In this document: piece after piece, positions 1 through 64,000 of the stretch | Layout: each line of letters starts with the position of its first letter | Numbering within the stretch: the first letter of the stretch is position 1 | Source: Gillisia sp. Hel1_33_143 | Lineage (GTDB): Bacteria; Bacteroidota; Bacteroidia; Flavobacteriales; Flavobacteriaceae | Assembly (NCBI RefSeq): GCF_900104765.1 | Contig: NZ_LT629737.1 | Coordinates: 3,286,001 to 3,350,000, forward strand | DNA length: 64,000 bases | Direction of reading: 5' to 3' | Translations under genes and position numbers: made by a program | Notes under the pieces: model-generated | What the model saw: only the letters and a program-made list of their open reading frames with translations | What the model was told of the DNA's origin: nothing | The model's database searches: none

Positions 1-408
1 CCCTTCACTATACCAATCATGATTTCCAGGGATAAAGATTACATTTCCATCGTAACTTTCTAAAGCATCCAGCTGTGCATCCAATCTATATTCAGATTGT
101 TCTCTAGAGGGATTATTCTTAGAAGGCATTCCAACAGGATAAATATTATCCCCTAAAAAAATAGCGTAATTATCTGTACTATTTACAGAATTTATATAAC
201 TTTTAAAAGCCAAAAGCGCGGCAGAAGAGCCTCCAGGCGGCGAATAACCAGCATCTCCCACTAAATAAAAGGTTTTCTCTATTTTCTTATTTAATGGATA
301 TTCAAAATTGCTTGAAGGCTCTCCAGTTCTATATTTGGGAGCGTATGTTGAACAACTTAAGATTAAGAATAATCCAAGGATAGTTAGAATTATGTTATTT
401 TTTTTCAT
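1..408 (-). CDS. Metallophosphoesterase lipoprotein (partial, C-terminus outside window)
   Basis: The first 136 codons of a gene that leaves the window at its left edge. The protein starts MKKNNIILTILG and has a lipoprotein signal peptide with lipobox LILSC (Cys19). A calcineurin-like phosphoesterase core follows, with the metal-binding motifs GDAGY near residue 50, GDNIYP near residue 88 and GNHDW near residue 130. The last is the classic Asn-His-Asp signature of this superfamily. It is probably a periplasm- or surface-anchored phosphoesterase; its substrate cannot be told. It is divergent from the HD-domain gene, with only 56 bases between the two start codons. Confidence 0.85.
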   Translation of the reverse strand, partial: MKKNNIILTILGLFLILSCSTYAPKYRTGEPSSNFEYPLNKKIEKTFYLVGDAGYSPPGGSSAALLAFKSYINSVNSTDNYAIFLGDNIYPVGMPSKNNPSREQSEYRLDAQLDALESYDGNVIFIPGNHDWYSEG

Positions 409-464
409 AGAAATCGAAGAGACGTTTTTTTTTTCTAATTTGGCTTGATCTTAATAGAAATTTG

Positions 465-1652
465 ATGACAGATTTAATTAAAAATGCCGAGAAATTTACC
501 TTTGAATTATTCAAAGAAAATTTACCAAACACCTTTATATATCACAACTACAACCACACGCAGCGAGTGGCTAAAAGTACTAAAGAATTAATTGAGAATT
601 CTGAAATTAATGTTAAAGAGGCAGAAGCGCTAATGCTTGCTGCTTGGCTTCATGACACCGGATATACTGTAACCTATGAAGGTCATGAAATGGAGAGCAT
701 TAAGATTGCTGAAGACTTTTTAAAAGAACATAATGCAGATACGGAATTAATCAAAATGGTAGTTAGCTGCATAGAAGCAACTCAGATGAATTATACTCCT
801 AAAACAGAGATTCAGGAGATCATTAGAGATGCCGACTCTTCACATTTTGCTAAAGAATATTTTGGAGAGACTAGCGAACTTCTAAGACAAGAACTTAAGC
901 TTTTGAACATTGATAATTTTTCTGAAAAAGAATGGAGACAGGAAAATATAAAAGTATTTACTGAAAAACATAAGTACTATACCAACTATGCTCTTAGGAA
1001 ATGGCAACCTGAAAAAGAAAGCAACTTGTTAGAAATTTTAGAAGCTCAAAATAAACAACATAAAAAAAATAAGAAAGAAGATACAAAAGCAAAGCTAAAG
1101 GCCGAGTATAAGAATAATAATCCTGAGCGTAGTATACAGAGTTTATTTAGAATTACACTTAGAAACCATATTAAACTAAGTGATATTGCAGATACTAAAG
1201 CAAACATTTTGCTTTCTGTAAACGCCATTATCATCTCATTGGCACTTTCTAATCTCATTCCCAAATTAGATGCTGTATCCAATAGACACTTATTAATTCC
1301 CACTTTGGTTCTTGTAGTTTTTAGTGTGGCATCTATAATCCTGTCAATTATGTCTACAAGGCCTAATGTAACTACCGGAGAATTTACACGAGAACAGGTA
1401 GAAACAAGAAAAATCAACCTCTTATTCTTCGGAAATTTTCACAAAATGCCATTTGATCAATTTAAATGGGGCCTTAACGAGATCATAAAAGATAAAGATT
1501 ATGTATATGAATCTTTAATGTTAGACTTACACCTTTTAGGTAAGGTTTTACATAGAAAATATATGCTACTAAGACTTACCTATACGGTATTTATGGTGGG
1601 TATGATATGTTCTGTAATTAGCTTTGTAATTGCTTTTTATTTACTTAAATAA
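465..1652 (+). CDS. HD-domain phosphohydrolase fused to a Pycsar-effector-like transmembrane domain
   Basis: A 395-residue protein starting at the ATG at 465; a TTG three bases upstream is less likely. Residues 1-200 form an HD domain: H31 (with H27 nearby), H63-D64 in WLHDTG, and D124 in RDADSS, as expected for a metal-dependent phosphohydrolase. A basic, charged linker follows (about 200-225). The C-terminal half begins with the conserved stretch LRNHIKLSDIADTKANILL and has membrane segments near residues 250-270, 280-300 and 370-393. I recognise this as the PycTM (Pycsar effector) family. HD-PycTM fusions are common in Flavobacteriia; the nucleotide or other phosphate ester cleaved by the HD part is unknown. 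No cyclase gene is next to it. Its end overlaps the convergent GAF gene by 16 bases. Confidence 0.85.
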   Translation: MTDLIKNAEKFTFELFKENLPNTFIYHNYNHTQRVAKSTKELIENSEINVKEAEALMLAAWLHDTGYTVTYEGHEMESIKIAEDFLKEHNADTELIKMVVSCIEATQMNYTPKTEIQEIIRDADSSHFAKEYFGETSELLRQELKLLNIDNFSEKEWRQENIKVFTEKHKYYTNYALRKWQPEKESNLLEILEAQNKQHKKNKKEDTKAKLKAEYKNNNPERSIQSLFRITLRNHIKLSDIADTKANILLSVNAIIISLALSNLIPKLDAVSNRHLLIPTLVLVVFSVASIILSIMSTRPNVTTGEFTREQVETRKINLLFFGNFHKMPFDQFKWGLNEIIKDKDYVYESLMLDLHLLGKVLHRKYMLLRLTYTVFMVGMICSVISFVIAFYLLK

Positions 1653-4009
1653 TCAACAAGATCTTCATAAGTTATAGACTTATCTGTAGAGGTTTCATCA
1701 GGGTGATATAAAATATTTACCCTGATAGCCTTTAATCCAATTACTCCTTGCACATCTTCCAGTTCTAGCAACTCTACATTATCACCCAGATAATCCTTAG
1801 TCTGTAAATACTTTATATATCTTAAATATTCTCTTTCATCGCTACTTTGAGAATAAATTATAGCAATTTTACCTTTCTGTGTAATACGCTCTTCGGTATT
1901 CTTAATGTAAGCTTTGTCAATTCGCTTTTTAATAATTTCGTACCTGGCATTATAAGTACCATCTACATCAAATTTCTTTTCATCCATTCTATACCTAATA
2001 GACAAGGTGCTATTAAAAACTAAGATCATAGAAGCCGCCTCCAATTTCATAGGAGTACTTTTTTGTAGTTGATAGAATCTATTCTCCATTTCTACCATAG
2101 TACTCAATTGCCACAATCGTAAATTATATAGATAAACCTTGTTGTAGGGCTTATTAAAAGCCAAAGAAGGTCCTATATACATGTTATGATCTACTCCATC
2201 TGTTTTATATCTCTCAAAATAGTGTGGATAGATCTTTTGAGCTTCTATCTGACTCTTATCTAGAAAACGAGCCATCGTTCTATTAATGCGTTGTACCGTT
2301 TCATCATATTTTTTACGATGATTGTAAACTACTCCAGTTTCCGGATTAAGTTGATCTTGATACTCATCTACCAATGCTGTTAATTCTTCAGATTGATTAG
2401 TTAGATGCTCCATAAGAGGATTAACCTCTCTTTGTAATAAATTGAAAACTTTTTGCTCACTAGAAGCATTTAAATTTTCATGAAGATCATCTTCAAACTC
2501 CTTAATTCTAAATCTCACCTGATCGTAAATTGGTAATTCTTCAATTTCGTAGGCCTTGTTTATAATGGTATCTATAAGCTCTAGTTGATGTAAAAGGTCT
2601 TTCTGAATAGCTACATTTCGCGCTTCAGAAGAGCCTACAATATCAATTTGTCCGTAAAGAGGATATATATCTTTAAAGGCGATATCTTTGAAAGAGGCAA
2701 GACCATCTTCATCTAGATCATTAATAAAATGTTTGGCTTCTTTTTCGAATATCCAGAGTACACTAGGATGAATAGAAGTACACTCACTTTGAATGACCGC
2801 TTTTATTCTATTTTCGAACTCATTCCTATTTCTTTCTACCGCAGTAACAATGTACGGCAAGACATCATCCAATTTAATGGCATTTATACTATTAAGTTCA
2901 TTTTTTCGATATGATACCAGTTCAAGAATCCCTAACAATTCTTTGTCATTGGCAATTGGAGCAAGAATACAACTCTTTACATCATTAGCCTTTAAATTTT
3001 GAACGAGTAGATTATTATCATTTAGCTTTGAATATTCATCAATATTAGCAATGGTAAAATAGGTCTGATCTTCAATTAACCTTTGAAATGATGTAGAGCA
3101 GATTCCAGTAGTGCAATCGTTCACCAACTTATCATGCAAAATAAAACTGTGAGCATTTTTGGTATTCATACGCTCAAATACCATCTCTCTTTTATTGAAA
3201 ACAGTAAAGCCTACCCTTAGATCTGAAACTTTATAGATAGATTGAAAGATCTCTTTGAATTTTAATAATTCTTCTTGGTCTGAAGTTTCAGGATGTAAAA
3301 GTGTGGTTTTAAGTTCTGAAATTGCGTCATCTACCGTAACATCTATTAGATTTGTAATTGTAAATCCTCTAAATATCCAGCTTAGTGGTGGGAACATTTT
3401 TCGCCACAGATCAATATCATCTATATTCTGTATTAAAAGATCTACATCTTCTTCTGTAATATCTATAGCTGTTTCTGTAGGGGTAATATCTATAAAATCT
3501 GCATTTAAGGCGATCTTATAATGCTTCAGAATTCCGTTAGCATCAGGAATATCATAATACAAAGGGCGTGAAAAATCTATGGTGTAGCCATAATGATGAT
3601 TTAGAATTAGGATACATCCATATACATAGAACATATCTTCGTCTAAATTTCTGATAGAAAGTTCAAAATCTTCTCCCGCATTTGCAAGAATCCCTTTTAA
3701 TCTTTTTGTAGAATTAAAAACGATGTTATGGAAAGGTAGAGAAGCCGCCTTAATCTCATTATTAGTAAGAATATTTGGAAAAAGATCGTCCAATAAAATT
3801 CTAATAGCATCCTTATATTTATTCAGATCTTCAGGATCATCCAACCCTTCCACAAGCTTGGGAAAAGAAGATACATAATCCAAAACATCTTCCATATAGC
3901 TTTTAGCGATACTGCTATGCTCATTATGGATCAAATCCTTGTATTGATCTATAATTTTATGGAAACTAATTTTAATATCTAAAGGAAAGTCCTGTATCTG
4001 ATTCTTCAT
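1637..4009 (-). CDS. Large GAF-domain protein
   Basis: A 790-residue soluble protein with no signal peptide. Residues about 260-400 look like a GAF small-molecule-binding domain: a VGFTVFNKRE start, a central stretch with CTTGIC, then SCILAPIANDKELLGILELVS, the usual end of the GAF sheet. The flanks are helical and acidic and carry no kinase, cyclase or HTH motif I can see, so the output is unknown. Proteins of this size with a single central GAF are widespread in Flavobacteriia without an assigned role. Its stop lies inside the end of the convergent HD-PycTM gene, and it is divergent from the TlpA-like gene. Confidence 0.7.
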   Translation of the reverse strand: MKNQIQDFPLDIKISFHKIIDQYKDLIHNEHSSIAKSYMEDVLDYVSSFPKLVEGLDDPEDLNKYKDAIRILLDDLFPNILTNNEIKAASLPFHNIVFNSTKRLKGILANAGEDFELSIRNLDEDMFYVYGCILILNHHYGYTIDFSRPLYYDIPDANGILKHYKIALNADFIDITPTETAIDITEEDVDLLIQNIDDIDLWRKMFPPLSWIFRGFTITNLIDVTVDDAISELKTTLLHPETSDQEELLKFKEIFQSIYKVSDLRVGFTVFNKREMVFERMNTKNAHSFILHDKLVNDCTTGICSTSFQRLIEDQTYFTIANIDEYSKLNDNNLLVQNLKANDVKSCILAPIANDKELLGILELVSYRKNELNSINAIKLDDVLPYIVTAVERNRNEFENRIKAVIQSECTSIHPSVLWIFEKEAKHFINDLDEDGLASFKDIAFKDIYPLYGQIDIVGSSEARNVAIQKDLLHQLELIDTIINKAYEIEELPIYDQVRFRIKEFEDDLHENLNASSEQKVFNLLQREVNPLMEHLTNQSEELTALVDEYQDQLNPETGVVYNHRKKYDETVQRINRTMARFLDKSQIEAQKIYPHYFERYKTDGVDHNMYIGPSLAFNKPYNKVYLYNLRLWQLSTMVEMENRFYQLQKSTPMKLEAASMILVFNSTLSIRYRMDEKKFDVDGTYNARYEIIKKRIDKAYIKNTEERITQKGKIAIIYSQSSDEREYLRYIKYLQTKDYLGDNVELLELEDVQGVIGLKAIRVNILYHPDETSTDKSITYEDLVDYLSK

Positions 4010-4117
4010 AATTGGTAATATAAGATAAAATTACTATTTCTTTTATCCATGCTACTTCACAGCTTATAAATTAACAATTTTTTATAAAGAACCAATCGTT
4101 ATCCAAAGCTAGTTACG

Positions 4118-4125
4118 TACTTTTG
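4118..4125 (+). promoter_or_regulatory. Bacteroidetes -7 promoter element
   Basis: TACTTTTG matches TAnnTTTG, the -7 element of the Bacteroidetes primary sigma factor, 20 bases before the ATG of the thioredoxin-like lipoprotein. No clear -33 element is visible. Confidence 0.5.
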
Positions 4126-4145
4126 CAAAAATAATAAATCAATTT

Positions 4146-5261
4146 ATGAAACAATTCTTATCGCTTATATTACTTGTAAGTATTATAGCATGTAATAATG
4201 AAAAAAAAGGGTATTCTATTACTGGAGATGCAACCAATATTGAAGATGGAAAAATGGTTTATATCTCTGAGCTAGATTCCAACCTTCAACCCGTTAAAAA
4301 AGATTCGGCTGCCATAAAAGATGGTAATTTTACCATAGACCTTCCTGAGGTTACCCAATCTAATCTTAGTATTTTAAATATTGAAGGTATCAATGGAAAT
4401 GTGATCTTCATTTCTGAAAATGAAACCATCGATTTTAAAGTTTACAAAGACAGTCTTCAAACCTCTGAAGTTACCGGTGGTAAAGAAAATAAATTGTTCT
4501 TCTCTTATTTAGATCACTTAAAAGAACTTAATAAGAAAGTAATGAATTTAAGAATGAAGGGGCGTGAGATCATGACAACTTCTAGAGACACCGCAAAATT
4601 AGCAGATCTTGGTAAAGAAGAAGGTGCTCTAAAGGATAATGACATGACCTTTAAAAAGCAATTAGTACAAGAAAACCCAAACATGTTTGTTTCTGTTCTT
4701 GTGCTTACAGATATGGCTAATCTTGGAGCTCAAGTAGGGGAAGTAAATGAACTTTATGAGTCACTTTCTAACGACGTTAAGAATACTCCTATTGCCAAAA
4801 GCTTAAAAGAAAATTTAGATAAAAGAAATGCAGTAGAAGTTGGAAGCAAAGCTCCAGACTTTACAGCTCCCAACCCAGAAGGCAAAGAGATCTCTTTAAA
4901 TGAATCTTTAGGTAAAGTAACACTTATAGATTTTTGGGCAGCATGGTGTAAGCCTTGTAGAGCAGAAAATCCAAATGTTGTACGTATCTATGAAAAATAC
5001 CACGACAAAGGATTTAATATTTTAGGAGTTTCTTTAGATAGAGAAAATCAAAAAGACAAATGGATACAAGCTATAGCAGATGATAAATTAACATGGAACC
5101 AAGTATCAAATCTAAAGTTCTGGCAAGATCCTATTGCTCAACTTTACGGAGTGAGAGCTATTCCTGCTCAATTTATCTTAGATGAAAATGGAGTTATTGT
5201 AGCCCGAAACTTAAGAGGAGATGAGTTAGAAGCGAAAATTAAAGAGTTATTAGAAAAATAG
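4146..5261 (+). CDS. TlpA-like thioredoxin lipoprotein with DUF4369-type N-terminus
   Basis: A 371-residue predicted lipoprotein (signal peptide ending SIIAC). Residues about 25-125 resemble the DUF4369 beta domain often found in front of Bacteroidetes periplasmic thioredoxins. Residues about 230-371 are a redoxin/AhpC-TSA domain with the active site W267-C268-K-P-C271 in FWAAWCKPCRAENP and a conserved cis-Pro region in RAIPAQF. It should act as a membrane-anchored thiol-disulfide oxidoreductase; whether it serves cytochrome maturation or general thiol reduction is not visible. A strong terminator follows directly. Confidence 0.88.
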   Translation: MKQFLSLILLVSIIACNNEKKGYSITGDATNIEDGKMVYISELDSNLQPVKKDSAAIKDGNFTIDLPEVTQSNLSILNIEGINGNVIFISENETIDFKVYKDSLQTSEVTGGKENKLFFSYLDHLKELNKKVMNLRMKGREIMTTSRDTAKLADLGKEEGALKDNDMTFKKQLVQENPNMFVSVLVLTDMANLGAQVGEVNELYESLSNDVKNTPIAKSLKENLDKRNAVEVGSKAPDFTAPNPEGKEISLNESLGKVTLIDFWAAWCKPCRAENPNVVRIYEKYHDKGFNILGVSLDRENQKDKWIQAIADDKLTWNQVSNLKFWQDPIAQLYGVRAIPAQFILDENGVIVARNLRGDELEAKIKELLEK

Positions 5262-5281
5262 AATCTTATAATATTTTGAAT

Positions 5282-5316
5282 AAAAAAACCGCAAGAATCA
5301 ACTTGCGGTTTTTTTT
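5282..5316. terminator. Bidirectional intrinsic terminator
   Basis: The hairpin AACCGCAAG/CTTGCGGTT has a short loop and is flanked by A and T runs on both sides. It lies between the convergent thioredoxin-like and SIMPL genes and can serve both. Confidence 0.9.
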
Positions 5317-5335
5317 ATAAGTGATTTTTCAGGTT

Positions 5336-6022
5336 TTAGTTTAGTTGAAACCCAACATTTACTTTAGCAGTAACTTCTAACTCCCCTGGAGCGATAGTTT
5401 CTTGTTGAGCACCATCTGCACTTGCCTTCATCATTTCATTTGCTCTATACATAGGGGGAAAATTATTAGTTTCTATCTCACTAATAGAAATAGCTTTCCC
5501 AATAGTTTGCCCTAATGGTTTTACATATTCTTCAGCTTTCGTTTTAGCATCTAATACCGCTAATTTTCTAGCTTCAGCTTCATATTTCTCCATTTCTGAG
5601 GATTTGAACTGCACACCATCGATTCTATTTAAGCCCGCTTTAAGCAGACCGCTCATTATTTTTTCATAATTCTTCAGATCATCCAACTTTATAGATATTG
5701 CCTGATTAGCAACATAACTATACGTCTTACTATCATAATTGTAATTCTTATTTAAATTCACATAATCTGTTTGAATGTTCTTTTCTTTCACTCCTTCAGA
5801 CTTTAGATATTTAATAACCTTATCTACCACTTCATCATTTTGCTTCTTCACCAGTTGTGCATCATCTCCTGTATGCTCGATACGAGATTTAATGGTGACC
5901 TGGTCTGGAGTAACCATAACAGATCCTTCTCCCGTAACCATTACCATAGGGGGACTTGGCATTTGTTGAGCTTGCAATGCGAACGTGCTAATTGCTGCAA
6001 ATAAAATTAAAATTGATTTCAT
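5336..6022 (-). CDS. SIMPL-domain (DUF541) periplasmic protein
   Basis: A 228-residue protein with a cleavable signal peptide (ILILFAAISTFALQAQ). The mature part begins with VTGEGSVMVTPDQVTIKSRIEH, typical of the SIMPL/DUF541 family (the E. coli relative is YggE), and continues through the expected alpha/beta fold with DAKTKAEEYVKPLGQ near the C-terminus. Members are periplasmic or outer-membrane-associated, and some are linked to oxidative stress; the biochemical role is unknown. It is followed upstream on the same strand by the rhomboid gene (51 bases apart), so the two may be co-transcribed. Confidence 0.85.
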   Translation of the reverse strand: MKSILILFAAISTFALQAQQMPSPPMVMVTGEGSVMVTPDQVTIKSRIEHTGDDAQLVKKQNDEVVDKVIKYLKSEGVKEKNIQTDYVNLNKNYNYDSKTYSYVANQAISIKLDDLKNYEKIMSGLLKAGLNRIDGVQFKSSEMEKYEAEARKLAVLDAKTKAEEYVKPLGQTIGKAISISEIETNNFPPMYRANEMMKASADGAQQETIAPGELEVTAKVNVGFQLN

Positions 6023-6073
6023 AAGATTGAGTTTTACTGATTTTAAATAAATATTACAATAAGAGTACCAAGC

Positions 6074-6721
6074 TTAGATCTTTCCTAATTTTTGTAAAAT
6101 AAATAACACTACAATAGGAATTGCTAGTAGAAAAACCATCAATAGATGCTGCTCTATTACATAAGGTGCCAAAATTAAAGTGATAACATATCCGCCAATT
6201 GCACCACCAAAATGGGCATCATGACCTATATTCCCTAATCTTTTCTTCATTCCATAAAGGGTGTACAACAAATAACCAATTCCAAAGATGTAAGCCGGGA
6301 TTGGTATAATAAAGAACAGTCCTAACATCATATCCGGCCTCAATAAAATTGCAGAGTACAACACTCCCATAACTGCACCACTAGCACCTACGGCAGTATA
6401 CTCCGGTTCATTCTTATGAAAGAAATAACTTAGCAGGTTTCCAAAGATCAAACTCACTAGGTAGACTAGTAAAAAGCCAATTGGTCCCAGCCAAAATTGA
6501 ACTACGTTGGCGAAGAAATACAGCGTTAGCATGTTCACGAATAAGTGTGAAGTATCTACATGCAAAAATCCTGAAGTAAAGATTTGATATTTAGCACCCC
6601 TATTAATATCTGCAATATTGAATTTATACTTTTCAAAAAAGATAGAATCGTTAAAACCCTTAAATGATATAAGCACGTTTGCTGCTATTATTACAATAGT
6701 TACTATACTTAAATCTCCCAT
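6074..6721 (-). CDS. Rhomboid-family intramembrane serine protease
   Basis: A 215-residue protein with about six membrane helices. The catalytic pair is visible: S114 in VGASGAVMG and H170 in GHDAHFGGAIGG. H59 and N63 (HLFVNML) are the usual oxyanion-region residues on helix 2. This is a minimal six-helix rhomboid without extra cytoplasmic domains. It should cleave membrane-spanning substrates near their luminal ends; natural substrates cannot be predicted. It is expressed from a palindromic divergent promoter shared with the acyltransferase gene. Confidence 0.93.
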   Translation of the reverse strand: MGDLSIVTIVIIAANVLISFKGFNDSIFFEKYKFNIADINRGAKYQIFTSGFLHVDTSHLFVNMLTLYFFANVVQFWLGPIGFLLVYLVSLIFGNLLSYFFHKNEPEYTAVGASGAVMGVLYSAILLRPDMMLGLFFIIPIPAYIFGIGYLLYTLYGMKKRLGNIGHDAHFGGAIGGYVITLILAPYVIEQHLLMVFLLAIPIVVLFILQKLGKI

Positions 6722-6740
6722 ACATTCCTGTGTTTAGTGC

Positions 6741-6759
6741 CAAATATACCATATATTTG
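6741..6759. promoter_or_regulatory. Two facing -7 elements forming a palindromic divergent promoter
   Basis: CAAATATACCATATATTTG is a perfect inverted repeat with a 3-base centre. Read on the plus strand its right half is TATATTTG (-7 for the acyltransferase, 15 bases before the ATG at 6775). Read on the minus strand its left half is also TATATTTG (-7 for the rhomboid gene, about 20 bases before its ATG). The two promoters overlap physically. Confidence 0.6.
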
Positions 6760-6774
6760 CTGAAATTTTTATTG

Positions 6775-7686
6775 ATGCAAGGTTTAGTTTTCTGGCTGGT
6801 TTATCCTTTTTTATGGCTAATTTCTATTGCACCGTTCTGGCTATTCTATAAGATCTCAGATCTTATTTACTTTCTCGTGTATCACATTATTGGTTACAGA
6901 TCTAAAACTGTAAGTGAGAATTTACGTCTTGTTTTTCCTGAAAAATCTGAATCTGAGATAAAGGAGATAAAAAAGAAATTCTACCGTCATATGTGCGATA
7001 TGTTTCTGGAAATGATAAAGAGCATCTCTATCTCTAATAAGCAACTAAAATCTCGCTTTACCTTTACAAATATAGAGGAGATTGAAAAGATCCTAAAAAC
7101 TAATAAAAGCATTGTTCTTATCTGTGGACATTATGCCAGTTATGAATGGGTAAATGCATTACAATTATATGGTCTTGATTATAAAGGCTATGGAGTATAT
7201 AAGAAGATAAAGAATAAATATTTTGACAAAATGGTGAAGGATATTCGCGGAAGATTTGATGGCGAACTTATTACTACCATTCAAGCAACACGCACCATAG
7301 AACAAAATCAAGAAAAAGGAAGATTAGGTGTGTATGCGATGATTGCAGATCAATCTCCTAAAATTTCCAGAGCTAAGTACTGGACAGAATTCTTAGGTTA
7401 CCAGGTTCCTGTATTTATTGGAACAGAAAAGTTAGCCAAAACTACAGATATGGTGGTACTTTATTTACATGTTGTAAAATTGAAAAGAGGCTTTTATGAG
7501 GCTACCTTTAAGCCTATCACTTATGAACCGCGGGAAGAGCCAGATTATATGATTACCAATGCTTTCTTAACAGAATTGGAAAAACAGATTAGAAATGAAC
7601 CGGAATATTATTTATGGACTCATAAGAGATGGAAGCATAGAAATACTCCCATCCCAAATAAAGCCATAATTTTTAAAAGAGACTAA
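6775..7686 (+). CDS. LpxL/HtrB-type lipid A acyltransferase
   Basis: A 303-residue inner-membrane acyltransferase when started at the ATG at 6775 (MQGLVFWLVYPFLWLISI). That start fits the family N-terminus and the -7 element just upstream; a GTG at 6730 would place the start in front of that promoter. The N-terminal membrane anchor is followed by the catalytic H-x4-E motif, H119 to E124 in CGHYASYEW, and the family motif IADQSP further on. It should transfer a secondary acyl chain to a lipid A precursor, although ornithine or other lipid substrates are possible in Bacteroidetes. Confidence 0.87.
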   Translation: MQGLVFWLVYPFLWLISIAPFWLFYKISDLIYFLVYHIIGYRSKTVSENLRLVFPEKSESEIKEIKKKFYRHMCDMFLEMIKSISISNKQLKSRFTFTNIEEIEKILKTNKSIVLICGHYASYEWVNALQLYGLDYKGYGVYKKIKNKYFDKMVKDIRGRFDGELITTIQATRTIEQNQEKGRLGVYAMIADQSPKISRAKYWTEFLGYQVPVFIGTEKLAKTTDMVVLYLHVVKLKRGFYEATFKPITYEPREEPDYMITNAFLTELEKQIRNEPEYYLWTHKRWKHRNTPIPNKAIIFKRD

Positions 7687-7692
7687 ATAAAA

Positions 7693-9078
7693 CTAGGCAA
7701 TAATAGCCTTGATCTCTTCAATCATTTCTTGAGCAAGATCATCTGCTTTTTGCTGACTTTTTGCTTCTGTATAAATTCTAATAATTGGTTCTGTATTCGA
7801 TTTTCTCAAATGAACCCAATTTTCTGAAAAATCAATTTTCACCCCATCTACTGTAGAGATCTCTTCTGAATTATGATTGTTCTTTACGGTTTCTAAAATA
7901 GCATCTACATCTATTCCTGGAGTCAATTCAATTTTATTCTTACTCATAAAATAAACCGGATATGATTCTTTTAAAGCAGACATGGTAGTTTTTTTCTCAG
8001 CAAAATAAGTTAGAAACAATGCTACTCCCACAAGACTATCTCGTCCGTAATGAGATTCTGGATAAATAATACCCCCATTACCTTCTCCTCCAATAATAGC
8101 ATTTGTATCTTTCATAAGTTGAACAACGTTCACCTCACCAACAGCACTTGCATTATATTTTTGTCCATGTTTTTCAGTTTGATCTCTTAAAGCTCTGGAA
8201 GACGATAGATTACTAACTGTAGCTCCAGGAGTTTTGCTAAGTACATAATCTGCACAAGCAACTAAAGTGTATTCTTCACCAAACATCTCCCCTTTTTCAT
8301 CTATAAAAGCAAGTCTATCTACATCTGGATCTACCACCACACCTAGATCTGCTTTTTCTTTTACTACCAGTTTACTAATATCTCCTAAATGTTCTTTAAG
8401 CGGTTCAGGATTATGAGGGAAATGACCATTAGGCTCACAATATAGCTCTACAACTTCAACTCCCATTTTTCTCAACAATGCTGGTATTGCTATACCACCG
8501 GTAGAATTAACTGCATCTACAACAACTTTTAAATTTGCTTTGGCAACAGCATCTGCATTTACTAATTTTAGATCAAGAACTTGATCTATATGCCTATCTA
8601 TGTAATCTTCAATAACGGTAACTTCACCAAGATCATCCACATCTGCAAAATCAAAACCTTCGTTGTCTGCAATTTCTAAGATCTTAGCACCATCATCTCC
8701 ACTTAAAAACTCTCCTTTATTATTAAGTAATTTTAAAGCATTCCATTGTTTCGGATTGTGACTTGCTGTTAAAATTATTCCTCCGTTAGCCTTCTCTAAA
8801 GGGACTGCAATTTCTACTGTAGGAGTTGTAGAAAGTCCTAGATCTATTACATTAATACCAAGACCTATTAAAGTATTCATCACCAACTGTTGGATCATAG
8901 AACCTGAAATTCTTGCATCTCTACCAACTACCACCTTAAGTTTCTGATTAGGATGTTCTGTTTTTAACCAACTTCCATACGCCGCCGCAAATTTCACAGC
9001 ATCTATAGGAGTTAGATTTTCTGAAGGCTTTCCTCCAATAGTTCCACGAATTCCTGATATTGATTTTATTAAACTCAT
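7693..9078 (-). CDS. glmM: Phosphoglucosamine mutase
   Basis: A 461-residue member of the alpha-D-phosphohexomutase family. The active-site serine is S106 in ILTASHNPKQWNALK, the metal-binding loop is VVDPDVDRLAF, the sugar-binding loop GGEGNGGIIYPE is present, and the phosphate-binding loop is SNTEPIIRIYTEA near the C-terminus. It probably converts glucosamine-6-phosphate to glucosamine-1-phosphate for UDP-GlcNAc synthesis. The Bacteroidetes branch is close enough to phosphomannomutases that specificity is an inference. It is convergent with the acyltransferase, with 6 bases between the ends. Confidence 0.88.
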   Translation of the reverse strand: MSLIKSISGIRGTIGGKPSENLTPIDAVKFAAAYGSWLKTEHPNQKLKVVVGRDARISGSMIQQLVMNTLIGLGINVIDLGLSTTPTVEIAVPLEKANGGIILTASHNPKQWNALKLLNNKGEFLSGDDGAKILEIADNEGFDFADVDDLGEVTVIEDYIDRHIDQVLDLKLVNADAVAKANLKVVVDAVNSTGGIAIPALLRKMGVEVVELYCEPNGHFPHNPEPLKEHLGDISKLVVKEKADLGVVVDPDVDRLAFIDEKGEMFGEEYTLVACADYVLSKTPGATVSNLSSSRALRDQTEKHGQKYNASAVGEVNVVQLMKDTNAIIGGEGNGGIIYPESHYGRDSLVGVALFLTYFAEKKTTMSALKESYPVYFMSKNKIELTPGIDVDAILETVKNNHNSEEISTVDGVKIDFSENWVHLRKSNTEPIIRIYTEAKSQQKADDLAQEMIEEIKAIIA

Positions 9079-9107
9079 ACTTTTAAATTTCTGTTTTTAT
9101 GATTTCG

Positions 9108-9140
9108 CAAATATACCAACCTATCCCGCTACACCCCAAA
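9108..9140 (-). promoter_or_regulatory. Promoter of glmM (-33 TTTG, -7 TATATTTG)
   Basis: On the minus strand TTTG (9140-9137), a 21-base spacer and TATATTTG (9115-9108) match the Bacteroidetes consensus TTTG-N19-21-TAnnTTTG. The -7 element ends 29 bases before the glmM ATG. Confidence 0.7.
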
Positions 9141-9179
9141 AGTTAACACAAATTAAACTATAATTGCTACCTTGTCGGC

Positions 9180-9764
9180 ATGAACTATCTTGCACATATT
9201 TATCTTTCAGGAGAAGATGATGATTTGAAGATCGGCAATTTTATTGCAGACTCTATTAAAGGCAAAAAATATCTTACTTACCCGTTAGAAATTCAAAAAG
9301 GCATAGTTCTACACCGGGCTATAGATAGTTTTACAGATTCTCATCCTGTTGTAAAGCAAAGCGTTCATAGACTATTTCCAGAATACAGCCATTACAGCGC
9401 CGTAATTATAGACATTTTGTATGATCATTATCTTGCAGCCAATTGGAAAGATTTCTCTGGTATTCCTTTAGATGTTTATGTAAATAATTTTTATCAATTA
9501 CTTACAAACAGAAAGTCTGATCTACCCAAAAAAGTTCAGAATTTTCTTCCATATATGATAGAGGATAATTGGCTATTAAGCTATGCCAGTATAGAAGGAA
9601 TTGGAAAAATACTTTTCCAGATGAATAGAAGGACAGAAAATAGATCTAGAATGGATCTTGCTGTAAAAGAATTGAAACTTTATTATGAACTTTTTGAAAT
9701 AGAGTTTAGAACATTCTTCCCAGAATTGGAACAATTTGCTGCCCAAAAAATAATCACCTTATAA
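9180..9764 (+). CDS. AcpH-like acyl carrier protein phosphodiesterase (DUF479)
   Basis: A 194-residue protein that begins MNYLAHIYLSGEDDDLKIGNFIADSIKG. It contains HRAIDSFTDSHPVV and IIDILYDHYLAANW, the conserved His/Asp segments of the AcpH/DUF479 (HD-like) family. The E. coli member removes the 4'-phosphopantetheine arm from acyl carrier protein; the same reaction is inferred here by family. It lies 9 bases before gamma-glutamyltransferase and is probably co-transcribed with it. Confidence 0.85.
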   Translation: MNYLAHIYLSGEDDDLKIGNFIADSIKGKKYLTYPLEIQKGIVLHRAIDSFTDSHPVVKQSVHRLFPEYSHYSAVIIDILYDHYLAANWKDFSGIPLDVYVNNFYQLLTNRKSDLPKKVQNFLPYMIEDNWLLSYASIEGIGKILFQMNRRTENRSRMDLAVKELKLYYELFEIEFRTFFPELEQFAAQKIITL

Positions 9765-9773
9765 CTTCATTAA

Positions 9774-11480
9774 ATGAGAAGATCATTTCTTTTTTTACTC
9801 CTAGCTTCATTTGTTGCTTGTAAATCTCCAAAAGTCCCTGAAAATTTTAAAAGTGCTTCTAAAGAATTAGGACTTATTGCAGATAAGGCAATGGTTGTTT
9901 CCGCTCGAGAAGAAGCTTCTAAAATTGCGTCAGATATTATGCAACAAGGCGGAAATGCTTTTGATGCTATGGTTGTCACAGAAATGGCATTGGCAGTTAG
10001 TTATCCATTTGCCGGTAGTTTAGGTGGTGGAGGTTTTATGGTTTATAGAAAAGCAAATGGAGAAATTGGAAGTTTAGATTTTAGAGAAAAAGCCCCATTA
10101 GCTGCTTCCAAGAATATGTATTTAAATAAGGATGGCAATGCAATCCCAGAGAAAAGTCAATTAGGAGCTCTCGCTGTTGGAGTTCCCGGAAATATTGCAG
10201 GGATTTTCGCAGCTCATGAGAAGTTAGGATCCTTACCAATTTCTAAATTGCTTGCTCCAGTAATTTCGCTTGCAAGAGAAGGATATGTTGTGACCCAAAA
10301 ACAAGCTGCTAGCTTCAACGAGTATCTGCCCAAATTTAAAACAGTTAATAATAAAACTATTTTATATTCAAAAATAATAAAAGCAGGAGATACTATAAAG
10401 AATATAGCGCTCGCCAATACATTACAGAGAATTTCCGAGAATGGGAGATCTGAGTTTTATGGTGGTGAAACTGGACAAAAATTGGTACAGCTGATTAAAG
10501 ATCATGGTGGAATTATAACATTAGAGGATCTATTAGCGTATAAAGCTAAATGGAGAACTCCTGTTACCTTTAACTATAAAGGTCTAAAAGTGATCTCGAT
10601 GGCACCGCCTTCTAGTGGAGGTGTTGCCCTAGCTCAGATCATGAAGATGATAGAACCATATCCGCTAGAAAAATTTGGACATAATCAGCTTCAAACAATT
10701 CAAGTTATAACCGAAGCAGAAAGAAGAGCTTATGCAGATAGAAGTTATTATTTAGGTGATCCAGATTTCTACGATGTTCCTTTAGACATTATAACCGGAA
10801 ATAAGTATTTATTGAATAGAATGAATACTTTCTCTTTTGAAAAAGCAACTCCTTCTTCAGAATTAGAACATGGCGAAATATCTGGATATGAAAGCAATGA
10901 AACTACTCATTATTCTATTGTAGACCAATACGGTAATGCCATTGCTGTTACCACTACACTTAACGGAGCGTTTGGCTCTAAACTTTATTCTGAAGAATTA
11001 GGATTTTTCCTTAATAATGAAATGGATGATTTTAGTGTGAAGCCTGGTGTGCCAAATATGTTTGGATTAATTGGGGCAGATGCCAATGCGATTGAACCGC
11101 AGAAAACAATGTTAAGTTCTATGACCCCCACAATTGTTGAAAAAGACGGAAAATTCTGGATGAGCGTGGGAACTCCAGGAGGCTCTACCATTATTACCTC
11201 CGTACTGCAAACAATTCTTAACGTGCATGATTTTGGAATGACAATGCAGGAAGCAGTTAATGCTCCAAGATTTCACCATCAATGGTTACCAGATGAGATT
11301 ATGTTCGAGCCTAAAGCTTTTAACAAGGACATCCTGCTAGAACTCCAAAGTAAAGGATACAATATAAATGAGAGAGATGCCAGAATTATAGGTAAAGTAG
11401 ATGGTATCTTAAAAATGCCAAATGGAAAGTTGGAAGGTGGTGCAGATAAACGAGGTGATGATACTGCTGTGGGATTTTAA
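9774..11480 (+). CDS. ggt: Gamma-glutamyltransferase (lipoprotein)
   Basis: A 568-residue protein with a lipoprotein signal (SFVAC, Cys16). It is an Ntn-hydrolase precursor that is cut autocatalytically before the nucleophile T378 in ETTHYSIVDQYGNAIAVTTTLN. The substrate-binding glycines lie in the GTPGGSTIITSVLQ region. It hydrolyses or transfers the gamma-glutamyl group of glutathione and related peptides outside the inner membrane. Lipid anchoring differs from the soluble periplasmic E. coli enzyme. It follows the AcpH-like gene and ends at a strong terminator. Confidence 0.93.
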   Translation: MRRSFLFLLLASFVACKSPKVPENFKSASKELGLIADKAMVVSAREEASKIASDIMQQGGNAFDAMVVTEMALAVSYPFAGSLGGGGFMVYRKANGEIGSLDFREKAPLAASKNMYLNKDGNAIPEKSQLGALAVGVPGNIAGIFAAHEKLGSLPISKLLAPVISLAREGYVVTQKQAASFNEYLPKFKTVNNKTILYSKIIKAGDTIKNIALANTLQRISENGRSEFYGGETGQKLVQLIKDHGGIITLEDLLAYKAKWRTPVTFNYKGLKVISMAPPSSGGVALAQIMKMIEPYPLEKFGHNQLQTIQVITEAERRAYADRSYYLGDPDFYDVPLDIITGNKYLLNRMNTFSFEKATPSSELEHGEISGYESNETTHYSIVDQYGNAIAVTTTLNGAFGSKLYSEELGFFLNNEMDDFSVKPGVPNMFGLIGADANAIEPQKTMLSSMTPTIVEKDGKFWMSVGTPGGSTIITSVLQTILNVHDFGMTMQEAVNAPRFHHQWLPDEIMFEPKAFNKDILLELQSKGYNINERDARIIGKVDGILKMPNGKLEGGADKRGDDTAVGF

Positions 11481-11500
11481 CTTCAAAAAATTTAAAAATA

Positions 11501-11527
11501 AAAGAGGACCAAATTGGCCCTCTTTTT
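11501..11527. terminator. Bidirectional intrinsic terminator
   Basis: The stem AAAGAGG-CCA/TGG-CCTCTTT (one mismatch) is flanked by a long T run on the plus strand and T runs on the minus strand. It lies between convergent ggt and lipoprotein gene A. Confidence 0.88.
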
Positions 11528-11547
11528 TTTATGATATACTACGATTT

Positions 11548-13200
11548 TTAATCTTGAATAACAGAAATATCAAGTCCTGTCATAATTGAAGGATCATTTG
11601 AGATATGAATGTTATCTAAAGCAAAATCATTACCGCTTGGCTCTGTATTACCATCAATTAGAGATAACACTAAAGATCCACTGGCATCTGCTTTTACTTT
11701 TAATCCTACTTTAACCCATCCATCAGAATAAGTTACAGTAATAATATCTGCTGGATCATCAAGATCAACCCCATCTACACTAGCAGCTAGTACAATATCA
11801 TTACTAGGACTCGCGCCATTATAAACATTTCTAACTTCAAACGTTACGTAATAATCTGAGTTTGGACAAACATCTGCAAATGTAGTTACAAAATATGCAT
11901 CTACACCTTCTTCTGTAGATCCGTTCAATATAAACATATTGCCATCATGAGTTTCATTTACCCAATGGTTGTGAACAAAATATGGATTGGTAGTGAAGGT
12001 ATAAGCTCCTTCATCCCAAAGCGGTGCTGCTGCATCTGGAGATGAACCTGGCACCCATCCTAATGTAGAACGGTAATCATAATTGGTACCGGTTTCCACA
12101 CTACTATTGTCTAAGAAATCATTATTATCCTGAGAGCTCGCAGTATCATCAAAATCATTCAAATAACTTGTTGGTCTTGAGAAAAGACATGGATCTGAAT
12201 CATCCTGAAGTCCACAGCTTCCTTCTCTGAAGTGATAATATTTAGTTCTATCAACTCCACCTTCATCTGTGTAAAATAAGGTTTCTACATCTTCTTGAGA
12301 GAAAACTCCCATTCTAATTGGTTCTGCACTTCCTGGATTACCTTCAGATTCTACTAAATATAATTCAGCATAATACATATCATTTACATTTTGACGATCT
12401 GGTAAAGCTACACATAATGGTTCTGCATAATAATCGTCATTATCATAAGTACCAGTCACATTTACGTATGGATCTTCTTCGTTAAACAAAGGAGTACCTT
12501 TTGGATCTTCAGTATTTCCGCTGTAATTCCAAACATCTAATCTAAATTTTGCAGGATAATGACGACCTGTTTCATCGCAATAATTTCCGAATACACAAAG
12601 ATAGATAGCTCTTACAGTATCAAAATCAAAAAATAGATACCCATATTCATCAGCAAATCTTTCATCATAACACAACACTTCTACGTCTACATATTTTTTA
12701 ACTCCATTTCTAAGGTCAATGGAAATTGGTAAAGCGGCTGCTACAAAATTTTGGAACATCGCAGGACCATAGTTATCATCCATACGAGGTGCTATATAAA
12801 TAACATTATCTCCGCTATCCAGTACTGCAAAATACTCTAAAGAGTACATGCCGGCATCTAAAGTTAGTAAGGCAGATTCTTGAGTCATCCAACCTCCATC
12901 ACCGTTGTCCATAACTGGTACATCAATATATCCTCCAGAAACCCAGGACATAGTTGTAGAATTCATGATTCCAACTCTAATTTTTGCAGGAGCGGCATCA
13001 GAACATTCCGGAACATCACTTAAACTTTGTTCTTGTTTCTGTACAGATTTATTGAAATCTTGAAGCATTGCTCCAAATGTTAGACTTACTTGCTCTAAGT
13101 TCTCACCGGGAGTATCTGCACTACTCTCATCCTTACTACAGGATGTAAACAACATTGCAAATGCTGCAATGGTCATTAAATAAACTTTGTAATTTTTCAT
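11548..13200 (-). CDS. Paralogous surface lipoprotein A, with carbohydrate-binding-like C-terminus
   Basis: 550 residues. The lipobox is LFTSC (Cys21), followed by SKDESS, a charged Bacteroidetes surface-export signal. Residues about 35-325 are the domain shared by all array members: LTFGAMLQDF, VPECSDAAPAKIRVGI, GDGGWMTQES, LEYFAVLDS, IAPRMDDNYGPA, RNGVKKYVDVEVLCYDERFADEYGYLFFDF and YYHFREGSC. I do not recognise this domain. Residues about 340-550 are a beta-rich module ending FALDNIHIS, resembling the jelly-roll carbohydrate-binding or adhesion modules of secreted flavobacterial proteins. It lies 77 bases downstream of short paralog B, probably in one transcript, and ends at a terminator. 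Function is unknown; surface binding is an inference. Confidence 0.85.
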   Translation of the reverse strand: MKNYKVYLMTIAAFAMLFTSCSKDESSADTPGENLEQVSLTFGAMLQDFNKSVQKQEQSLSDVPECSDAAPAKIRVGIMNSTTMSWVSGGYIDVPVMDNGDGGWMTQESALLTLDAGMYSLEYFAVLDSGDNVIYIAPRMDDNYGPAMFQNFVAAALPISIDLRNGVKKYVDVEVLCYDERFADEYGYLFFDFDTVRAIYLCVFGNYCDETGRHYPAKFRLDVWNYSGNTEDPKGTPLFNEEDPYVNVTGTYDNDDYYAEPLCVALPDRQNVNDMYYAELYLVESEGNPGSAEPIRMGVFSQEDVETLFYTDEGGVDRTKYYHFREGSCGLQDDSDPCLFSRPTSYLNDFDDTASSQDNNDFLDNSSVETGTNYDYRSTLGWVPGSSPDAAAPLWDEGAYTFTTNPYFVHNHWVNETHDGNMFILNGSTEEGVDAYFVTTFADVCPNSDYYVTFEVRNVYNGASPSNDIVLAASVDGVDLDDPADIITVTYSDGWVKVGLKVKADASGSLVLSLIDGNTEPSGNDFALDNIHISNDPSIMTGLDISVIQD

Positions 13201-13229
13201 AATGGTTTAGTATTAGTTAATATAAAATA

Positions 13230-13244
13230 GAATGGTTAATAAAA
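13230..13244 (-). promoter_or_regulatory. Recurrent leader motif of the lipoprotein family
   Basis: On the minus strand TTTTATTAACCATTC lies about 30 bases upstream of the start of lipoprotein gene A. The identical 15-mer lies at the same distance before paralog D (19409-19423). Shorter versions lie before E (21221-21230, GAATGGTCTA on the plus strand) and F (41174-41187, GAATGGTTAGG). It could be a 5'-UTR element, a promoter part or an operator. Confidence 0.45.
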
Positions 13245-13277
13245 TCTTTGATAGTCCTTCTAAGACCTATATGTTTT

Positions 13278-13931
13278 TCATTGATTAGAATTTGAAGAAT
13301 ATCCAAATTCCTCAGCAAAACGCCTGTTATAACATAGAACTTCTACCGGAACATAATGCTTTACTCCTTCCCTTATGGGAATATCTAACGGAAGCGATTC
13401 TTTTACAAAATTTTGAAATGCAAATGCGCCGTAATTTTCGCTTTTTCTAGGTGTGAGATATAATACTTGCGCATCTACTCCACTTTTATCTAAAACCGCA
13501 AAATACTCTAAGGTATATGTATCTACAGAAAGTTCTATTTGATCTGATTCTTGAGCAAACCAAGAATCCAATTCCCCATCATTATTAGTATCTACTCCAG
13601 CTTGTTTAATCTTTATATCTATAAAGTGGTCTTCACTATTTTTTAAATGTACCCAGGAACCTTTGCTGTCTTTTAAGGCTACTCTCATAATCAAAGGCCT
13701 ATTTGGTTTACAATCTGGAATTTCTAATTGAGAAATATCTATTAATTTAGAATTTTCGCTGTTTCGAAGATTACTCAAAATACTTCCGAAGGATATGGAG
13801 CCTTTATTTAATTGCTGCTCCGGCTGTATCTGCACCTCCTCTTTTGTACAACTTGTAAGAATAATTGCCAAAACAACTATAATATTTAGATTCCTATAAA
13901 TTGTATTCATCAGTTCTATTTTAAATTTCAT
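13278..13931 (-). CDS. Short paralog B of the surface lipoprotein family (N-terminal domain only)
   Basis: 217 residues from the ATG at 13931; an ATG at 13910 would give a more standard signal peptide (MNTIYRNLN). The lipobox is AIILTSC, followed by TKEE. The protein matches the first two thirds of the shared domain (ISFGSILSN, IPDCKPNRPLIMRVALKD, LEYFAVLDKSG, PRKSENYGAFAFQNFVKESLPLDIPIREGVKHYVPVEVLCYNRRFAEEFGY). It stops where the others continue with LFFDF. Nothing downstream restores the missing part in another frame, so this is a deletion product or a true short form rather than a recent frameshift. It is the most diverged member and probably co-transcribed with A. Confidence 0.75.
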   Translation of the reverse strand: MKFKIELMNTIYRNLNIIVVLAIILTSCTKEEVQIQPEQQLNKGSISFGSILSNLRNSENSKLIDISQLEIPDCKPNRPLIMRVALKDSKGSWVHLKNSEDHFIDIKIKQAGVDTNNDGELDSWFAQESDQIELSVDTYTLEYFAVLDKSGVDAQVLYLTPRKSENYGAFAFQNFVKESLPLDIPIREGVKHYVPVEVLCYNRRFAEEFGYSSNSNQ

Positions 13932-14399
13932 TTAACTGTATTCACTTAGGCACCGATTATCTATCGGTTTTAAAGCAAAAAATAAAAAGTAGGGATATAC
14001 TAGACGTGGGGGAAAATTATAAGCAAGTATTTATTAAAGTGAATAAAACGCTGCTTTTCTACTAGTCTAATATATAATTATCTTACGTGAGGGAGTATGG
14101 GGGAAATCCCCTAATGTTGAAGAATTTGATTAAAGTAATTATCTGAAGGTGAAAATTTTGAGGATGCTCTAAACTTTAACATTTTTAATCTTAACTGAAA
14201 GATGCCATCTAATTATACTTAAAATTTGTGAGGAATTTCTACACGAGTGTTTTGTAGAAAAAGTACTTTTACAGTGATATAATGTATCGAAAAACATAGA
14301 TCTATTGTCTGTATTGCACTTAATTTATTGACTAAAAACAAGTATCTCTTAATTATAAAATAAGGATCATTAAAACTTTTATAAATAACTACAAAAAAA
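13932..14399 (-). promoter_or_regulatory. Upstream region of the B-A unit with C-rich motifs
   Basis: No gene is seen in this gap. On the minus strand, two copies of TTTTCCCCC-like sequence occur: at 14008-14016 (GGGGGAAAA on plus), and at 14099-14111, where GGGGGAAATCCCC is also palindromic. A hairpin ACCGAT/ATCGGT lies at 13952-13968, close to the start of B. No TAnnTTTG -7 element is visible, which suggests an alternative promoter type. Confidence 0.45.
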
Positions 14400-14427
14400 A
14401 AGATCGATGAGAAAACTCACCGATCTT
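14400..14427 (-). terminator. Intrinsic terminator of the astacin gene
   Basis: A 12-bp stem with one mismatch (AAGATCG-TGAG/CTCA-CGATCTT) and a 4-base AAAA loop. On the minus strand it is followed by a run of nine T. Confidence 0.9.
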
Positions 14428-14447
14428 ATATAAATATATGAAATTAA

Positions 14448-15509
14448 TTATCTAGCATAATACCAGCGACCATCAATGATCTCTACTACTTTCCATCCAT
14501 AAGCACGAGAATAGTAATACCAAAGGTCATTATGTCTAAGAACCGTCACACCATACAGTGTATAGTACTGTCCGTTAGTATAAGTTGGTGCAGGAGGATT
14601 TGGACTTCCACCTTCATTACCTGGATACATACTCTCAATACCTTGCACATCTCCAGAAGATAATCCAGATCTTTGAACGTCATAAAGGCTACCATCTACT
14701 TTAGTAATAGTTGGCTGGCCATTACTTGAGAAAGAATATGGTCCATACATCATTATAGAGCTAAAATCTAAATTAGAGGTAAACTCATCTCCACCCATTC
14801 CGCTTTGTGCGTAGGTGTCAAAATTACGCTCTCTTCCACTCTGGATATTAGCGTAGTTAACAGTTATTTGACGATCTCTGTCTACTCTACTCTGCTCATG
14901 ATAAAGTCCAACTGCATGGCCAATCTCATGAATAGTATTTCCGGTACTACAACCTGAAGCAAGAGTAATAACCTGACCTCCTCCTATCATTCCTACGTAA
15001 GAAGAACATCCAGATCCTGGGGTAAAATTAATATAGTTAGATTGATTTGATCTTTGAACAAATTTTAATGAGGTGTTTGCCTCCCAGTGTGCAATTGCAT
15101 CATTAACTCGATCTTGATTTGGTAAGTTACTGTCTATAGTATAATACACAGTATTATTAGGCCACATACCAGAGGTTCTTCCAACACTTTTTTGCTGTGG
15201 TTCTTCACCTTTGTTATACACTAAAGTTTCTGCTTGTTTAGACGTCATACTCTTTTTTATAAGAATATCACCTTCATAAACCAGGTCTCCATTAACATTA
15301 GCAACACTTATTTTTTGCCCTCCGTAATAGATCTCTGAAATGCTTCCGGCTTCATCTGAATATGCAGCTTCTACATTGGCTAATGTAGATGTGGTTTCTG
15401 CAATTTGGGTAGTAGATTGTTCTGTTTCTTCTAATTCGTTAACTGAATCTTTACTACAAGACAGAATTGCTAGAGCAGGTAGTAAATAAAATAAATTCCT
15501 TTTTCTCAT
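14448..15509 (-). CDS. Astacin-family (M12A) zinc metalloprotease lipoprotein
   Basis: 353 residues. The lipobox is LAILSC (Cys18), followed by SKDS. A propeptide-like region (about 25-110) precedes the catalytic domain. The astacin zinc signature HEIGHAVGLYHEQSRVDRD has ligands H194, H198 and H204 and catalytic base E195; the Met-turn SIMMYGPYSF follows (about 251-260). The C-terminal 45 residues are rich in Trp and Tyr (LWYYYSRAYGW, RWYYAR) and may be a small binding module. It should be an endopeptidase held on the cell surface. It sits inside the lipoprotein array on the same strand but has its own terminator and upstream region, so it is a co-located single-gene unit. Confidence 0.93.
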   Translation of the reverse strand: MRKRNLFYLLPALAILSCSKDSVNELEETEQSTTQIAETTSTLANVEAAYSDEAGSISEIYYGGQKISVANVNGDLVYEGDILIKKSMTSKQAETLVYNKGEEPQQKSVGRTSGMWPNNTVYYTIDSNLPNQDRVNDAIAHWEANTSLKFVQRSNQSNYINFTPGSGCSSYVGMIGGGQVITLASGCSTGNTIHEIGHAVGLYHEQSRVDRDRQITVNYANIQSGRERNFDTYAQSGMGGDEFTSNLDFSSIMMYGPYSFSSNGQPTITKVDGSLYDVQRSGLSSGDVQGIESMYPGNEGGSPNPPAPTYTNGQYYTLYGVTVLRHNDLWYYYSRAYGWKVVEIIDGRWYYAR

Positions 15510-15855
15510 AAGTAGGGTAAATAATTTTTAATGAACAGGATTTTTTTTTAAACTGTTCGGGGGTTAAAAAAATTTTCTTTTATCACAGTTCCAAAGGTCA
15601 TTCCAAAAAATAGAGACACTATCAATTCAAAAGTTTAAAAGTCAATAGCTTATGAAATATACTAGTATAGAACTCTCTAAAAGTTTATACTTATAATAAG
15701 CACTCGTACTTTTAAAATAACTACCAAAACATGTAATAAAATTAACTAGATGCAACACCGGTGGGGGGAAGAAATACGGTGTATAATTTTAAAGCGATGC
15801 GAACATAATAAATTTTATTTAGGTAATCATCATAGATTTAACAACTTAACATAGA
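15510..15855 (-). promoter_or_regulatory. Upstream region of the astacin gene with C-rich motifs
   Basis: No gene is seen in this gap. Minus-strand C-rich motifs lie at 15763-15774 (plus GGGGGGAAGAAA) and, more weakly, at 15559-15570 (plus GGGGGTTAAAAA). The first resembles the motif upstream of paralog F (GGAGGGAAGAAA). No TAnnTTTG element is visible on the minus strand. Confidence 0.4.
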
Positions 15856-15856
15856 A

Positions 15857-15884
15857 AAGCTGCCCGAAAAGTATTCGGACAGCC
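15857..15884 (-). terminator. Probable terminator of lipoprotein gene C
   Basis: The hairpin GCTGTCCGAA/TTCGGGCAGC on the minus strand (one G-U pair) is followed by TTTTC. It lies about 120 bases after the stop of gene C, with no gene between. Confidence 0.7.
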
Positions 15885-16001
15885 TCTTCTATTAACACCT
15901 CTAATTATTTAGATAACTAACGGTGATTAATAAAACTAACTCAATGCAACCATCATCCCCCCGGTTGATAGAAGCATTAGAGAAAGTTTTGTAAGAATTA
16001 A

Positions 16002-17753
16002 TTATTGTGGTCCAGGAACATCTTCACAGATCACAGCATCTATTGTTATATAGACTGGATAACTATAATTGGCATTAGAAAATGTTAGTGGAATTGCAGC
16101 CTGATCACCATTAGATGGAACTATATCATTAGCGCAAAGTGTATGGTAACAATCTGGCAATCTCTCGGTAGAATTTTCATCACTTTGCCATACCTTAACT
16201 TTGTAACCTTTGATTTTGTCTGTATCTAAAGGAGTATCTAGCGTAACAACAACATCAGATCCATTAATCTTTACATTAGCAGTTCCAAAAAGTACACTAG
16301 GGTTAAGATCTCCCTTGCTTCCTAAAAGCTCTAAATCTGTTTCGCTACTAATCTTATAAATAATGCTCGAATCTTCCAGATCTACAGAAACATTGTAGCA
16401 TAGACCACTAGTATCTGTAGTAAGTTCACAATCTGAAGATGTACATCCAACAACTACAGGATCTCTCCAACATCCTAATTGTCCTTCTACAGCAACTTGG
16501 CCATCCAATCTTAAGGTTGCAGGACAATTATCTTCATCATTAGCTACTCCATCACCATCTATATCGAGATCACAAATATCTCCTATATTATCTCCATCTA
16601 GATCTGCCTGATTGCTATTAGAATTTGAAGGGCAATTATCATCACCATTTAGAATTCCATCGTTATCACAATCTGCATCATCATCTTGAAGATCACATTC
16701 TCCTCCATTCCCACCACCGGTAGAATCGAACATTGGTGTATCTTCTCCGCACAAACTTCCTTCTCTAAAGTGATAATAAGTATTGTTACCAGATTCTTGA
16801 TTGTATAGTGCTAATACCTCTGCATCTGTAACTACAAATTGACGTATAACACCCTCATCTGCATCGTAAACATTGTTAAAATCTAACAAGGTTATCTCTA
16901 TATAATATTCATCTACAACTCCTTTTCTATCTGGTAAAGCTATACAAACTGGTTTTGCGTAGGCATCATTATTATCATAGATTCCTACTTCGTTCATTTG
17001 TGCTTCAGATATTAAAGATTCTCCTTTAGGAGATTCCGGATCTCCTGAATATTTCCAGGCATTGATATTGAAATGTGCCGGGAAATGTCTTCCAGATTCG
17101 TTACAATAATTCCCAAAGGTGCAGAAGGTAATTACATCCACCGTATTAAAATCAAAAAATAAGTATCCATACTCATCTGCAAAACGCTCATCATAACATA
17201 TCACTTCTACATCTACATATTTCTTAACTCCAGATCTTAGATCTATACTTATAGGCAAGGCATCATCAACAAAATTTTGGAAATTTGCCGGACCGTAGTC
17301 ATCATTTTCTCTAGGAGCGATCCATAGTACATTCATTTCTGAATCTAGCACTCCAAAATATTCTAAAGAATAAGTTCCAGCTGTTAATTCCAGATCAGAA
17401 GATTCTTTAGTGAACCAGCTTACAACCCCATCATCATTATAATCTCCAGAACCAGCTATGGGTATTTGAATAAAACCACCTTCATCTCCATTTTGTCCTG
17501 CAACCCATGTGTCTCCGTTCTTTAAAGCTACTTGTACATATGCCGGCACACCATCAGAACAACTTGGAACATCAGATAGATGTGCTTTTAACTCTGCTCG
17601 TTTTGAGACAAAGTCATTTAAAACTGCACCAAATGAAAGAGAAGATAAATTTTTATCTGCATCATCGGTCATATTATTTTCATCCTTACTACAGGATGTA
17701 AATAGGAGAGCTATAATAGCCAACCCACTTAAATATTTATTGAAATTTTTCAT
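16002..17753 (-). CDS. Paralogous surface lipoprotein C with thrombospondin type 3 repeats
   Basis: 583 residues from the ATG at 17753 (MKNFNKYLSG), which gives a clean signal peptide; an in-frame ATG at 17792 would add 13 residues. The lipobox is LLFTSC, followed by SKDEN. Residues about 30-325 are the array's shared domain. Next come Asp/Asn-rich thrombospondin type 3 repeats (about 355-415: DDDADCDNDGILNGDDNCPSN, DLDGDNIGDICDLDIDGDG), predicted to bind calcium. The last 150 residues are a beta-rich domain (GTANVKINGSDVVVTL ... VYITIDAVIC) that resembles the C-terminus of paralog E. It is probably a calcium-stiffened surface protein; the ligand is unknown. Confidence 0.86.
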   Translation of the reverse strand: MKNFNKYLSGLAIIALLFTSCSKDENNMTDDADKNLSSLSFGAVLNDFVSKRAELKAHLSDVPSCSDGVPAYVQVALKNGDTWVAGQNGDEGGFIQIPIAGSGDYNDDGVVSWFTKESSDLELTAGTYSLEYFGVLDSEMNVLWIAPRENDDYGPANFQNFVDDALPISIDLRSGVKKYVDVEVICYDERFADEYGYLFFDFNTVDVITFCTFGNYCNESGRHFPAHFNINAWKYSGDPESPKGESLISEAQMNEVGIYDNNDAYAKPVCIALPDRKGVVDEYYIEITLLDFNNVYDADEGVIRQFVVTDAEVLALYNQESGNNTYYHFREGSLCGEDTPMFDSTGGGNGGECDLQDDDADCDNDGILNGDDNCPSNSNSNQADLDGDNIGDICDLDIDGDGVANDEDNCPATLRLDGQVAVEGQLGCWRDPVVVGCTSSDCELTTDTSGLCYNVSVDLEDSSIIYKISSETDLELLGSKGDLNPSVLFGTANVKINGSDVVVTLDTPLDTDKIKGYKVKVWQSDENSTERLPDCYHTLCANDIVPSNGDQAAIPLTFSNANYSYPVYITIDAVICEDVPGPQ

Positions 17754-17851
17754 AATATAATTATTAGAAATATTAGATGATAAAGCATCCAAAGAATGCC
17801 AACAAGCTTAATAACTAGATGAACATCTAATATTCGATTTGTTAGAATTAA

Positions 17852-17884
17852 AAACCTCCTGCAAAATTTTTCTGCAGGAGGTTT
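17852..17884 (-). terminator. Intrinsic terminator of lipoprotein gene D
   Basis: A perfect 12-bp stem, AAACCTCCTGCA/TGCAGGAGGTTT, with a 9-base loop. On the minus strand a T run follows. It lies 6 bases after the stop of gene D. Confidence 0.93.
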
Positions 17885-17890
17885 AGTTTA

Positions 17891-19381
17891 TTAGTTCAGT
17901 TTTTCTAACTCACCGCAGGCAATTGGCAAGAGTGCTTCATAAGAACCGTTTACTGTTTTACCATGTAGAACTATGGCTCTTTTAGTAAGCGGGTTCATTG
18001 CACTATTTAATTCTGCCGCAGAAATTAATCCGCCTTGACCTAACATAAAGGTTTCTTGATAATCAATCTCACCAGCAGGACCCATTGCAATAGGTGCAAT
18101 ATCTAGAGGTAATAAAACATTACCGTAAAAAGGAAGTCCTTCTCCCAGAGTTAATATTCCGTCTACTCCAGCAGCATCTGCAGGAGGACAACTTGCATTA
18201 GCTCCATCTGCTTTTCCATGAATGTGTTGAGCATGTGGTTTGTCTGCTCCAGATTCTGCACCAATAGCAAGAATACTCACTGTTAATTCATTTCCAAACA
18301 ATCTTAAGATTGCCGCTCCTTGAACTTTAGAATTGTTCAATGGATCTAGATCTACGCAGTAAAAAGAAGCTTCTACTCCAGGTGTATCAAATATTGGAGG
18401 GGTATCCTGTCCTTCACAATCTGATCTAAAGTGATAGTAGGTATTAGTTTCTCCGTTATAAAGTGCTTTTACCTGAGTATCATTAAATACACCATATCTA
18501 ATTAATTCTCCCGGTCCATCACCATCAAAATCTAATAATCTAATCTCTCCATAATATAGATCTTCTCCATCTCTATCTGGTAAAGCAATACATAATGGCT
18601 TAGCATAATCATCTCCATTATCATAAGTACCTACAGTATTCTGTAAAGCTCCATTTGTAAGAGCAGCTCCTTTTGGATTTGCTTCGTCTCCACTATAACT
18701 CCAAACTTCCATACTAAAATGTGCTGGAAAGTGTCTTCCACTCTCATCACAGTCATTTCCGAATACACACAATGTAATTGTATCTACATTATTGAAATCA
18801 AAGAATAAATAACCATATTCATCTGCAAATCTTTGGTCATAACAAAGAACCTCAACATCTACATATTTTTTCACTCCTAACCTTAGGTCTATACTTAAAG
18901 GAAGTGCATTGGTTACAAAACCGGCATAATTAGCAGGACCATAATCATCATCGCTTCTTGGTGCGATCCAAAGCACATTATCTGCTGCATCAAGCACTGC
19001 AAAATATTCTAACATATATGTTCCGGCGTCTAGAGTAAGATCGCTAGACTCTTGAGTCATCCACCCTCCATCTCCATTTGGAATTATAGGAATTTCAATA
19101 AACCCACCTTCATCACCATCTGCCCCAGATACCCATGACCCATTTTGCATAAGTGCAACTCTAATTTTAGTAGGTGCTCCATCAGAACAGCTAGGAACGT
19201 CCCCGGTTAAAGGAGCTTTGGAAACAGCTTTAGTGGCTGTAAAATCATTTAGGACTGCCGCAAAAGATATTGATGTCTTTCCTTCCGGGTTGTCTGCCAT
19301 AGAGCTTTCATCTTTAGTACAAGAGGAAAACAGCAGTGCAATTATGGCTAAGAAGCCAAAATAAAGTTTAATTTTTTTCAT
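17891..19381 (-). CDS. Paralogous surface lipoprotein D with CHRD-type C-terminal domain
   Basis: 496 residues. The lipobox is LLFSSC, followed by TKDESS. Residues about 30-320 are the shared domain (SISFAAVLNDF, VPSCSDGAPTKIRVAL, GDGGWMTQES, IAPRSDDDYGPANY, YVDVEVLCYDQRFADEYGYLFFDF, YYHFRSDC). The C-terminal 150 residues look like a CHRD domain: VQGAAILRLFGNELTVSI, HAQHIHGK, and a closing RAIVLHGKTVNGSYEALLPIACG. CHRD domains occur in chordin and in bacterial secreted proteins, with a likely ligand-binding role. It lies 132 bases downstream of E without an intervening terminator, so E-D may form one transcript. Confidence 0.87.
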   Translation of the reverse strand: MKKIKLYFGFLAIIALLFSSCTKDESSMADNPEGKTSISFAAVLNDFTATKAVSKAPLTGDVPSCSDGAPTKIRVALMQNGSWVSGADGDEGGFIEIPIIPNGDGGWMTQESSDLTLDAGTYMLEYFAVLDAADNVLWIAPRSDDDYGPANYAGFVTNALPLSIDLRLGVKKYVDVEVLCYDQRFADEYGYLFFDFNNVDTITLCVFGNDCDESGRHFPAHFSMEVWSYSGDEANPKGAALTNGALQNTVGTYDNGDDYAKPLCIALPDRDGEDLYYGEIRLLDFDGDGPGELIRYGVFNDTQVKALYNGETNTYYHFRSDCEGQDTPPIFDTPGVEASFYCVDLDPLNNSKVQGAAILRLFGNELTVSILAIGAESGADKPHAQHIHGKADGANASCPPADAAGVDGILTLGEGLPFYGNVLLPLDIAPIAMGPAGEIDYQETFMLGQGGLISAAELNSAMNPLTKRAIVLHGKTVNGSYEALLPIACGELEKLN

Positions 19382-19408
19382 GACACATAGTTTTTAGTTA
19401 ATAATTAA

Positions 19409-19423
19409 GAATGGTTAATAAAA
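19409..19423 (-). promoter_or_regulatory. Recurrent leader motif upstream of lipoprotein gene D
   Basis: TTTTATTAACCATTC on the minus strand, 28 bases before the ATG. It is identical to the copy upstream of gene A. Confidence 0.45.
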
Positions 19424-19513
19424 GAAGCTTATGCTATCAATTCATAGAACTGATTTTATTTACTAATTGCCTGAGTGTTGTGATATACTAACTCGGTATG
19501 ATTTATAACTGAT

Positions 19514-21190
19514 TTACTGTTGGGCACAGACATCTGCATGTACTGCCACCCAGAATTCTCCATCTCCAGAATATTTAAAATTGTATATGTTTGGATCTAC
19601 TGATGATGGGTCTGGATCTATAATACCATCTGAGTCTGGAAGTTTATCGAATTGACCAGGTGCATCTGTAACAGGCATATTATCACTAGTATAAATATGA
19701 ATTAGCTTCAGATCTATACCTCCTAAAGATTCAACACTTATAATGATATTAGATCCTTCAGCAGTAATCACTGCTGTACCTACCAATTTTTCAGGGCCTA
19801 TCTTATTATTTCCTGCTCCGGCATAAATATTAAATGAAGTATTATTTTGAGTTTGCACAGAGAAAAGTTCTGCCCATCCCCATTTAGCACTTACATTTAA
19901 CCCATCATCATCTTTTTTAGTCCATGTATGGTCTCCAAACATCCAGGCAGTATTACAAGAATCTCCATTTGTAATAGGGCATCCATTATTACTCTCCGGT
20001 CCTGGGACTGTCTTACATTCATCTTTACAATCTGGAATACCATCGTTATCTTGATCTAAATTATCATCTACATCAGGGCATTCATCACATGCATCCCCAA
20101 TACCATCAGCATCGCTATCTAGCTGTGCTGGATTATAGGTATTTAGGCAATTATCAATCTCGTCTTCTATCCCATCGCAATCAGAATCATTATCTGCACA
20201 AGGCTCATCCTCACATCCTTCTCGGAAATGATAATAGGAAGAATTACCATTATCATTGTATAGTGCAAGCACCTCTGCATCTGTAATTGTAAAGCTTTGT
20301 TTTAAACCTTCTGGAGCATCATAAGCCCCATCAAAATCTAGAATTGTGATCTCTATGTAATATGTATCTATACCTGTTCTATCTGGTAATGCTATACACG
20401 ATGGTTTCGCATATGCCTCAATGGGAGTATCATAAAATCCTGTTGAGTTAATCAAGGCACCATTTGTTAAAGCAAAACCTTTAGGATCATTAGGTTCTCC
20501 ACTAAAGGTCCACGCTTCTAAACTAAATCTCGCCGGAAAGTGGATCACTTCTTCATTGCAATAATTTCCAAATACACAAAGTGTAATAGTCTCTACGGTG
20601 GTAAAATCAAAAAACAGATATCCATATTCATCTGCCATTCTTTGATCATAGCACAAAACTTCTACATCTACGTATTTCTTTACTCCTGCTCTAAGATCAA
20701 TTTCTATTGGAAGTGGAGAACTCACAAAGGCCGCAAAATTTGAGGGTCCATATACATCATTAGACCTAGGGGCTATCCATAAAGTTGTATTATTCGCATC
20801 AAGAACAGCAAAATATTCTAAGGTATAAGTATCTTCTGGAAGCTCCAATTCTTCTACTTCATTGGTTATCCATCCATCTCCATCAGAAATCATGGAAATT
20901 TCTATATAGTTCCCAAGGTCTCCATCTCTACCTGCAACCCATGCACCTAAAGAATTCTTTAATGCTACTCTAACTTTAGTAGGAATTGTTTCAGAACATT
21001 CCGGAACATCGCCAGTTACACCTTGCTTTAAAGCAGCTCTGGTAGCTTCAAAATCTTTTAATAAGGTACTAAATGAGATAGACGCAAGATTTGAAGAATC
21101 GATCACACCACTTTGCTCATCTTTACTACAAGAAGAAAAAAACATGATTAAACATACCGAAATGGTAATACAGAGTTTAAATTTTTTCAT
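19514..21190 (-). CDS. Paralogous surface lipoprotein E with thrombospondin type 3 repeats
   Basis: 558 residues. The lipobox is MFFSSC, followed by SKDEQS. Residues about 30-320 are the shared domain (ISFSTLLKDFEATRAALK, VPECSETIPTKVRVAL, LEYFAVLDANNTTLWIAPR, YVDVEVLCYDQRMADEYGYLFFDF). Asp-rich thrombospondin type 3 repeats follow (about 325-395: DNDSDCDGIEDEIDNC, LDSDADGIGDACDECPD). The final 150 residues contain WGWAELF, FNIYAGAGNN, VGTAVI and a closing FWVAVHADVC. This pattern recurs at the ends of secreted marine Bacteroidetes proteins and is related to the end of paralog C. It lies directly downstream of the LuxR-type regulator gene. Confidence 0.86.
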   Translation of the reverse strand: MKKFKLCITISVCLIMFFSSCSKDEQSGVIDSSNLASISFSTLLKDFEATRAALKQGVTGDVPECSETIPTKVRVALKNSLGAWVAGRDGDLGNYIEISMISDGDGWITNEVEELELPEDTYTLEYFAVLDANNTTLWIAPRSNDVYGPSNFAAFVSSPLPIEIDLRAGVKKYVDVEVLCYDQRMADEYGYLFFDFTTVETITLCVFGNYCNEEVIHFPARFSLEAWTFSGEPNDPKGFALTNGALINSTGFYDTPIEAYAKPSCIALPDRTGIDTYYIEITILDFDGAYDAPEGLKQSFTITDAEVLALYNDNGNSSYYHFREGCEDEPCADNDSDCDGIEDEIDNCLNTYNPAQLDSDADGIGDACDECPDVDDNLDQDNDGIPDCKDECKTVPGPESNNGCPITNGDSCNTAWMFGDHTWTKKDDDGLNVSAKWGWAELFSVQTQNNTSFNIYAGAGNNKIGPEKLVGTAVITAEGSNIIISVESLGGIDLKLIHIYTSDNMPVTDAPGQFDKLPDSDGIIDPDPSSVDPNIYNFKYSGDGEFWVAVHADVCAQQ

Positions 21191-21395
21191 AATCAGATTA
21201 GCATTAGATAATGATATTTAGAATGGTCTATAGTTGAAATAATTTATCTTATTGAGATAAATATTAATATTAAATTATAAAGATTTGGGATTTTTAAGAC
21301 TCACTTAGGGTAGCGGGGCTAGTCTTATTACAGTAAATGTAATTTCAAAATGTAGGATATGGTATAGGGGAAATCACTTATATTTTAATGTTCCA
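21191..21395 (-). promoter_or_regulatory. Upstream region of the E-D unit
   Basis: No gene here. It holds a partial leader motif (21221-21230) and one C-rich motif (21367-21373, GGGGAAA on plus) about 175 bases before the start of E. A further C-rich stretch, AGCCCCGCTACCC on the minus strand, lies near 21306-21318. Confidence 0.4.
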
Positions 21396-22412
21396 TTAAG
21401 CATGACTAACATCAATAAGATTGTGATTAATAGCGTATATGATACTTTCTAAGATAGTTTCAGAATTTGTTCTCTTAATGATATTGGCTCTATGCTTTTC
21501 TATAGTTTTTGGAGAAATGAACAAGCGTTCTGAAATATCTTTGGTCTTATATCCTTTGCATAATAATTGAATGATCTCTTTCTCTCTAGAGGTAAAACTA
21601 TAATTGGTTAATTGACTATTTTCTTCAAAACAGGTATTTACCATTTCACAAATACTTCCAATTTCTTCCTTAACGTAAGTATCGTCTTCGGTAAATTGTA
21701 TCATCATTATATACTGGCCTTGCAGCATTTTATCTAGCTTGGAAAAGCTGATTTTAGCATTTCTAATTTTATGATCTCCAAGCCTTAATGCGGTTCTGGT
21801 AGTAGCTTGCATATGCTTACCTCGAGCAAAATTTCTTAAACTTGCCTTTACTTTCGTTTTATTCTCACAGTTTACAAAATCAGTCAATTTTACACCATCT
21901 GCGCTGTCAATTTTAAAAGTTTGCTTAAAAGAATCATTCATAGAAACTATTACTTCCTGCTGTAAAAGCACCACAGGATTATTTAATAGGTTGAACAACC
22001 CTAAAAATGCATCCTTCCAGTAATTAGAAAGTGATAGATTTGCATAAACTTGATCTATTAAACGTTCACTTAGAGCTGTAGAAGACGCTGCATCATAAAA
22101 GATATCATCTAAAAGAGGTTTATAATTAAGATCTATCTCTGCCTTATCTAAAATATTGGCATACATAATTAACCAACTCTTATTCAGAAAATGTGTAGAC
22201 TTGAAATTCTCCAAATTCTTTAGATCCTGAGTTGTAAAAGAGGTCTGGTCTATAAGAATTATATCTGGTAATAATTTTAAAGCTAATGTATAAGCTGTAT
22301 GCATAGAACTTACCACGTTCACTTCAAAATATCTACTTAGACCTTCCTGTAATTCACTAATAATTTCTTGCTTATTACTAATGAAAATTAGTTGCTTTTT
22401 CTCTGTTCTCAT
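21396..22412 (-). CDS. LuxR-type transcriptional regulator with degenerate receiver and PAS-like regions
   Basis: 338 residues from the ATG at 22412 (MRTEKKQLIFISNKQE), where the first beta strand of a receiver-like fold begins. An in-frame ATG at 22508 would add 32 basic residues. Residues 1-125 resemble a receiver domain with DIILIDQTSF in the phosphoacceptor position, but the acidic pair and the Lys are not clear, so it may be phosphorylation-independent. A middle region (about 130-255) looks PAS-like (NNPVVLLQQEVIVSMNDSFKQTF). The C-terminal HTH is typical LuxR/FixJ: FTSREKEIIQLLCKGYKTKDISERLFISPKTIEKHRANI. Position and a shared upstream motif suggest it controls the lipoprotein array; this is not shown. 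Confidence 0.82.
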   Translation of the reverse strand: MRTEKKQLIFISNKQEIISELQEGLSRYFEVNVVSSMHTAYTLALKLLPDIILIDQTSFTTQDLKNLENFKSTHFLNKSWLIMYANILDKAEIDLNYKPLLDDIFYDAASSTALSERLIDQVYANLSLSNYWKDAFLGLFNLLNNPVVLLQQEVIVSMNDSFKQTFKIDSADGVKLTDFVNCENKTKVKASLRNFARGKHMQATTRTALRLGDHKIRNAKISFSKLDKMLQGQYIMMIQFTEDDTYVKEEIGSICEMVNTCFEENSQLTNYSFTSREKEIIQLLCKGYKTKDISERLFISPKTIEKHRANIIKRTNSETILESIIYAINHNLIDVSHA

Positions 22413-22902
22413 CTTCAAATTTTTTAACAATAAAGATTCCTTACCTTTTAGGTTGATAAACTTCAGATTTGGGCGAATTTTCTTTAATACCATCAGGGCA
22501 GATGACATTAAAATTTTCAGGGGGAAAATTGACTATTAAAATAAACGATATCGTAATATATAGTTTGAGCTGGGGAAAACCTTTCAGAAATCTTCAGATT
22601 CTTAAAAGGATAGCTCTTTTAGGGATTTTAAATATAGGGGATTCTACCCATTGGAACCAAAAAGTTCTCGTAATATTATCCTTACAAATAGGAGTTAATT
22701 CTCTCGTTATAAACGTATTAGAATCAGATAAAAGAAATGCGATCTCTGCTTTTTCCTATCAAAAAATTGCAATTTATTTATCTTTTAAACTAATTTGAGA
22801 CAGGGTCTTCCTGAAGTAAATATACAAGTTTAAACTAAAAATTTTACCTATAAATTAACAGCTGCTAATTGAGGGTTACTTTTTAGTTTGCAACAGTTTA
22901 GG
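22413..22902. promoter_or_regulatory. Region between the LuxR gene and uvrA
   Basis: Apart from a possible N-terminal extension of the LuxR gene (to 22508) I see no gene. Two copies of the minus-strand C-rich motif lie here (plus GGGGGAAAA at 22520-22528 and GGGGAAAA at 22572-22579), consistent with autoregulation. Confidence 0.45.
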
Positions 22903-22910
22903 TACCTTTG
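22903..22910 (+). promoter_or_regulatory. -7 promoter element of uvrA
   Basis: TACCTTTG matches TAnnTTTG, 17 bases before the ATG at 22928. No matching -33 element at the usual spacing. Confidence 0.55.
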
Positions 22911-22927
22911 CCCCCTTGAAAGAAAAT

Positions 22928-25759
22928 ATGGCTAGAGCTGAAGAAAATATTGAAGTATTAGGGGCCAGGGTTCATAATTTAAAAAATATTGATGTAACCA
23001 TTCCCCGAGAAAAATTAGTGGTTATTACAGGACTTTCAGGTTCTGGAAAATCGTCTTTAGCATTTGATACTATTTATGCTGAAGGCCAGAGAAGATATAT
23101 TGAAACATTCTCTGCTTATGCAAGACAATTCTTAGGAGGTTTAGAAAGACCGGATGTAGATAAAATTGAAGGATTATCACCGGTAATTGCTATAGAGCAA
23201 AAAACCACCAGCAAAAACCCTCGAAGTACCGTTGGAACTATTACAGAGATCTATGATTTCTTAAGGTTGTTATTTGCGAGAACTGCAGATGCTTATAGTT
23301 ACAACACCGGGGAGAAAATGGTGAGCTATACAGATGAGCAGATAAAAAATCTTATTATAGAAGATTTTAAGGATAAAAGAATAAGCATACTAGCTCCCGT
23401 AATAAGATCGAGAAAAGGGCATTATCGTGAACTCTTTGAGCAAATTGCCAAAATGGGATTTGTAAAAGTGCGAACAGATGGAGAGATTCGAGATATTGTT
23501 AAGGGAATGAAACTCGACAGGTATAAAACCCATGAGATCGAGATTGTAATAGACAGACTTAAGATTGATGATAGTGTTCAAAATCAGAAGAGATTAGAAG
23601 AAAGCATCAATACTGCCATGTACCATGGAGATGATGTTCTAATGATCATGGAACAGGATTCTGGAGAAATACGTTATTTTAGTAGGAATTTGATGTGTCC
23701 TACTACCGGTATCTCCTATCCTAATCCAGAGCCAAATAATTTCTCTTTCAATTCTCCAAAGGGTGCTTGTCCAACTTGTAATGGTATTGGGACACTTCAT
23801 AAGGTGAATATAGACAAGCTCATTCCAGATGCTTCAAAATCTATTAAGAAAGGAGCATTAGCGCCACACGGACCTCAGAAAAAGAACTGGGTTTTCTCAC
23901 AACTAGAACTTATTGCAGAACGGTTTGACTTCTCTTTAGCAGATGCTGTAAGTACCATCCCTGCAGATGCGATGAACATGATCTTATATGGAGGGAAAGA
24001 AAAATTTTCCAAGGAGTCTAAAAGTATAGGGATTACCAGAGATTTTAAAATTGATTTTGAAGGGATTGCTACTTTTATTGAAACTACCTATCATAATAAC
24101 GATTCTACTTCTTTAAAGAGGTGGGCAAAAGAATATATGGACAAGATAGAATGTCCAGATTGCAATGGTTCCAGATTAAGAAAGGAATCGCTGTATTTTA
24201 AGATCGAAGATCAAAACATAGCAGAGCTAGCATCTAAAGACATTGTAGATCTTGCAGATTGGTTTAAAGATCTTGATGCTAAACTTACAGAAAAACAGCT
24301 AGCTATAGCTACAGAAGTTATAAAAGAGATCAAAACGAGATTGCAATTCTTAGTAGATGTGGGTCTTACCTATTTATCTTTAAATAGAGGTTCTAAATCT
24401 TTATCTGGAGGAGAAGCGCAAAGAATAAGACTAGCTACACAAATTGGTTCTCAACTGGTGGGTGTGCTTTATATTTTAGATGAACCTAGTATTGGGCTGC
24501 ACCAACGAGATAATGAGAAACTTATCAATTCTCTGGTTGCCTTAAGAGACATAGGTAATTCTGTTATAGTTGTAGAGCACGATAAAGACATGATAGAAAG
24601 AGCAGATCATGTTATAGATATAGGTCCGAGAGCTGGAAAACACGGAGGAGAAATAATTAGCCAGGGAACTCCAGAAGAGATCATGAAACATGATACCATT
24701 ACGGCTGCATATCTTAATGGAACCATGAAAATGGAAATTCCGGATAAGAGAAGGAAAGGAAACGGAAAAACGTTAGAACTTAAAGGAGCCACCGGTAATA
24801 ATCTTAAAAATGTATCTATAAAAATCCCTTTAGGAAAAATGATCGCGGTTACCGGTGTTTCAGGAAGTGGAAAATCTACGCTTATTAATGAAACGCTATA
24901 TCCTATAATGAACGCTCATTATTTTAACGGCGTAAAGGTTCCAAAGCCTTACAGGAGTATTAAGGGATTAGAACACTTAGATAAAGTTATAGATATCAAT
25001 CAAACGCCAATTGGAAGAACTCCGCGTTCTAACCCGGCTACGTATACTGGAGTATTTTCTGAAGTGAGAAATCTTTTCGCAAAAACTCCAGAAGCTATGA
25101 TTCGCGGTTACAAACCTGGAAGATTTAGTTTTAATGTAAAAGGAGGTAGATGTGAAACTTGTAAAGGTGGCGGGTTACGAGTTATAGAAATGAATTTTCT
25201 TCCTGATGTTTATGTAGAATGTGAAACCTGCCAAGGAAAAAGATTTAACAGGGAAACGCTAGAGATTAGGTATAAGGGAAAATCTATTTCTGATGTGCTG
25301 GAGATGACCATTAATGAAGCTACTAGCTTTTTTGAATTGATTCCGAAGATCTACAGAAAAGTAAAGACCATACAGGATGTTGGTCTTGGATATATTACAT
25401 TAGGGCAACAAAGTACTACGCTCTCTGGAGGAGAGGCGCAACGTATTAAATTAGCTACAGAACTTTCAAAAAGAGATACCGGAAATACTTTTTATATTCT
25501 TGATGAACCAACTACCGGATTACATTTTGAAGATATACGTGTTTTAATGGATGTTTTGAATACATTAGCAAACAAAGGAAACACTGTGTTGATCATAGAA
25601 CATAATATGGATGTTATTAAAATGGCAGATCATATTATAGACATTGGTTACGAAGGTGGCAAAAATGGTGGTAAGGTACTTGTAACAGGAACTCCTGAAG
25701 AAGTTGCCAAACATAAAAAGAGCTACACCGCTCATTTTCTTAGAAAAGAATTAAATTAA
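22928..25759 (+). CDS. uvrA: Excinuclease ABC subunit A
   Basis: 943 residues from the ATG at 22928 ([23 protein letters not shown]); a TTG at 22916 is less likely. It has two ABC ATPase modules, with Walker A motifs [10 protein letters not shown] and [10 protein letters not shown] and signatures [12 protein letters not shown] and [12 protein letters not shown]. Its zinc-finger cysteine sets are [25 protein letters not shown] and CETCQGKR. It is the damage-recognition subunit of nucleotide excision repair. Length and domains are complete and standard. Confidence 0.98.
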
Positions 25760-25784
25760 AACTTAGATTTTGAATAAAGACTTG

Positions 25785-26474
25785 ATGAATACAAAGCAAG
25801 GCAATAAAGCCTGGAACGAAATTAGAACCAACGATTCTTGGGCCATTTTTAAAATAATGGGAGAATTTGTAAAAGGTTATGAAAAACTTAGTCAGATTGG
25901 TCCATGTGTATCCATTTTTGGATCTGCAAGAACAAAACCAGATCAAAAATATTACAAGCTAACAGAACGTATCGCGCAAAAAATTGTAGATCACGGTTAT
26001 GGTGTAATTACTGGTGGTGGACCAGGGATCATGGAAGCAGGAAATAAAGGAGCACATCTTGGAGGAGGAACTTCTGTTGGTTTAAATATAGACCTACCGT
26101 TCGAACAACACGATAATCCTTATATAGATCAGGATAAAAGCTTAGATTTTGATTACTTTTTTGTTAGAAAAGTAATGTTCGTAAAATACTCTCAGGGTTT
26201 TGTTGTTATGCCAGGAGGATTTGGAACTTTAGATGAATTATTTGAAGCTATTACACTAATACAAACTAATAAAATAGATAAATTTCCTATTATTCTTGTA
26301 GGTACAGATTTTTGGGGTGGCCTAATAGATTGGGTTAGATCTACACTTTTAGATACTTTTGAAAATATAAGTGCTGGAGATATGGATCTTGTTCAAGTGG
26401 TAGATACAGAAGATGAGGTTATAGACATTTTAGATAAATTCTATGATGAATATAATCTAAGTCCTAATTTCTAA
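25785..26474 (+). CDS. LOG-family protein (TIGR00730, lysine-decarboxylase-like fold)
   Basis: 229 residues from the ATG at 25785 (MNTKQGNKAW); TTG codons at 25770 and 25782 are less likely. It has the Rossmann-like nucleotide-binding motifs GGGPGIMEAGNKGA and MPGGFGTLDELFEAITLIQT, which define the LOG family. Many members are cytokinin riboside 5'-monophosphate phosphoribohydrolases or general nucleotide 5'-monophosphate nucleosidases, not lysine decarboxylases. It lies 25 bases after uvrA and is probably co-transcribed. Confidence 0.88.
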   Translation: MNTKQGNKAWNEIRTNDSWAIFKIMGEFVKGYEKLSQIGPCVSIFGSARTKPDQKYYKLTERIAQKIVDHGYGVITGGGPGIMEAGNKGAHLGGGTSVGLNIDLPFEQHDNPYIDQDKSLDFDYFFVRKVMFVKYSQGFVVMPGGFGTLDELFEAITLIQTNKIDKFPIILVGTDFWGGLIDWVRSTLLDTFENISAGDMDLVQVVDTEDEVIDILDKFYDEYNLSPNF

Positions 26475-26563
26475 ATTTTTAGTATAGGTTGTTAGCAAGC
26501 TAAATTGCTTTAATTATCTTTAATTTCAATTTATATTACTAATAAATTAATGCCCATTCTCCC

Positions 26564-29380
26564 TTGAACGCTAAGTCAATATTTTTAATTGTTTTTTTGT
26601 ACGTAGGGGGAATCCTTGGGTATGCCCAAACCCGTACAGAAATTACTGCGGTCTTGAATGACTCTACCAATATTTTTAATATTCAGCAGAAGATCATCTA
26701 CAAGAATAGCAGTACTTCGGTATTGAAGGATATTTATTTAAATGACTGGGCAAATAGCTTTAGAGATAAGTCTACTCCATTAGCCAAGAGATTTGCAGAA
26801 GATTACCTTAGAAGGTTTCATTTTGCAAAAGAACAAGAGCGAGGCTACACTAAGATTTATGGTATTAACGATGCCAATATCCTTCCTTTATCATGGGTGA
26901 GATCAGATAGTCTGCCAGATATCGTGCAGGTAAATTTAAGCAAGCCACTTCAACCGGGAGAATCTACAGAGATCAACTTACTCTATCAGGTCAAGATACC
27001 TTCAGAAAAATTTACTCGTTACGGTTATGATGACGATGGAAATTTTAAGCTGAAGTACTGGTATATCACTCCTGCAGTTTATGATGGTAAATGGGTTTTG
27101 TATAGCGATAAGAATTTAGGCAATCAATACTCCCCTCCTATCAATATTAAACTTAAGTTATCTACTAGACCTTATTTATACGTTGCGTCTCCTTTAACCC
27201 AAGAGAAATTAGTTACCGAAGACCAATACAAAACGTCTTATCTTTCTGGTATCAATGTAGTAACATCAGACCTTTACCTGACCAAAACATTTAGATTTGA
27301 ATCGCTTTCTGCAAATTCAAAAGTAATACTTACTAATTTAGAAGATGAAGGGTTGAACCCGGAGATCAAAACTTTCTTGCTAGAAAGGATCATGAAATTC
27401 CTTCAGACCAGGCTGGGCGAGTATCCTCACAAATCTTTGATGATCACTAAAGATGATTATCAGGATAAGCCTGTATATGGTCTTAATCAGCTTCCTAAAT
27501 TTATAAGACCTTTTCCAGATGGTTTTAATTATGATATGAAGCAATTAAAAACCATCATTCATACCTACCTAAAAAATACCGTTTTAATAAATCCCAGAGA
27601 AGAACAATGGTTATATGATGCCATACAGATTTCCTTAATGATGGATTATGTAGATGAGTATTATCCTAAAATGAAGTTGCTGGGTAGCTTAAGCAATATT
27701 ATTGGAATTAGATGGTTCCATGCTTCAGATCTAGAATTTAATGATCAGTATCCTTTCCTGTATGAGCATATGGCTAGAATGCATATGGATCAATCCTTGG
27801 CTACTACTCAAGATTCTTTGGTAAAATTCAATCAGAATATTGCCAATGCATATAAAGCGGGAGCAGGATTTCATTATATGAATGACTTTTTAGAAACAGA
27901 TGCTGTAAAAAGATCTATTTCAGAATTTTATAAAAAGAATGTTCTACAACCAACAAGCAGTGCAGAATTTGAACAAATATTAAAGAAGAATGCTGATAAA
28001 GATGTAAACTGGTTCTTTAAAGATTATGTTCAAACCGATGATAAAATAGATTTTAAGATATCAAAACTTAAGAAAAGTAAGGATTCTCTAGAGGTTACCA
28101 TTAGAAATAAACGTGCTAATGGTATGCCTGTTTCGTTATATGGGTTAAAAGATGGAAAAGTAGTTTATAAAGAATGGGTAGAAGATATTGGTTCCAGAAA
28201 AACGGTTACCATTCCAAGAGATAGCATAGAGCGATTGGCTCTAAATTACAATGCAGCCATTCCAGAAGTTAACAAAAGAGATAATTATAAAGGAGTTACT
28301 ACTCTTTTTAATAAACCTATACAGTTTAGAATTTTTCAGGATGTAGAAGATCCTCATTACAACCAGATGTTCTTTATGCCAGAATTTAGTTATAACCTTT
28401 ATGATGGCTTGGCAATAGGACCAAAATTATATAATAAGACCTTTTTAAGCAGAAACTTTGATTTCAGGATTTCTCCAAAATTCGGATTTACGAGTAAGAC
28501 AATTGTAGGTTCTGCCGCTATTGCCAATACTCAATTTTTTGATGATCAAAATCTTTTTGCTGTAAAATATGGAATTGGAGGAACAAGATTTTCTTATGGT
28601 TATGATTTATTCTATAATAAGTACACTCCCTTTTTAGGTTTTTATTTTAGAAACAATTACTTAAGAGATAACTTAAGACAGAGTTTATTTATAAGAAGTG
28701 TAAATGTAGAGCAAGATCTAAATCCATTAAATCCTGTAGATCAACCAAAATATAATGTATTTAATATAAGCTACAATTTTAAAGATGCCAATTTAGTAGA
28801 TTACTTCTCTGGAGGAATAGATTATCAATTGGCAAAGAACTTCAGTAAAGTTGCTCTAAACTTAGAATACAGAAAGCTATTCAGAAACAATAGGCAATTA
28901 AACCTAAGGTTCTATGCTGGAACGTTCCTATATAATGATGAAACAGACAACGATTATTTTAGTTTTGCATTAGATAGACCTACAGATTATCTTTTTGATT
29001 ATAATTACTACGGACGTAGTCAAAGTTCCGGACTTTTTAGCCAACAGATAATATTAGCGGAAGGTGGATTTAAATCTAAGCTAGAACCTGCGTATGCAAA
29101 TCAATGGATCACTACGGTAAATGCAAGCACCAACATTTGGAAATGGATCTATGCTTATGGTGATGTGGGTGCAGTTAAAAACGAATTGAAGAATGCAGAA
29201 TTTCTTTACGATTCTGGGATTAGACTAAGTTTTGTTGCAGATTATTTTGAACTATATCTTCCAGTTTATTCCAATCTAGGTTGGGAAATTGGTCAGGAAA
29301 ATTATGATCAAAAAGTTAGATTCATAGTCACTTTAGATATTAATACGCTCATTAAATTGTTTACTAGAGAGTGGTATTAA
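26564..29380 (+). CDS. M1-peptidase-like protein with lost active site, fused to an outer-membrane beta-barrel
   Basis: 938 residues. The start appears to be TTG at 26564, giving a normal signal peptide (IFLIVFLYVGGILGYAQ); the nearby ATG at 26550 is out of frame. Residues about 20-480 resemble an M1 (gluzincin) aminopeptidase with its N-terminal saddle domain. The zinc-binding helix HExxH reads H333-T-Y-L-K337, and the downstream Glu ligand is replaced in WLYDAIQ. Catalysis therefore looks lost. Residues about 590-938 consist of amphipathic beta strands (YNLYDGLAIGPKL, FGFTSKTIVG, FYFRNNYLRDNL) and end in REWY, with an aromatic last residue as expected for an outer-membrane barrel. It is probably an outer-membrane protein with a periplasmic pseudo-peptidase domain. 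Confidence 0.75.
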   Translation: MNAKSIFLIVFLYVGGILGYAQTRTEITAVLNDSTNIFNIQQKIIYKNSSTSVLKDIYLNDWANSFRDKSTPLAKRFAEDYLRRFHFAKEQERGYTKIYGINDANILPLSWVRSDSLPDIVQVNLSKPLQPGESTEINLLYQVKIPSEKFTRYGYDDDGNFKLKYWYITPAVYDGKWVLYSDKNLGNQYSPPINIKLKLSTRPYLYVASPLTQEKLVTEDQYKTSYLSGINVVTSDLYLTKTFRFESLSANSKVILTNLEDEGLNPEIKTFLLERIMKFLQTRLGEYPHKSLMITKDDYQDKPVYGLNQLPKFIRPFPDGFNYDMKQLKTIIHTYLKNTVLINPREEQWLYDAIQISLMMDYVDEYYPKMKLLGSLSNIIGIRWFHASDLEFNDQYPFLYEHMARMHMDQSLATTQDSLVKFNQNIANAYKAGAGFHYMNDFLETDAVKRSISEFYKKNVLQPTSSAEFEQILKKNADKDVNWFFKDYVQTDDKIDFKISKLKKSKDSLEVTIRNKRANGMPVSLYGLKDGKVVYKEWVEDIGSRKTVTIPRDSIERLALNYNAAIPEVNKRDNYKGVTTLFNKPIQFRIFQDVEDPHYNQMFFMPEFSYNLYDGLAIGPKLYNKTFLSRNFDFRISPKFGFTSKTIVGSAAIANTQFFDDQNLFAVKYGIGGTRFSYGYDLFYNKYTPFLGFYFRNNYLRDNLRQSLFIRSVNVEQDLNPLNPVDQPKYNVFNISYNFKDANLVDYFSGGIDYQLAKNFSKVALNLEYRKLFRNNRQLNLRFYAGTFLYNDETDNDYFSFALDRPTDYLFDYNYYGRSQSSGLFSQQIILAEGGFKSKLEPAYANQWITTVNASTNIWKWIYAYGDVGAVKNELKNAEFLYDSGIRLSFVADYFELYLPVYSNLGWEIGQENYDQKVRFIVTLDINTLIKLFTREWY

Positions 29381-29544
29381 AGATCAATACTTTTCCAAAA
29401 AAAACAAAGTCTTAATTTATCTACAATTTTTACTTCTGATTATACAATTCCTAAAATTTAGGCGATATTTGCAAAAAAATTGCAGATATTTTAATCTAAG
29501 AACGATTTTACATATTATACCAATAAAAATGGTAAATATCTTGA

Positions 29545-29576
29545 ATTGTATTTAACCTTAGTTTTAGCTATATTTG
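29545..29576 (+). promoter_or_regulatory. Promoter of the fused E1 gene
   Basis: ATTG (29545-29548), a 20-base spacer and TATATTTG (29569-29576) fit the Bacteroidetes -33/-7 consensus. The -7 element ends 21 bases before the ATG at 29598. Confidence 0.65.
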
Positions 29577-29597
29577 TTACAATTCAAACTTAATTTC

Positions 29598-32009
29598 ATG
29601 CAAAGCGAAACACCATCTAAAGAAACTATTTCTTTTGAAGATTTTAAAACAGAAGTTTTAGAAGATTATAAAATTGCAGTCACCAGCCGTGAGTGTAGCT
29701 TACTTGGGAGAAGAGAGGTTCTTACCGGAAAAGCTAAATTTGGAATTTTTGGCGATGGGAAGGAAATCCCACAATTAGCAATGGCTAAGGTTTTCAAAAA
29801 TGGAGACTTTAGATCTGGTTACTATAGAGATCAAACCTTTATGATGGCTATTGGAGCATTAACTATTCAGCAATTCTTTGCCGGTTTATATGCAGATACA
29901 TCTATAGAAGAGGAGCCAATGTCTGCAGGTAGACAAATGGGTGGTCATTTTGCTACTCATAGTTTAAATGAAGATGGAAGTTGGAAGAACTTAATGCTAC
30001 AAAAGAACTCCAGTGCAGATATTTCACCTACAGCTGGCCAAATGCCAAGATTATTAGGGCTTGCGCAAGCTTCTAAGATCTACAGAAATGTGGAAGGAAT
30101 AGATGCAGAAATGTTCTCTAACAATGGAGATGAAATTGCATGGGGAACTATTGGGAATGCAAGTACTAGTGAAGGTCATTTTTGGGAAACCATAAATGCT
30201 GCCGGAGTATTACAAGTGCCAATGGTTATGAGTGTTTGGGATGATGAATATGGAATTTCTGTTCACGCAAAATATCAAACTACAAAAGAAAACATCTCTG
30301 AGATCCTTAAAGGTTTCCAAAGAGATGAAAATAATAAAGCATACGAGATCATTATCGTAAATGGTTGGGATTATGTAGCTCTTGTGGAAGCGTATGAAAA
30401 AGCTTCAAAAATTGCCAGAACAACGCATTCTCCTGTTCTAATTCATGTTAAAGAACTTACCCAACCTCAAGGTCATTCCACCTCAGGTTCTCATGAGCGT
30501 TATAAGGATGAAGATAGATTAAGTTGGGAAAGAGCTTATGATTGTAATGTGAAATTCAAAGAATGGATCATTGAAAATAATTTTTCTACGGAAGAAGAAT
30601 TAGATGCCATAGATAAAACTATTAAAAAGCAGGTTAGAGATGGAAAGAAAGCTGCCTGGACAGCTTACTCTCAGCCTATGAAAGATAAGTTGAAAGAACT
30701 TTTACCTCTTCTAAAAGCTGCTGCAACAGATAGTAGCGATGAAGCTACCATAGAAAATCTAACTAAAGAGCTTTCAGAAATTAAAGATCCTCTTAAGAAA
30801 GATCTTTTAGTAGCTGCTAGAAAGAGTTTAAAATATCTTATAGGAATAGACAGCGATGCTAAAACAAAACTTGCTGACTGGATTACAGATTACACCAATC
30901 AATCTCAACCTGAATACAGCAGTCATCTTTATAGTGAATCAGAAAATATCGCTCAAAATGTTGATGAAATAGCAGCAGTTTATTCTGAAGATTCTAAAGA
31001 TGTTGATGCTAGGATAATTCTTAGAGATAACTTTGATAAGATCTTTGAAACCAGACCTGAAACTTTAATTTTTGGAGAAGATAGTGGAGAGATAGGAGAT
31101 GTAAATCAAGGTTTAGAAGGACTTCAGGAAAAGTATGGAAAGTTAAGAGTTGCAGATGTTGGAATTAGAGAAGCTACCATATTAGGACAGGGTATTGGAA
31201 TGGCCATGCGTGGACTAAGACCTATTGCTGAAATTCAATATTTAGATTACGTGCTATATGCATTGCAAATAATGAGTGATGATTTGGCAACCCTACAATA
31301 TAGAACTAAAGGAAAACAAAAAGCACCGCTTATAATTAGAACCCGTGGACATAGATTAGAGGGTATCTGGCATAGTGGATCTCCAATGGGAGCTTTAGTT
31401 CATTTATTAAGAGGAATTCATATTTTGGTTCCTAGGAATATGACCAAAGCTGCTGGATTTTATAATGCATTGCTCAAAGCAGACGAGCCTGCATTAATTG
31501 TAGAATGCCTTAATGGATACAGGTTAAAAGAAAAATTACCAGAGAATCCGGGAGAATATACTACGCCAATTGGAGTAGTAGAAACTATTAGAACTGGTAC
31601 AGATATAACTTTGGTTTCTTATGGATCTACACTAAGATTGGTAGAGGAAGCTGCACAAGAATTAGAGCAAGTAGGTATCTCTGCAGAAATTATTGACGTT
31701 CAATCTCTTTTACCTTTTGATCTAAATCAGGACATAGTGAAGAGCGTTGCTAAAACTAATAGATTATTGGTAATAGATGAAGATGTTCCTGGGGGAGCTT
31801 CTGCATATATTCTTCAGAAAATTGTTGAAGATCAAAATGCATATATCCATCTAGATAGTAAACCTCAAACGCTCACAGCTAAAGCACATAGACCGGCTTA
31901 CGGTACAGATGGAGATTACTTCTCTAAACCTTCTACAGAAGATATCTTTGAAAAGATCTACGAGATAATGAATGAGGCCAGACCTCAAGATTTTCCACAG
32001 CTTAGATAA
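29598..32009 (+). CDS. Fused alpha/beta E1 component of a 2-oxoacid (branched-chain type) dehydrogenase
   Basis: 803 residues from the ATG at 29598; the in-frame TTG at 29574 lies inside the -7 element. The N-terminal half (about 1-400) is the thiamine-diphosphate-binding alpha subunit (MSAGRQMGGHF, NGDEIAWGTIGNASTSEGHFWE). The C-terminal half (about 470-803) is the beta subunit (RPETLIFGEDSGEIGDVNQG, VADVGIREATILGQGIGMAMRGLRPIAEIQY). It should decarboxylate a branched-chain 2-oxoacid or pyruvate and pass the acyl group to E2 lipoate; E2 and E3 are not in this window. The fused form is usual in Flavobacteriia and not an assembly error. Confidence 0.92.
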   Translation: MQSETPSKETISFEDFKTEVLEDYKIAVTSRECSLLGRREVLTGKAKFGIFGDGKEIPQLAMAKVFKNGDFRSGYYRDQTFMMAIGALTIQQFFAGLYADTSIEEEPMSAGRQMGGHFATHSLNEDGSWKNLMLQKNSSADISPTAGQMPRLLGLAQASKIYRNVEGIDAEMFSNNGDEIAWGTIGNASTSEGHFWETINAAGVLQVPMVMSVWDDEYGISVHAKYQTTKENISEILKGFQRDENNKAYEIIIVNGWDYVALVEAYEKASKIARTTHSPVLIHVKELTQPQGHSTSGSHERYKDEDRLSWERAYDCNVKFKEWIIENNFSTEEELDAIDKTIKKQVRDGKKAAWTAYSQPMKDKLKELLPLLKAAATDSSDEATIENLTKELSEIKDPLKKDLLVAARKSLKYLIGIDSDAKTKLADWITDYTNQSQPEYSSHLYSESENIAQNVDEIAAVYSEDSKDVDARIILRDNFDKIFETRPETLIFGEDSGEIGDVNQGLEGLQEKYGKLRVADVGIREATILGQGIGMAMRGLRPIAEIQYLDYVLYALQIMSDDLATLQYRTKGKQKAPLIIRTRGHRLEGIWHSGSPMGALVHLLRGIHILVPRNMTKAAGFYNALLKADEPALIVECLNGYRLKEKLPENPGEYTTPIGVVETIRTGTDITLVSYGSTLRLVEEAAQELEQVGISAEIIDVQSLLPFDLNQDIVKSVAKTNRLLVIDEDVPGGASAYILQKIVEDQNAYIHLDSKPQTLTAKAHRPAYGTDGDYFSKPSTEDIFEKIYEIMNEARPQDFPQLR

Positions 32010-32030
32010 GTTAAAAGGAATAAAAAAATA

Positions 32031-32064
32031 AAACCCCGCTCTAAAATTTAGAACGGGGTTTTTT
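32031..32064 (+). terminator. Intrinsic terminator of the E1 gene
   Basis: The stem AAACCCCG/CGGGGTTT extends inward with TCTAA/TTAGA and is followed by a T run. Confidence 0.88.
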
Positions 32065-32199
32065 ATTATATCTAACTCAAGTTGTTTCAGCATCTATAAA
32101 TCATTATAGATTATAAGTAGATTTCTACAACCAATACATCTCGACTTCTATCGATATTACATTTGAATATAAAAGATGTAATTTAGTCTAAAGCAATAG

Positions 32200-33039
32200 C
32201 TATGGTAACCACTTTTTCTCAAAATTAGGCTTTCTCTTTTCTAAGAATGCATCTCTACCTTCTTTAGCTTCATCTGTCATATAAGCCAATCGTGTTGCTT
32301 CTCCTGCAAAAACTTGTTGCCCTACCATCCCATCATCGGTAAGATTCATGGCAAATTTTAGCATTTTTATTGAAGTTGGAGATTTAGCTAAAATCTCCTG
32401 AGCCCATTCATACGCTGTATCTTCTAGTTCTGCGTGAGGAATAACGGCATTCACCATGCCCATTTCAAAGGCTTCCTGAGCATTATAATTTCTACCTAGA
32501 AAGAAGATCTCTCTTGCCTTCTTCTGTCCTACCATTTTCGCCAGATATGCAGACCCATACCCTCCATCAAAACTAGTTACATCTGCATCTGTTTGTTTAA
32601 ATATAGCATGTTCTTTACTCGCCAAGGTTAGATCACAAACCACATGTAAACTATGTCCGCCACCTACAGCCCATCCCGGTACTACTGCTATTACTGCTTT
32701 AGGCATAAATCTAATCAATCTTTGTACTTCTAGTATATTCAATCTGTGCATTCCATCTTCTCCAACATACCCTTGATGCCCTCTTGCTTTTTGATCTCCT
32801 CCACTACAAAATGAGTAAACTCCATCTTTGGATGAAGGACCTTCAGCAGAAAGCAATACAACTCCAATAGAAGTATCTTCCTGTGCATCATAAAAGGCAT
32901 CATATAATTCACTGGTAGTTTTAGGTCTAAATGCATTTCTTACATCTGGTCTATTGAAGGCGATCCTCGCAACTCCATTCGCTTTTTTATAGGTGATATC
33001 TTCGTACTGCTTTGCAGTTTTCCAATCAATTTTTGTCAT
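32200..33039 (-). CDS. menB: 1,4-dihydroxy-2-naphthoyl-CoA synthase
   Basis: 279 residues from the ATG at 33039 (MTKIDWKTAKQYEDITY); longer readings start at TTG and add an unlikely Phe/Lys-rich extension. It is a crotonase fold with the oxyanion-hole segments YSFCSGGDQ and GWAVGGGHSLHVVCDL, and the MenB hallmark TSFDGGYGSAYLAKMVGQKKAREI. It cyclises o-succinylbenzoyl-CoA to DHNA-CoA in menaquinone synthesis. The other men genes in the window (menD, isochorismate synthase, menI) lie 2-5 kb away on the same strand. Confidence 0.96.
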   Translation of the reverse strand: MTKIDWKTAKQYEDITYKKANGVARIAFNRPDVRNAFRPKTTSELYDAFYDAQEDTSIGVVLLSAEGPSSKDGVYSFCSGGDQKARGHQGYVGEDGMHRLNILEVQRLIRFMPKAVIAVVPGWAVGGGHSLHVVCDLTLASKEHAIFKQTDADVTSFDGGYGSAYLAKMVGQKKAREIFFLGRNYNAQEAFEMGMVNAVIPHAELEDTAYEWAQEILAKSPTSIKMLKFAMNLTDDGMVGQQVFAGEATRLAYMTDEAKEGRDAFLEKRKPNFEKKWLP

Positions 33040-33171
33040 TTTGATAATTTTAAAGTAAAAATAAGATTTTTTAAAATAAAACAATGATTCACTACAAAGG
33101 CTTAATCAGTAGAAAAAATCTAACAGATCAAAATTTGCACAATTCTTGTTATATTTAGGAAAATAATTTTA

Positions 33172-33651
33172 ATGAAATATATCGGTTTTATTCTAGCTTT
33201 TATATGCTTTTCTTTTATAGGCTTCTCTCAGGAAATTCCTTTAGCAAAATCTGAAAGGTCTGGTTTTATAATTAAAAGGTTAGAAGTAAGACCTTCTCTC
33301 TCCAATTTAGCTCCGGAAATTCCTTATGTGGGGAATTATAGAATTAGAACAGTAAATTTTAATGTTGAAGATAAACCTCGCGAAGTGAATATCGCAGAAG
33401 CTATGGAGCGTGAACGAAGAATGAAATCTAGAACCGTAGATTTAGATCCTCCTGTGCAGATAAATAAACAATCTTCCAGCATTTCAATTACCGGAGGTGA
33501 AAATGCAAGATTTAATCAAAGTTTTGAGCCTCGCCTTAATAACAGTAGTACCAGAGGAACAAGAAATTCTGTTTATATAGATGCTTCAGAAAGTACGGGA
33601 GCAGCCTATTTCCAAAGCTACTCCCCTTTTTATAGAGGTAATCGTTATTAG
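33172..33651 (+). CDS. Secreted protein of unknown function
   Basis: 159 residues with a signal peptide (IGFILAFICFSFIGFSQ). The mature part is basic, rich in Arg, Ser and Asn, with no cysteine and no motif I recognise; it ends in SYSPFYRGNRY. It is on the opposite strand to the surrounding menaquinone genes and its 3' end overlaps the convergent cvfB by 4 bases. A periplasmic location is predicted; no function can be offered. Confidence 0.7.
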   Translation: MKYIGFILAFICFSFIGFSQEIPLAKSERSGFIIKRLEVRPSLSNLAPEIPYVGNYRIRTVNFNVEDKPREVNIAEAMERERRMKSRTVDLDPPVQINKQSSSISITGGENARFNQSFEPRLNNSSTRGTRNSVYIDASESTGAAYFQSYSPFYRGNRY

Positions 33652-34484
33652 TCTTTTACTAAATAGATCCCATCTTCTTTAATATCTATAAGTCGTTGCT
33701 TATAGAGCGTTCCAATTGCTTTTTTAAAGCTTTTCTTGCTCATCTGCAATTGTCGTTGGATTTCGTTAGGATCAGATTTATCGGTTAGTTTTAAACTCCC
33801 ACCTTTTAATTCCATTTCATTTAGAATATCCTGCGCATTTGGCTCAATACTTCTATAGCCTGGACGTTGCAATGTGATATCTATTTTTCCATCTGGACGC
33901 GTTTTTTTCACCCATCCTTTTAACCTATCTCCCGGCTGAAGATCTTGAAAAACATCATCTTTAAAGATCAACCCCTGGTGAATTTCATTTACAATAACAT
34001 TCACTCCAAGATCTGTTGGATTGGCAACAATTAGATCTACTTCTTCAAAAGGCTCTACTGTAAGGTCTGAATTAGTAAGAAAAGAATTGGTCTTACTTGA
34101 AGCAATCAATCTATTGGTTTCTTCATCTAAATGACAAAATACTAGGTACCAGCTTCCTTTTCTCATCTTAGAAGCCATCTCCCTATAGGGCACAAAAAGA
34201 TGTTTTTCCAGTCCCCAATCTAAAAAAGCTCCAATATCATTAACCTCTACACATTTTAAAAATGCAAATTCGTCTAATTTTACAAATGGAGTTAAGGTTG
34301 TAGCAACCGGTCTTTCTGAATGGTCCAGATAAACAAAAACTCTTATTTCATCTTCTAATTGAAAACTCTCGGGTTTATATTTGTTAGGCAACAAAACTTC
34401 ATCCCCTTCAGCATTTTTAAGAAACAATCCGGGATCTGTATCCCGATCTATTATCATTGTGTGATATTCACCAATATTAAGCAT
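33648..34484 (-). CDS. cvfB: CvfB-type S1-domain RNA-binding protein
   Basis: 278 residues. The S1-like repeats are visible: VNDIGAFLDWGLEKHLFVPYREM in the first half, and DRLKGWVKKTRPDGKIDITLQRPGY in the second. A C-terminal winged-helix-like part follows (SDPNEIQRQLQMSKKSFKKAIGTLYKQRLIDI). This is the architecture of CvfB/YitL proteins, which bind RNA and affect virulence-factor expression in staphylococci. Its role here is unknown. It lies between menB and the DUF2853-menD group on the same strand. Confidence 0.85.
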   Translation of the reverse strand: MLNIGEYHTMIIDRDTDPGLFLKNAEGDEVLLPNKYKPESFQLEDEIRVFVYLDHSERPVATTLTPFVKLDEFAFLKCVEVNDIGAFLDWGLEKHLFVPYREMASKMRKGSWYLVFCHLDEETNRLIASSKTNSFLTNSDLTVEPFEEVDLIVANPTDLGVNVIVNEIHQGLIFKDDVFQDLQPGDRLKGWVKKTRPDGKIDITLQRPGYRSIEPNAQDILNEMELKGGSLKLTDKSDPNEIQRQLQMSKKSFKKAIGTLYKQRLIDIKEDGIYLVKD

Positions 34485-34540
34485 AGTTCAAATTTAAAGT
34501 GTAAAGATACTTCATATTTTATGGGTTTTGGCATAAACCA

Positions 34541-34576
34541 AAAAATCCGTCTTCTCATGGTGGAGAAAACGGATTT
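34541..34576 (-). terminator. Intrinsic terminator of the menI-menF-menD-DUF2853 unit
   Basis: An inverted repeat AAATCCGT ... ACGGATTT with inner CTTCTC/GAGAA pairing, followed by T6 on the minus strand. It is 18 bases beyond the DUF2853 stop. Confidence 0.82.
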
Positions 34577-34593
34577 CTATATAATAAAAGGTT

Positions 34594-34932
34594 CTAATTA
34601 AAGACGCTTTCTTTTTTAAAGTGCTTTGTAAGCAGGTAATATACAGTAACCCTATTCTTATTCCTATTAGATTTACCATACTTCTCCATTACAGCATCCA
34701 TAGCTTCATCTAGCTTTTCATCATCTTTCAAACCTAATTTCTTAATAAGGAAATTCTTTTTTACAGTTTCCATTTCAGAACTACTTGAACTTGAAACAGT
34801 TTCCGCGTCATTTTGAAAAACAGAAGGACCGCAATATTCGGTGATTTTCCTTATAAGATCCACATCTGGCTCCCCTATTTTATCTCTAACATCTTGAATA
34901 TACTTTCCTACTTTTTCATCGGTTTTACTCAT
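34594..34932 (-). CDS. DUF2853-family protein
   Basis: A 112-residue, lysine- and acid-rich, helical protein (MSKTDEKVGKYIQDV ... YYLLTKHFKKESVF) of the DUF2853 family. It has no signal peptide and no catalytic motif. The gene lies 69 bases downstream of menD on the same strand, a neighbourhood I have seen in flavobacteria. The family function is unknown; a serine run at about residues 47-53 forms a flexible linker. Confidence 0.8.
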   Translation of the reverse strand: MSKTDEKVGKYIQDVRDKIGEPDVDLIRKITEYCGPSVFQNDAETVSSSSSSEMETVKKNFLIKKLGLKDDEKLDEAMDAVMEKYGKSNRNKNRVTVYYLLTKHFKKESVFN

Positions 34933-35001
34933 AATTTAAATTTTAATGATTTAACAGTCATCAATTTAAAAAAATTAAAGTAAGATTTTCGTAAACTATT
35001 C

Positions 35002-36735
35002 TTAAGATTTCATGAAACTGAAATAATTCAGCAGTACTTCGTCATTTAATTTTCTTGGAGTAAAAATTTCTAACAACTTAGGTCTATCAGAAGCCTTATA
35101 GAAATCCTGCAAAGCTTCGTTTATTTCATCTGAGTTTGAAGCAGCAACATATTCTAAGTTATGCATCTCACAAAGAGAATTAGCTCTAAGCTGATGCGTT
35201 GTTTCGAAATAAGTATCAAAATTCTCGGTATTCTTATTACCCGGAAGAATTCTAAAAATTCCACCTCCTCCATTATTCAGCACAATGATTCTAAAATTTG
35301 AAGGGATATAGTTGTTCCAAATCCCGTTACTATCATAAAAGAAACTAAGATCTCCGCAAATAAGCAGCGTTGGCTCTGTAGAAATGGTTGCGGCGCCAAC
35401 AGCTGTAGAAACACATCCATCTATCCCGCTTGTTCCTCTATTGCAAAAGATCTTCTGAGAAGCCTTCCATTTGAATAATTGGGCATATCTAACGGTAGAG
35501 CTATTTCCTAACTGAACCACATAATTTTCAGGAGCTGAAGGCACAATAGCCTGCATTGCTTTAAAATCTGAATATGGAATTTCTTCTACATACAGGTCAT
35601 GTCTTTCTTGTCGTTGTTTTCTGATATTTTTCCAATGTGCAGCATAATCACTTTTCCCTACTTCAAGTAATGGAAGGAATCCTTCAAAAAATGAATTCAC
35701 TGAAGTTTCAAAATGTTTATTCAGGCAGAAGAACGTATTGTATGCTTTTTTAGGATCTATATGCCAATGTTGTTGTGGTTGATAATTCCTTAAAAAGGCC
35801 TTTATCTTTTTTGAAACTATCATCCCGCCAAAGGTCAATAATATATCGGGTTGAAGTGCCTCGAATTCTTGCTTGAAATCTTCTGATTTTTCTATAGGCC
35901 CTATCAAGGTATCTATTCTGGTAAAGAATTCTTCATGTTGCAGGTTAGACGTAGTCTCTGTCAATACCAGAACCGATTCATCTGTAGCTAAATAATTTAA
36001 GAATTTCTGCTCTATAGCATTAGGTTGCGCCACTCCTACTATCACCATCTTTCGTTTTGCCTTATTCCAAATATCAGCATAACTCTCCAGTTCTTTCGCA
36101 CTATAGATGCGCTCCACTTTTTCCGGTAATATCTGCAACGGATTTACAGTAACATCTTCTACAAGATCATATAGAGGCTCATAAAAAGGCACATTTATAT
36201 GCACCGGCCCATTAACTTCTAACGCTCTATTCAACGCCAAATTGATCTCACGCTCGTTATGCTTCTGAGATTCAAATTGCTTTTGCAATAGTTTCTTATC
36301 AGTAGAACTTGTCTCTAGAACGATTTCAGAATAAAGATTTGCAGAGTATTCTATATGATTTTCAAAAACATTTTTTTGGCGAATGGTCTGCCCGTCTCCA
36401 ATATCTATTCTCTCAATAGGTCTGTCTGCAGAGATCACCACCAAAGGGATATCGCTGTAGTAAGCTTCAGAAATTGCAGGATAATAATTTAATAAAGCAG
36501 AACCAGAACTACAAACCAATGCTACTGGTTTTCCCAGTTGCTGCGCCATTCCTAAAGCAAAGAATGCAGCGCAACGTTCATCTACAATACTATAAGAATT
36601 AATTTCAGGATGGTGCGTAAAACCAATGGTTAAAGGTGCATTTCTAGAACCTGGGGAAATTACTACGTGTTTAATATTCTTAGCTACACACAAGGCAACT
36701 ATAGATTGGGCTACGGGAATTTTGGAATACTTCAT
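35002..36735 (-). CDS. menD: SEPHCHC synthase (2-succinyl-5-enolpyruvyl-6-hydroxy-3-cyclohexene-1-carboxylate synthase)
   Basis: A 577-residue ThDP-dependent enzyme. The N-terminal VISPGSRNAPLTIGF and the catalytic-Glu region SYSIVDERCAAFFALGMAQ are typical MenD. The ThDP/Mg loop is GDLSFFYDSNGIWNN, with NNGGGGIF following. It joins isochorismate and 2-oxoglutarate in menaquinone synthesis. It lies 50 bases downstream of the isochorismate synthase gene and is surely in one transcript with it. Confidence 0.97.
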   Translation of the reverse strand: MKYSKIPVAQSIVALCVAKNIKHVVISPGSRNAPLTIGFTHHPEINSYSIVDERCAAFFALGMAQQLGKPVALVCSSGSALLNYYPAISEAYYSDIPLVVISADRPIERIDIGDGQTIRQKNVFENHIEYSANLYSEIVLETSSTDKKLLQKQFESQKHNEREINLALNRALEVNGPVHINVPFYEPLYDLVEDVTVNPLQILPEKVERIYSAKELESYADIWNKAKRKMVIVGVAQPNAIEQKFLNYLATDESVLVLTETTSNLQHEEFFTRIDTLIGPIEKSEDFKQEFEALQPDILLTFGGMIVSKKIKAFLRNYQPQQHWHIDPKKAYNTFFCLNKHFETSVNSFFEGFLPLLEVGKSDYAAHWKNIRKQRQERHDLYVEEIPYSDFKAMQAIVPSAPENYVVQLGNSSTVRYAQLFKWKASQKIFCNRGTSGIDGCVSTAVGAATISTEPTLLICGDLSFFYDSNGIWNNYIPSNFRIIVLNNGGGGIFRILPGNKNTENFDTYFETTHQLRANSLCEMHNLEYVAASNSDEINEALQDFYKASDRPKLLEIFTPRKLNDEVLLNYFSFMKS

Positions 36736-36785
36736 ACTATCCCAAAATTACAATTTCCATCGAAAAAAACAGGTATCTCTAAGGC

Positions 36786-37937
36786 TTATTTAACAAGTAC
36801 TGCCTTCATAGTTTGTGCTTTATTCATAGTTTCAATCCATTCTTGTTCCGGATCTGAATCTTTAGTGATTCCTCCTCCTATATATAAAATTGCTTGATCT
36901 TCGTCTAATTTTAAACAACGTAGATTCACAAATAAACTGGTTTGTTTTACTACACTTAGATAAGCCTGATTCTCTCGATTCCTACGATTACTGCTTCGTT
37001 GAACTTTTTCTTTGATGTTCAATTCACCTAAAAAACCGGTATAGAATTCCCTGTTATACTTTTCATTTTTCAGAATAAAGTCTTTTGCTTCTTTTTTAGG
37101 CAAACCACAAATAGCAGGAGTTGGATGAATTGCGTGTATTATTTGCTCTAACTTAACGTTATCATCTATTTTAACGCTGATATCTGTTCTAAGATGAAGC
37201 AATTTTCCGGCTTGAACGGTATAAGGTCCAGATTTTAAAATATCATTTTTATCAAGATCAAGATCTCCAATATTTTCAATGATAGAATTGGTTACAAATT
37301 CTTGTTCTTCGATCTCTTTTAAACCCCATTCCACGTCTGTAGTATCCTCGAGCTTTTGAGTACCGGCAAGCGCCATGGTCTTTAGTCTATTTCTTTTTAT
37401 CTGAAGTAAGGTTTCTGGAGTAGCACCTAACCAAATCCCAACCTTTGGATGGTACCAAAGATACACAAAGGCGGTAGGATATTTTGAAAGCATTTTTCTA
37501 AAAAGCAAAAGTGCATTTGGAGCCTCCAATTTTACACTTTCCTTTCTGGAAAGCACTACTTTTTTAAGATCGCCATTCTTAATAGCGTCTAATGCTTGCT
37601 GAACAAGATCTAAATGATTTTGTTTTCCTGCTTCACTTTCTATCTCTATCGAAATTGAATTATCGGACATATTATCATCATCCACTTGAAAATCAGCCTC
37701 TAAAAACTCTGATTCATCTGAAGGAATCAAAAAACTATTTTGTTCATTATCAAAAGGAGCGAAAACAAATCCGCTTTCTTCAAAATCGTGAATGAGATGT
37801 GTTTGATCATCTTTTTGAAAAAAACCTCTCAAAGATTCGTGAGATATAGGATCAGAAGCTTTTCTATATGCTACAAATGGTAAGTCTAGATCGAGTTGCT
37901 CTTGAATTCGGAGATAAAAATTTGTCAGATCAATCAT
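36786..37937 (-). CDS. menF: Isochorismate synthase
   Basis: 383 residues from the ATG at 37937 (MIDLTNFYLRIQEQLDLDLPF). It has a chorismate-binding fold: WLGATPETLLQ, TMALAGTQ, HPTPAICGLPK, NREFYTGFLGELN and YIGGGITKDSDPEQEW. It converts chorismate to isochorismate, the first committed step of menaquinone synthesis. The start overlaps the end of menI by 8 bases, indicating translational coupling. An enterobactin-type (EntC) role is unlikely because menD follows directly. Confidence 0.93.
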   Translation of the reverse strand: MIDLTNFYLRIQEQLDLDLPFVAYRKASDPISHESLRGFFQKDDQTHLIHDFEESGFVFAPFDNEQNSFLIPSDESEFLEADFQVDDDNMSDNSISIEIESEAGKQNHLDLVQQALDAIKNGDLKKVVLSRKESVKLEAPNALLLFRKMLSKYPTAFVYLWYHPKVGIWLGATPETLLQIKRNRLKTMALAGTQKLEDTTDVEWGLKEIEEQEFVTNSIIENIGDLDLDKNDILKSGPYTVQAGKLLHLRTDISVKIDDNVKLEQIIHAIHPTPAICGLPKKEAKDFILKNEKYNREFYTGFLGELNIKEKVQRSSNRRNRENQAYLSVVKQTSLFVNLRCLKLDEDQAILYIGGGITKDSDPEQEWIETMNKAQTMKAVLVK

Positions 37938-38358
37938 TGTTTTTCTTTTTCGGGAGTGCAATGGTGGTTAGTTTTACTAAAGAGATCAAATTATCTTCTG
38001 CATCTGTAACTCTAATATTCCAGAGCTGCGTGGTTCTTCCTTTATGAATAAATGTTGCCTTCGCATACACCATTCCCTCCTTAATGCTTTTTAAATGATT
38101 TGCAGAGATCTCAATTCCGCGAACATAATATTCCGCAGAGTCAATAAAAATATGAGAAGCAACACTTCCCACACTTTCTGCCAAAGCTACCGTGGCACCT
38201 CCGTGTAAAACCCCATCCGGCTGATGAACCTTAGAATTTACCGGCATCTCTGCAGTCACAAAATCATCTCCAATATCGGTGAATTTAATATCTAAAGTAT
38301 CCATCAATGTATTTCTACACATTTCATTACACTTTGCCAGAATTTCCTGCTTCTCCAT
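37930..38358 (-). CDS. menI: Hotdog-fold thioesterase, probable DHNA-CoA thioesterase
   Basis: 142 residues from the ATG at 38358 (MEKQEILAKCNEM). It has a PaaI/YdiI-type hotdog domain with VHQPDGVLHGGATVALAESVGSVAS, the catalytic-Glu helix seen in E. coli MenI (YdiI), and GIEISANHLKSI. It should hydrolyse DHNA-CoA to DHNA, the step after MenB. Being first gene of a men operon, with an 8-base overlap to menF, supports that role over a general thioesterase. Confidence 0.87.
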   Translation of the reverse strand: MEKQEILAKCNEMCRNTLMDTLDIKFTDIGDDFVTAEMPVNSKVHQPDGVLHGGATVALAESVGSVASHIFIDSAEYYVRGIEISANHLKSIKEGMVYAKATFIHKGRTTQLWNIRVTDAEDNLISLVKLTTIALPKKKNND

Positions 38359-38401
38359 TGCTATAAGATTGTTTACTTTGTAAAAATACAAAACACCGCA
38401 G

Positions 38402-39046
38402 ATGAACAGAGAAGAAAAACAGGTTTCTTATAAGATAACCAATACCTATAGCACTTTAAACGAGTATACCTCAAAAACAAAAAATGTATGGCTGGTTTTT
38501 CACGGAATTGGATATCTAAGCAGGTATTTTCTGAAGTATTTTAAAGACCTCAACCCTGAAGAGAATTACATTATCGCCCCGCAGGCACAATCTAAATATT
38601 ACCTGAATAATAAATACACCCATGTTGGTGCGTCTTGGTTAACCAAAGAAAATACGGAAGAAGAATTTGAAAATGTTCTGAACTATTTAAAGGAAGTCTT
38701 TAAGGCGGAAGGATTAGATAAAGTAGAAAACCTAAATGTTTTGGGATACTCTCAGGGAGTTTCTATAGCAACCAGATTTGTTGCCAGAGAAAAGATACAA
38801 TGCAAGAATTTAATTCTCCTCTCAGGAAAAGTACCACAGGAATTAGCTACTAAAGATTTTGAATTTCTAACCGATACTAAATTCTCTTTTATTTACGGAA
38901 CTCAAGATGAATACCTGAAAGCTGGAGTTGTAAAAGTAGAACACGAACGTTTAAAAGAATTGTTTCCAAAGAATTTAAACGTTATCACTTTTGATGGTGG
39001 CCATGAAGTTAGACCAGAAATTCTATCTAATATTGGTGAAAGCTAA
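38402..39046 (+). CDS. Alpha/beta-hydrolase (phospholipase/carboxylesterase type)
   Basis: A 214-residue cytoplasmic hydrolase. It has VWLVFHGIGYLSRYF (oxyanion region), the nucleophile elbow NVLGYSQGVSIATRF, an acid in FIYGTQDEYL, and the catalytic His in TFDGGHEV. It belongs to the phospholipase/carboxylesterase group (COG0400-like); its substrate is unknown. It is divergent from menI with 43 bases between starts and has its own terminator. Confidence 0.85.
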   Translation: MNREEKQVSYKITNTYSTLNEYTSKTKNVWLVFHGIGYLSRYFLKYFKDLNPEENYIIAPQAQSKYYLNNKYTHVGASWLTKENTEEEFENVLNYLKEVFKAEGLDKVENLNVLGYSQGVSIATRFVAREKIQCKNLILLSGKVPQELATKDFEFLTDTKFSFIYGTQDEYLKAGVVKVEHERLKELFPKNLNVITFDGGHEVRPEILSNIGES

Positions 39047-39051
39047 TCAAA

Positions 39052-39081
39052 AAAAAAAGCCGCTAAATAGCGACTTTCTTT
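39052..39081. terminator. Intrinsic terminator between the hydrolase and lipoprotein F
   Basis: The hairpin AAAG-CGCTA/TAGCG-CTTT with a 2-4 base loop is flanked by an A run and a T-rich tract, so it can work for both convergent genes. Confidence 0.8.
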
Positions 39082-39107
39082 TATCTTACATCTCATCTTT
39101 ACCCGTT

Positions 39108-41162
39108 TTAAGGTTGAATACCCGATGACGTAGATTTTGAATTTCTATTACGTACAGGATTGTCAAATCTGATAGAGGAAGCCTTTAATTCAGATATTGG
39201 GGTGGTATCTATTTTCGCAACTCCTGCTAATACTTTTGTATTAGTAGTATCATAGAACAATGCGAAATCATCTACTCCTATTTCTATAACAGAGGCACAT
39301 GCAATGGTAAGATCTGTGATTCCTGCCATTATTGGATGCACTCGATTAGATGATTGCGGTATAACAGTATAACCACAATCCACCAACCCACCAGTATTCG
39401 TTAATACAGCTCCCATATTCAATAAGAACTGATTTTGTACATCTATAAAGAAATAGAAACTTGAATGTTCTCCAACAAAAATGATTCGTCCTCCTTCAGC
39501 AGCAAAAGCTTTAAAAGCATTTATCTCTGCAACGGTGTATTGAAGAGTTGGCATCACTAAAAATATCACCTTAACATCTGCAGGAATATTAGTTAATGAA
39601 CCAGCATTTGAGAAAACGCTAGTAACAGTAAGTCCTGTATTGGTAATTGTTTCCTCCATTTTACTCCATCCATCTTCGTCACATTCCCCATTAGAGTAAC
39701 AAGCTGCGCTGCGGCCCCTATCAATCCAAACAACATCACCAGCATTACGAGAACCTGTAGTGGTATAGGTAACCAAATTTTCTACAAATCTAATATTGTC
39801 TGGATCTTCCATTGCATTATCGTCAAACATATTGGCGTCATTAAATACTACAACATCTCTTCCTGGCACTTGAATGCTTTCACACCCTTTAATATCTACA
39901 GGCGTTCCTGAAGGAGTGCCTGGACACTCATCAATATCATTAGGAACTCCATCTCCATCATCATCTGTTGAAAGATCTTCGCAAGCATCACCAATTCCAT
40001 CTTGGTCTGCATCTACCTGATCTGCGTTAGCAATATTCACGCAATTATCACAAACATCTCCCACACCATCTTCATCTGTATCTGTTTGGTCTGCATTTGC
40101 TTTCATTGGGCAATTATCCACATCATCTGCAATACCATCACAATCCATATCATTAGCACATTCTTCGGTTCCTTCACAACCTATTCTAAAGTGGTAATAA
40201 GTATTGGACTCGCCATTATACAAGTCTAATACTTCTGTATCTGTGATCATTAAAGTTTCTACAGGTACTTCAGGATCTGTATATACTCCTTCAAATCCTA
40301 ACAATTTGATCTCAATATAATAGGTATCCTCATCAGAAGAATTTGGCAGTGCTATACACAAGGGTCTTGCAAAAGCGTCTTCCGTATCTTCATAAATCCC
40401 GGTCTCGTTTGTTAAAATACCATTGGTAAGAGGTTCTCCTAATTTTGGATCTGCCAGATCTCCAGAGAATATCCAAGCTTCTACACTAAATCTTGCTGGG
40501 TAATGCCTTCCTGTTACATCACAGTAATTTCCAAATAAGCACAAGGTAATTGCATCTACTTGAGAAAAATCAAAGAATAGATATCCATACTCATCTGCCA
40601 TTCGCTCATCATAACATAGAACTTCTACATCTATATACTTTTTTACACCCGCTCTAAGATCAATAGTAATTGGCAAGGCATCACTTACAAAATTGGCAAA
40701 ATTGGCTGGACCATAATCATCATTTTCTCTGGGAGCGATCCAAAGAACATTATTATCTGTGTCCAAAACTGCAAAATATTCTAAAGTGTAATCTCCCGGC
40801 GGTAATTCTAGATCTGCAGATTCTTTTGTCATCCATCCTCCTTCATCATTGGCAATAACTGGAATTTCAATAAACTCTCCAGCATCACCATTTGCCATAG
40901 AAACCCATGCTCCCTCGCTGTCTTTTAACGCTACTCTAACTTTAGATGGTATATTATCCAGACATTCTGGAATATCTGCTAACTGGTTTTGTTTAGTTAA
41001 GCTTCGATTTGTATTGAAGTCTTTTAGCACAGCATCAAACGATATGGAAACAAGCTCTGAGTTTGTCTCACTATTTTGATCATTGACATCATCTTTACTA
41101 CAATATGTAAAAAGTAAGATGATCATTGCCGCAAAGGCAATTAAAAATTTAAAATTTTTCAT
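39108..41162 (-). CDS. Paralogous surface lipoprotein F with thrombospondin type 3 repeats and amidotransferase-like C-terminus
   Basis: 684 residues from the ATG at 41162 (MKNFKFLIAFAAM); a more upstream in-frame ATG at 41219 would spoil the signal peptide. The lipobox is LLFTYC, followed by SKDD. Residues about 30-325 are the shared domain of the array at 11.5-21.2 kb. Three to four thrombospondin type 3 repeats follow (about 328-420: NDMDCDGIADDVDNC, DTDEDGVGDVCDNC, DADQDGIGDACED). The last 260 residues form an alpha/beta domain (VIFLVMPTLQYTVAEINAFKAF, GRIIFVGEHSSFY) that looks like the class I amidotransferase-like (DUF4350/ThuA) fold without an obvious catalytic Cys. It is a dispersed member 18 kb from the array. 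Confidence 0.87.
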   Translation of the reverse strand: MKNFKFLIAFAAMIILLFTYCSKDDVNDQNSETNSELVSISFDAVLKDFNTNRSLTKQNQLADIPECLDNIPSKVRVALKDSEGAWVSMANGDAGEFIEIPVIANDEGGWMTKESADLELPPGDYTLEYFAVLDTDNNVLWIAPRENDDYGPANFANFVSDALPITIDLRAGVKKYIDVEVLCYDERMADEYGYLFFDFSQVDAITLCLFGNYCDVTGRHYPARFSVEAWIFSGDLADPKLGEPLTNGILTNETGIYEDTEDAFARPLCIALPNSSDEDTYYIEIKLLGFEGVYTDPEVPVETLMITDTEVLDLYNGESNTYYHFRIGCEGTEECANDMDCDGIADDVDNCPMKANADQTDTDEDGVGDVCDNCVNIANADQVDADQDGIGDACEDLSTDDDGDGVPNDIDECPGTPSGTPVDIKGCESIQVPGRDVVVFNDANMFDDNAMEDPDNIRFVENLVTYTTTGSRNAGDVVWIDRGRSAACYSNGECDEDGWSKMEETITNTGLTVTSVFSNAGSLTNIPADVKVIFLVMPTLQYTVAEINAFKAFAAEGGRIIFVGEHSSFYFFIDVQNQFLLNMGAVLTNTGGLVDCGYTVIPQSSNRVHPIMAGITDLTIACASVIEIGVDDFALFYDTTNTKVLAGVAKIDTTPISELKASSIRFDNPVRNRNSKSTSSGIQP

Positions 41163-41500
41163 AATAATATATTGAATGGTTAGGAAAGTATAACTGCATT
41201 TATCATAGATGATAAGCATTCAGAGAGCCGATAATAAAATGCGGGAGGCTTTGTAATTCAATAATTGGAGGGAAGAAATTTATAGGATAATCTGGAGGGA
41301 AGTTTATCCTATTATAATTTTTATAAAGATATGAATGAAGATGAATTCATATCAATAGGGGTTTTCCATTATAAATAAGAAACATAAAATCGAAGACTAA
41401 AATTATGTTCTATGTTCAATACATAATTTTAGAATCTGTAAAATCTAAAGATTCAATAATCTTAAGCGAGCAAAACATTTTTATTTAAAATATTTATAAA
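41163..41500 (-). promoter_or_regulatory. Upstream region of lipoprotein F with direct C-rich repeats
   Basis: No gene is seen in this gap. On the minus strand TTTCTTCCCTCC (41278-41267) and CTTCCCTCC (41302-41294) form a direct repeat 105-140 bases before the start. They resemble the motif upstream of the astacin gene. A leader motif copy lies at 41174-41187. Confidence 0.45.
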
Positions 41501-41531
41501 AAAAAGATCCCGACTTACATCGGGATCTTTT
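41501..41531 (-). terminator. Intrinsic terminator of dnaK
   Basis: An 11-bp perfect stem AAAGATCCCGA/TCGGGATCTTT with a 6-base loop and a T run on the minus strand. Confidence 0.93.
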
Positions 41532-41570
41532 AGTTAAACCTTAAAAGCAAGGTCTAATATGTAAAATGAA

Positions 41571-43484
41571 TTACTTCACTTCTTCGAAGTCTACATCTTC
41601 AACGTCGTCGCTTGCGTTTCCAGCAGCTTCTCCGTTAGATTCAGCTCCCGGTGCACCTTGTTGCGCGCCACCTTGAGCTTCTGCTTGTGCTTTATACATC
41701 TCTTCAGATGCAGTTTTCCAAGCTTCATTAAGCTTATCTAAAGCTGGAGAAATTGTTTCCACTTCTTTAGTTTCATAAGCTTTCTTCAAATCTTCTAAAG
41801 CACTTTCAACTGGCTTCTTCTTATCTTCAGATATCTTATCACCAAATTCTTTTAATTGCTTCTCAGTTTGGAAGATCATAGCATCAGCTTCATTAAGCTT
41901 ATCTACTTTTTCTTTCGTTTTCTTATCAGATTCAGCATTTGCTTCCGCTTCCTGCTTCATTTTTTGAATTTCTTCTTCTGTTAATCCTGAAGAAGCTTCA
42001 ATTCTAATATCCTGAGTTTTATTGGTAGCTTTATCTGTAGCACTTACTTTAATAATACCGTTAGCATCAATATCAAAGGTTACTTCAATTTGAGGAGTTC
42101 CTCTTTGTGCTGGTGGAATACCATCTAAGTGGAATCTACCAATAGTATTATTATCTGTAGCCATTGGGCGTTCCCCTTGCAATACATGAATCTCTACAGA
42201 TGGTTGATTATCTGCTGCGGTAGAAAATACCTGAGATTTTTTGGTTGGAATAGTTGTATTAGACTCAATTAATTTAGTCATCACTCCACCCATTGTTTCA
42301 ATACCAAGAGAAAGAGGCGTTACATCTAGTAACAATACATCTTTTACATCTCCTGTTAATACACCCCCTTGAATAGCTGCTCCAATTGCAACAACCTCAT
42401 CTGGGTTAACTCCTTTAGAAGGTTTCTTACCGAAAAATGCTTCTACTTCTTCCTGAATTTTAGGAATACGAGTAGATCCACCTACCAAGATAACTTCATC
42501 TATATCACTCTTAGAAAGTCCTGCATCACTAAGTGCTTTTTGCACAGGATCCATAGATCGTTTTACAAGCTCATGAGCTAATTGCTCAAATTTAGATCTT
42601 GTAAGAGTCTCAACCAAGTGTTTTGGTCCGCTAGCGGTAGCCGTTACATATGGTAAGTTAATTTCTGTTTGTGTAGAAGAAGACAATTCAATCTTAGCTT
42701 TCTCTGCTGCTTCTTTTAAACGTTGAAGTGCCATAGGATCTTTTCTAAGATCTATGTCTTCCGCTTTTTGGAAACCATCTGCTAGGAAATCGATAATAAC
42801 TTCATCAAAATCATCTCCACCTAAATGCGTATCTCCGTTTGTAGACAATACTTCAAAAACTCCATCTCCTAATTCAAGGATAGAAATATCAAAAGTACCA
42901 CCACCAAGGTCATATACTGCAATTTTTTGATCGGTAGATTTTTTATCAAGACCATAAGCCAAAGCTGCTGCTGTAGGCTCATTTATAATTCTTCTAACTT
43001 TTAAACCAGAGATCTCTCCAGCTTCTTTTGTTGCCTGACGTTGAGCATCGTTGAAGTAAGCAGGTACAGTAATAACCGCTTCGGTTACTGTTTGTCCTAA
43101 ATAATCTTCAGCTGTTTTCTTCATCTTTTGTAATACCATTGCAGATAATTCCTGCGGAGTATACAAACGTCCATCAATTTCTACTCTTGGAGTATCATTA
43201 TCTCCTTTTACCACTTTATAAGGTACACGTCCTGCTTCTTTTGAAGATTCTGTGAATTTATTCCCCATAAATCGCTTTATAGAAGATATTGTTTTTGTTG
43301 GGTTTGTTACAGCCTGACGCTTTGCAGGATCTCCAACTTTAATTTCTCCACCCTCTACAAATGCTATTACAGAAGGAGTAGTTCTCTTACCTTCAGCATT
43401 AGGAATTACCGTTGGTTCGTTACCTTCCATTACGGCAACGCACGAGTTGGTAGTACCTAAGTCAATTCCAATTATTTTACTCAT
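41571..43484 (-). CDS. dnaK: Hsp70 chaperone DnaK
   Basis: A complete 637-residue Hsp70. The ATPase domain has [33 protein letters not shown] and [14 protein letters not shown]. The linker [19 protein letters not shown] leads into the substrate-binding domain and a helical lid. The C-terminus is Gln/Gly/Ala-rich and ends [12 protein letters not shown], the acidic tail of bacterial DnaK. It is monocistronic here: grpE and dnaJ are not adjacent. The promoter region has a palindrome and a sigma-54-like element. Confidence 0.99.
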
Positions 43485-43537
43485 AACTTTATACGTTGAT
43501 TATTATTATTATTGTTCTAATTTAACACTCAGTAATA

Positions 43538-43581
43538 GTCAATCATTATGCCAGCGGTTTCATTATGACAGGTTGTCATAA
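43538..43581 (-). promoter_or_regulatory. dnaK upstream palindrome and sigma-54-like element
   Basis: TTATGACAGGTTGTCATAA (43563-43581) is a perfect 8-bp inverted repeat around a 3-base centre, about 80 bases before the dnaK ATG. Just downstream on the minus strand TGGCATAATGATTGAC (43553-43538) is close to the -24/-12 sigma-54 consensus TGGCAC-N5-TTGC, differing in the -12 part (TTGA). No TAnnTTTG element is seen on this strand. Assignment is tentative. Confidence 0.45.
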
Positions 43582-43772
43582 ATTTGTTTACTAATGGCAT
43601 TTCCTCTTTCCCTCCATATTCAATGCGGGTAAGAGGTCGGGCTATTCGCTTTATCTTTTAATTTTTAAACTAAAAAATTAAAAGGATGCCGCTACAATCC
43701 CTAATGCAAAAAGACACTGCATATTTCTTAATAAGAATTCAGAAAAAATGAAGTCCTATATTAACAAATTCA

Positions 43773-43780
43773 TATTTTTG
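43773..43780 (+). promoter_or_regulatory. -7 promoter element of the serine deaminase gene
   Basis: TATTTTTG matches TAnnTTTG, 20 bases before the ATG at 43801. Confidence 0.5.
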
Positions 43781-43800
43781 TCTTCAAATATCGATTTAGA

Positions 43801-45234
43801 ATGCGAAAAATAGAATGTATTAGTGTTTTTGATATGCTTAAGGTAGGCGTTGGCCCATCAAGTTCCCACACCCTTGGACCGTGGCGGGCTGCTCAACGTT
43901 GGATTGGAGAATTAAAGCAGAAGAAAACCTTTGATGATGTAGAAAGCATTCATGTAGATCTTTATGGTTCACTATCTTTAACAGGAACCGGACACGCTAC
44001 AGATATTGCTGTAATGCTAGGCCTTTGCGGATTTGATCCAGTAAAAATGGATATAGAACTTATAGATCCTGAAATATTTAATATTAGAGCTACAAAATCT
44101 ATTCTGCTTAACGGTGAAAATCCTATTAATTTTGATCCTAAGGAAAATATAAAATTCAATAGAAAATTTCTTCCTTTTCACCCAAACGGAATGACCTTTA
44201 GAGCTTGTTTAAAAAATGGAAAGAAAACCTTTTCTTCTTTCTATTCTATAGGTGGTGGTTTTGTAGTTAAAGAAGAACGTAAAAATGCTAAAAAGAAAAT
44301 GGAGATCTTTGAAGATTTCCCTTTTCCAGTAGAAAAAGCAACAGAGCTTTTGGCCTATTGCAATTCTGAAAATAAAACAATTTCTGAGATCGTTCTGGAA
44401 AATGAAAAATCTCTAAGAACTGAAGAAGAAATAGATAATGGCCTGAAACAGGTATGGCAGGTAATGCTAGAATCTATGTATACAGGCTGTCATACCGAAG
44501 GAACTTTACCCGGCGGACTCAACGTACACAGACGCGCTTTTGATATTCATAAAAAACTTATTGGAGATTCAAAATATTCCACTCCACAAGAATGGCTGGA
44601 AAGCATCAGACTTACTGAAGTTAAATTTAGACAGATCCTTAAATGGGTAAGTTGTTTCGCTATTAGTGTAAATGAAGTAAACGCATCTTTAGGAAGAGTT
44701 GTTACTGCTCCTACTAATGGAAGTGCAGGTACCGTACCCGCAGTATTAATGTATTATATGGTAATTGAAAACCATGATGCTACTTTTGAAGATATAAAAA
44801 GATTTATGCTGGTAGCTGGAGAAATTGGAAGCCTTTTCAAAAAAGGAGCTACCATATCTGCCGCTATGGGTGGATGTCAGGCAGAAATTGGTGTTTCCTC
44901 TGCCATGGCCGCAGGAGCACTTACCGAAGTTATGGGCGGAACTCCTGCCCAAGTTTTAATGGCAAGCGAGATTGCTATGGAACATCATCTTGGTCTTACG
45001 TGCGATCCTATTGCCGGACTTGTGCAAATTCCATGTATAGAAAGAAATGCTATGGGTGCAATTAAAGCTATTAATGCAGCAGAAATTGCGATGGATAGCG
45101 ATGCTACTAAAGCAAAGGTTCCGTTAGATAAAGTAATCGAGACCATGTGGGATACAGCAAAAGACATGAACTCTAAATACAAAGAAACTTCTGAAGGTGG
45201 TTTGGCGGTAAAGGTGAGTTTAAGCGACTGCTAA
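43801..45234 (+). CDS. sdaA: L-serine ammonia-lyase (iron-sulfur type)
   Basis: A 477-residue single-chain enzyme with the beta domain first ([24 protein letters not shown]). The alpha domain follows, with [26 protein letters not shown] and [24 protein letters not shown]. Cysteines that can hold the 4Fe-4S cluster are in [21 protein letters not shown] and the C-terminal SDC. It deaminates L-serine to pyruvate. Length and motifs match the one-gene SdaA/SdaB form. Confidence 0.95.
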
Positions 45235-45290
45235 ATAAATTTAAATATCTTTATAGGAATTAAGCCCAACCAAGGCTATAAAAATTAACA

Positions 45291-45977
45291 TTGTCTTACG
45301 CCAACCTTAAACTTAAGATCAAACTTAAAAATCTGTTTCTTAACTACGGATTAATGTTGGGATCTTATTTCGTTTTTTTTATTGCCATTGGAATTCTTCA
45401 TGCAATTTTTCCAAGCTTTGATATCAATCAATATCAACAAACCGATCTTAATACTCTTATAAAAGAAGCTCCTTTTAAATTTATGATCCTGGCTGTAATT
45501 TTAGCTCCTATAATGGAAGAAGGCATGTTTAGATCTATAGTAAAACCTTCAAAGAATGAACTCATTTTCTTTATCTGTACTTGGATAATCGTAATTGCAG
45601 CACCCTACATTCCAGAAGATATACACTGGGCGTTAAAATTTGGATTTTTAATACTACTAGCAGTACTTCTCTTTGTTTTTCTAAAAGAATTTATTCCAAA
45701 TACTTGGCAAGTAAATATTTCATATTTTCTAAATAAATACCACATATATATCTGGCTCCTAACATCAGTGATCTTCGGAATGGTACATGTATATAATTAT
45801 GTAGATGGATTTCAATTAAATTTTATACTGTTCATTATGATCTTTCCAAGAATTATTGCCGGATTCTTCTTTGGCAAGATAAAGATCGAAAATAAAGGAC
45901 TTGGATGGTCTATGGCCATGCACGCCATGAACAATGCTACCGTATTATTCTTGCTATTCCCCAAATTGCTTTCTTAG
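45291..45977 (+). CDS. CPBP-family intramembrane protease
   Basis: 228 residues if started at the TTG at 45291. An in-frame stop lies four codons upstream, and the next ATG (45354) would remove the first basic segment and half of helix 1. It has about six membrane helices. The CPBP (Abi/CaaX-protease-like) motifs are EEGMFRS for the catalytic Glu pair and Arg, SVIFGMVHVYNY for the first His, and HAMNNA for the second His/Asn. Members include prenyl-protein proteases and bacteriocin self-immunity proteins; nothing nearby points to a bacteriocin. Confidence 0.82.
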   Translation: MSYANLKLKIKLKNLFLNYGLMLGSYFVFFIAIGILHAIFPSFDINQYQQTDLNTLIKEAPFKFMILAVILAPIMEEGMFRSIVKPSKNELIFFICTWIIVIAAPYIPEDIHWALKFGFLILLAVLLFVFLKEFIPNTWQVNISYFLNKYHIYIWLLTSVIFGMVHVYNYVDGFQLNFILFIMIFPRIIAGFFFGKIKIENKGLGWSMAMHAMNNATVLFLLFPKLLS

Positions 45978-46047
45978 TTTAACAAAGTCTTAGATATAGT
46001 AGAAGCACATATTTTGTAATTTCAAGACTCACCAAAAAATTGCAATA

Positions 46048-47052
46048 ATGAAAGCTGTACAAGTACAGGAAAAAGGTGGAAACTTTGTGTTAGTAGACAT
46101 GGAGAAACCATCTCCTAAAAAAAACGAAATTTTAATAAAAGTAGAAGCTTGCGGAATTTGTCATAGCGACGATTTTGTAAAGCAAGGAGACTTTCCGGGA
46201 ATAGAATTTCCTAGAGTGCCTGGCCATGAGGTTGTGGGTATTGTAGAAGAGGTTGGAGAAAATGTGAATAAATGGAAAGTAGGTCAACGTGTTGGAGTTG
46301 GATGGCACGGCGGACATTGTTTTGAATGTGAACCTTGTAGAAGAGGAGATTTTATAAGTTGTGAGAATGCAAAGATCAGCGGAATTTCTTATGATGGTGG
46401 TTATGCCGAATATATGTGCGCCCCTCAAGAAGCTATTGCCGCAATTCCAGAAGAATTATCTTCCGCAGATGCCGCACCTTTACTTTGCGCGGGAATAACC
46501 ACTTTTAATGCCTTAAGAAATTCTGGGATTAAAGCCGGAGATGTAGTAGCCGTGCAGGGAATAGGTGGTTTAGGTCACCTTGCTATTCAATATGCTTCCA
46601 AAATGGGAATGAGAACGGTAGCTATTTCTACCAGCGACGATAAAAAGAAACTAGCTGAAGAGTTAGGTGCTCATCACTTTATAAATACAGGAAATTCCGA
46701 TCCTGCAGAAGAACTTCAGAAACTAGGCGGAGCAAAATTAATCTTGGCAACAGCACCTTATGCAAAAGCAATAACATCTGTAGTAGATGGTTTGGCTATA
46801 GATGGAAAATTATTAATGGTGGCTGCTACGGGAGAACCAATTCAGGTTTCGCCAATGCAATTATTAATGGGTAGAAAATCTGTTGCCGGATGGCCTAGCG
46901 GAACTGCTATAGATTCTGAAGATACTTTGAAATTTAGCGCAATGACCGGTACTAAACCTATGATAGAGGAATATCCTTTAGAAGAAGTAGAAAAAGCATA
47001 TGATAGAATGATTAATAATAAAGCGAGATTTAGAGTGGTCTTAAAACCATAA
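46048..47052 (+). CDS. Zinc-dependent alcohol dehydrogenase (AdhP-like)
   Basis: A 334-residue medium-chain dehydrogenase. Catalytic zinc ligands lie in EACGICHSDDF and PGHEVVG. The structural zinc site is CFECEPCRRGDFISC. The NAD(P)-binding loop is GIGGLGHLAIQYA. It is similar in layout to AdhP/AdhA-type ethanol dehydrogenases, but the substrate could also be another alcohol or aldehyde. It is followed by a terminator that overlaps the end of the convergent NTF2-like gene. Confidence 0.9.
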   Translation: MKAVQVQEKGGNFVLVDMEKPSPKKNEILIKVEACGICHSDDFVKQGDFPGIEFPRVPGHEVVGIVEEVGENVNKWKVGQRVGVGWHGGHCFECEPCRRGDFISCENAKISGISYDGGYAEYMCAPQEAIAAIPEELSSADAAPLLCAGITTFNALRNSGIKAGDVVAVQGIGGLGHLAIQYASKMGMRTVAISTSDDKKKLAEELGAHHFINTGNSDPAEELQKLGGAKLILATAPYAKAITSVVDGLAIDGKLLMVAATGEPIQVSPMQLLMGRKSVAGWPSGTAIDSEDTLKFSAMTGTKPMIEEYPLEEVEKAYDRMINNKARFRVVLKP

Positions 47053-47076
47053 TCACAAACTTCAAGATTTAAATAG

Positions 47077-47110
47077 AGAAGGCTGTAAATTTAATTATTT
47101 GCAGCCTTCT
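47077..47110 (+). terminator. Intrinsic terminator overlapping the convergent coding end
   Basis: A 14-bp stem (AGAAGGCTG-AAAT/ATTT-CAGCCTTCT, one T-G pair) with a 6-base loop and eight T. Its right arm encodes the last residues (EGCK) of the convergent NTF2-like protein. Confidence 0.9.
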
Positions 47111-47556
47111 TTTTTTCTGGTGTCTACAATATGAATTATTTTCCATTCACCTTCTGTTTTATATAACTGAAAAGAATTTACTCCGCAATGACTCAAAATA
47201 TCATTTACGTAAAAAGAATAGGGAGTAATTACACTAGCTAACGCTCCATTCATTCTTATATCAAAAGAGAGTAATCTTTCTTCAAATTTTGTAGTGCTGG
47301 GTATAGAAACTATAGATTTTAAGAATTTAGAATATTCTTCCGATTCTAATTCTGAATTTCCAGAACTATCTACTGCTATAGATTGCATATAAATTGAAGG
47401 AACTACCATAGCTCTTAGTTTGATTGAATCCTGCTCATGAAAAGCCTGAAAAAATTCCTGAATAGTTTCTTTCACTTCTGTTTCAGCTTTATTTTCTTGA
47501 GCAGCCAATGAACTAATCGATATCAAAATCAAAAGGCATGAGCTTAAAATCTTCAT
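47095..47556 (-). CDS. Secreted NTF2-like (SnoaL/DUF4440-type) protein
   Basis: 153 residues with a signal peptide (ILSSCLLILISISSLAAQ). The mature protein has the cone-shaped NTF2 pattern: ETEVKETIQEFFQAFHEQDSIKLRAMV at the start and FQLYKTEGEWKIIHIVDTRKK at the end. Members may bind small ligands or be enzymes; nothing decides it here. The 3' end forms one arm of the alcohol dehydrogenase terminator. Confidence 0.75.
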   Translation of the reverse strand: MKILSSCLLILISISSLAAQENKAETEVKETIQEFFQAFHEQDSIKLRAMVVPSIYMQSIAVDSSGNSELESEEYSKFLKSIVSIPSTTKFEERLLSFDIRMNGALASVITPYSFYVNDILSHCGVNSFQLYKTEGEWKIIHIVDTRKKEGCK

Positions 47557-47618
47557 TTTTTAAGTGTTTGAATGTGGTGTTCTAATTTAGTACTTTTACT
47601 CCACTTAAAAACTCACAA

Positions 47619-48437
47619 ATGTCAGTTGCAAAAAAACAATACAAGCGCATCACCACCAAATCTTTGGTTGAGATGAAAAAAAACGGAGAAAAAATAGCGA
47701 TGTTAACGGCTTATGATTATACCATGGCCAAGATCGTAGACAGCTCCGGAATAGACGTGATTCTCGTTGGTGATTCTGCCAGTAATGTGATGGCCGGACA
47801 CGAAACTACGCTTCCAATAACATTAGACCAGATGATCTATCATGCAGCTAGTGTTGTGAGAGGAATTGAAAGGTCTTTGGTGGTGGTGGATCTTCCCTTT
47901 GGAAGTTACCAAAGTGATCCAAAAGAAGCTTTGCGTTCTTCTATTAGAATTATGAAAGAAAGCGGCGGACATGCTGTGAAACTTGAAGGAGGAAAAGAGG
48001 TTAAAGATTCTATAAAAAGAATTCTGAATGCAGGAATTCCGGTGATGGGACATCTAGGATTAACGCCGCAATCTATCTACAAATTCGGAACGTATACCGT
48101 AAGAGCCAAAGAAGATGAAGAAGCAGAAAAATTGAAAGCAGATGCTTTAATGCTAGAAAAACTAGGTTGTTTTGCAATGGTATTGGAAAAAGTTCCTGCA
48201 AAGCTGGCTAAAGAAGTGGCAGAAAGTGTTTCTATTCCAGTAATAGGAATTGGGGCAGGAAATGGCGTTGATGGTCAGGTTTTAGTAGTTCATGACATGA
48301 TTGGAATGACGCATGAATTCAACCCTAGATTTTTGAGAAGGTATCTTGATCTTTATTCAGAAATGACCACTGCTTTTGAAAATTATAGAAGTGATGTGAA
48401 ATCTGGTGATTTCCCTAATGATCAGGAACAATATTAA
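47619..48437 (+). CDS. panB: 3-methyl-2-oxobutanoate hydroxymethyltransferase
   Basis: A complete 272-residue enzyme. It has [40 protein letters not shown] (metal-binding Asp and substrate loop), [15 protein letters not shown], and [21 protein letters not shown]. It transfers a hydroxymethyl group from methylene-tetrahydrofolate to ketoisovalerate in pantothenate and CoA synthesis. It lies 17 bases upstream of the pseudouridine synthase gene, probably in one transcript. panC is not in the window. Confidence 0.97.
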
Positions 48438-48454
48438 GCGCTTAAATTCAGAAT

Positions 48455-49162
48455 TTGAAATCAGATAAAATTCTATCTACACCAGAGAATCTTCAGGTAT
48501 TACATGAAGACAATCATATTATTATAGTAAATAAACGCCCTGGAGATATCGTTCAGGGCGATAAAACAGGTGATACACCATTAAGCGAAGTTGTTAAAGA
48601 ATTCATCAAAATTAAATATAATAAGCCCGGAGCAGTTTATCTTGGAGTGGTTCATAGACTAGATAGACCTACCAGCGGAATTGTAATGTTTGCTAAAACT
48701 TCAAAAGCATTACCTCGTCTAAACAAGTTATTTAAAGATAAAGAAGCTAAAAAAACGTATTGGGCAGTTGTAAAAAATATGCCTCCACAAGAGCAAGGAA
48801 CTTTGGTACATTACATGAAACGTAACCAAAAACAGAATAAATCCTTTGCTCATATTAAAGAGGTTCCGGAAAGTAAAAAGGCGATTCTTGATTATAAGAT
48901 TCTTCAGAAATTAGATAATTATTACCTTCTAGAAATAGATCTTCATACCGGGAGACATCATCAAATTAGAAGTCAGTTATCATCCATTGGTTGTCCAATA
49001 AAAGGCGATCTAAAATATGGATTTGATAGAAGTAATAAAGACGCAAGCATACATCTTCACGCTAGAAAGCTCACTTTTGAGCATCCTGTTAAAAATATAC
49101 CAATAGAAGTTATAGCACCAACTCCTAGTGATCCTATTTGGAATGCGATCAATATTTTATAA
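48455..49162 (+). CDS. RluA-family RNA pseudouridine synthase
   Basis: 235 residues with a TTG start at 48455 (M-KSDKILSTPENLQVLHEDNH); no in-frame ATG lies before the first conserved motif. The catalytic motif HRLDRPTSGIVMFAKT (Asp nucleophile) and LLEIDLHTGRHHQIRSQLSSIG are typical of the RluA family without an S4 domain. It isomerises uridine in tRNA or 23S rRNA; the exact site cannot be told from sequence. It follows panB closely. Confidence 0.9.
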   Translation: MKSDKILSTPENLQVLHEDNHIIIVNKRPGDIVQGDKTGDTPLSEVVKEFIKIKYNKPGAVYLGVVHRLDRPTSGIVMFAKTSKALPRLNKLFKDKEAKKTYWAVVKNMPPQEQGTLVHYMKRNQKQNKSFAHIKEVPESKKAILDYKILQKLDNYYLLEIDLHTGRHHQIRSQLSSIGCPIKGDLKYGFDRSNKDASIHLHARKLTFEHPVKNIPIEVIAPTPSDPIWNAINIL

Positions 49163-49210
49163 TTTGCTTAACGTATAAAATAGTATTTTTAAGCAAAAAT
49201 ATACAAGATC

Positions 49211-50062
49211 ATGAAATGGCAAGGTAGAAGACAAAGTTCTAATGTGGAAGACCGAAGAGGTAGCTCTAGTAAAGGTAAATTAATTGCCGGAGGAGGAGTT
49301 ATAGGACTTATTATATTAGCTATTCAGTTATTTTCTGGCGGAGATACCTCAGATATCTTAAATCAGATCGAGAGTCAATCTTCTGCTCCAACAGAGCAAA
49401 GAGAACTTACCGCAGAAGAAAAAGAATCTGGAAAATTTATTAATGCAGTTGTGGTAGATACAGAAGATATCTGGAATAAGATCTTTGCAGATATGGGATC
49501 TGATTACAGTGAACCTGGAGTAGTTCTTTTTACTGATGCTGTACAGACAGCTTGCGGTGGTGCTTCTGCGGCTACAGGACCATTTTATTGCCCTTCAGAT
49601 CAAAAAGTTTATATGGATCTTGCCTTTTTTGACGAATTGAAAAATAGATTTGGAGCCAAAGGTGGAGATTTTGCCATTGCATATGTTATAGCTCATGAAG
49701 TGGGACATCATGTACAAACCTTGGTTGGAACTTCCAGACAAGTAAGACAATTACAACAAGGTAAAAGTCAGGCAGAAGCCAATGAATTTTCTGTAGCCTT
49801 AGAACTTCAAGCAGATTTCTACGCTGGAGTTTGGGCTCATTATAATAAAAAATACTTAGAAGAAGGTGATATTGAAGAAGCTATGAGCGCAGCAAATGCC
49901 GTTGGAGATGATGCTATTCAAAAACGTACTCAAGGTAGAGTTGTTCCCGATGCTTTTACCCATGGAACTTCAAAACAACGTATGGATTGGTTTATGAAAG
50001 GATATAGAAGTGGAGATGTTAACCAAGGTGATACTTTTGGCGCATTAGGCTTATCAAGATAG
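49211..50062 (+). CDS. YpfJ-type neutral zinc metallopeptidase
   Basis: 283 residues. It has a basic N-terminus (MKWQGRRQSSNVEDRRGSSSKG), one membrane segment (about 25-45), then a periplasmic domain with CGGASAATGPFYCPSDQKVYMDLAFF and the zinc motif IAHEVGHHVQ, followed by ELQADFYAGVWA (third ligand). The family (COG2321, putative neutral zinc metallopeptidase) has no firmly known substrate. It is followed by a bidirectional terminator. Confidence 0.9.
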   Translation: MKWQGRRQSSNVEDRRGSSSKGKLIAGGGVIGLIILAIQLFSGGDTSDILNQIESQSSAPTEQRELTAEEKESGKFINAVVVDTEDIWNKIFADMGSDYSEPGVVLFTDAVQTACGGASAATGPFYCPSDQKVYMDLAFFDELKNRFGAKGGDFAIAYVIAHEVGHHVQTLVGTSRQVRQLQQGKSQAEANEFSVALELQADFYAGVWAHYNKKYLEEGDIEEAMSAANAVGDDAIQKRTQGRVVPDAFTHGTSKQRMDWFMKGYRSGDVNQGDTFGALGLSR

Positions 50063-50081
50063 ACGTCAAATAATAATATTA

Positions 50082-50114
50082 AAAAAGCCTCTGGTGAATA
50101 ACTAGAGGCTTTTT
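50082..50114. terminator. Bidirectional intrinsic terminator
   Basis: The stem AAAAAGCCTCT-GT/AC-AGAGGCTTTTT has a short loop and T runs on both strands. It ends the metallopeptidase gene and the arginine operon. Confidence 0.92.
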
Positions 50115-50131
50115 ATTTAGTGAAAGATTAT

Positions 50132-51406
50132 TTAAAGCGATTTTTTCTTTGCGATTTCACCTAATGCTAAGTTGTCTTTGCTCCCAATGTGAGTATGTTT
50201 CTTACCCATTGCAGGCTTGTAAGTTCCATCTTGAACTTGCCCTCCAATTTCTTTATAGGCGTCTCTAAAAGTTCCTCCATTAATCACCAAATCATTTATA
50301 CTATCTACAGTAAATAAATACTTATATTTTTCATCCTGCATATTGATGTCTTTCACTTTTATCAAAGCGATAGAATAGATAAAAATATCTAAGATCTCTT
50401 TTATATTTTCAACCGCGTAGATACTGTTCTCTTTTATAAGCTGAAAATCTCTATGATATCCACTTGGCAGGTTATTCGTGATCAAGATCATTTCATTTGA
50501 AATAGCTTGCAGCTTATTGCATTTTCCTCTAATCAGCTCAAAAACATCCGGATTCTTCTTATGCGGCATAATGCTAGAACCGGTGGTAAGCTCATCGGGA
50601 AAGGTAATAAAGTCAAAATTCTGACTCATATATAAGCAGATATCCATAGCAAATCTGGAAAGCGTATTAGCCACCGATGCTATATTAGAAGTAACCGTAC
50701 GTTCACATTTACCTCTGCTCATCTGTGCCGCTACCACGTTATATTTTAAAGTTTTGAAACCTAATTCTTTGGTGGTGAATTCTCTGTCTATTGGAAAAGA
50801 AGAACCATACCCAGCAGCAGATCCTAAAGGATTTTGGTCTACAATCTTTAAACCTGCTTGTAAAAGATATAGATCATCTATCAACAATTCTGCATAGGCT
50901 GAAAACCATAACCCAAAGGATGAAGGCATCGCTACCTGTAAATGTGTATATCCCGGAAGTAATTTTTCTTGATGCTTTTCAGCAAGACCAAGGAGCACAT
51001 CTATCAATTCTTCGGTTTTAGCATGAATGCTTTTTAAATTCTCTTTAAAATAGAGCTGCATCGCAACTAAAACCTGATCGTTTCTGGAACGCGCCGTATG
51101 TATCTTCTTTCCGGTATCTCCAAGAACTTTTGTCAATTCAAACTCGATCTTAGAATGAACATCTTCAAAATCTGCTTCTATCTTAAATTCGCCATTTTCA
51201 AGCTGAACTAATAGTTTATCTAATTCTACAACAATATCATCTACTTCATCGGCTGCAAGAATTCCAACCTTCCCTAGCATTTTAGCATGTGCTTTAGAAG
51301 CGATCATATCGTATTCTGCCAAGAACATATCCAATTCCCTGTCGTTTCCAACGGTGAATTTTTCAATTCTTTTATCTATAGAAATACCTTTATCCCAAAG
51401 TTTCAT
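50132..51406 (-). CDS. argH: Argininosuccinate lyase
   Basis: A 424-residue member of the fumarase/aspartase superfamily with the signature GSSIMPHKKNPDVFELIR (catalytic Ser loop) and TARSRNDQVLVAMQLY. It splits argininosuccinate to arginine and fumarate, the last step of the pathway. It is the last gene of the operon, 59 bases after the argE-like gene, and ends at a strong terminator. It is slightly shorter than the E. coli enzyme at the C-terminus. Confidence 0.96.
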   Translation of the reverse strand: MKLWDKGISIDKRIEKFTVGNDRELDMFLAEYDMIASKAHAKMLGKVGILAADEVDDIVVELDKLLVQLENGEFKIEADFEDVHSKIEFELTKVLGDTGKKIHTARSRNDQVLVAMQLYFKENLKSIHAKTEELIDVLLGLAEKHQEKLLPGYTHLQVAMPSSFGLWFSAYAELLIDDLYLLQAGLKIVDQNPLGSAAGYGSSFPIDREFTTKELGFKTLKYNVVAAQMSRGKCERTVTSNIASVANTLSRFAMDICLYMSQNFDFITFPDELTTGSSIMPHKKNPDVFELIRGKCNKLQAISNEMILITNNLPSGYHRDFQLIKENSIYAVENIKEILDIFIYSIALIKVKDINMQDEKYKYLFTVDSINDLVINGGTFRDAYKEIGGQVQDGTYKPAMGKKHTHIGSKDNLALGEIAKKKSL

Positions 51407-51465
51407 AATGTAATTTTTGATCTCGTTTCAGCTGAAAAATTTGAACTTCAGCTGAACGATATTAA

Positions 51466-52533
51466 TTATTTTAAAGCTTTTTCAAGCAGTTGAATATATT
51501 TTTCGATGCCATCTTCAATCTCATTCAGATAAATAAATTCATCTGCAGAGTGAGATCGTAGCGAATCTCCTGGTCCTAATTTTAAAGATGGGCAGCTTAG
51601 CATTGCTTGGTCTGATAATGTTGGAGAGCCGTAAGTATCCATTCCTAATGCTAGACCTGCTTTTACCAACGCATGATCTTTTGGAATTGAAGATGAATTT
51701 AAACGCAAAGATCTGGGCTTAATAGAATCTACTGGAGATTCCCTTTGAAGGATCTCGGCAACTTCAGAATTGCTGTAGCTATCATTTACCCTAACATCAA
51801 TTACCAGATCTACATTCGCCGGCACCACATTATGCTGTACTCCGGCATTTATTTGAGTGACCGTTAGTTTTACTGCTCCCAGACTTTCAGAAATTTTTCC
51901 AAAAGAAAAATTCTCAAACCAGCTAAGCACTGAAGCCGTTTTATAAATAGCATTATTGTCATTTGGATGTGCGGCGTGAGACGGTGTTCCTTTTACCACC
52001 GCATCAAAAACAACCAAACCTTTTTCTGAAATTGCCATTTGCATCAAGGTTGGTTCTCCAACAATAGCAACATCGATCTTAGGAAGAATTGGAAGTAAGC
52101 TCACAATTCCATTTTCACCATTGATCTCTTCTTCTCCAGTCCCTGCAAAAATCAAATTATAAGTTAGATCTGTAGCATTATAGAAATAGGTGAAAGTTGC
52201 AAGTAAAGAAACTAAGCACCCACCAGCATCGTTACTCCCTAATCCAAATAATTTCCCTTCTGAAACCTCAGCTTTAAAAGGATCTTTGGTATATGCCGAA
52301 TTTGGTTTAACTGTATCGTGATGAGAATTTAAAAGCAATGTAGGTTTGGCCGCATCAAAATGCCTATTTACTGCCCAAACATTATTAAGATCTCTGTTAT
52401 AAGAGATGTCATTTTTCTGCATCCATGCTTCCAAAATTAGCGCAGTTCCTTGTTCCTCTCTCGAAAATGATTGAGTTTGAATAAGATCCTTCAGCAAGGT
52501 TATAGCTTGTTCCTGCAGCTCCTTAATATTCAT
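51466..52533 (-). CDS. argE: M20-family N-acyl-citrulline/ornithine deacylase (ArgE role)
   Basis: A 355-residue M20 metallopeptidase. It has LNSHHDTVKPN (metal His and Asp), GSNDAGGC (bridging Asp), FAGTGEEEINGENG (catalytic Glu) and VGEPT. In an operon with an N-acylornithine carbamoyltransferase the expected substrate is N-acetyl- or N-succinyl-citrulline rather than acetylornithine; this is inferred from context. Its ATG overlaps the argB stop by one base (TAATG). Confidence 0.88.
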   Translation of the reverse strand: MNIKELQEQAITLLKDLIQTQSFSREEQGTALILEAWMQKNDISYNRDLNNVWAVNRHFDAAKPTLLLNSHHDTVKPNSAYTKDPFKAEVSEGKLFGLGSNDAGGCLVSLLATFTYFYNATDLTYNLIFAGTGEEEINGENGIVSLLPILPKIDVAIVGEPTLMQMAISEKGLVVFDAVVKGTPSHAAHPNDNNAIYKTASVLSWFENFSFGKISESLGAVKLTVTQINAGVQHNVVPANVDLVIDVRVNDSYSNSEVAEILQRESPVDSIKPRSLRLNSSSIPKDHALVKAGLALGMDTYGSPTLSDQAMLSCPSLKLGPGDSLRSHSADEFIYLNEIEDGIEKYIQLLEKALK

Positions 52534-53312
52534 TATTTAATGATTTTTGTATGAATTGCATTCTTTTTTAAAAGTCCGGCATCTCCCAAACTAACTTGAG
52601 ACACTCCGTTATTTAAAGCCTGAAAACAGTTATGAAGCTTAGGAAGCATTCCATCGCTAATCACTTTATTTTCTAAAAGCTCCTGATATTTATTCTGATC
52701 TAAAATTTCTATCACAGAGTCATTATTAGTAGCATCTGCCAGCACTCCTTTTTTCTCAAAACAGTACAATAATTCGGTTTCACAAATTTTAGCCATGGCT
52801 GTAGCGATATCTGCTGCTACAGAATCTCCATTGGTATTCAACAACTGACCTTCATTATCGTAAGAGATCGCAGAGAAAACCGGAGTAATGCCTTGATCTA
52901 ATAACGAATTGATAAATGAGGTATTAATTGAAACCACATCTCCCACGAACCCAAAATCGATCTCCTTTGCCGGTCTCTTTTTAGAAATAATACTTTTTCC
53001 ATCTGCACCACAAAGCCCAATAGCATTGATATCTAAAGCCTGAAGTTTTGCAACGATCTGCTTATTTATTAATCCGGCATACACCATAGTGATCACTTGC
53101 ATAGAATTCTTATCGGTGATCCTTCTGCCATCTACCATTTTGGTTTCGTATCCAAGTTTTGATGCAATTTCTGTCGCCAAATTTCCTCCACCATGAACCA
53201 AGATCTTAGGCCCTTGTAATGATGAAAAATCCTTCAGAAAAACAGAAAGAGATTCTTCATTTTCAATGAGCTTCCCTCCTATTTTTACAACTTTTAAAAC
53301 TTGATCATTCAT
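52533..53312 (-). CDS. argB: N-acyl-glutamate kinase
   Basis: A 259-residue amino-acid kinase fold with VVKIGGKLIENEES, ILVHGGGNLATEIASKLG, DGRRITDKNSMQVI and LLNTNGDSVAADIATAMA. It phosphorylates N-acetyl- or N-succinyl-glutamate, depending on the acyl group used in this lineage. The N-terminal regulatory helix of arginine-inhibited enzymes is absent, so feedback inhibition at this step is doubtful. It is coupled to argE by a one-base overlap. Confidence 0.93.
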   Translation of the reverse strand: MNDQVLKVVKIGGKLIENEESLSVFLKDFSSLQGPKILVHGGGNLATEIASKLGYETKMVDGRRITDKNSMQVITMVYAGLINKQIVAKLQALDINAIGLCGADGKSIISKKRPAKEIDFGFVGDVVSINTSFINSLLDQGITPVFSAISYDNEGQLLNTNGDSVAADIATAMAKICETELLYCFEKKGVLADATNNDSVIEILDQNKYQELLENKVISDGMLPKLHNCFQALNNGVSQVSLGDAGLLKKNAIHTKIIK

Positions 53313-53330
53313 GCTGAGTTATCTTGATAA

Positions 53331-54272
53331 TTATGATTTAAGTAAATTCTTTAAAACAGCTTGTGCAGCAAAAGTTCTGTTATTTGCCTGATGAATCACT
53401 TTTGAATTTTCACTATCTAGAACCTCATCTGCAATTACCACATTTCTCCTCACCGGCAAACAATGCATGACAGAAGCATTATTGGTTACTTTCAACTTTT
53501 CAAGATCGAACATCCAGATTTCATCGGTATTAAGAATCTGTCCGTAGTTATCGTAACTGCTCCAGTTCTTTACATATACAAAATCGGCATCTTTTAAAGC
53601 TTTTTTTTGATCGTGAACTACAGGAGTATCGCCGGTAATTCTTTTATCAAGATCATAACCTTCAGGATTGGTAATTACAAAATCTACATCCAGCCTTTTC
53701 ATTACATCAGCAAAAGAATTTGGAACAGATTGCGGCAAAGCTCTTGGATGCGGCGCCCACGTAAGTACAACTTTAGGTTTTTCTGTCTTTTTGAGCTCCA
53801 TCAAAGTAATAGCATCGGTTAATGCTTGTAACGGATGACCGGTAGCGCTTTCTAAGTTAACCACAGGCACAGAGGCATACTTTTTAAAACTATTCATCAC
53901 TTGTTCAGCCTCATCTTTATTCTTGTCTTTAAGACCTGGAAAAGCTCTTACTGCAATAATATCGCAATATTGAGAAAGTACGGCTGCCGCTTCTTTAATA
54001 TGCTCTGCTTTATCTGAATTCATAACAGCTCCGTCCTCAAACTCCAACGCCCAACCATCGATTCCGGCGTTCATCACCATCACTTCCATTCCTAGTAATT
54101 TAGCAGCTTTTTCTGTACTCAATCTGGTTCTTAAACTTGCATTAAAGAATAACATTCCTAAAGTCTTTCCTTTTCCAAGTTGTGCCTGATCATTATTCTT
54201 TTTAAGTTGAATTGCCTCCGCTATCAACGCTGGTAAATCTTCTATATCATTTAGATCTATATAATTCTTCAT
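53331..54272 (-). CDS. argF': N-acylornithine carbamoyltransferase (ArgF')
   Basis: 313 residues. The carbamoyl-phosphate loop is FFNASLRTRLSTEKAA, where true ornithine carbamoyltransferases have STRTR. HCLPVRRNVVI replaces the HCLPA ending. Both features mark the N-acetyl/N-succinyl-ornithine branch known from Xanthomonas and Bacteroides. The loop WALEFEDGAVMNSDKAEH holds the region linked to acyl choice; A89 before the EH pair is a small residue rather than Glu, which may favour succinyl, but I cannot align it with certainty. It makes the N-acyl-citrulline that the argE product deacylates. Confidence 0.92.
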   Translation of the reverse strand: MKNYIDLNDIEDLPALIAEAIQLKKNNDQAQLGKGKTLGMLFFNASLRTRLSTEKAAKLLGMEVMVMNAGIDGWALEFEDGAVMNSDKAEHIKEAAAVLSQYCDIIAVRAFPGLKDKNKDEAEQVMNSFKKYASVPVVNLESATGHPLQALTDAITLMELKKTEKPKVVLTWAPHPRALPQSVPNSFADVMKRLDVDFVITNPEGYDLDKRITGDTPVVHDQKKALKDADFVYVKNWSSYDNYGQILNTDEIWMFDLEKLKVTNNASVMHCLPVRRNVVIADEVLDSENSKVIHQANNRTFAAQAVLKNLLKS

Positions 54273-54274
54273 GC

Positions 54275-55420
54275 TTATATGGTTTCTTTTGATTTCTTAA
54301 GTTCTGCTTTAAGAGCATCAAAGAATAGATTAATATGTTCATTTTTAATATTTAGTGGAGGTAAGATTCTCAATAATTTTTTATTTGAAGCGGCACCGGT
54401 AAAAACCTTGTGCTTAAATAATAGGTCTTTTCTTAACTGAGCAACTTCAAAATCGAATTCTAAACCTAGCATTAGACCTCTTCCTTTTATTTGGACGATC
54501 TCTGGAATTTCTGCAGCCTTTTCTTTGAATATAAACTCAAGCTCTTTAGCATTATTCATCAAATTCTCTTCCATCAAAACATCCAAGACTGCTATTCCTG
54601 CAGCACATGCCAAATGGTTTCCTCCAAATGTAGTTCCTAACATTCCAGATTTAGCTTCTATAGATTTATCTATCAAGATCCCTCCAATTGGAAATCCATT
54701 TCCCATTCCTTTTGCGATAGAGATTATTCCCGGGCGAATGCCATGTTTTTGAAAAGCGAAAAAATCACCAGTTCTCCCATATCCAGACTGAACTTCATCT
54801 GCTATTAGCACTGCTCCATATTTTTCACAAGCTTGAGAAGCCTTCTTATAAAATTCTGAAGTAGCTTCATCTAAACCACCAACTCCTTGAATTACTTCAA
54901 AGATCACTGCAGCCGTGTCTGCCTTTTTCAATTCATTTTCTAAAGCTTCCGTATCATCAAAAGCCAATCTTACAACATTGTGATCTTTATTGAAAGGTGC
55001 TTTAATACCTTCATTATCGGTAACCGCAACCACTCCGGAAGTTCTTCCGTGGAAAGCTTTTTCAAAATAAATGATCTTGCTTTTTCCTGTATGGAAAGAA
55101 GCTAATTTCAACGCATTTTCGTTCGCTTCTGCACCAGAATTACATAAAAACAAAGCATAATCCTCTAATTTTGAAGCTTTTTGTAATTTATCTGCTAACT
55201 CCTGTTGCATTGGATTTTTAATAGAATTGGAATAAAACCCCAATTTTGCAACCTGCTCACTAATTGCTTTTACATAGGTAGGATGCACATGGCCAATAGA
55301 GATCACGGCATGACCTCCATAAAGATCTAAATATTTTGTTCCATCTGCCTCATAGACAAATACGCCCTCCCCTTTTACAGGAGTAATATCGTAGAGCGGA
55401 TAAACATCAAATAATTCCAT
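54275..55420 (-). CDS. argD: N-acyl-ornithine aminotransferase
   Basis: A 382-residue class III PLP aminotransferase from the ATG at 55420 (MELFDVYPLYDITPVKGEG). It has LFLCNSGAEANENALKLA, the PLP Asp in VLIADEVQSGYGRTGDFFAF, and the PLP Lys in ISIAKGMGNGFPIGG. It transfers an amino group from glutamate to N-acyl-glutamate semialdehyde. Two bases separate it from the downstream argF' start. Confidence 0.94.
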   Translation of the reverse strand: MELFDVYPLYDITPVKGEGVFVYEADGTKYLDLYGGHAVISIGHVHPTYVKAISEQVAKLGFYSNSIKNPMQQELADKLQKASKLEDYALFLCNSGAEANENALKLASFHTGKSKIIYFEKAFHGRTSGVVAVTDNEGIKAPFNKDHNVVRLAFDDTEALENELKKADTAAVIFEVIQGVGGLDEATSEFYKKASQACEKYGAVLIADEVQSGYGRTGDFFAFQKHGIRPGIISIAKGMGNGFPIGGILIDKSIEAKSGMLGTTFGGNHLACAAGIAVLDVLMEENLMNNAKELEFIFKEKAAEIPEIVQIKGRGLMLGLEFDFEVAQLRKDLLFKHKVFTGAASNKKLLRILPPLNIKNEHINLFFDALKAELKKSKETI

Positions 55421-55447
55421 TTTCAAGTTTGTATTTTGAATCTAATT

Positions 55448-56413
55448 CTAAAAATAATTTGCCTTTAACTGCAGCCCAAGGCTTTCTTCCAAGCCAAACA
55501 TCAAATTCATGTTCTGCACAGCCTGTCCGGAAGCTCCTTTCAACAAATTGTCTATAACACTCGTTACTAAAAGCTTATTATTGAATTTCTGCAATCGCAC
55601 CAAACATTTATTAGTATTCACTACTTGCTTTAAATGCAATTCTTCTTCAACTAAATGAGTAAACACCGCATCTTTGTAAAATTCAGAATACATAGCTATT
55701 GCATCTTCTAAACTGCCTGAATAATTGGTATAAGCCGTAGCGTGAATTCCTCTGGAGAAATTCCCTCTATTCGGAATAAAATTCACCTCGACAGCATGAT
55801 CTGGTTGTAAAAATTTAATGCTTTGTCCTATTTCATTTAAATGCTGATGTTCAAAAGATTTGTAACTGGAAAAGTTATTATCTCTCCATGCAAAATGCGT
55901 AGAATCTGACAAGGAAGTGCCGGCACCTGTAGCTCCTGTCACTGCATTTACATGAACCTCATCTTTTAGTAATCCATTAGCGGCTAAAGGTATGATTGCT
56001 AAACTAATAGCGGTTGCAAAACAACCCGGGTTAGCAATAAAATTCGCATTTTCAATCGCTTCTTTATTTATTTCCGGAAGACCATAAACAAAGGAATGAT
56101 CTTCAGAATTCATTCTAAAATCGGTACTTAGATCTATGACTTTAGTAGTTTCAGAAAATGAATGTTCTTCTAAGAACTTTTTAGAATTTCCATGCCCAAG
56201 ACATAAGAATACTACATCTACCTCAGAATTGATATGATCCCCAAATTTAAGATCGGTATCTCCCAAAAGATCCTGATGAATTGAGGAAACCGTTTTCCCG
56301 GCTTGAGATGTGCTATAGATAAAGTCTAGATTCACTTCCGGATGTCTTAATAAGATCCTTACCAATTCTCCGGCGGTATATCCCGCTCCACCTATAATTC
56401 CTGCTTGAATCAT
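55448..56413 (-). CDS. argC: N-acyl-gamma-glutamyl-phosphate reductase
   Basis: 321 residues. The NADP-binding start IIGGAGYTAGELVRILLRHPEV and the catalytic Cys in NFIANPGCFATAISLAI are clear. It reduces N-acyl-glutamyl phosphate to the semialdehyde. Its ATG overlaps the argG stop by one base (TAATG). Confidence 0.95.
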   Translation of the reverse strand: MIQAGIIGGAGYTAGELVRILLRHPEVNLDFIYSTSQAGKTVSSIHQDLLGDTDLKFGDHINSEVDVVFLCLGHGNSKKFLEEHSFSETTKVIDLSTDFRMNSEDHSFVYGLPEINKEAIENANFIANPGCFATAISLAIIPLAANGLLKDEVHVNAVTGATGAGTSLSDSTHFAWRDNNFSSYKSFEHQHLNEIGQSIKFLQPDHAVEVNFIPNRGNFSRGIHATAYTNYSGSLEDAIAMYSEFYKDAVFTHLVEEELHLKQVVNTNKCLVRLQKFNNKLLVTSVIDNLLKGASGQAVQNMNLMFGLEESLGLQLKANYF

Positions 56414-57597
56414 TATTGTTGTTTTACATGTTCATAGATCTTCCCGGCATTCGATAAGATCTTTATAAATCCTTTCGCATCATCTGCTGTCCAAGCTTTA
56501 TTCTCTTCTCCATATTTCCCAAAATTACTATTCATAAGATCGAATGGAGATTCTATTCCGTCTAAAGCAAATCTGTACGGATGCAGCGTTAAAAACACTT
56601 TTCCGGTAACCTGGGCTTGAGAATTCTGAAGAAAGGCTTCAAAATCTCGCATTACAGGATCTAAATATTGTCCTTCATGCAAATGAGTTCCATACCAGTT
56701 AGCGATATAATCCTTATGCTGAAGTTGCCATTTACTCAACGTATGCTTTTCTAATAAATGATGAGATTTAATGGTGATTAGTGCCGCAGCAGCTTCAAAA
56801 CCAACTCTTCCTTTAATTCCAATAATGGTATCTCCCACATGAATATCTCTACCAATAGCATATTTTGAAGCGATGTTCTCTAAAATTTCAATATTCTTCT
56901 CCGGAGAATTCTCAACATCATTTACTGCGGTAAGTTCTCCTTTGGTAAAAGTTAAGGAAATTTGCTTAGACTCCTTTTCTACTAATGGAGAAGGATAAGC
57001 ACTTTCCGGCAATGGAGATGAAGAAGTTAAAGTTTCCGATCCTCCAACACTTGTTCCCCAAAGTCCTTTATTTACAGAGTATTTTGCTTTTTCCCAGTTC
57101 ATATCTACTCCATTTTCTTGCAGATATGCTATTTCTTCTTGTCTGGTAAGTTGCTTATCTCTAATTGGAGTAATAATGTTGATACCCGGTGCCAAGATCT
57201 GAAAGATCATATCAAACCTCACCTGATCATTCCCAGCGCCTGTACTACCATGAGCAATATATTCTGCTCCAATTTCTTTAGCATAATTAACGATCTCTAT
57301 TGCTTGAACAATTCGCTCTGCACTTACAGATAATGGGTAAGTATCATTTTTAAGAACATTTCCAAAAATGAGATACTTTACTACCTTATTGTAAAAGTTA
57401 GAAACCGCATCTATATTCTTATAGGTTTTTGCTCCTATCAGTTTAGCGTTGTTTCCAATCTTTTCAATTTCTTCTTTGGTAAATCCACCGGTGTTTACAC
57501 TTACTGCATGTACTTCAAAATTTTCTTCTTTTGAAAGATATTTTGCACAGTAAGAAGTATCTAATCCGCCGCTATATGCTATTACTATTTTTTTCAT
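56413..57597 (-). CDS. argG: Argininosuccinate synthase
   Basis: 394 residues with the PP-loop VIAYSGGLDTSYCAKYL and AHGSTGAGNDQVRF. It joins citrulline and aspartate using ATP. It is encoded upstream of argC within one tightly packed operon, with one-base overlap, 34 bases after the GNAT gene. Length is normal. Confidence 0.96.
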   Translation of the reverse strand: MKKIVIAYSGGLDTSYCAKYLSKEENFEVHAVSVNTGGFTKEEIEKIGNNAKLIGAKTYKNIDAVSNFYNKVVKYLIFGNVLKNDTYPLSVSAERIVQAIEIVNYAKEIGAEYIAHGSTGAGNDQVRFDMIFQILAPGINIITPIRDKQLTRQEEIAYLQENGVDMNWEKAKYSVNKGLWGTSVGGSETLTSSSPLPESAYPSPLVEKESKQISLTFTKGELTAVNDVENSPEKNIEILENIASKYAIGRDIHVGDTIIGIKGRVGFEAAAALITIKSHHLLEKHTLSKWQLQHKDYIANWYGTHLHEGQYLDPVMRDFEAFLQNSQAQVTGKVFLTLHPYRFALDGIESPFDLMNSNFGKYGEENKAWTADDAKGFIKILSNAGKIYEHVKQQ

Positions 57598-57631
57598 GTT
57601 TGCTATTTTATAACTGAAACTCCTTGAAATA

Positions 57632-58267
57632 CTACAAGAGATAAACGTTTTCTTTATTAGTTTTATAAAAAAGGGTTTGCTTTATGCTTTTCAATCTTTT
57701 GAAAGCTTTCTCATTCAATTTCTCTTTTTTCTCTAAATTTTTCTTCTTTGCAGGATCATACAACATTCCTGTACATAAACACATTTTTCGTTCGGTACGC
57801 GTAAGGATGTCATAATTTTTGCAGGTTTGACAACCGTTCCAAAAACTTTCATCTTCTGTTAATTCTGAAAAAGTTACGGGTTGGTATCCAAGATCGTAAT
57901 TGATCTTCATTACTGCCAATCCGGTTGTAATACCAAAGATCTTAGCATTCGGGTATTTACTTCTTGAGTGTGCGAAAATTGCTTTTTTAATATCTTTTGC
58001 CAGTCCTAAATTTCTATAATCAGGATGAACGATAAGCCCCGAATTAGCCACAAATTTCTCGTGACTCCAAATTTCTATATAACAGAAACCTGCAAATTTA
58101 TCACCCTCAAGAGCGATAATGGCGTTGCCATTTTCCATCTTTTTCAGGATATAATCAGGGGATCTTCTTGCAATACCGGTTCCTCGGACCTTAGCCGATT
58201 CTGCCATGGTGTCGCATATAACCTCAGCATATTTAGCATGAGATAGGTTAGCAATAGTAATCTTCAT
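57632..58267 (-). CDS. GNAT acyltransferase heading the arginine operon (candidate N-acylglutamate synthase)
   Basis: 211 residues. The GNAT fold is visible: IIALEGDKFAGFCYIEIW, then SGLIVHPDYRNLGLAKDIKKAIF (acyl-CoA loop, motif A). After the fold lies a cysteine-rich segment CQTCKNYDILTRTERKMCLCTGMLYDP (about 150-175), which could bind a metal, and then a lysine-rich tail. No other gene for the first pathway step (argA or argJ) is in the operon, so this enzyme probably acylates glutamate. That role follows from position and family only. It is the first gene, 34 bases before argG. Confidence 0.85.
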   Translation of the reverse strand: MKITIANLSHAKYAEVICDTMAESAKVRGTGIARRSPDYILKKMENGNAIIALEGDKFAGFCYIEIWSHEKFVANSGLIVHPDYRNLGLAKDIKKAIFAHSRSKYPNAKIFGITTGLAVMKINYDLGYQPVTFSELTEDESFWNGCQTCKNYDILTRTERKMCLCTGMLYDPAKKKNLEKKEKLNEKAFKRLKSIKQTLFYKTNKENVYLL

Positions 58268-58462
58268 CTAATAAAAGATTAAAGTTGAAAAATTTAAATA
58301 AGATTGATTTGAATTGGGAACCGGACTCACCTTAGTTCCATAGAATATAGACGCACACTAGGTGCGGCGGATAAAGCGTGGACGCCTTAATACGATTCCG
58401 GTATAAAAACCGAAATTAGAATTTAATAAAATGTGGGAAAAGTGTTTCAAAATGGTAAAAAT

Positions 58463-58548
58463 TCAAATAATAATAAAATAAAAAATCGAGATGCAGCTAT
58501 GCCTAGCGGCGAGACTGCCTTAAGCGTAAACTAGATTTTATTATTTGA
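58463..58548. repeat. GC-rich core flanked by imperfect inverted repeats
   Basis: The left arm starts TCAAATAATA and ends AAAATCGAG. The right arm CTAGATTTTATTATTTGA is its near reverse complement with an insertion. A 40-base GC-rich core (58491-58530) with its own small stems (GCC/GGC, GCAG/CTGC) lies between. Confidence 0.45.
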
Positions 58549-58753
58549 GTAGTTGAAATCACAGTGTAAATGTACATTAATTTTTTAATTACAATTAAAA
58601 AACTAAATTAAAATTGAATAATCTGTATTGTTAGAAGCTCAGACTCAGTTGTACATGGCATCATTCACAGTTAACCTTATATCTGTGGAATGGTATTAAA
58701 ATAAAAGTAACTGTGGAGAATTTACGAAAACAACTTTAAAGCAGTAAATTTTA

Positions 58754-58793
58754 GTTTAGATATGCCTGTTACTATAACAAGGCATATCTAAAC
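58754..58793 (-). terminator. Hairpin downstream of the GNAT/nitrilase gene
   Basis: A perfect 14-bp inverted repeat GTTTAGATATGCCT/AGGCATATCTAAAC, 18 bases after the stop of the fused hydrolase gene. The stem is AT-rich and the following T tract on the minus strand is weak, so termination is likely but not certain. Confidence 0.5.
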
Positions 58794-58811
58794 AAAAAAT
58801 TTCTATAAAAA

Positions 58812-60335
58812 TTATTTTTTTCGTTTTAGAGAATATAAGTCCTTACGGCGATCTTTCATATTTCTAACGCTTCCAAAATTATGAAGTTCTTTTAAAAGAT
58901 CCAGATCTACATCTACCAACAAAGTGCTTTCTGTATTTGGTGTAGCTTCTGCTTTAATACCGTTCACAGGAAATGCAAAATCTGAAGGTGTGAATACTGC
59001 ACTTTGAGAATATTGAATATCCATGTTATTAACTTTAGGTAAATTTCCTACAGAACCTGCAACAGCTACATAACACTCATTCTCTACCGCTCTAGCTTGG
59101 GCGCAGATCTTCACTCGAGAATATCCATTTTGTGTATCTGTCATAAATGGTACGAATAGAATATTCATTCCTTCTTCTGCTAATAAGCGCGGTAATTCCG
59201 GAAATTCTACGTCATAACAGATCAGTACTCCAATTTTACCACAATCTGTATCAAAAGTTTCTAACTTTGTTCCACCTTTCATACCCCATGCAGATTCTTC
59301 TGCAGGCGTTATATGAAGTTTTTCATAGCGCTCTACACTTCCATCTCTTCGGCATAAGAATCCAACATTATGCATATGTTCCCCAACCGCTTGCGGCATG
59401 CTTCCGGTAATAATATTGATGTTATAATTTATGGCAAACTCTCTGAACGTTTCCAGCAACCTATCTGTATAAGAAGAAAGTCCTCTAATGGCTTCGGCTT
59501 CATTTAAGTGATTGAATTGCGCCATTAAAGGGGCATTGAATAATTCCGGAAATAGAATAAAATCACTTTGATAATCGCTTACAGCATCTACAAAAAATTC
59601 TATTTGCTCTACTAAAGAATCATAATCTTTAAATAATCTCATTTGCCACTGCACCAAACCTAACCTAACTACTTTTTTCTTGGTGTCAATTAATTTTTCC
59701 GGCTTGGTATAATAGATATTATGCCATTCCATAAGAGTGGCATACTCTAAACTTTCATGATCTCCAGGTAAATACCCTTTCAATACTTTCTTAACATGAA
59801 AATCATTTGATAGTTGAAAAGACAGCACCGGATCATGAATTTCCTTTAGCTTCACTTTATCTATATATTTCTTAGGTGTAAGCTCCTCTGAATATTCTTT
59901 GTAATTTGGAATTCTCCCTCCAAAAATTATAGATTTTAAGTTCAATTGTTCACAAAGCTCTTTACGTGCTTCATACAATCTTCTTCCTAATCTCATCCCT
60001 CTATAGTCTGGATGAATAAATACATCTATACCATAAAGTACATCTCCACTCATAGAATGAGCTGCAAAATTTTCACCGCCAATGATATCTATGTATTTAT
60101 GATTTTCATCAATTTTATCATAATCTACAATTATAGACAATGCACAACCCGCTATTTTATCATCTATAATAATGCAAAACTGCCCATCAGGGAATTTGCT
60201 TACCAAGGTTTTAATATCGGCTTTGCTCCAATATGCGGAATCTAAAGAACTATAGACTTCCACCATAGATTTTTTAAATTCTTCGTAATCTTTTACACGT
60301 AAATTCCTTAATTCTACTTTGGCTGAATCTAACAC
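58812..60335 (-). CDS. Fused GNAT acetyltransferase and nitrilase-superfamily hydrolase
   Basis: 507 residues with a GTG start at 60335; an in-frame stop lies six codons upstream. Residues about 5-200 are a GNAT domain (IDVFIHPDYRGMRLGRRLYEARKELC). Residues about 222-505 are a carbon-nitrogen hydrolase with the Glu-Lys-Cys triad in FILFPELFNAP, YEKLHITPAEES and GVLICYDVEFPEL. Such bifunctional proteins are widespread in bacteria. Which amide is hydrolysed and what is acetylated are unknown. Confidence 0.9.
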   Translation of the reverse strand: MLDSAKVELRNLRVKDYEEFKKSMVEVYSSLDSAYWSKADIKTLVSKFPDGQFCIIIDDKIAGCALSIIVDYDKIDENHKYIDIIGGENFAAHSMSGDVLYGIDVFIHPDYRGMRLGRRLYEARKELCEQLNLKSIIFGGRIPNYKEYSEELTPKKYIDKVKLKEIHDPVLSFQLSNDFHVKKVLKGYLPGDHESLEYATLMEWHNIYYTKPEKLIDTKKKVVRLGLVQWQMRLFKDYDSLVEQIEFFVDAVSDYQSDFILFPELFNAPLMAQFNHLNEAEAIRGLSSYTDRLLETFREFAINYNINIITGSMPQAVGEHMHNVGFLCRRDGSVERYEKLHITPAEESAWGMKGGTKLETFDTDCGKIGVLICYDVEFPELPRLLAEEGMNILFVPFMTDTQNGYSRVKICAQARAVENECYVAVAGSVGNLPKVNNMDIQYSQSAVFTPSDFAFPVNGIKAEATPNTESTLLVDVDLDLLKELHNFGSVRNMKDRRKDLYSLKRKK

Positions 60336-60460
60336 AACTATACTTTTTATTTATTAGCGAAGATACTCTAGAAATAAAATATTTGAACAATTTTTTTTAG
60401 ATCTGAGATCCTATACTTTTTTTGTCAATTAAAAGGAGAAAATTCAAGGTATTGAATGCT

Positions 60461-61099
60461 TTAAACTTTTACCAATTGATGTTTAAAGGCATATAGAACT
60501 AGACCTACCCTACTTTTTAACGAGAGTTTATGGAATAATGATTCTCTATAACCATCTATGGTCTTCGGACTTAAATTCATCTGTTCTGCCACCTGCTTAT
60601 AGGTCATTTCTGTACAGGCTAATTTTATAAAATCTAATTCTCTAGCTGTAATATCTTTTATAGCATTCGGGGTAGCTTGATGGAGTCTAATCCTTTCCGG
60701 TTCTCCTGTAAAATAATAACCACTTTCCAACACGGTTTCTAAGGCATAAAGAAATTCTTCCGGATCTATATCTTTTAAAAGGTACCCTCTACACCCATAG
60801 TTTACCATTGAAAGTATCGTATACTCATCATCTTCCATAGTTAAGGTCAAAACTTTTTGATCTGGATGATGTTGATGTAACCAATGCATGGTTTCCAAGC
60901 CAGAGAGAACTGGCATTTTAATATCTAATAGAACCAGATCTGGTCTTTTCTTATTAGCTTCAAAATAAGCAACCAACTCGCTGCCATTTTTAAACACTTC
61001 TACCACTTCATAATTCTGATAAGAATTCACAAGACCTTTTAAAGATTGTGCAAAGAGAACATGATCATCTACTATTATAACCTTTTTATTCAAATTCAT
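60461..61099 (-). CDS. LuxR/NarL-type response regulator
   Basis: 212 residues. A receiver domain with VIIVDDHVLFAQSLKG (acidic pair), phosphoacceptor Asp in PDLVLLDIKMPVLSG, Thr in VLTLTMED and Lys in GYLLKDIDPEEF is followed by a LuxR HTH (DITARELDFIKLACTEMTYKQVAEQMNLSPKTIDGYRESLFHKL). All phosphorylation residues are present. Its start overlaps the end of the histidine kinase gene by 14 bases, so the two form a coupled pair. Confidence 0.95.
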   Translation of the reverse strand: MNLNKKVIIVDDHVLFAQSLKGLVNSYQNYEVVEVFKNGSELVAYFEANKKRPDLVLLDIKMPVLSGLETMHWLHQHHPDQKVLTLTMEDDEYTILSMVNYGCRGYLLKDIDPEEFLYALETVLESGYYFTGEPERIRLHQATPNAIKDITARELDFIKLACTEMTYKQVAEQMNLSPKTIDGYRESLFHKLSLKSRVGLVLYAFKHQLVKV

Positions 61100-61874
61100 G
61101 GATCTCTGTGGGATATATTAAGGTAACTATGGTTCCATTATTTATAGAAGATTCTATATCTAGATCTGAATTTATTAGTTTGGCTCTACTCTCCAAATTA
61201 AACATTCCAGAACCTCGATTGATCTTATTCATATTAAAACCTACTCCGTTATCTTTTACAATAATCTTTAACGATTCTCTACTATAATCAAAAGTGACTT
61301 CTAATTTAGATGCTTTGGAATGTTTAATAACATTTGAAAATAATTCCTGAAGGATTCTATATAATATAATGGTGTCTTTTTGATCTAAATCAAATCCATC
61401 CCCCTGCAATCTAAAAACTGGTTCTATTACCTGTAATCTCTCAAATCTGGACAATTCATTTTTTACAGACTCTTCCAATCCACTAAATTGAATCACTTCA
61501 GAATTTAAAGATTTAGATAATGATCTAACTTCCTGAAGAGAACTGGCTACCACCTCTTTAATATCTGATACGGCCATGGTAGATTTATTATCTATACTTT
61601 TAGAAAGTATATTTAGCTGCATACTCGCTACCGAAAGTAATTGGCCAATATTATCGTGTAATTCCCAACCTACATTTTTTAATGTTTGCTCCTGAATTTC
61701 CAATTTAGACTTGACGATCTCATCTTCAAATCTTTTTTCAGCTTCATATTTTTCTAACAATAGCTTATTCTTTCTCTTCTGATAAGTGATAAAGAATACA
61801 ATAGTAAATGTGGTAAGTAATAAAATTACTACAACAAAATAGATTATTAATAAGAACTCTTCTTTAGCTAACAT
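61086..61874 (-). CDS. NarX-type (HisKA_3) sensor histidine kinase with no sensor domain
   Basis: 262 residues. One N-terminal membrane helix (about 8-30) leads through a coiled coil to the HisKA_3 motif WELHDNIGQLLSVASMQLNIL, with the phosphorylated His in ELHDNIG. An HATPase domain follows (ILQELFSNVIKHSKA, VKDNGVGFN, GMFNLESRAKLI). With almost no extracytoplasmic part, sensing probably depends on a partner; the two seven-helix proteins encoded just upstream are candidates. It pairs with the overlapping response regulator gene. Confidence 0.94.
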   Translation of the reverse strand: MLAKEEFLLIIYFVVVILLLTTFTIVFFITYQKRKNKLLLEKYEAEKRFEDEIVKSKLEIQEQTLKNVGWELHDNIGQLLSVASMQLNILSKSIDNKSTMAVSDIKEVVASSLQEVRSLSKSLNSEVIQFSGLEESVKNELSRFERLQVIEPVFRLQGDGFDLDQKDTIILYRILQELFSNVIKHSKASKLEVTFDYSRESLKIIVKDNGVGFNMNKINRGSGMFNLESRAKLINSDLDIESSINNGTIVTLIYPTEIHEFE

Positions 61875-62099
61875 TAGGGTGAAACTATCAATCTGAGCAT
61901 AAATTTAACTAAAAACCTGATACGAGTTAATATAACTATGTTTCATTTCCTCTACTTAGTTAATACTGTAGTGCTTTTCTTACAAATATTACATAAATTA
62001 GATATTGTCTCATCATTTAGGGGAAAAATACCCTTGATTTAGCTGTAGGTTTCAAATACATTTACTTATTCATTTTAGTTAGCTAAAATGTTTTGGGGC
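61875..62099 (-). promoter_or_regulatory. Upstream region of the histidine kinase
   Basis: No gene. It contains the minus-strand motif TTTTTCCCC (plus GGGGAAAAA at 62020-62028), about 146 bases before the kinase ATG. The motif resembles that upstream of the lipoprotein array and its LuxR gene. Confidence 0.4.
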
Positions 62100-62174
62100 A
62101 AAAAAGTGCTGTGAAGGTGTAGATATTAATAGGTAGGGCTGTTAATATTGGAATTACTGGAACAGCACTTTTTT
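62100..62174 (-). terminator. Long stem-loop, probable terminator or structured RNA
   Basis: The arms AAAAAAGTGCTGT (62100-62112) and ACAGCACTTTTTT (62162-62174) are perfectly complementary over 13 bp with 49 bases between. Inside is a nested stem ATATTAA/TTAATAT. Read on the minus strand the structure ends in CAGCACTTTTTT, terminator-like, 40 bases after the stop of the 62215 gene. Confidence 0.6.
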
Positions 62175-62181
62175 ATTGATA

Positions 62182-62205
62182 CCCATTAGAACTCTTTCTA
62201 ATGGG
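62182..62205. repeat. Perfect 10-bp hairpin
   Basis: CCCATTAGAA-CTCT-TTCTAATGGG lies directly beyond the stop codon of the downstream seven-helix membrane protein gene. There is no T run, so it is more likely a 3'-end stabilising stem or part of a larger structure with the neighbouring stem-loop. Confidence 0.55.
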
Positions 62206-62214
62206 ACAAAGATT

Positions 62215-62925
62215 TCACTTTCCAGATCGCGCACATATTAAAAAGCCAAGGGAGAAAGTGCAATACATAAAAATATTGCAAAACCTCAAAACAGAACTGT
62301 AGAACAAGAGAAACTCTTTATTTTCCCAACTAAAGTATGTGTTATAAATGTAAATAGGTGTTACACATAAGTTCCAAACTACGGTGCCAATGGCAATATA
62401 AAAAAGCAAATCTTTAGTAAAATATAGAATATCATCGTTGTTAAGCAGCTTCAAAAAATAAGTGCCCACACATGCCAAAAGCAATAAATTACCCAACAAT
62501 ATATTAGGAATAAGATATTCTACAAATAAATTTCCTGAAAACAGAATTACAGCTAAAGCAATTATAGCATACAAAAACATTGCAAGCCTAAACCACTTTC
62601 TGAGCAAAAAAGTTTTGAAAGAACTAACAAATACCGAACAATACACTAGATACGTAATTGGTTTTAAAAGATTATACAACCATTCATTTCTTACAAGTAC
62701 AGAATTTCTTAACCAGGGAAAGGTTTTATAATTATCAAAATAATTCCAAATAGTATAAAACCCAGCAGTGTCTAAGAAAAAAACAAACCATAAAAACCAG
62801 ACAAAAATTCTATTTTTTTGTGGAGCAGTTCTGATTTTATAAAGATAATAACTACCACAAATAGCAGCCATTAGCTCTAATATCGCCCCAGAATATAATT
62901 TATTTTCTAATATATATTCTAGCAC
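62215..62925 (-). CDS. Seven-helix membrane protein of unknown function, paralog 2
   Basis: 236 residues with seven predicted membrane helices and no signal peptide. It shares with the neighbouring gene the blocks WNYFDNYKTFPWL (after helix 2), RNEW, and KDLLFYIAIGTVVWNLCVTPIYIY (helix 6), then NIFMY (helix 7). I do not recognise the family. Its position upstream of a histidine kinase without a sensor domain suggests, but does not show, a sensory role. It lies 52 bases downstream of its paralog. Confidence 0.75.
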   Translation of the reverse strand: MLEYILENKLYSGAILELMAAICGSYYLYKIRTAPQKNRIFVWFLWFVFFLDTAGFYTIWNYFDNYKTFPWLRNSVLVRNEWLYNLLKPITYLVYCSVFVSSFKTFLLRKWFRLAMFLYAIIALAVILFSGNLFVEYLIPNILLGNLLLLACVGTYFLKLLNNDDILYFTKDLLFYIAIGTVVWNLCVTPIYIYNTYFSWENKEFLLFYSSVLRFCNIFMYCTFSLGFLICARSGK

Positions 62926-62977
62926 TTCATAAGACTTAATAAGTTATTCTATGTTTAATTTTGCACCTAGACTTAGG

Positions 62978-63721
62978 TTACTCAGGTTTCTTCCATATAC
63001 CAATCTTTTTAAAAGGGGTAACACACACCACAAATCCAACTGCAAAAGCAGAATACATAAATATGTTGCAGTATCTCAAGATTGCTGCGTATAATAATAT
63101 AAACTCCTCATTCTCCGTATTAAAATAATCATCATAAATATAAATTGGAGTAACACAAAGATTCCAAATAACTACTCCAATAGCTATATAAAACAATAGA
63201 TCTTTAGAAAAATAAAGAATTTTATCGCTTTTTAACAGCTGTTGGAAATACACCGCTATACTACTCAAAAGCAGCAGTGTTCCCAGAAAAATATTTATGA
63301 TAATATATTCCTTAAAAACATCTCCGATAAATAAGATTTCTATTACTCCAAATATCAAATAAAATAATGTTGCAGCCTTTAATACACTTTTCATCTTTGA
63401 AGCAATTAAAGAATCAATAAACATTAAACTTTGAACTAAATAAGAAATAACAATTAAACAGTTAAAATACCATTCATTGCGAGCAAAGGGAGAATCTTGT
63501 AACCATGGAAAGGTTTGGTAATTATCAAAATAATTCCAAACTGCATATAATCCAACAATATCTGCAATTAGCACAAACCATAAATACCAAGCAAAAAACT
63601 TGAATCTGAATGCTGTATTTTTGCTTTTAGTAATATAATAACTGCCCGCAAGAGCAGCTAATAATTCAAAAATATGGGTTATATATATATTATATTTTAA
63701 ATAGTAATCTAAAGTATCCAT
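62978..63721 (-). CDS. Seven-helix membrane protein of unknown function, paralog 1
   Basis: 247 residues with seven predicted helices. It is a clear tandem paralog of the next gene: WNYFDNYQTFPWL, ARNEWYFN, KDLLFYIAIGVVIWNLCVTPIYIY and RYCNIFMYSAF are nearly identical blocks, while the rest has diverged. Conservation concentrates in the second loop and helices 6-7, which may form the working site. It starts 10 bases after the partial upstream gene, so these form one operon. Confidence 0.75.
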   Translation of the reverse strand: MDTLDYYLKYNIYITHIFELLAALAGSYYITKSKNTAFRFKFFAWYLWFVLIADIVGLYAVWNYFDNYQTFPWLQDSPFARNEWYFNCLIVISYLVQSLMFIDSLIASKMKSVLKAATLFYLIFGVIEILFIGDVFKEYIIINIFLGTLLLLSSIAVYFQQLLKSDKILYFSKDLLFYIAIGVVIWNLCVTPIYIYDDYFNTENEEFILLYAAILRYCNIFMYSAFAVGFVVCVTPFKKIGIWKKPE

Positions 63722-63731
63722 TTAATGAATA

Positions 63732-64000
63732 TTAGTACATAGTTGGAGGCCACTTTCCAGTACCGTTATTTAATGGATCTATTTCTTCGTTATCTACATC
63801 TTCAAATTCTATAGAATCATCAATTTTCACTCTCTTTGTTGGTGAGAAGAATACCGTAGCTAAACTTGGTTCTGTATCTGTTGCCTCGTAAGCACCAAAC
63901 CATACATTTATACCTGGTGTATCTACACCTTGCATTTCAGATTTCTTTTTAACATCATCTAAATAAGCTTGCAATTCTTCTACAGTAAAATAAAATTGAC
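63732..64000 (-). CDS. Protein of unknown function (partial, N-terminus outside window)
   Basis: The last 89 codons of a gene entering from the right edge (QFYFTVEELQAYLDDVKKKSE ... NNGTGKWPPTMY). The reading frame is open to the window end and no start is seen; the TTG inside it is not a likely start. The visible part contains an acidic stretch SIEFEDVDNEEIDPLN and a short beta pattern (GINVWFGAYEA, SLATVFFSPTKRV). I cannot name it. It lies 10 bases before the first seven-helix gene. Confidence 0.65.
   Translation of the reverse strand, partial: QFYFTVEELQAYLDDVKKKSEMQGVDTPGINVWFGAYEATDTEPSLATVFFSPTKRVKIDDSIEFEDVDNEEIDPLNNGTGKWPPTMY

Follow-up and report, generated by a model that had tools for sequence, protein, structure and literature searches.

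A predicted fusion of a non-catalytic M1 peptidase domain with an Omp85-like outer-membrane barrel in Flavobacteriaceae

Omp85 proteins build outer membranes and have otherwise been described with POTRA domains or with a few other N-terminal domains. Ten Omp85 subfamilies are set out in one survey (Heinz and Lithgow, PMC4104836), whose main text includes a 'Metallo' group carrying PF00149, lists no M1 peptidase subfamily and has 0 occurrences of the word 'peptidase'. In PlpD, as presented in PMC11116518, an N-terminal enzyme domain is carried on an Omp85 barrel and kept in the periplasm. BepA of E. coli is described as a metallopeptidase that works at BAM in the periplasm. For F. johnsoniae, a DELTA-BLAST search with TamA is reported to return three proteins (PMC12045153), and the BAM complex is given as BamA, D, G, H, M and P (PMC12611786).

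The protein analysed here is encoded in a 64,000-nucleotide stretch of the Gillisia sp. Hel1_33_143 genome (the window) and combines an M1 peptidase fold with a predicted outer-membrane barrel. It is set apart from the named F. johnsoniae BAM subunits by their description, none of them being called a peptidase in the main text of PMC12611786, in which the word occurs 0 times. Among open-licence PubMed Central papers, we found neither an M1-Omp85 fusion nor a published experiment on any member of this family.

Gene, start codon and genomic setting

The gene is an uninterrupted frame of 938 codons on the forward strand (26564-29377) with a stop codon directly after it, and the last two residues of its product are Trp-Tyr (Table 1). 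A local pseudogene is ruled out by the intact frame and the conservation of the family. Searches with the window protein gave nothing credible in Pfam (one chance match, E 0.2) and zero matches in NCBIfam and among PDB sequences. Within Flavobacteriaceae, a match at E 0.001 or better is present in 145 of 149 genomes (weak in G023 and G089), and the match is of orthologue grade in 143 of the 149.

The TTG start proposed in an earlier, sequence-only reading of this DNA is confirmed and proves to be conserved in the family, not a local oddity. When starts are counted in a span of set length around the aligned position, TTG is the only one available in 97 of 134 Flavobacteriaceae members, ATG is available in 22, GTG or both in 5, and none of the usual starts occurs within the span searched in 10. 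In contrast, ATG is available for the orthologues of the neighbouring genes at every locus counted (uvrA 59/59, LOG 84/84, bkd 89/89), which suggests selection for weak translation as a putative effect of the conserved TTG. Among 26 M1-barrel relatives with an intact zinc site, described below, ATG is available in 21 and TTG alone in 2.

At 72 named loci, from Gillisia, Christiangramia, Aequorivita, Aquimarina and others, the gene is preceded by a LOG-type gene (directly upstream in 69) and by uvrA (in 65, counted from the listing), and is followed by a 2-oxo acid dehydrogenase gene in 62, several of the misses being contig ends. No neighbour or partner at the examined loci points to envelope assembly, and no partner in common with the window was found among the gene neighbours at the loci examined outside Flavobacteriaceae. 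In the window itself, the downstream gene (29574-32009) is a single 811-aa frame that by eye resembles fused alpha and beta parts of 2-oxo acid dehydrogenase E1, and 19514-21190 encodes, again by eye, a 558-aa lipoprotein-like product with calcium-binding thrombospondin type 3-like repeats. At 6 of the 20 loci viewed across all families, all 6 in family f4 (L219-L222, L224 and L228), a gene of ca. 310-390 aa without a family-search name lies 3' of the M1-barrel gene.

Table 1. Features of the M1-barrel gene and its product, in window coordinates.
Feature	Coordinates	Strand	Basis
LOG-type gene (neighbour, not part of the protein)	25770..26474	+	directly upstream in 69/72 named loci
Whole gene, 938 codons and stop	26564..29380	+	open frame, translation
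TTG start codon, conserved in the family	26564..26566	+	sole usable start in 97/134 orthologues
Signal peptide, residues 1-21	26564..26626	+	read by eye; model helix at 3-19
M1 domain I, N-terminal beta saddle, residues 22-258	26627..27337	+	model secondary structure; VIA match to ERAP1
M1 domain II, one-time catalytic helical domain, residues 266-490	27359..28033	+	model, VIA match
Gln309, at the Glu of GMEYP (GAMEN site of M1) in intact relatives	27488..27490	+	family alignments
K329-T330-I331-I332-H333, at the HExxH place	27548..27562	+	family alignments, column counts
Asp352, replacing the Glu that is the third zinc ligand, with the x18 spacing retained	27617..27619	+	alignment, column counts
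Small all-beta domain, residues 497-570, at the M1 domain III position, no POTRA-like helix	28052..28273	+	DSSP, VIA range
16-strand outer-membrane barrel, Omp85-like (predicted), residues 600-922	28361..29329	+	models, Foldseek, VIA, profile comparison
Long loop between strands 11 and 12, residues 792-847, at the Omp85 L6 position; most conserved part in the dead clade	28937..29104	+	barrel model, conservation
D867-x-G869 (strand 13), in register with the DAG of TamL-like proteins	29162..29170	+	long profile alignment; near invariant in alignment A2

The M1 domain and its former catalytic site

In the AlphaFold model of the whole protein (75 sequences; pLDDT 90.2), the fold of M1 domains I-III is recognised over residues 21-631, with a VIA Z of 22.5 and an rmsd of 3.5 for 468 residues aligned to ERAP1 (6mgq_B), in agreement with the earlier claim that the M1 scaffold is retained. 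This fold stands in place of the patatin domain that would mark a PlpD-type protein. The former zinc site reads K329-T-I-I-H333-x18-D352 as compared with HEVGH-x18-E in relatives, a register that is set by the latter because they share the architecture and keep the motif. The sequence-only reading had correctly called the site dead, but had located it at HTYLK (333-337), four residues out of register; that string overlaps the true one (KTIIH, 329-333) only at its first His, which is one of the two zinc His residues and happens to remain in the window protein. The Glu ligand that it had reported as missing is replaced by Asp352, and no intact HExxH was found elsewhere in the protein.

The loss extends across the family. 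HExxH occurs in 0 of 134 full-length members, the window protein included, and is also absent from 30 further Flavobacteriaceae members, some of whose genomes overlap the earlier set; it is present in four stand-alone M1 paralogues of 614-627 aa. In 99 full-length members, with columns numbered as in the window protein, Lys occupies position 329 in all 99; position 333 carries Arg in 56 members and His in 6, and at 352 Asp is found in 56 members and Gly in 41. The protein thus has the fold of peptidase family M1 and lacks both HExxH-x18-E and the GAMEN-type Glu (Gln309), and for want of the zinc motif it is not filed as an M1 peptidase. The alignments and predicted models give good support for an outer-membrane barrel bearing a non-catalytic M1 domain. 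That the site is dead throughout the family although the fold has been preserved is more than chance would produce.

A phylum-wide search gave matches in 281 of 395 genomes, many of them weak or due to stand-alone M1 proteins, and M1-barrel proteins with an intact HExxH-x18-E are found in several other Bacteroidota families (L173-L190, L235, L238, L243, L247-L251). Within the order, the fetched copies are dead in f2, f56, f57, f65 and f66 and intact in f58, f59, f64 and f67, with one dead and one intact copy in f68, and seven dead copies and two intact second copies in f60. The two f60 genomes concerned (L243 and L247) encode intact M1-barrel copies of 1006 and 1033 aa besides the dead one. 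A tree was calculated with the catalytic columns removed for 66 rows of a 120-row set, from which relatives with E above 1e-45 or shorter than 880 aa had been left out. The dead/intact label needs two changes on this tree, and a single branch separates 39 dead rows from all others. These computations support one loss for the dead clade, which is ancestral to Flavobacteriaceae and older, as the earlier reading had proposed to check. The second change is a separate loss of the zinc site, with HAMGC for HExxH, in family f4 (L191:346-3108). This dead M1-barrel gene adjoins an intact stand-alone M1 gene of 573 aa (L191:3148-4866).

The barrel and the distribution of constraint

Modelled alone (120 sequences; pLDDT 91.3), the C-terminal region forms a predicted barrel of 16 strands by DSSP count, in which a long loop joins strands 11 and 12, so that the outer-membrane barrel ending in Tyr, like the M1 fold that the earlier reading expected beside it, is present in the AlphaFold models. 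Its best structural matches are TamA, BamA and Sam50. In Foldseek, ranks 1-35 are all Omp85 proteins (best E 3.7e-6), with LptD at rank 36, and by VIA the best Omp85 match is BamA (Z 16.6), the gap to the unrelated barrels OccK10 and LamB (Z 13.9-14.0) not being wide. Because of this narrow gap (16.6 versus 14.0), profile tests were added, in which the barrel matched TamL-like sets at 55-60% (32-60% in global comparison), while the controls stayed low, reversed profiles reaching no more than 1% and the Porin_O_P and FadL sets no more than 0.4%. The BamA profile set itself did not match the barrel (0.3%), but matched the TamL-like sets at 58-79%. Pfam contains no Omp85 match to the window protein or to the barrel parts of family members, which were the parts scanned, and a PDB search with the barrel profile led nowhere. 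DUF5686 was rejected as a relative of the barrel, with 2 of 120 members matching (best E 3.3e-6) and a profile comparison of just 0.6%.

The L6-like loop lies in the right place and has a near-invariant Arg818 in a motif of the type Y-x-GR(S/N), the usual Omp85 L6 motif being (V/I)RG(F/Y). No POTRA is found in residues 497-597, which are modelled as strands with only a short turn (572-574) and without POTRA-like helices. The 16-strand C-terminal barrel of Omp85 proteins is present by prediction, and for lack of a POTRA the protein is not filed as a canonical Omp85 member. This requirement is not absolute, since a subfamily without N-terminal domains is described in PMC4104836. From the models and profiles, the predicted barrel is best described as Omp85-like without POTRAs.

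The distribution of conservation differs between the dead and the intact proteins. In alignment A1, whose 75 rows are what remained of the 134 full-length members once these had been reduced to 76 sharing less than 70% identity and the fragment L037 had been dropped, the mean majority share in the dead Flavobacteriaceae rows is 0.75 for the L6-like loop, 0.56 for M1 domain II and 0.48 for domain I, and this order is reversed in the 26 intact rows (0.41, 0.53 and 0.63, respectively), which form a broader set than the dead one. At a matched M1 identity of 0.35-0.45, in separate realignments of 45 rows sampled randomly from the 93 dead ones and the full set of 26 intact rows, barrel identity is 0.484 for dead (274 pairs) versus 0.217 for intact proteins (179 pairs), groups that hardly overlap (standard deviation 0.06 each), although the pairs are not independent. 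At matched M1 identity, the L6-like loop is 0.69 identical in dead and 0.23 in intact proteins; L191 was in neither group of the loop and barrel comparisons. Because barrel identity is 48% in dead versus 22% in intact proteins at equal M1 divergence, we read these sequence comparisons as a move of constraint, and with it of function, from the enzyme to the barrel in the dead clade.

Possible function and comparison with known systems

With its cutting site lost and a barrel that resembles machines for building outer membranes, the protein probably no longer serves to cut other molecules but to hold or thread them. Our main reading, to which we assign a probability of about 0.5, is that of an Omp85-type factor with a pseudo-peptidase as periplasmic binding module in place of POTRAs. 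The M1 module lost its zinc site and the HExxH Glu in an ancestor of Flavobacteriaceae and related families; it would lie in the periplasm, where POTRAs usually sit, and its former substrate cleft may bind protein or peptide without cutting. The barrel would do Omp85-like work by assisting the insertion of a client in the outer membrane or its passage through it, the conserved TTG start may keep the amount of protein low, and the intact relatives would represent the enzymatic form, for example in membrane-tethered proteolytic quality control. Of the two roles suggested earlier, that of receptor has no support; that of assembly factor has some, in that the matches ranking best for the barrel, by structure and by profile, are of Omp85 type.

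The periplasmic module, perhaps dimeric, might instead bind or sense lipids or peptides of the envelope where it sits, the barrel being mainly an anchor with no part in assembly or translocation. This is how the arrangement of PlpD (PMC11116518) could be extended to the present protein, and it would agree with loci that show no genetic link to assembly genes; we consider it unlikely, since constraint in the dead clade is highest in the barrel and L6 loop, beyond the needs of an anchor, and since PlpD has a POTRA and the window protein none. The Z values of OccK10 and LamB and the want of a Pfam name would suit a barrel of porin or transporter type that has no relation to Omp85 and carries a decaying M1 lid, an explanation made improbable by the run of Omp85 proteins in Foldseek, by the match to TamL where the Porin_O_P and FadL controls fail, and by an M1 part that is not freely decaying. 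Also doubtful, and slightly more so, is a type V-like self-export in which the barrel carries the M1 module to the surface as an adhesin or ligand-binding domain, in line with the receptor idea. An N-terminal module followed by a C-terminal barrel is the type V order, and export was assumed in earlier views of patatin-Omp85 proteins; against this, export of PlpD is reported as disproved (PMC11116518), a folded M1 module is large for the barrel lumen, and surface domains usually vary fast, whereas the M1 module is kept at a majority share of 48-56% in the dead clade. A still-active metallopeptidase with an altered or relocated metal site is hardly credible. His333 and an acidic side chain at 352 are retained in the window protein, but of 99 members only 6 have His333, 41 have Gly at 352 and all have Lys at 329; both the HExxH Glu and the GMEYP Glu are gone, and there is no HExxH elsewhere.

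The protein could belong to a further Omp85-type subfamily missed by sequence surveys, and we put forward this wider proposal tentatively, as somewhat less than an even chance. A peptidase domain would have taken the place of POTRAs and later died in Flavobacteriales. What had been a protease tethered to the outer membrane would thus have become a factor for assembly or translocation that is non-catalytic, spread through the whole lineage and marked by an L6 signature of its own and a weak, conserved TTG start. Such a near-universal, unnamed pseudo-peptidase relative in Flavobacteriaceae could extend the recently described outer-membrane assembly machinery of Bacteroidota. The family is also a natural experiment, in which a single architecture carries an enzyme that is alive in some lineages and dead in others, with constraint on the barrel once it is dead.

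Compared with the intact M1-barrel proteins, which have the same domain order, a similar length (912-1055 aa) and an alignable sequence over most of the profile, the window protein differs in its lost HExxH-x18-E, in a barrel and L6-like loop that are far more conserved, and in its start codon. With TamL, TamA and BamA it shares the 16-strand barrel, the long loop between strands 11 and 12 and the DxG on strand 13, but it has an M1 module instead of POTRAs, the Y-x-GR(S/N)-type L6 sequence and no Pfam match. PlpD and the patatin-Omp85 proteins (type Vd) similarly place an N-terminal enzyme-type domain on an Omp85-type barrel; the domain is M1 rather than patatin in the window protein, is dead in the Flavobacteriaceae clade and comes without a POTRA. 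The M1 aminopeptidases ERAP1, tricorn factor F3 and LTA4H share the fold of domains I-III at ca. 10% identity, whereas in the window protein the zinc site and GAMEN Glu are lost and a barrel replaces the C-terminal domain. BepA, finally, offers a parallel in that a fold of peptidase type may in both cases work at an Omp85 machine, but BepA is an active, separate protein, where the window protein has its parts fused and its site dead.
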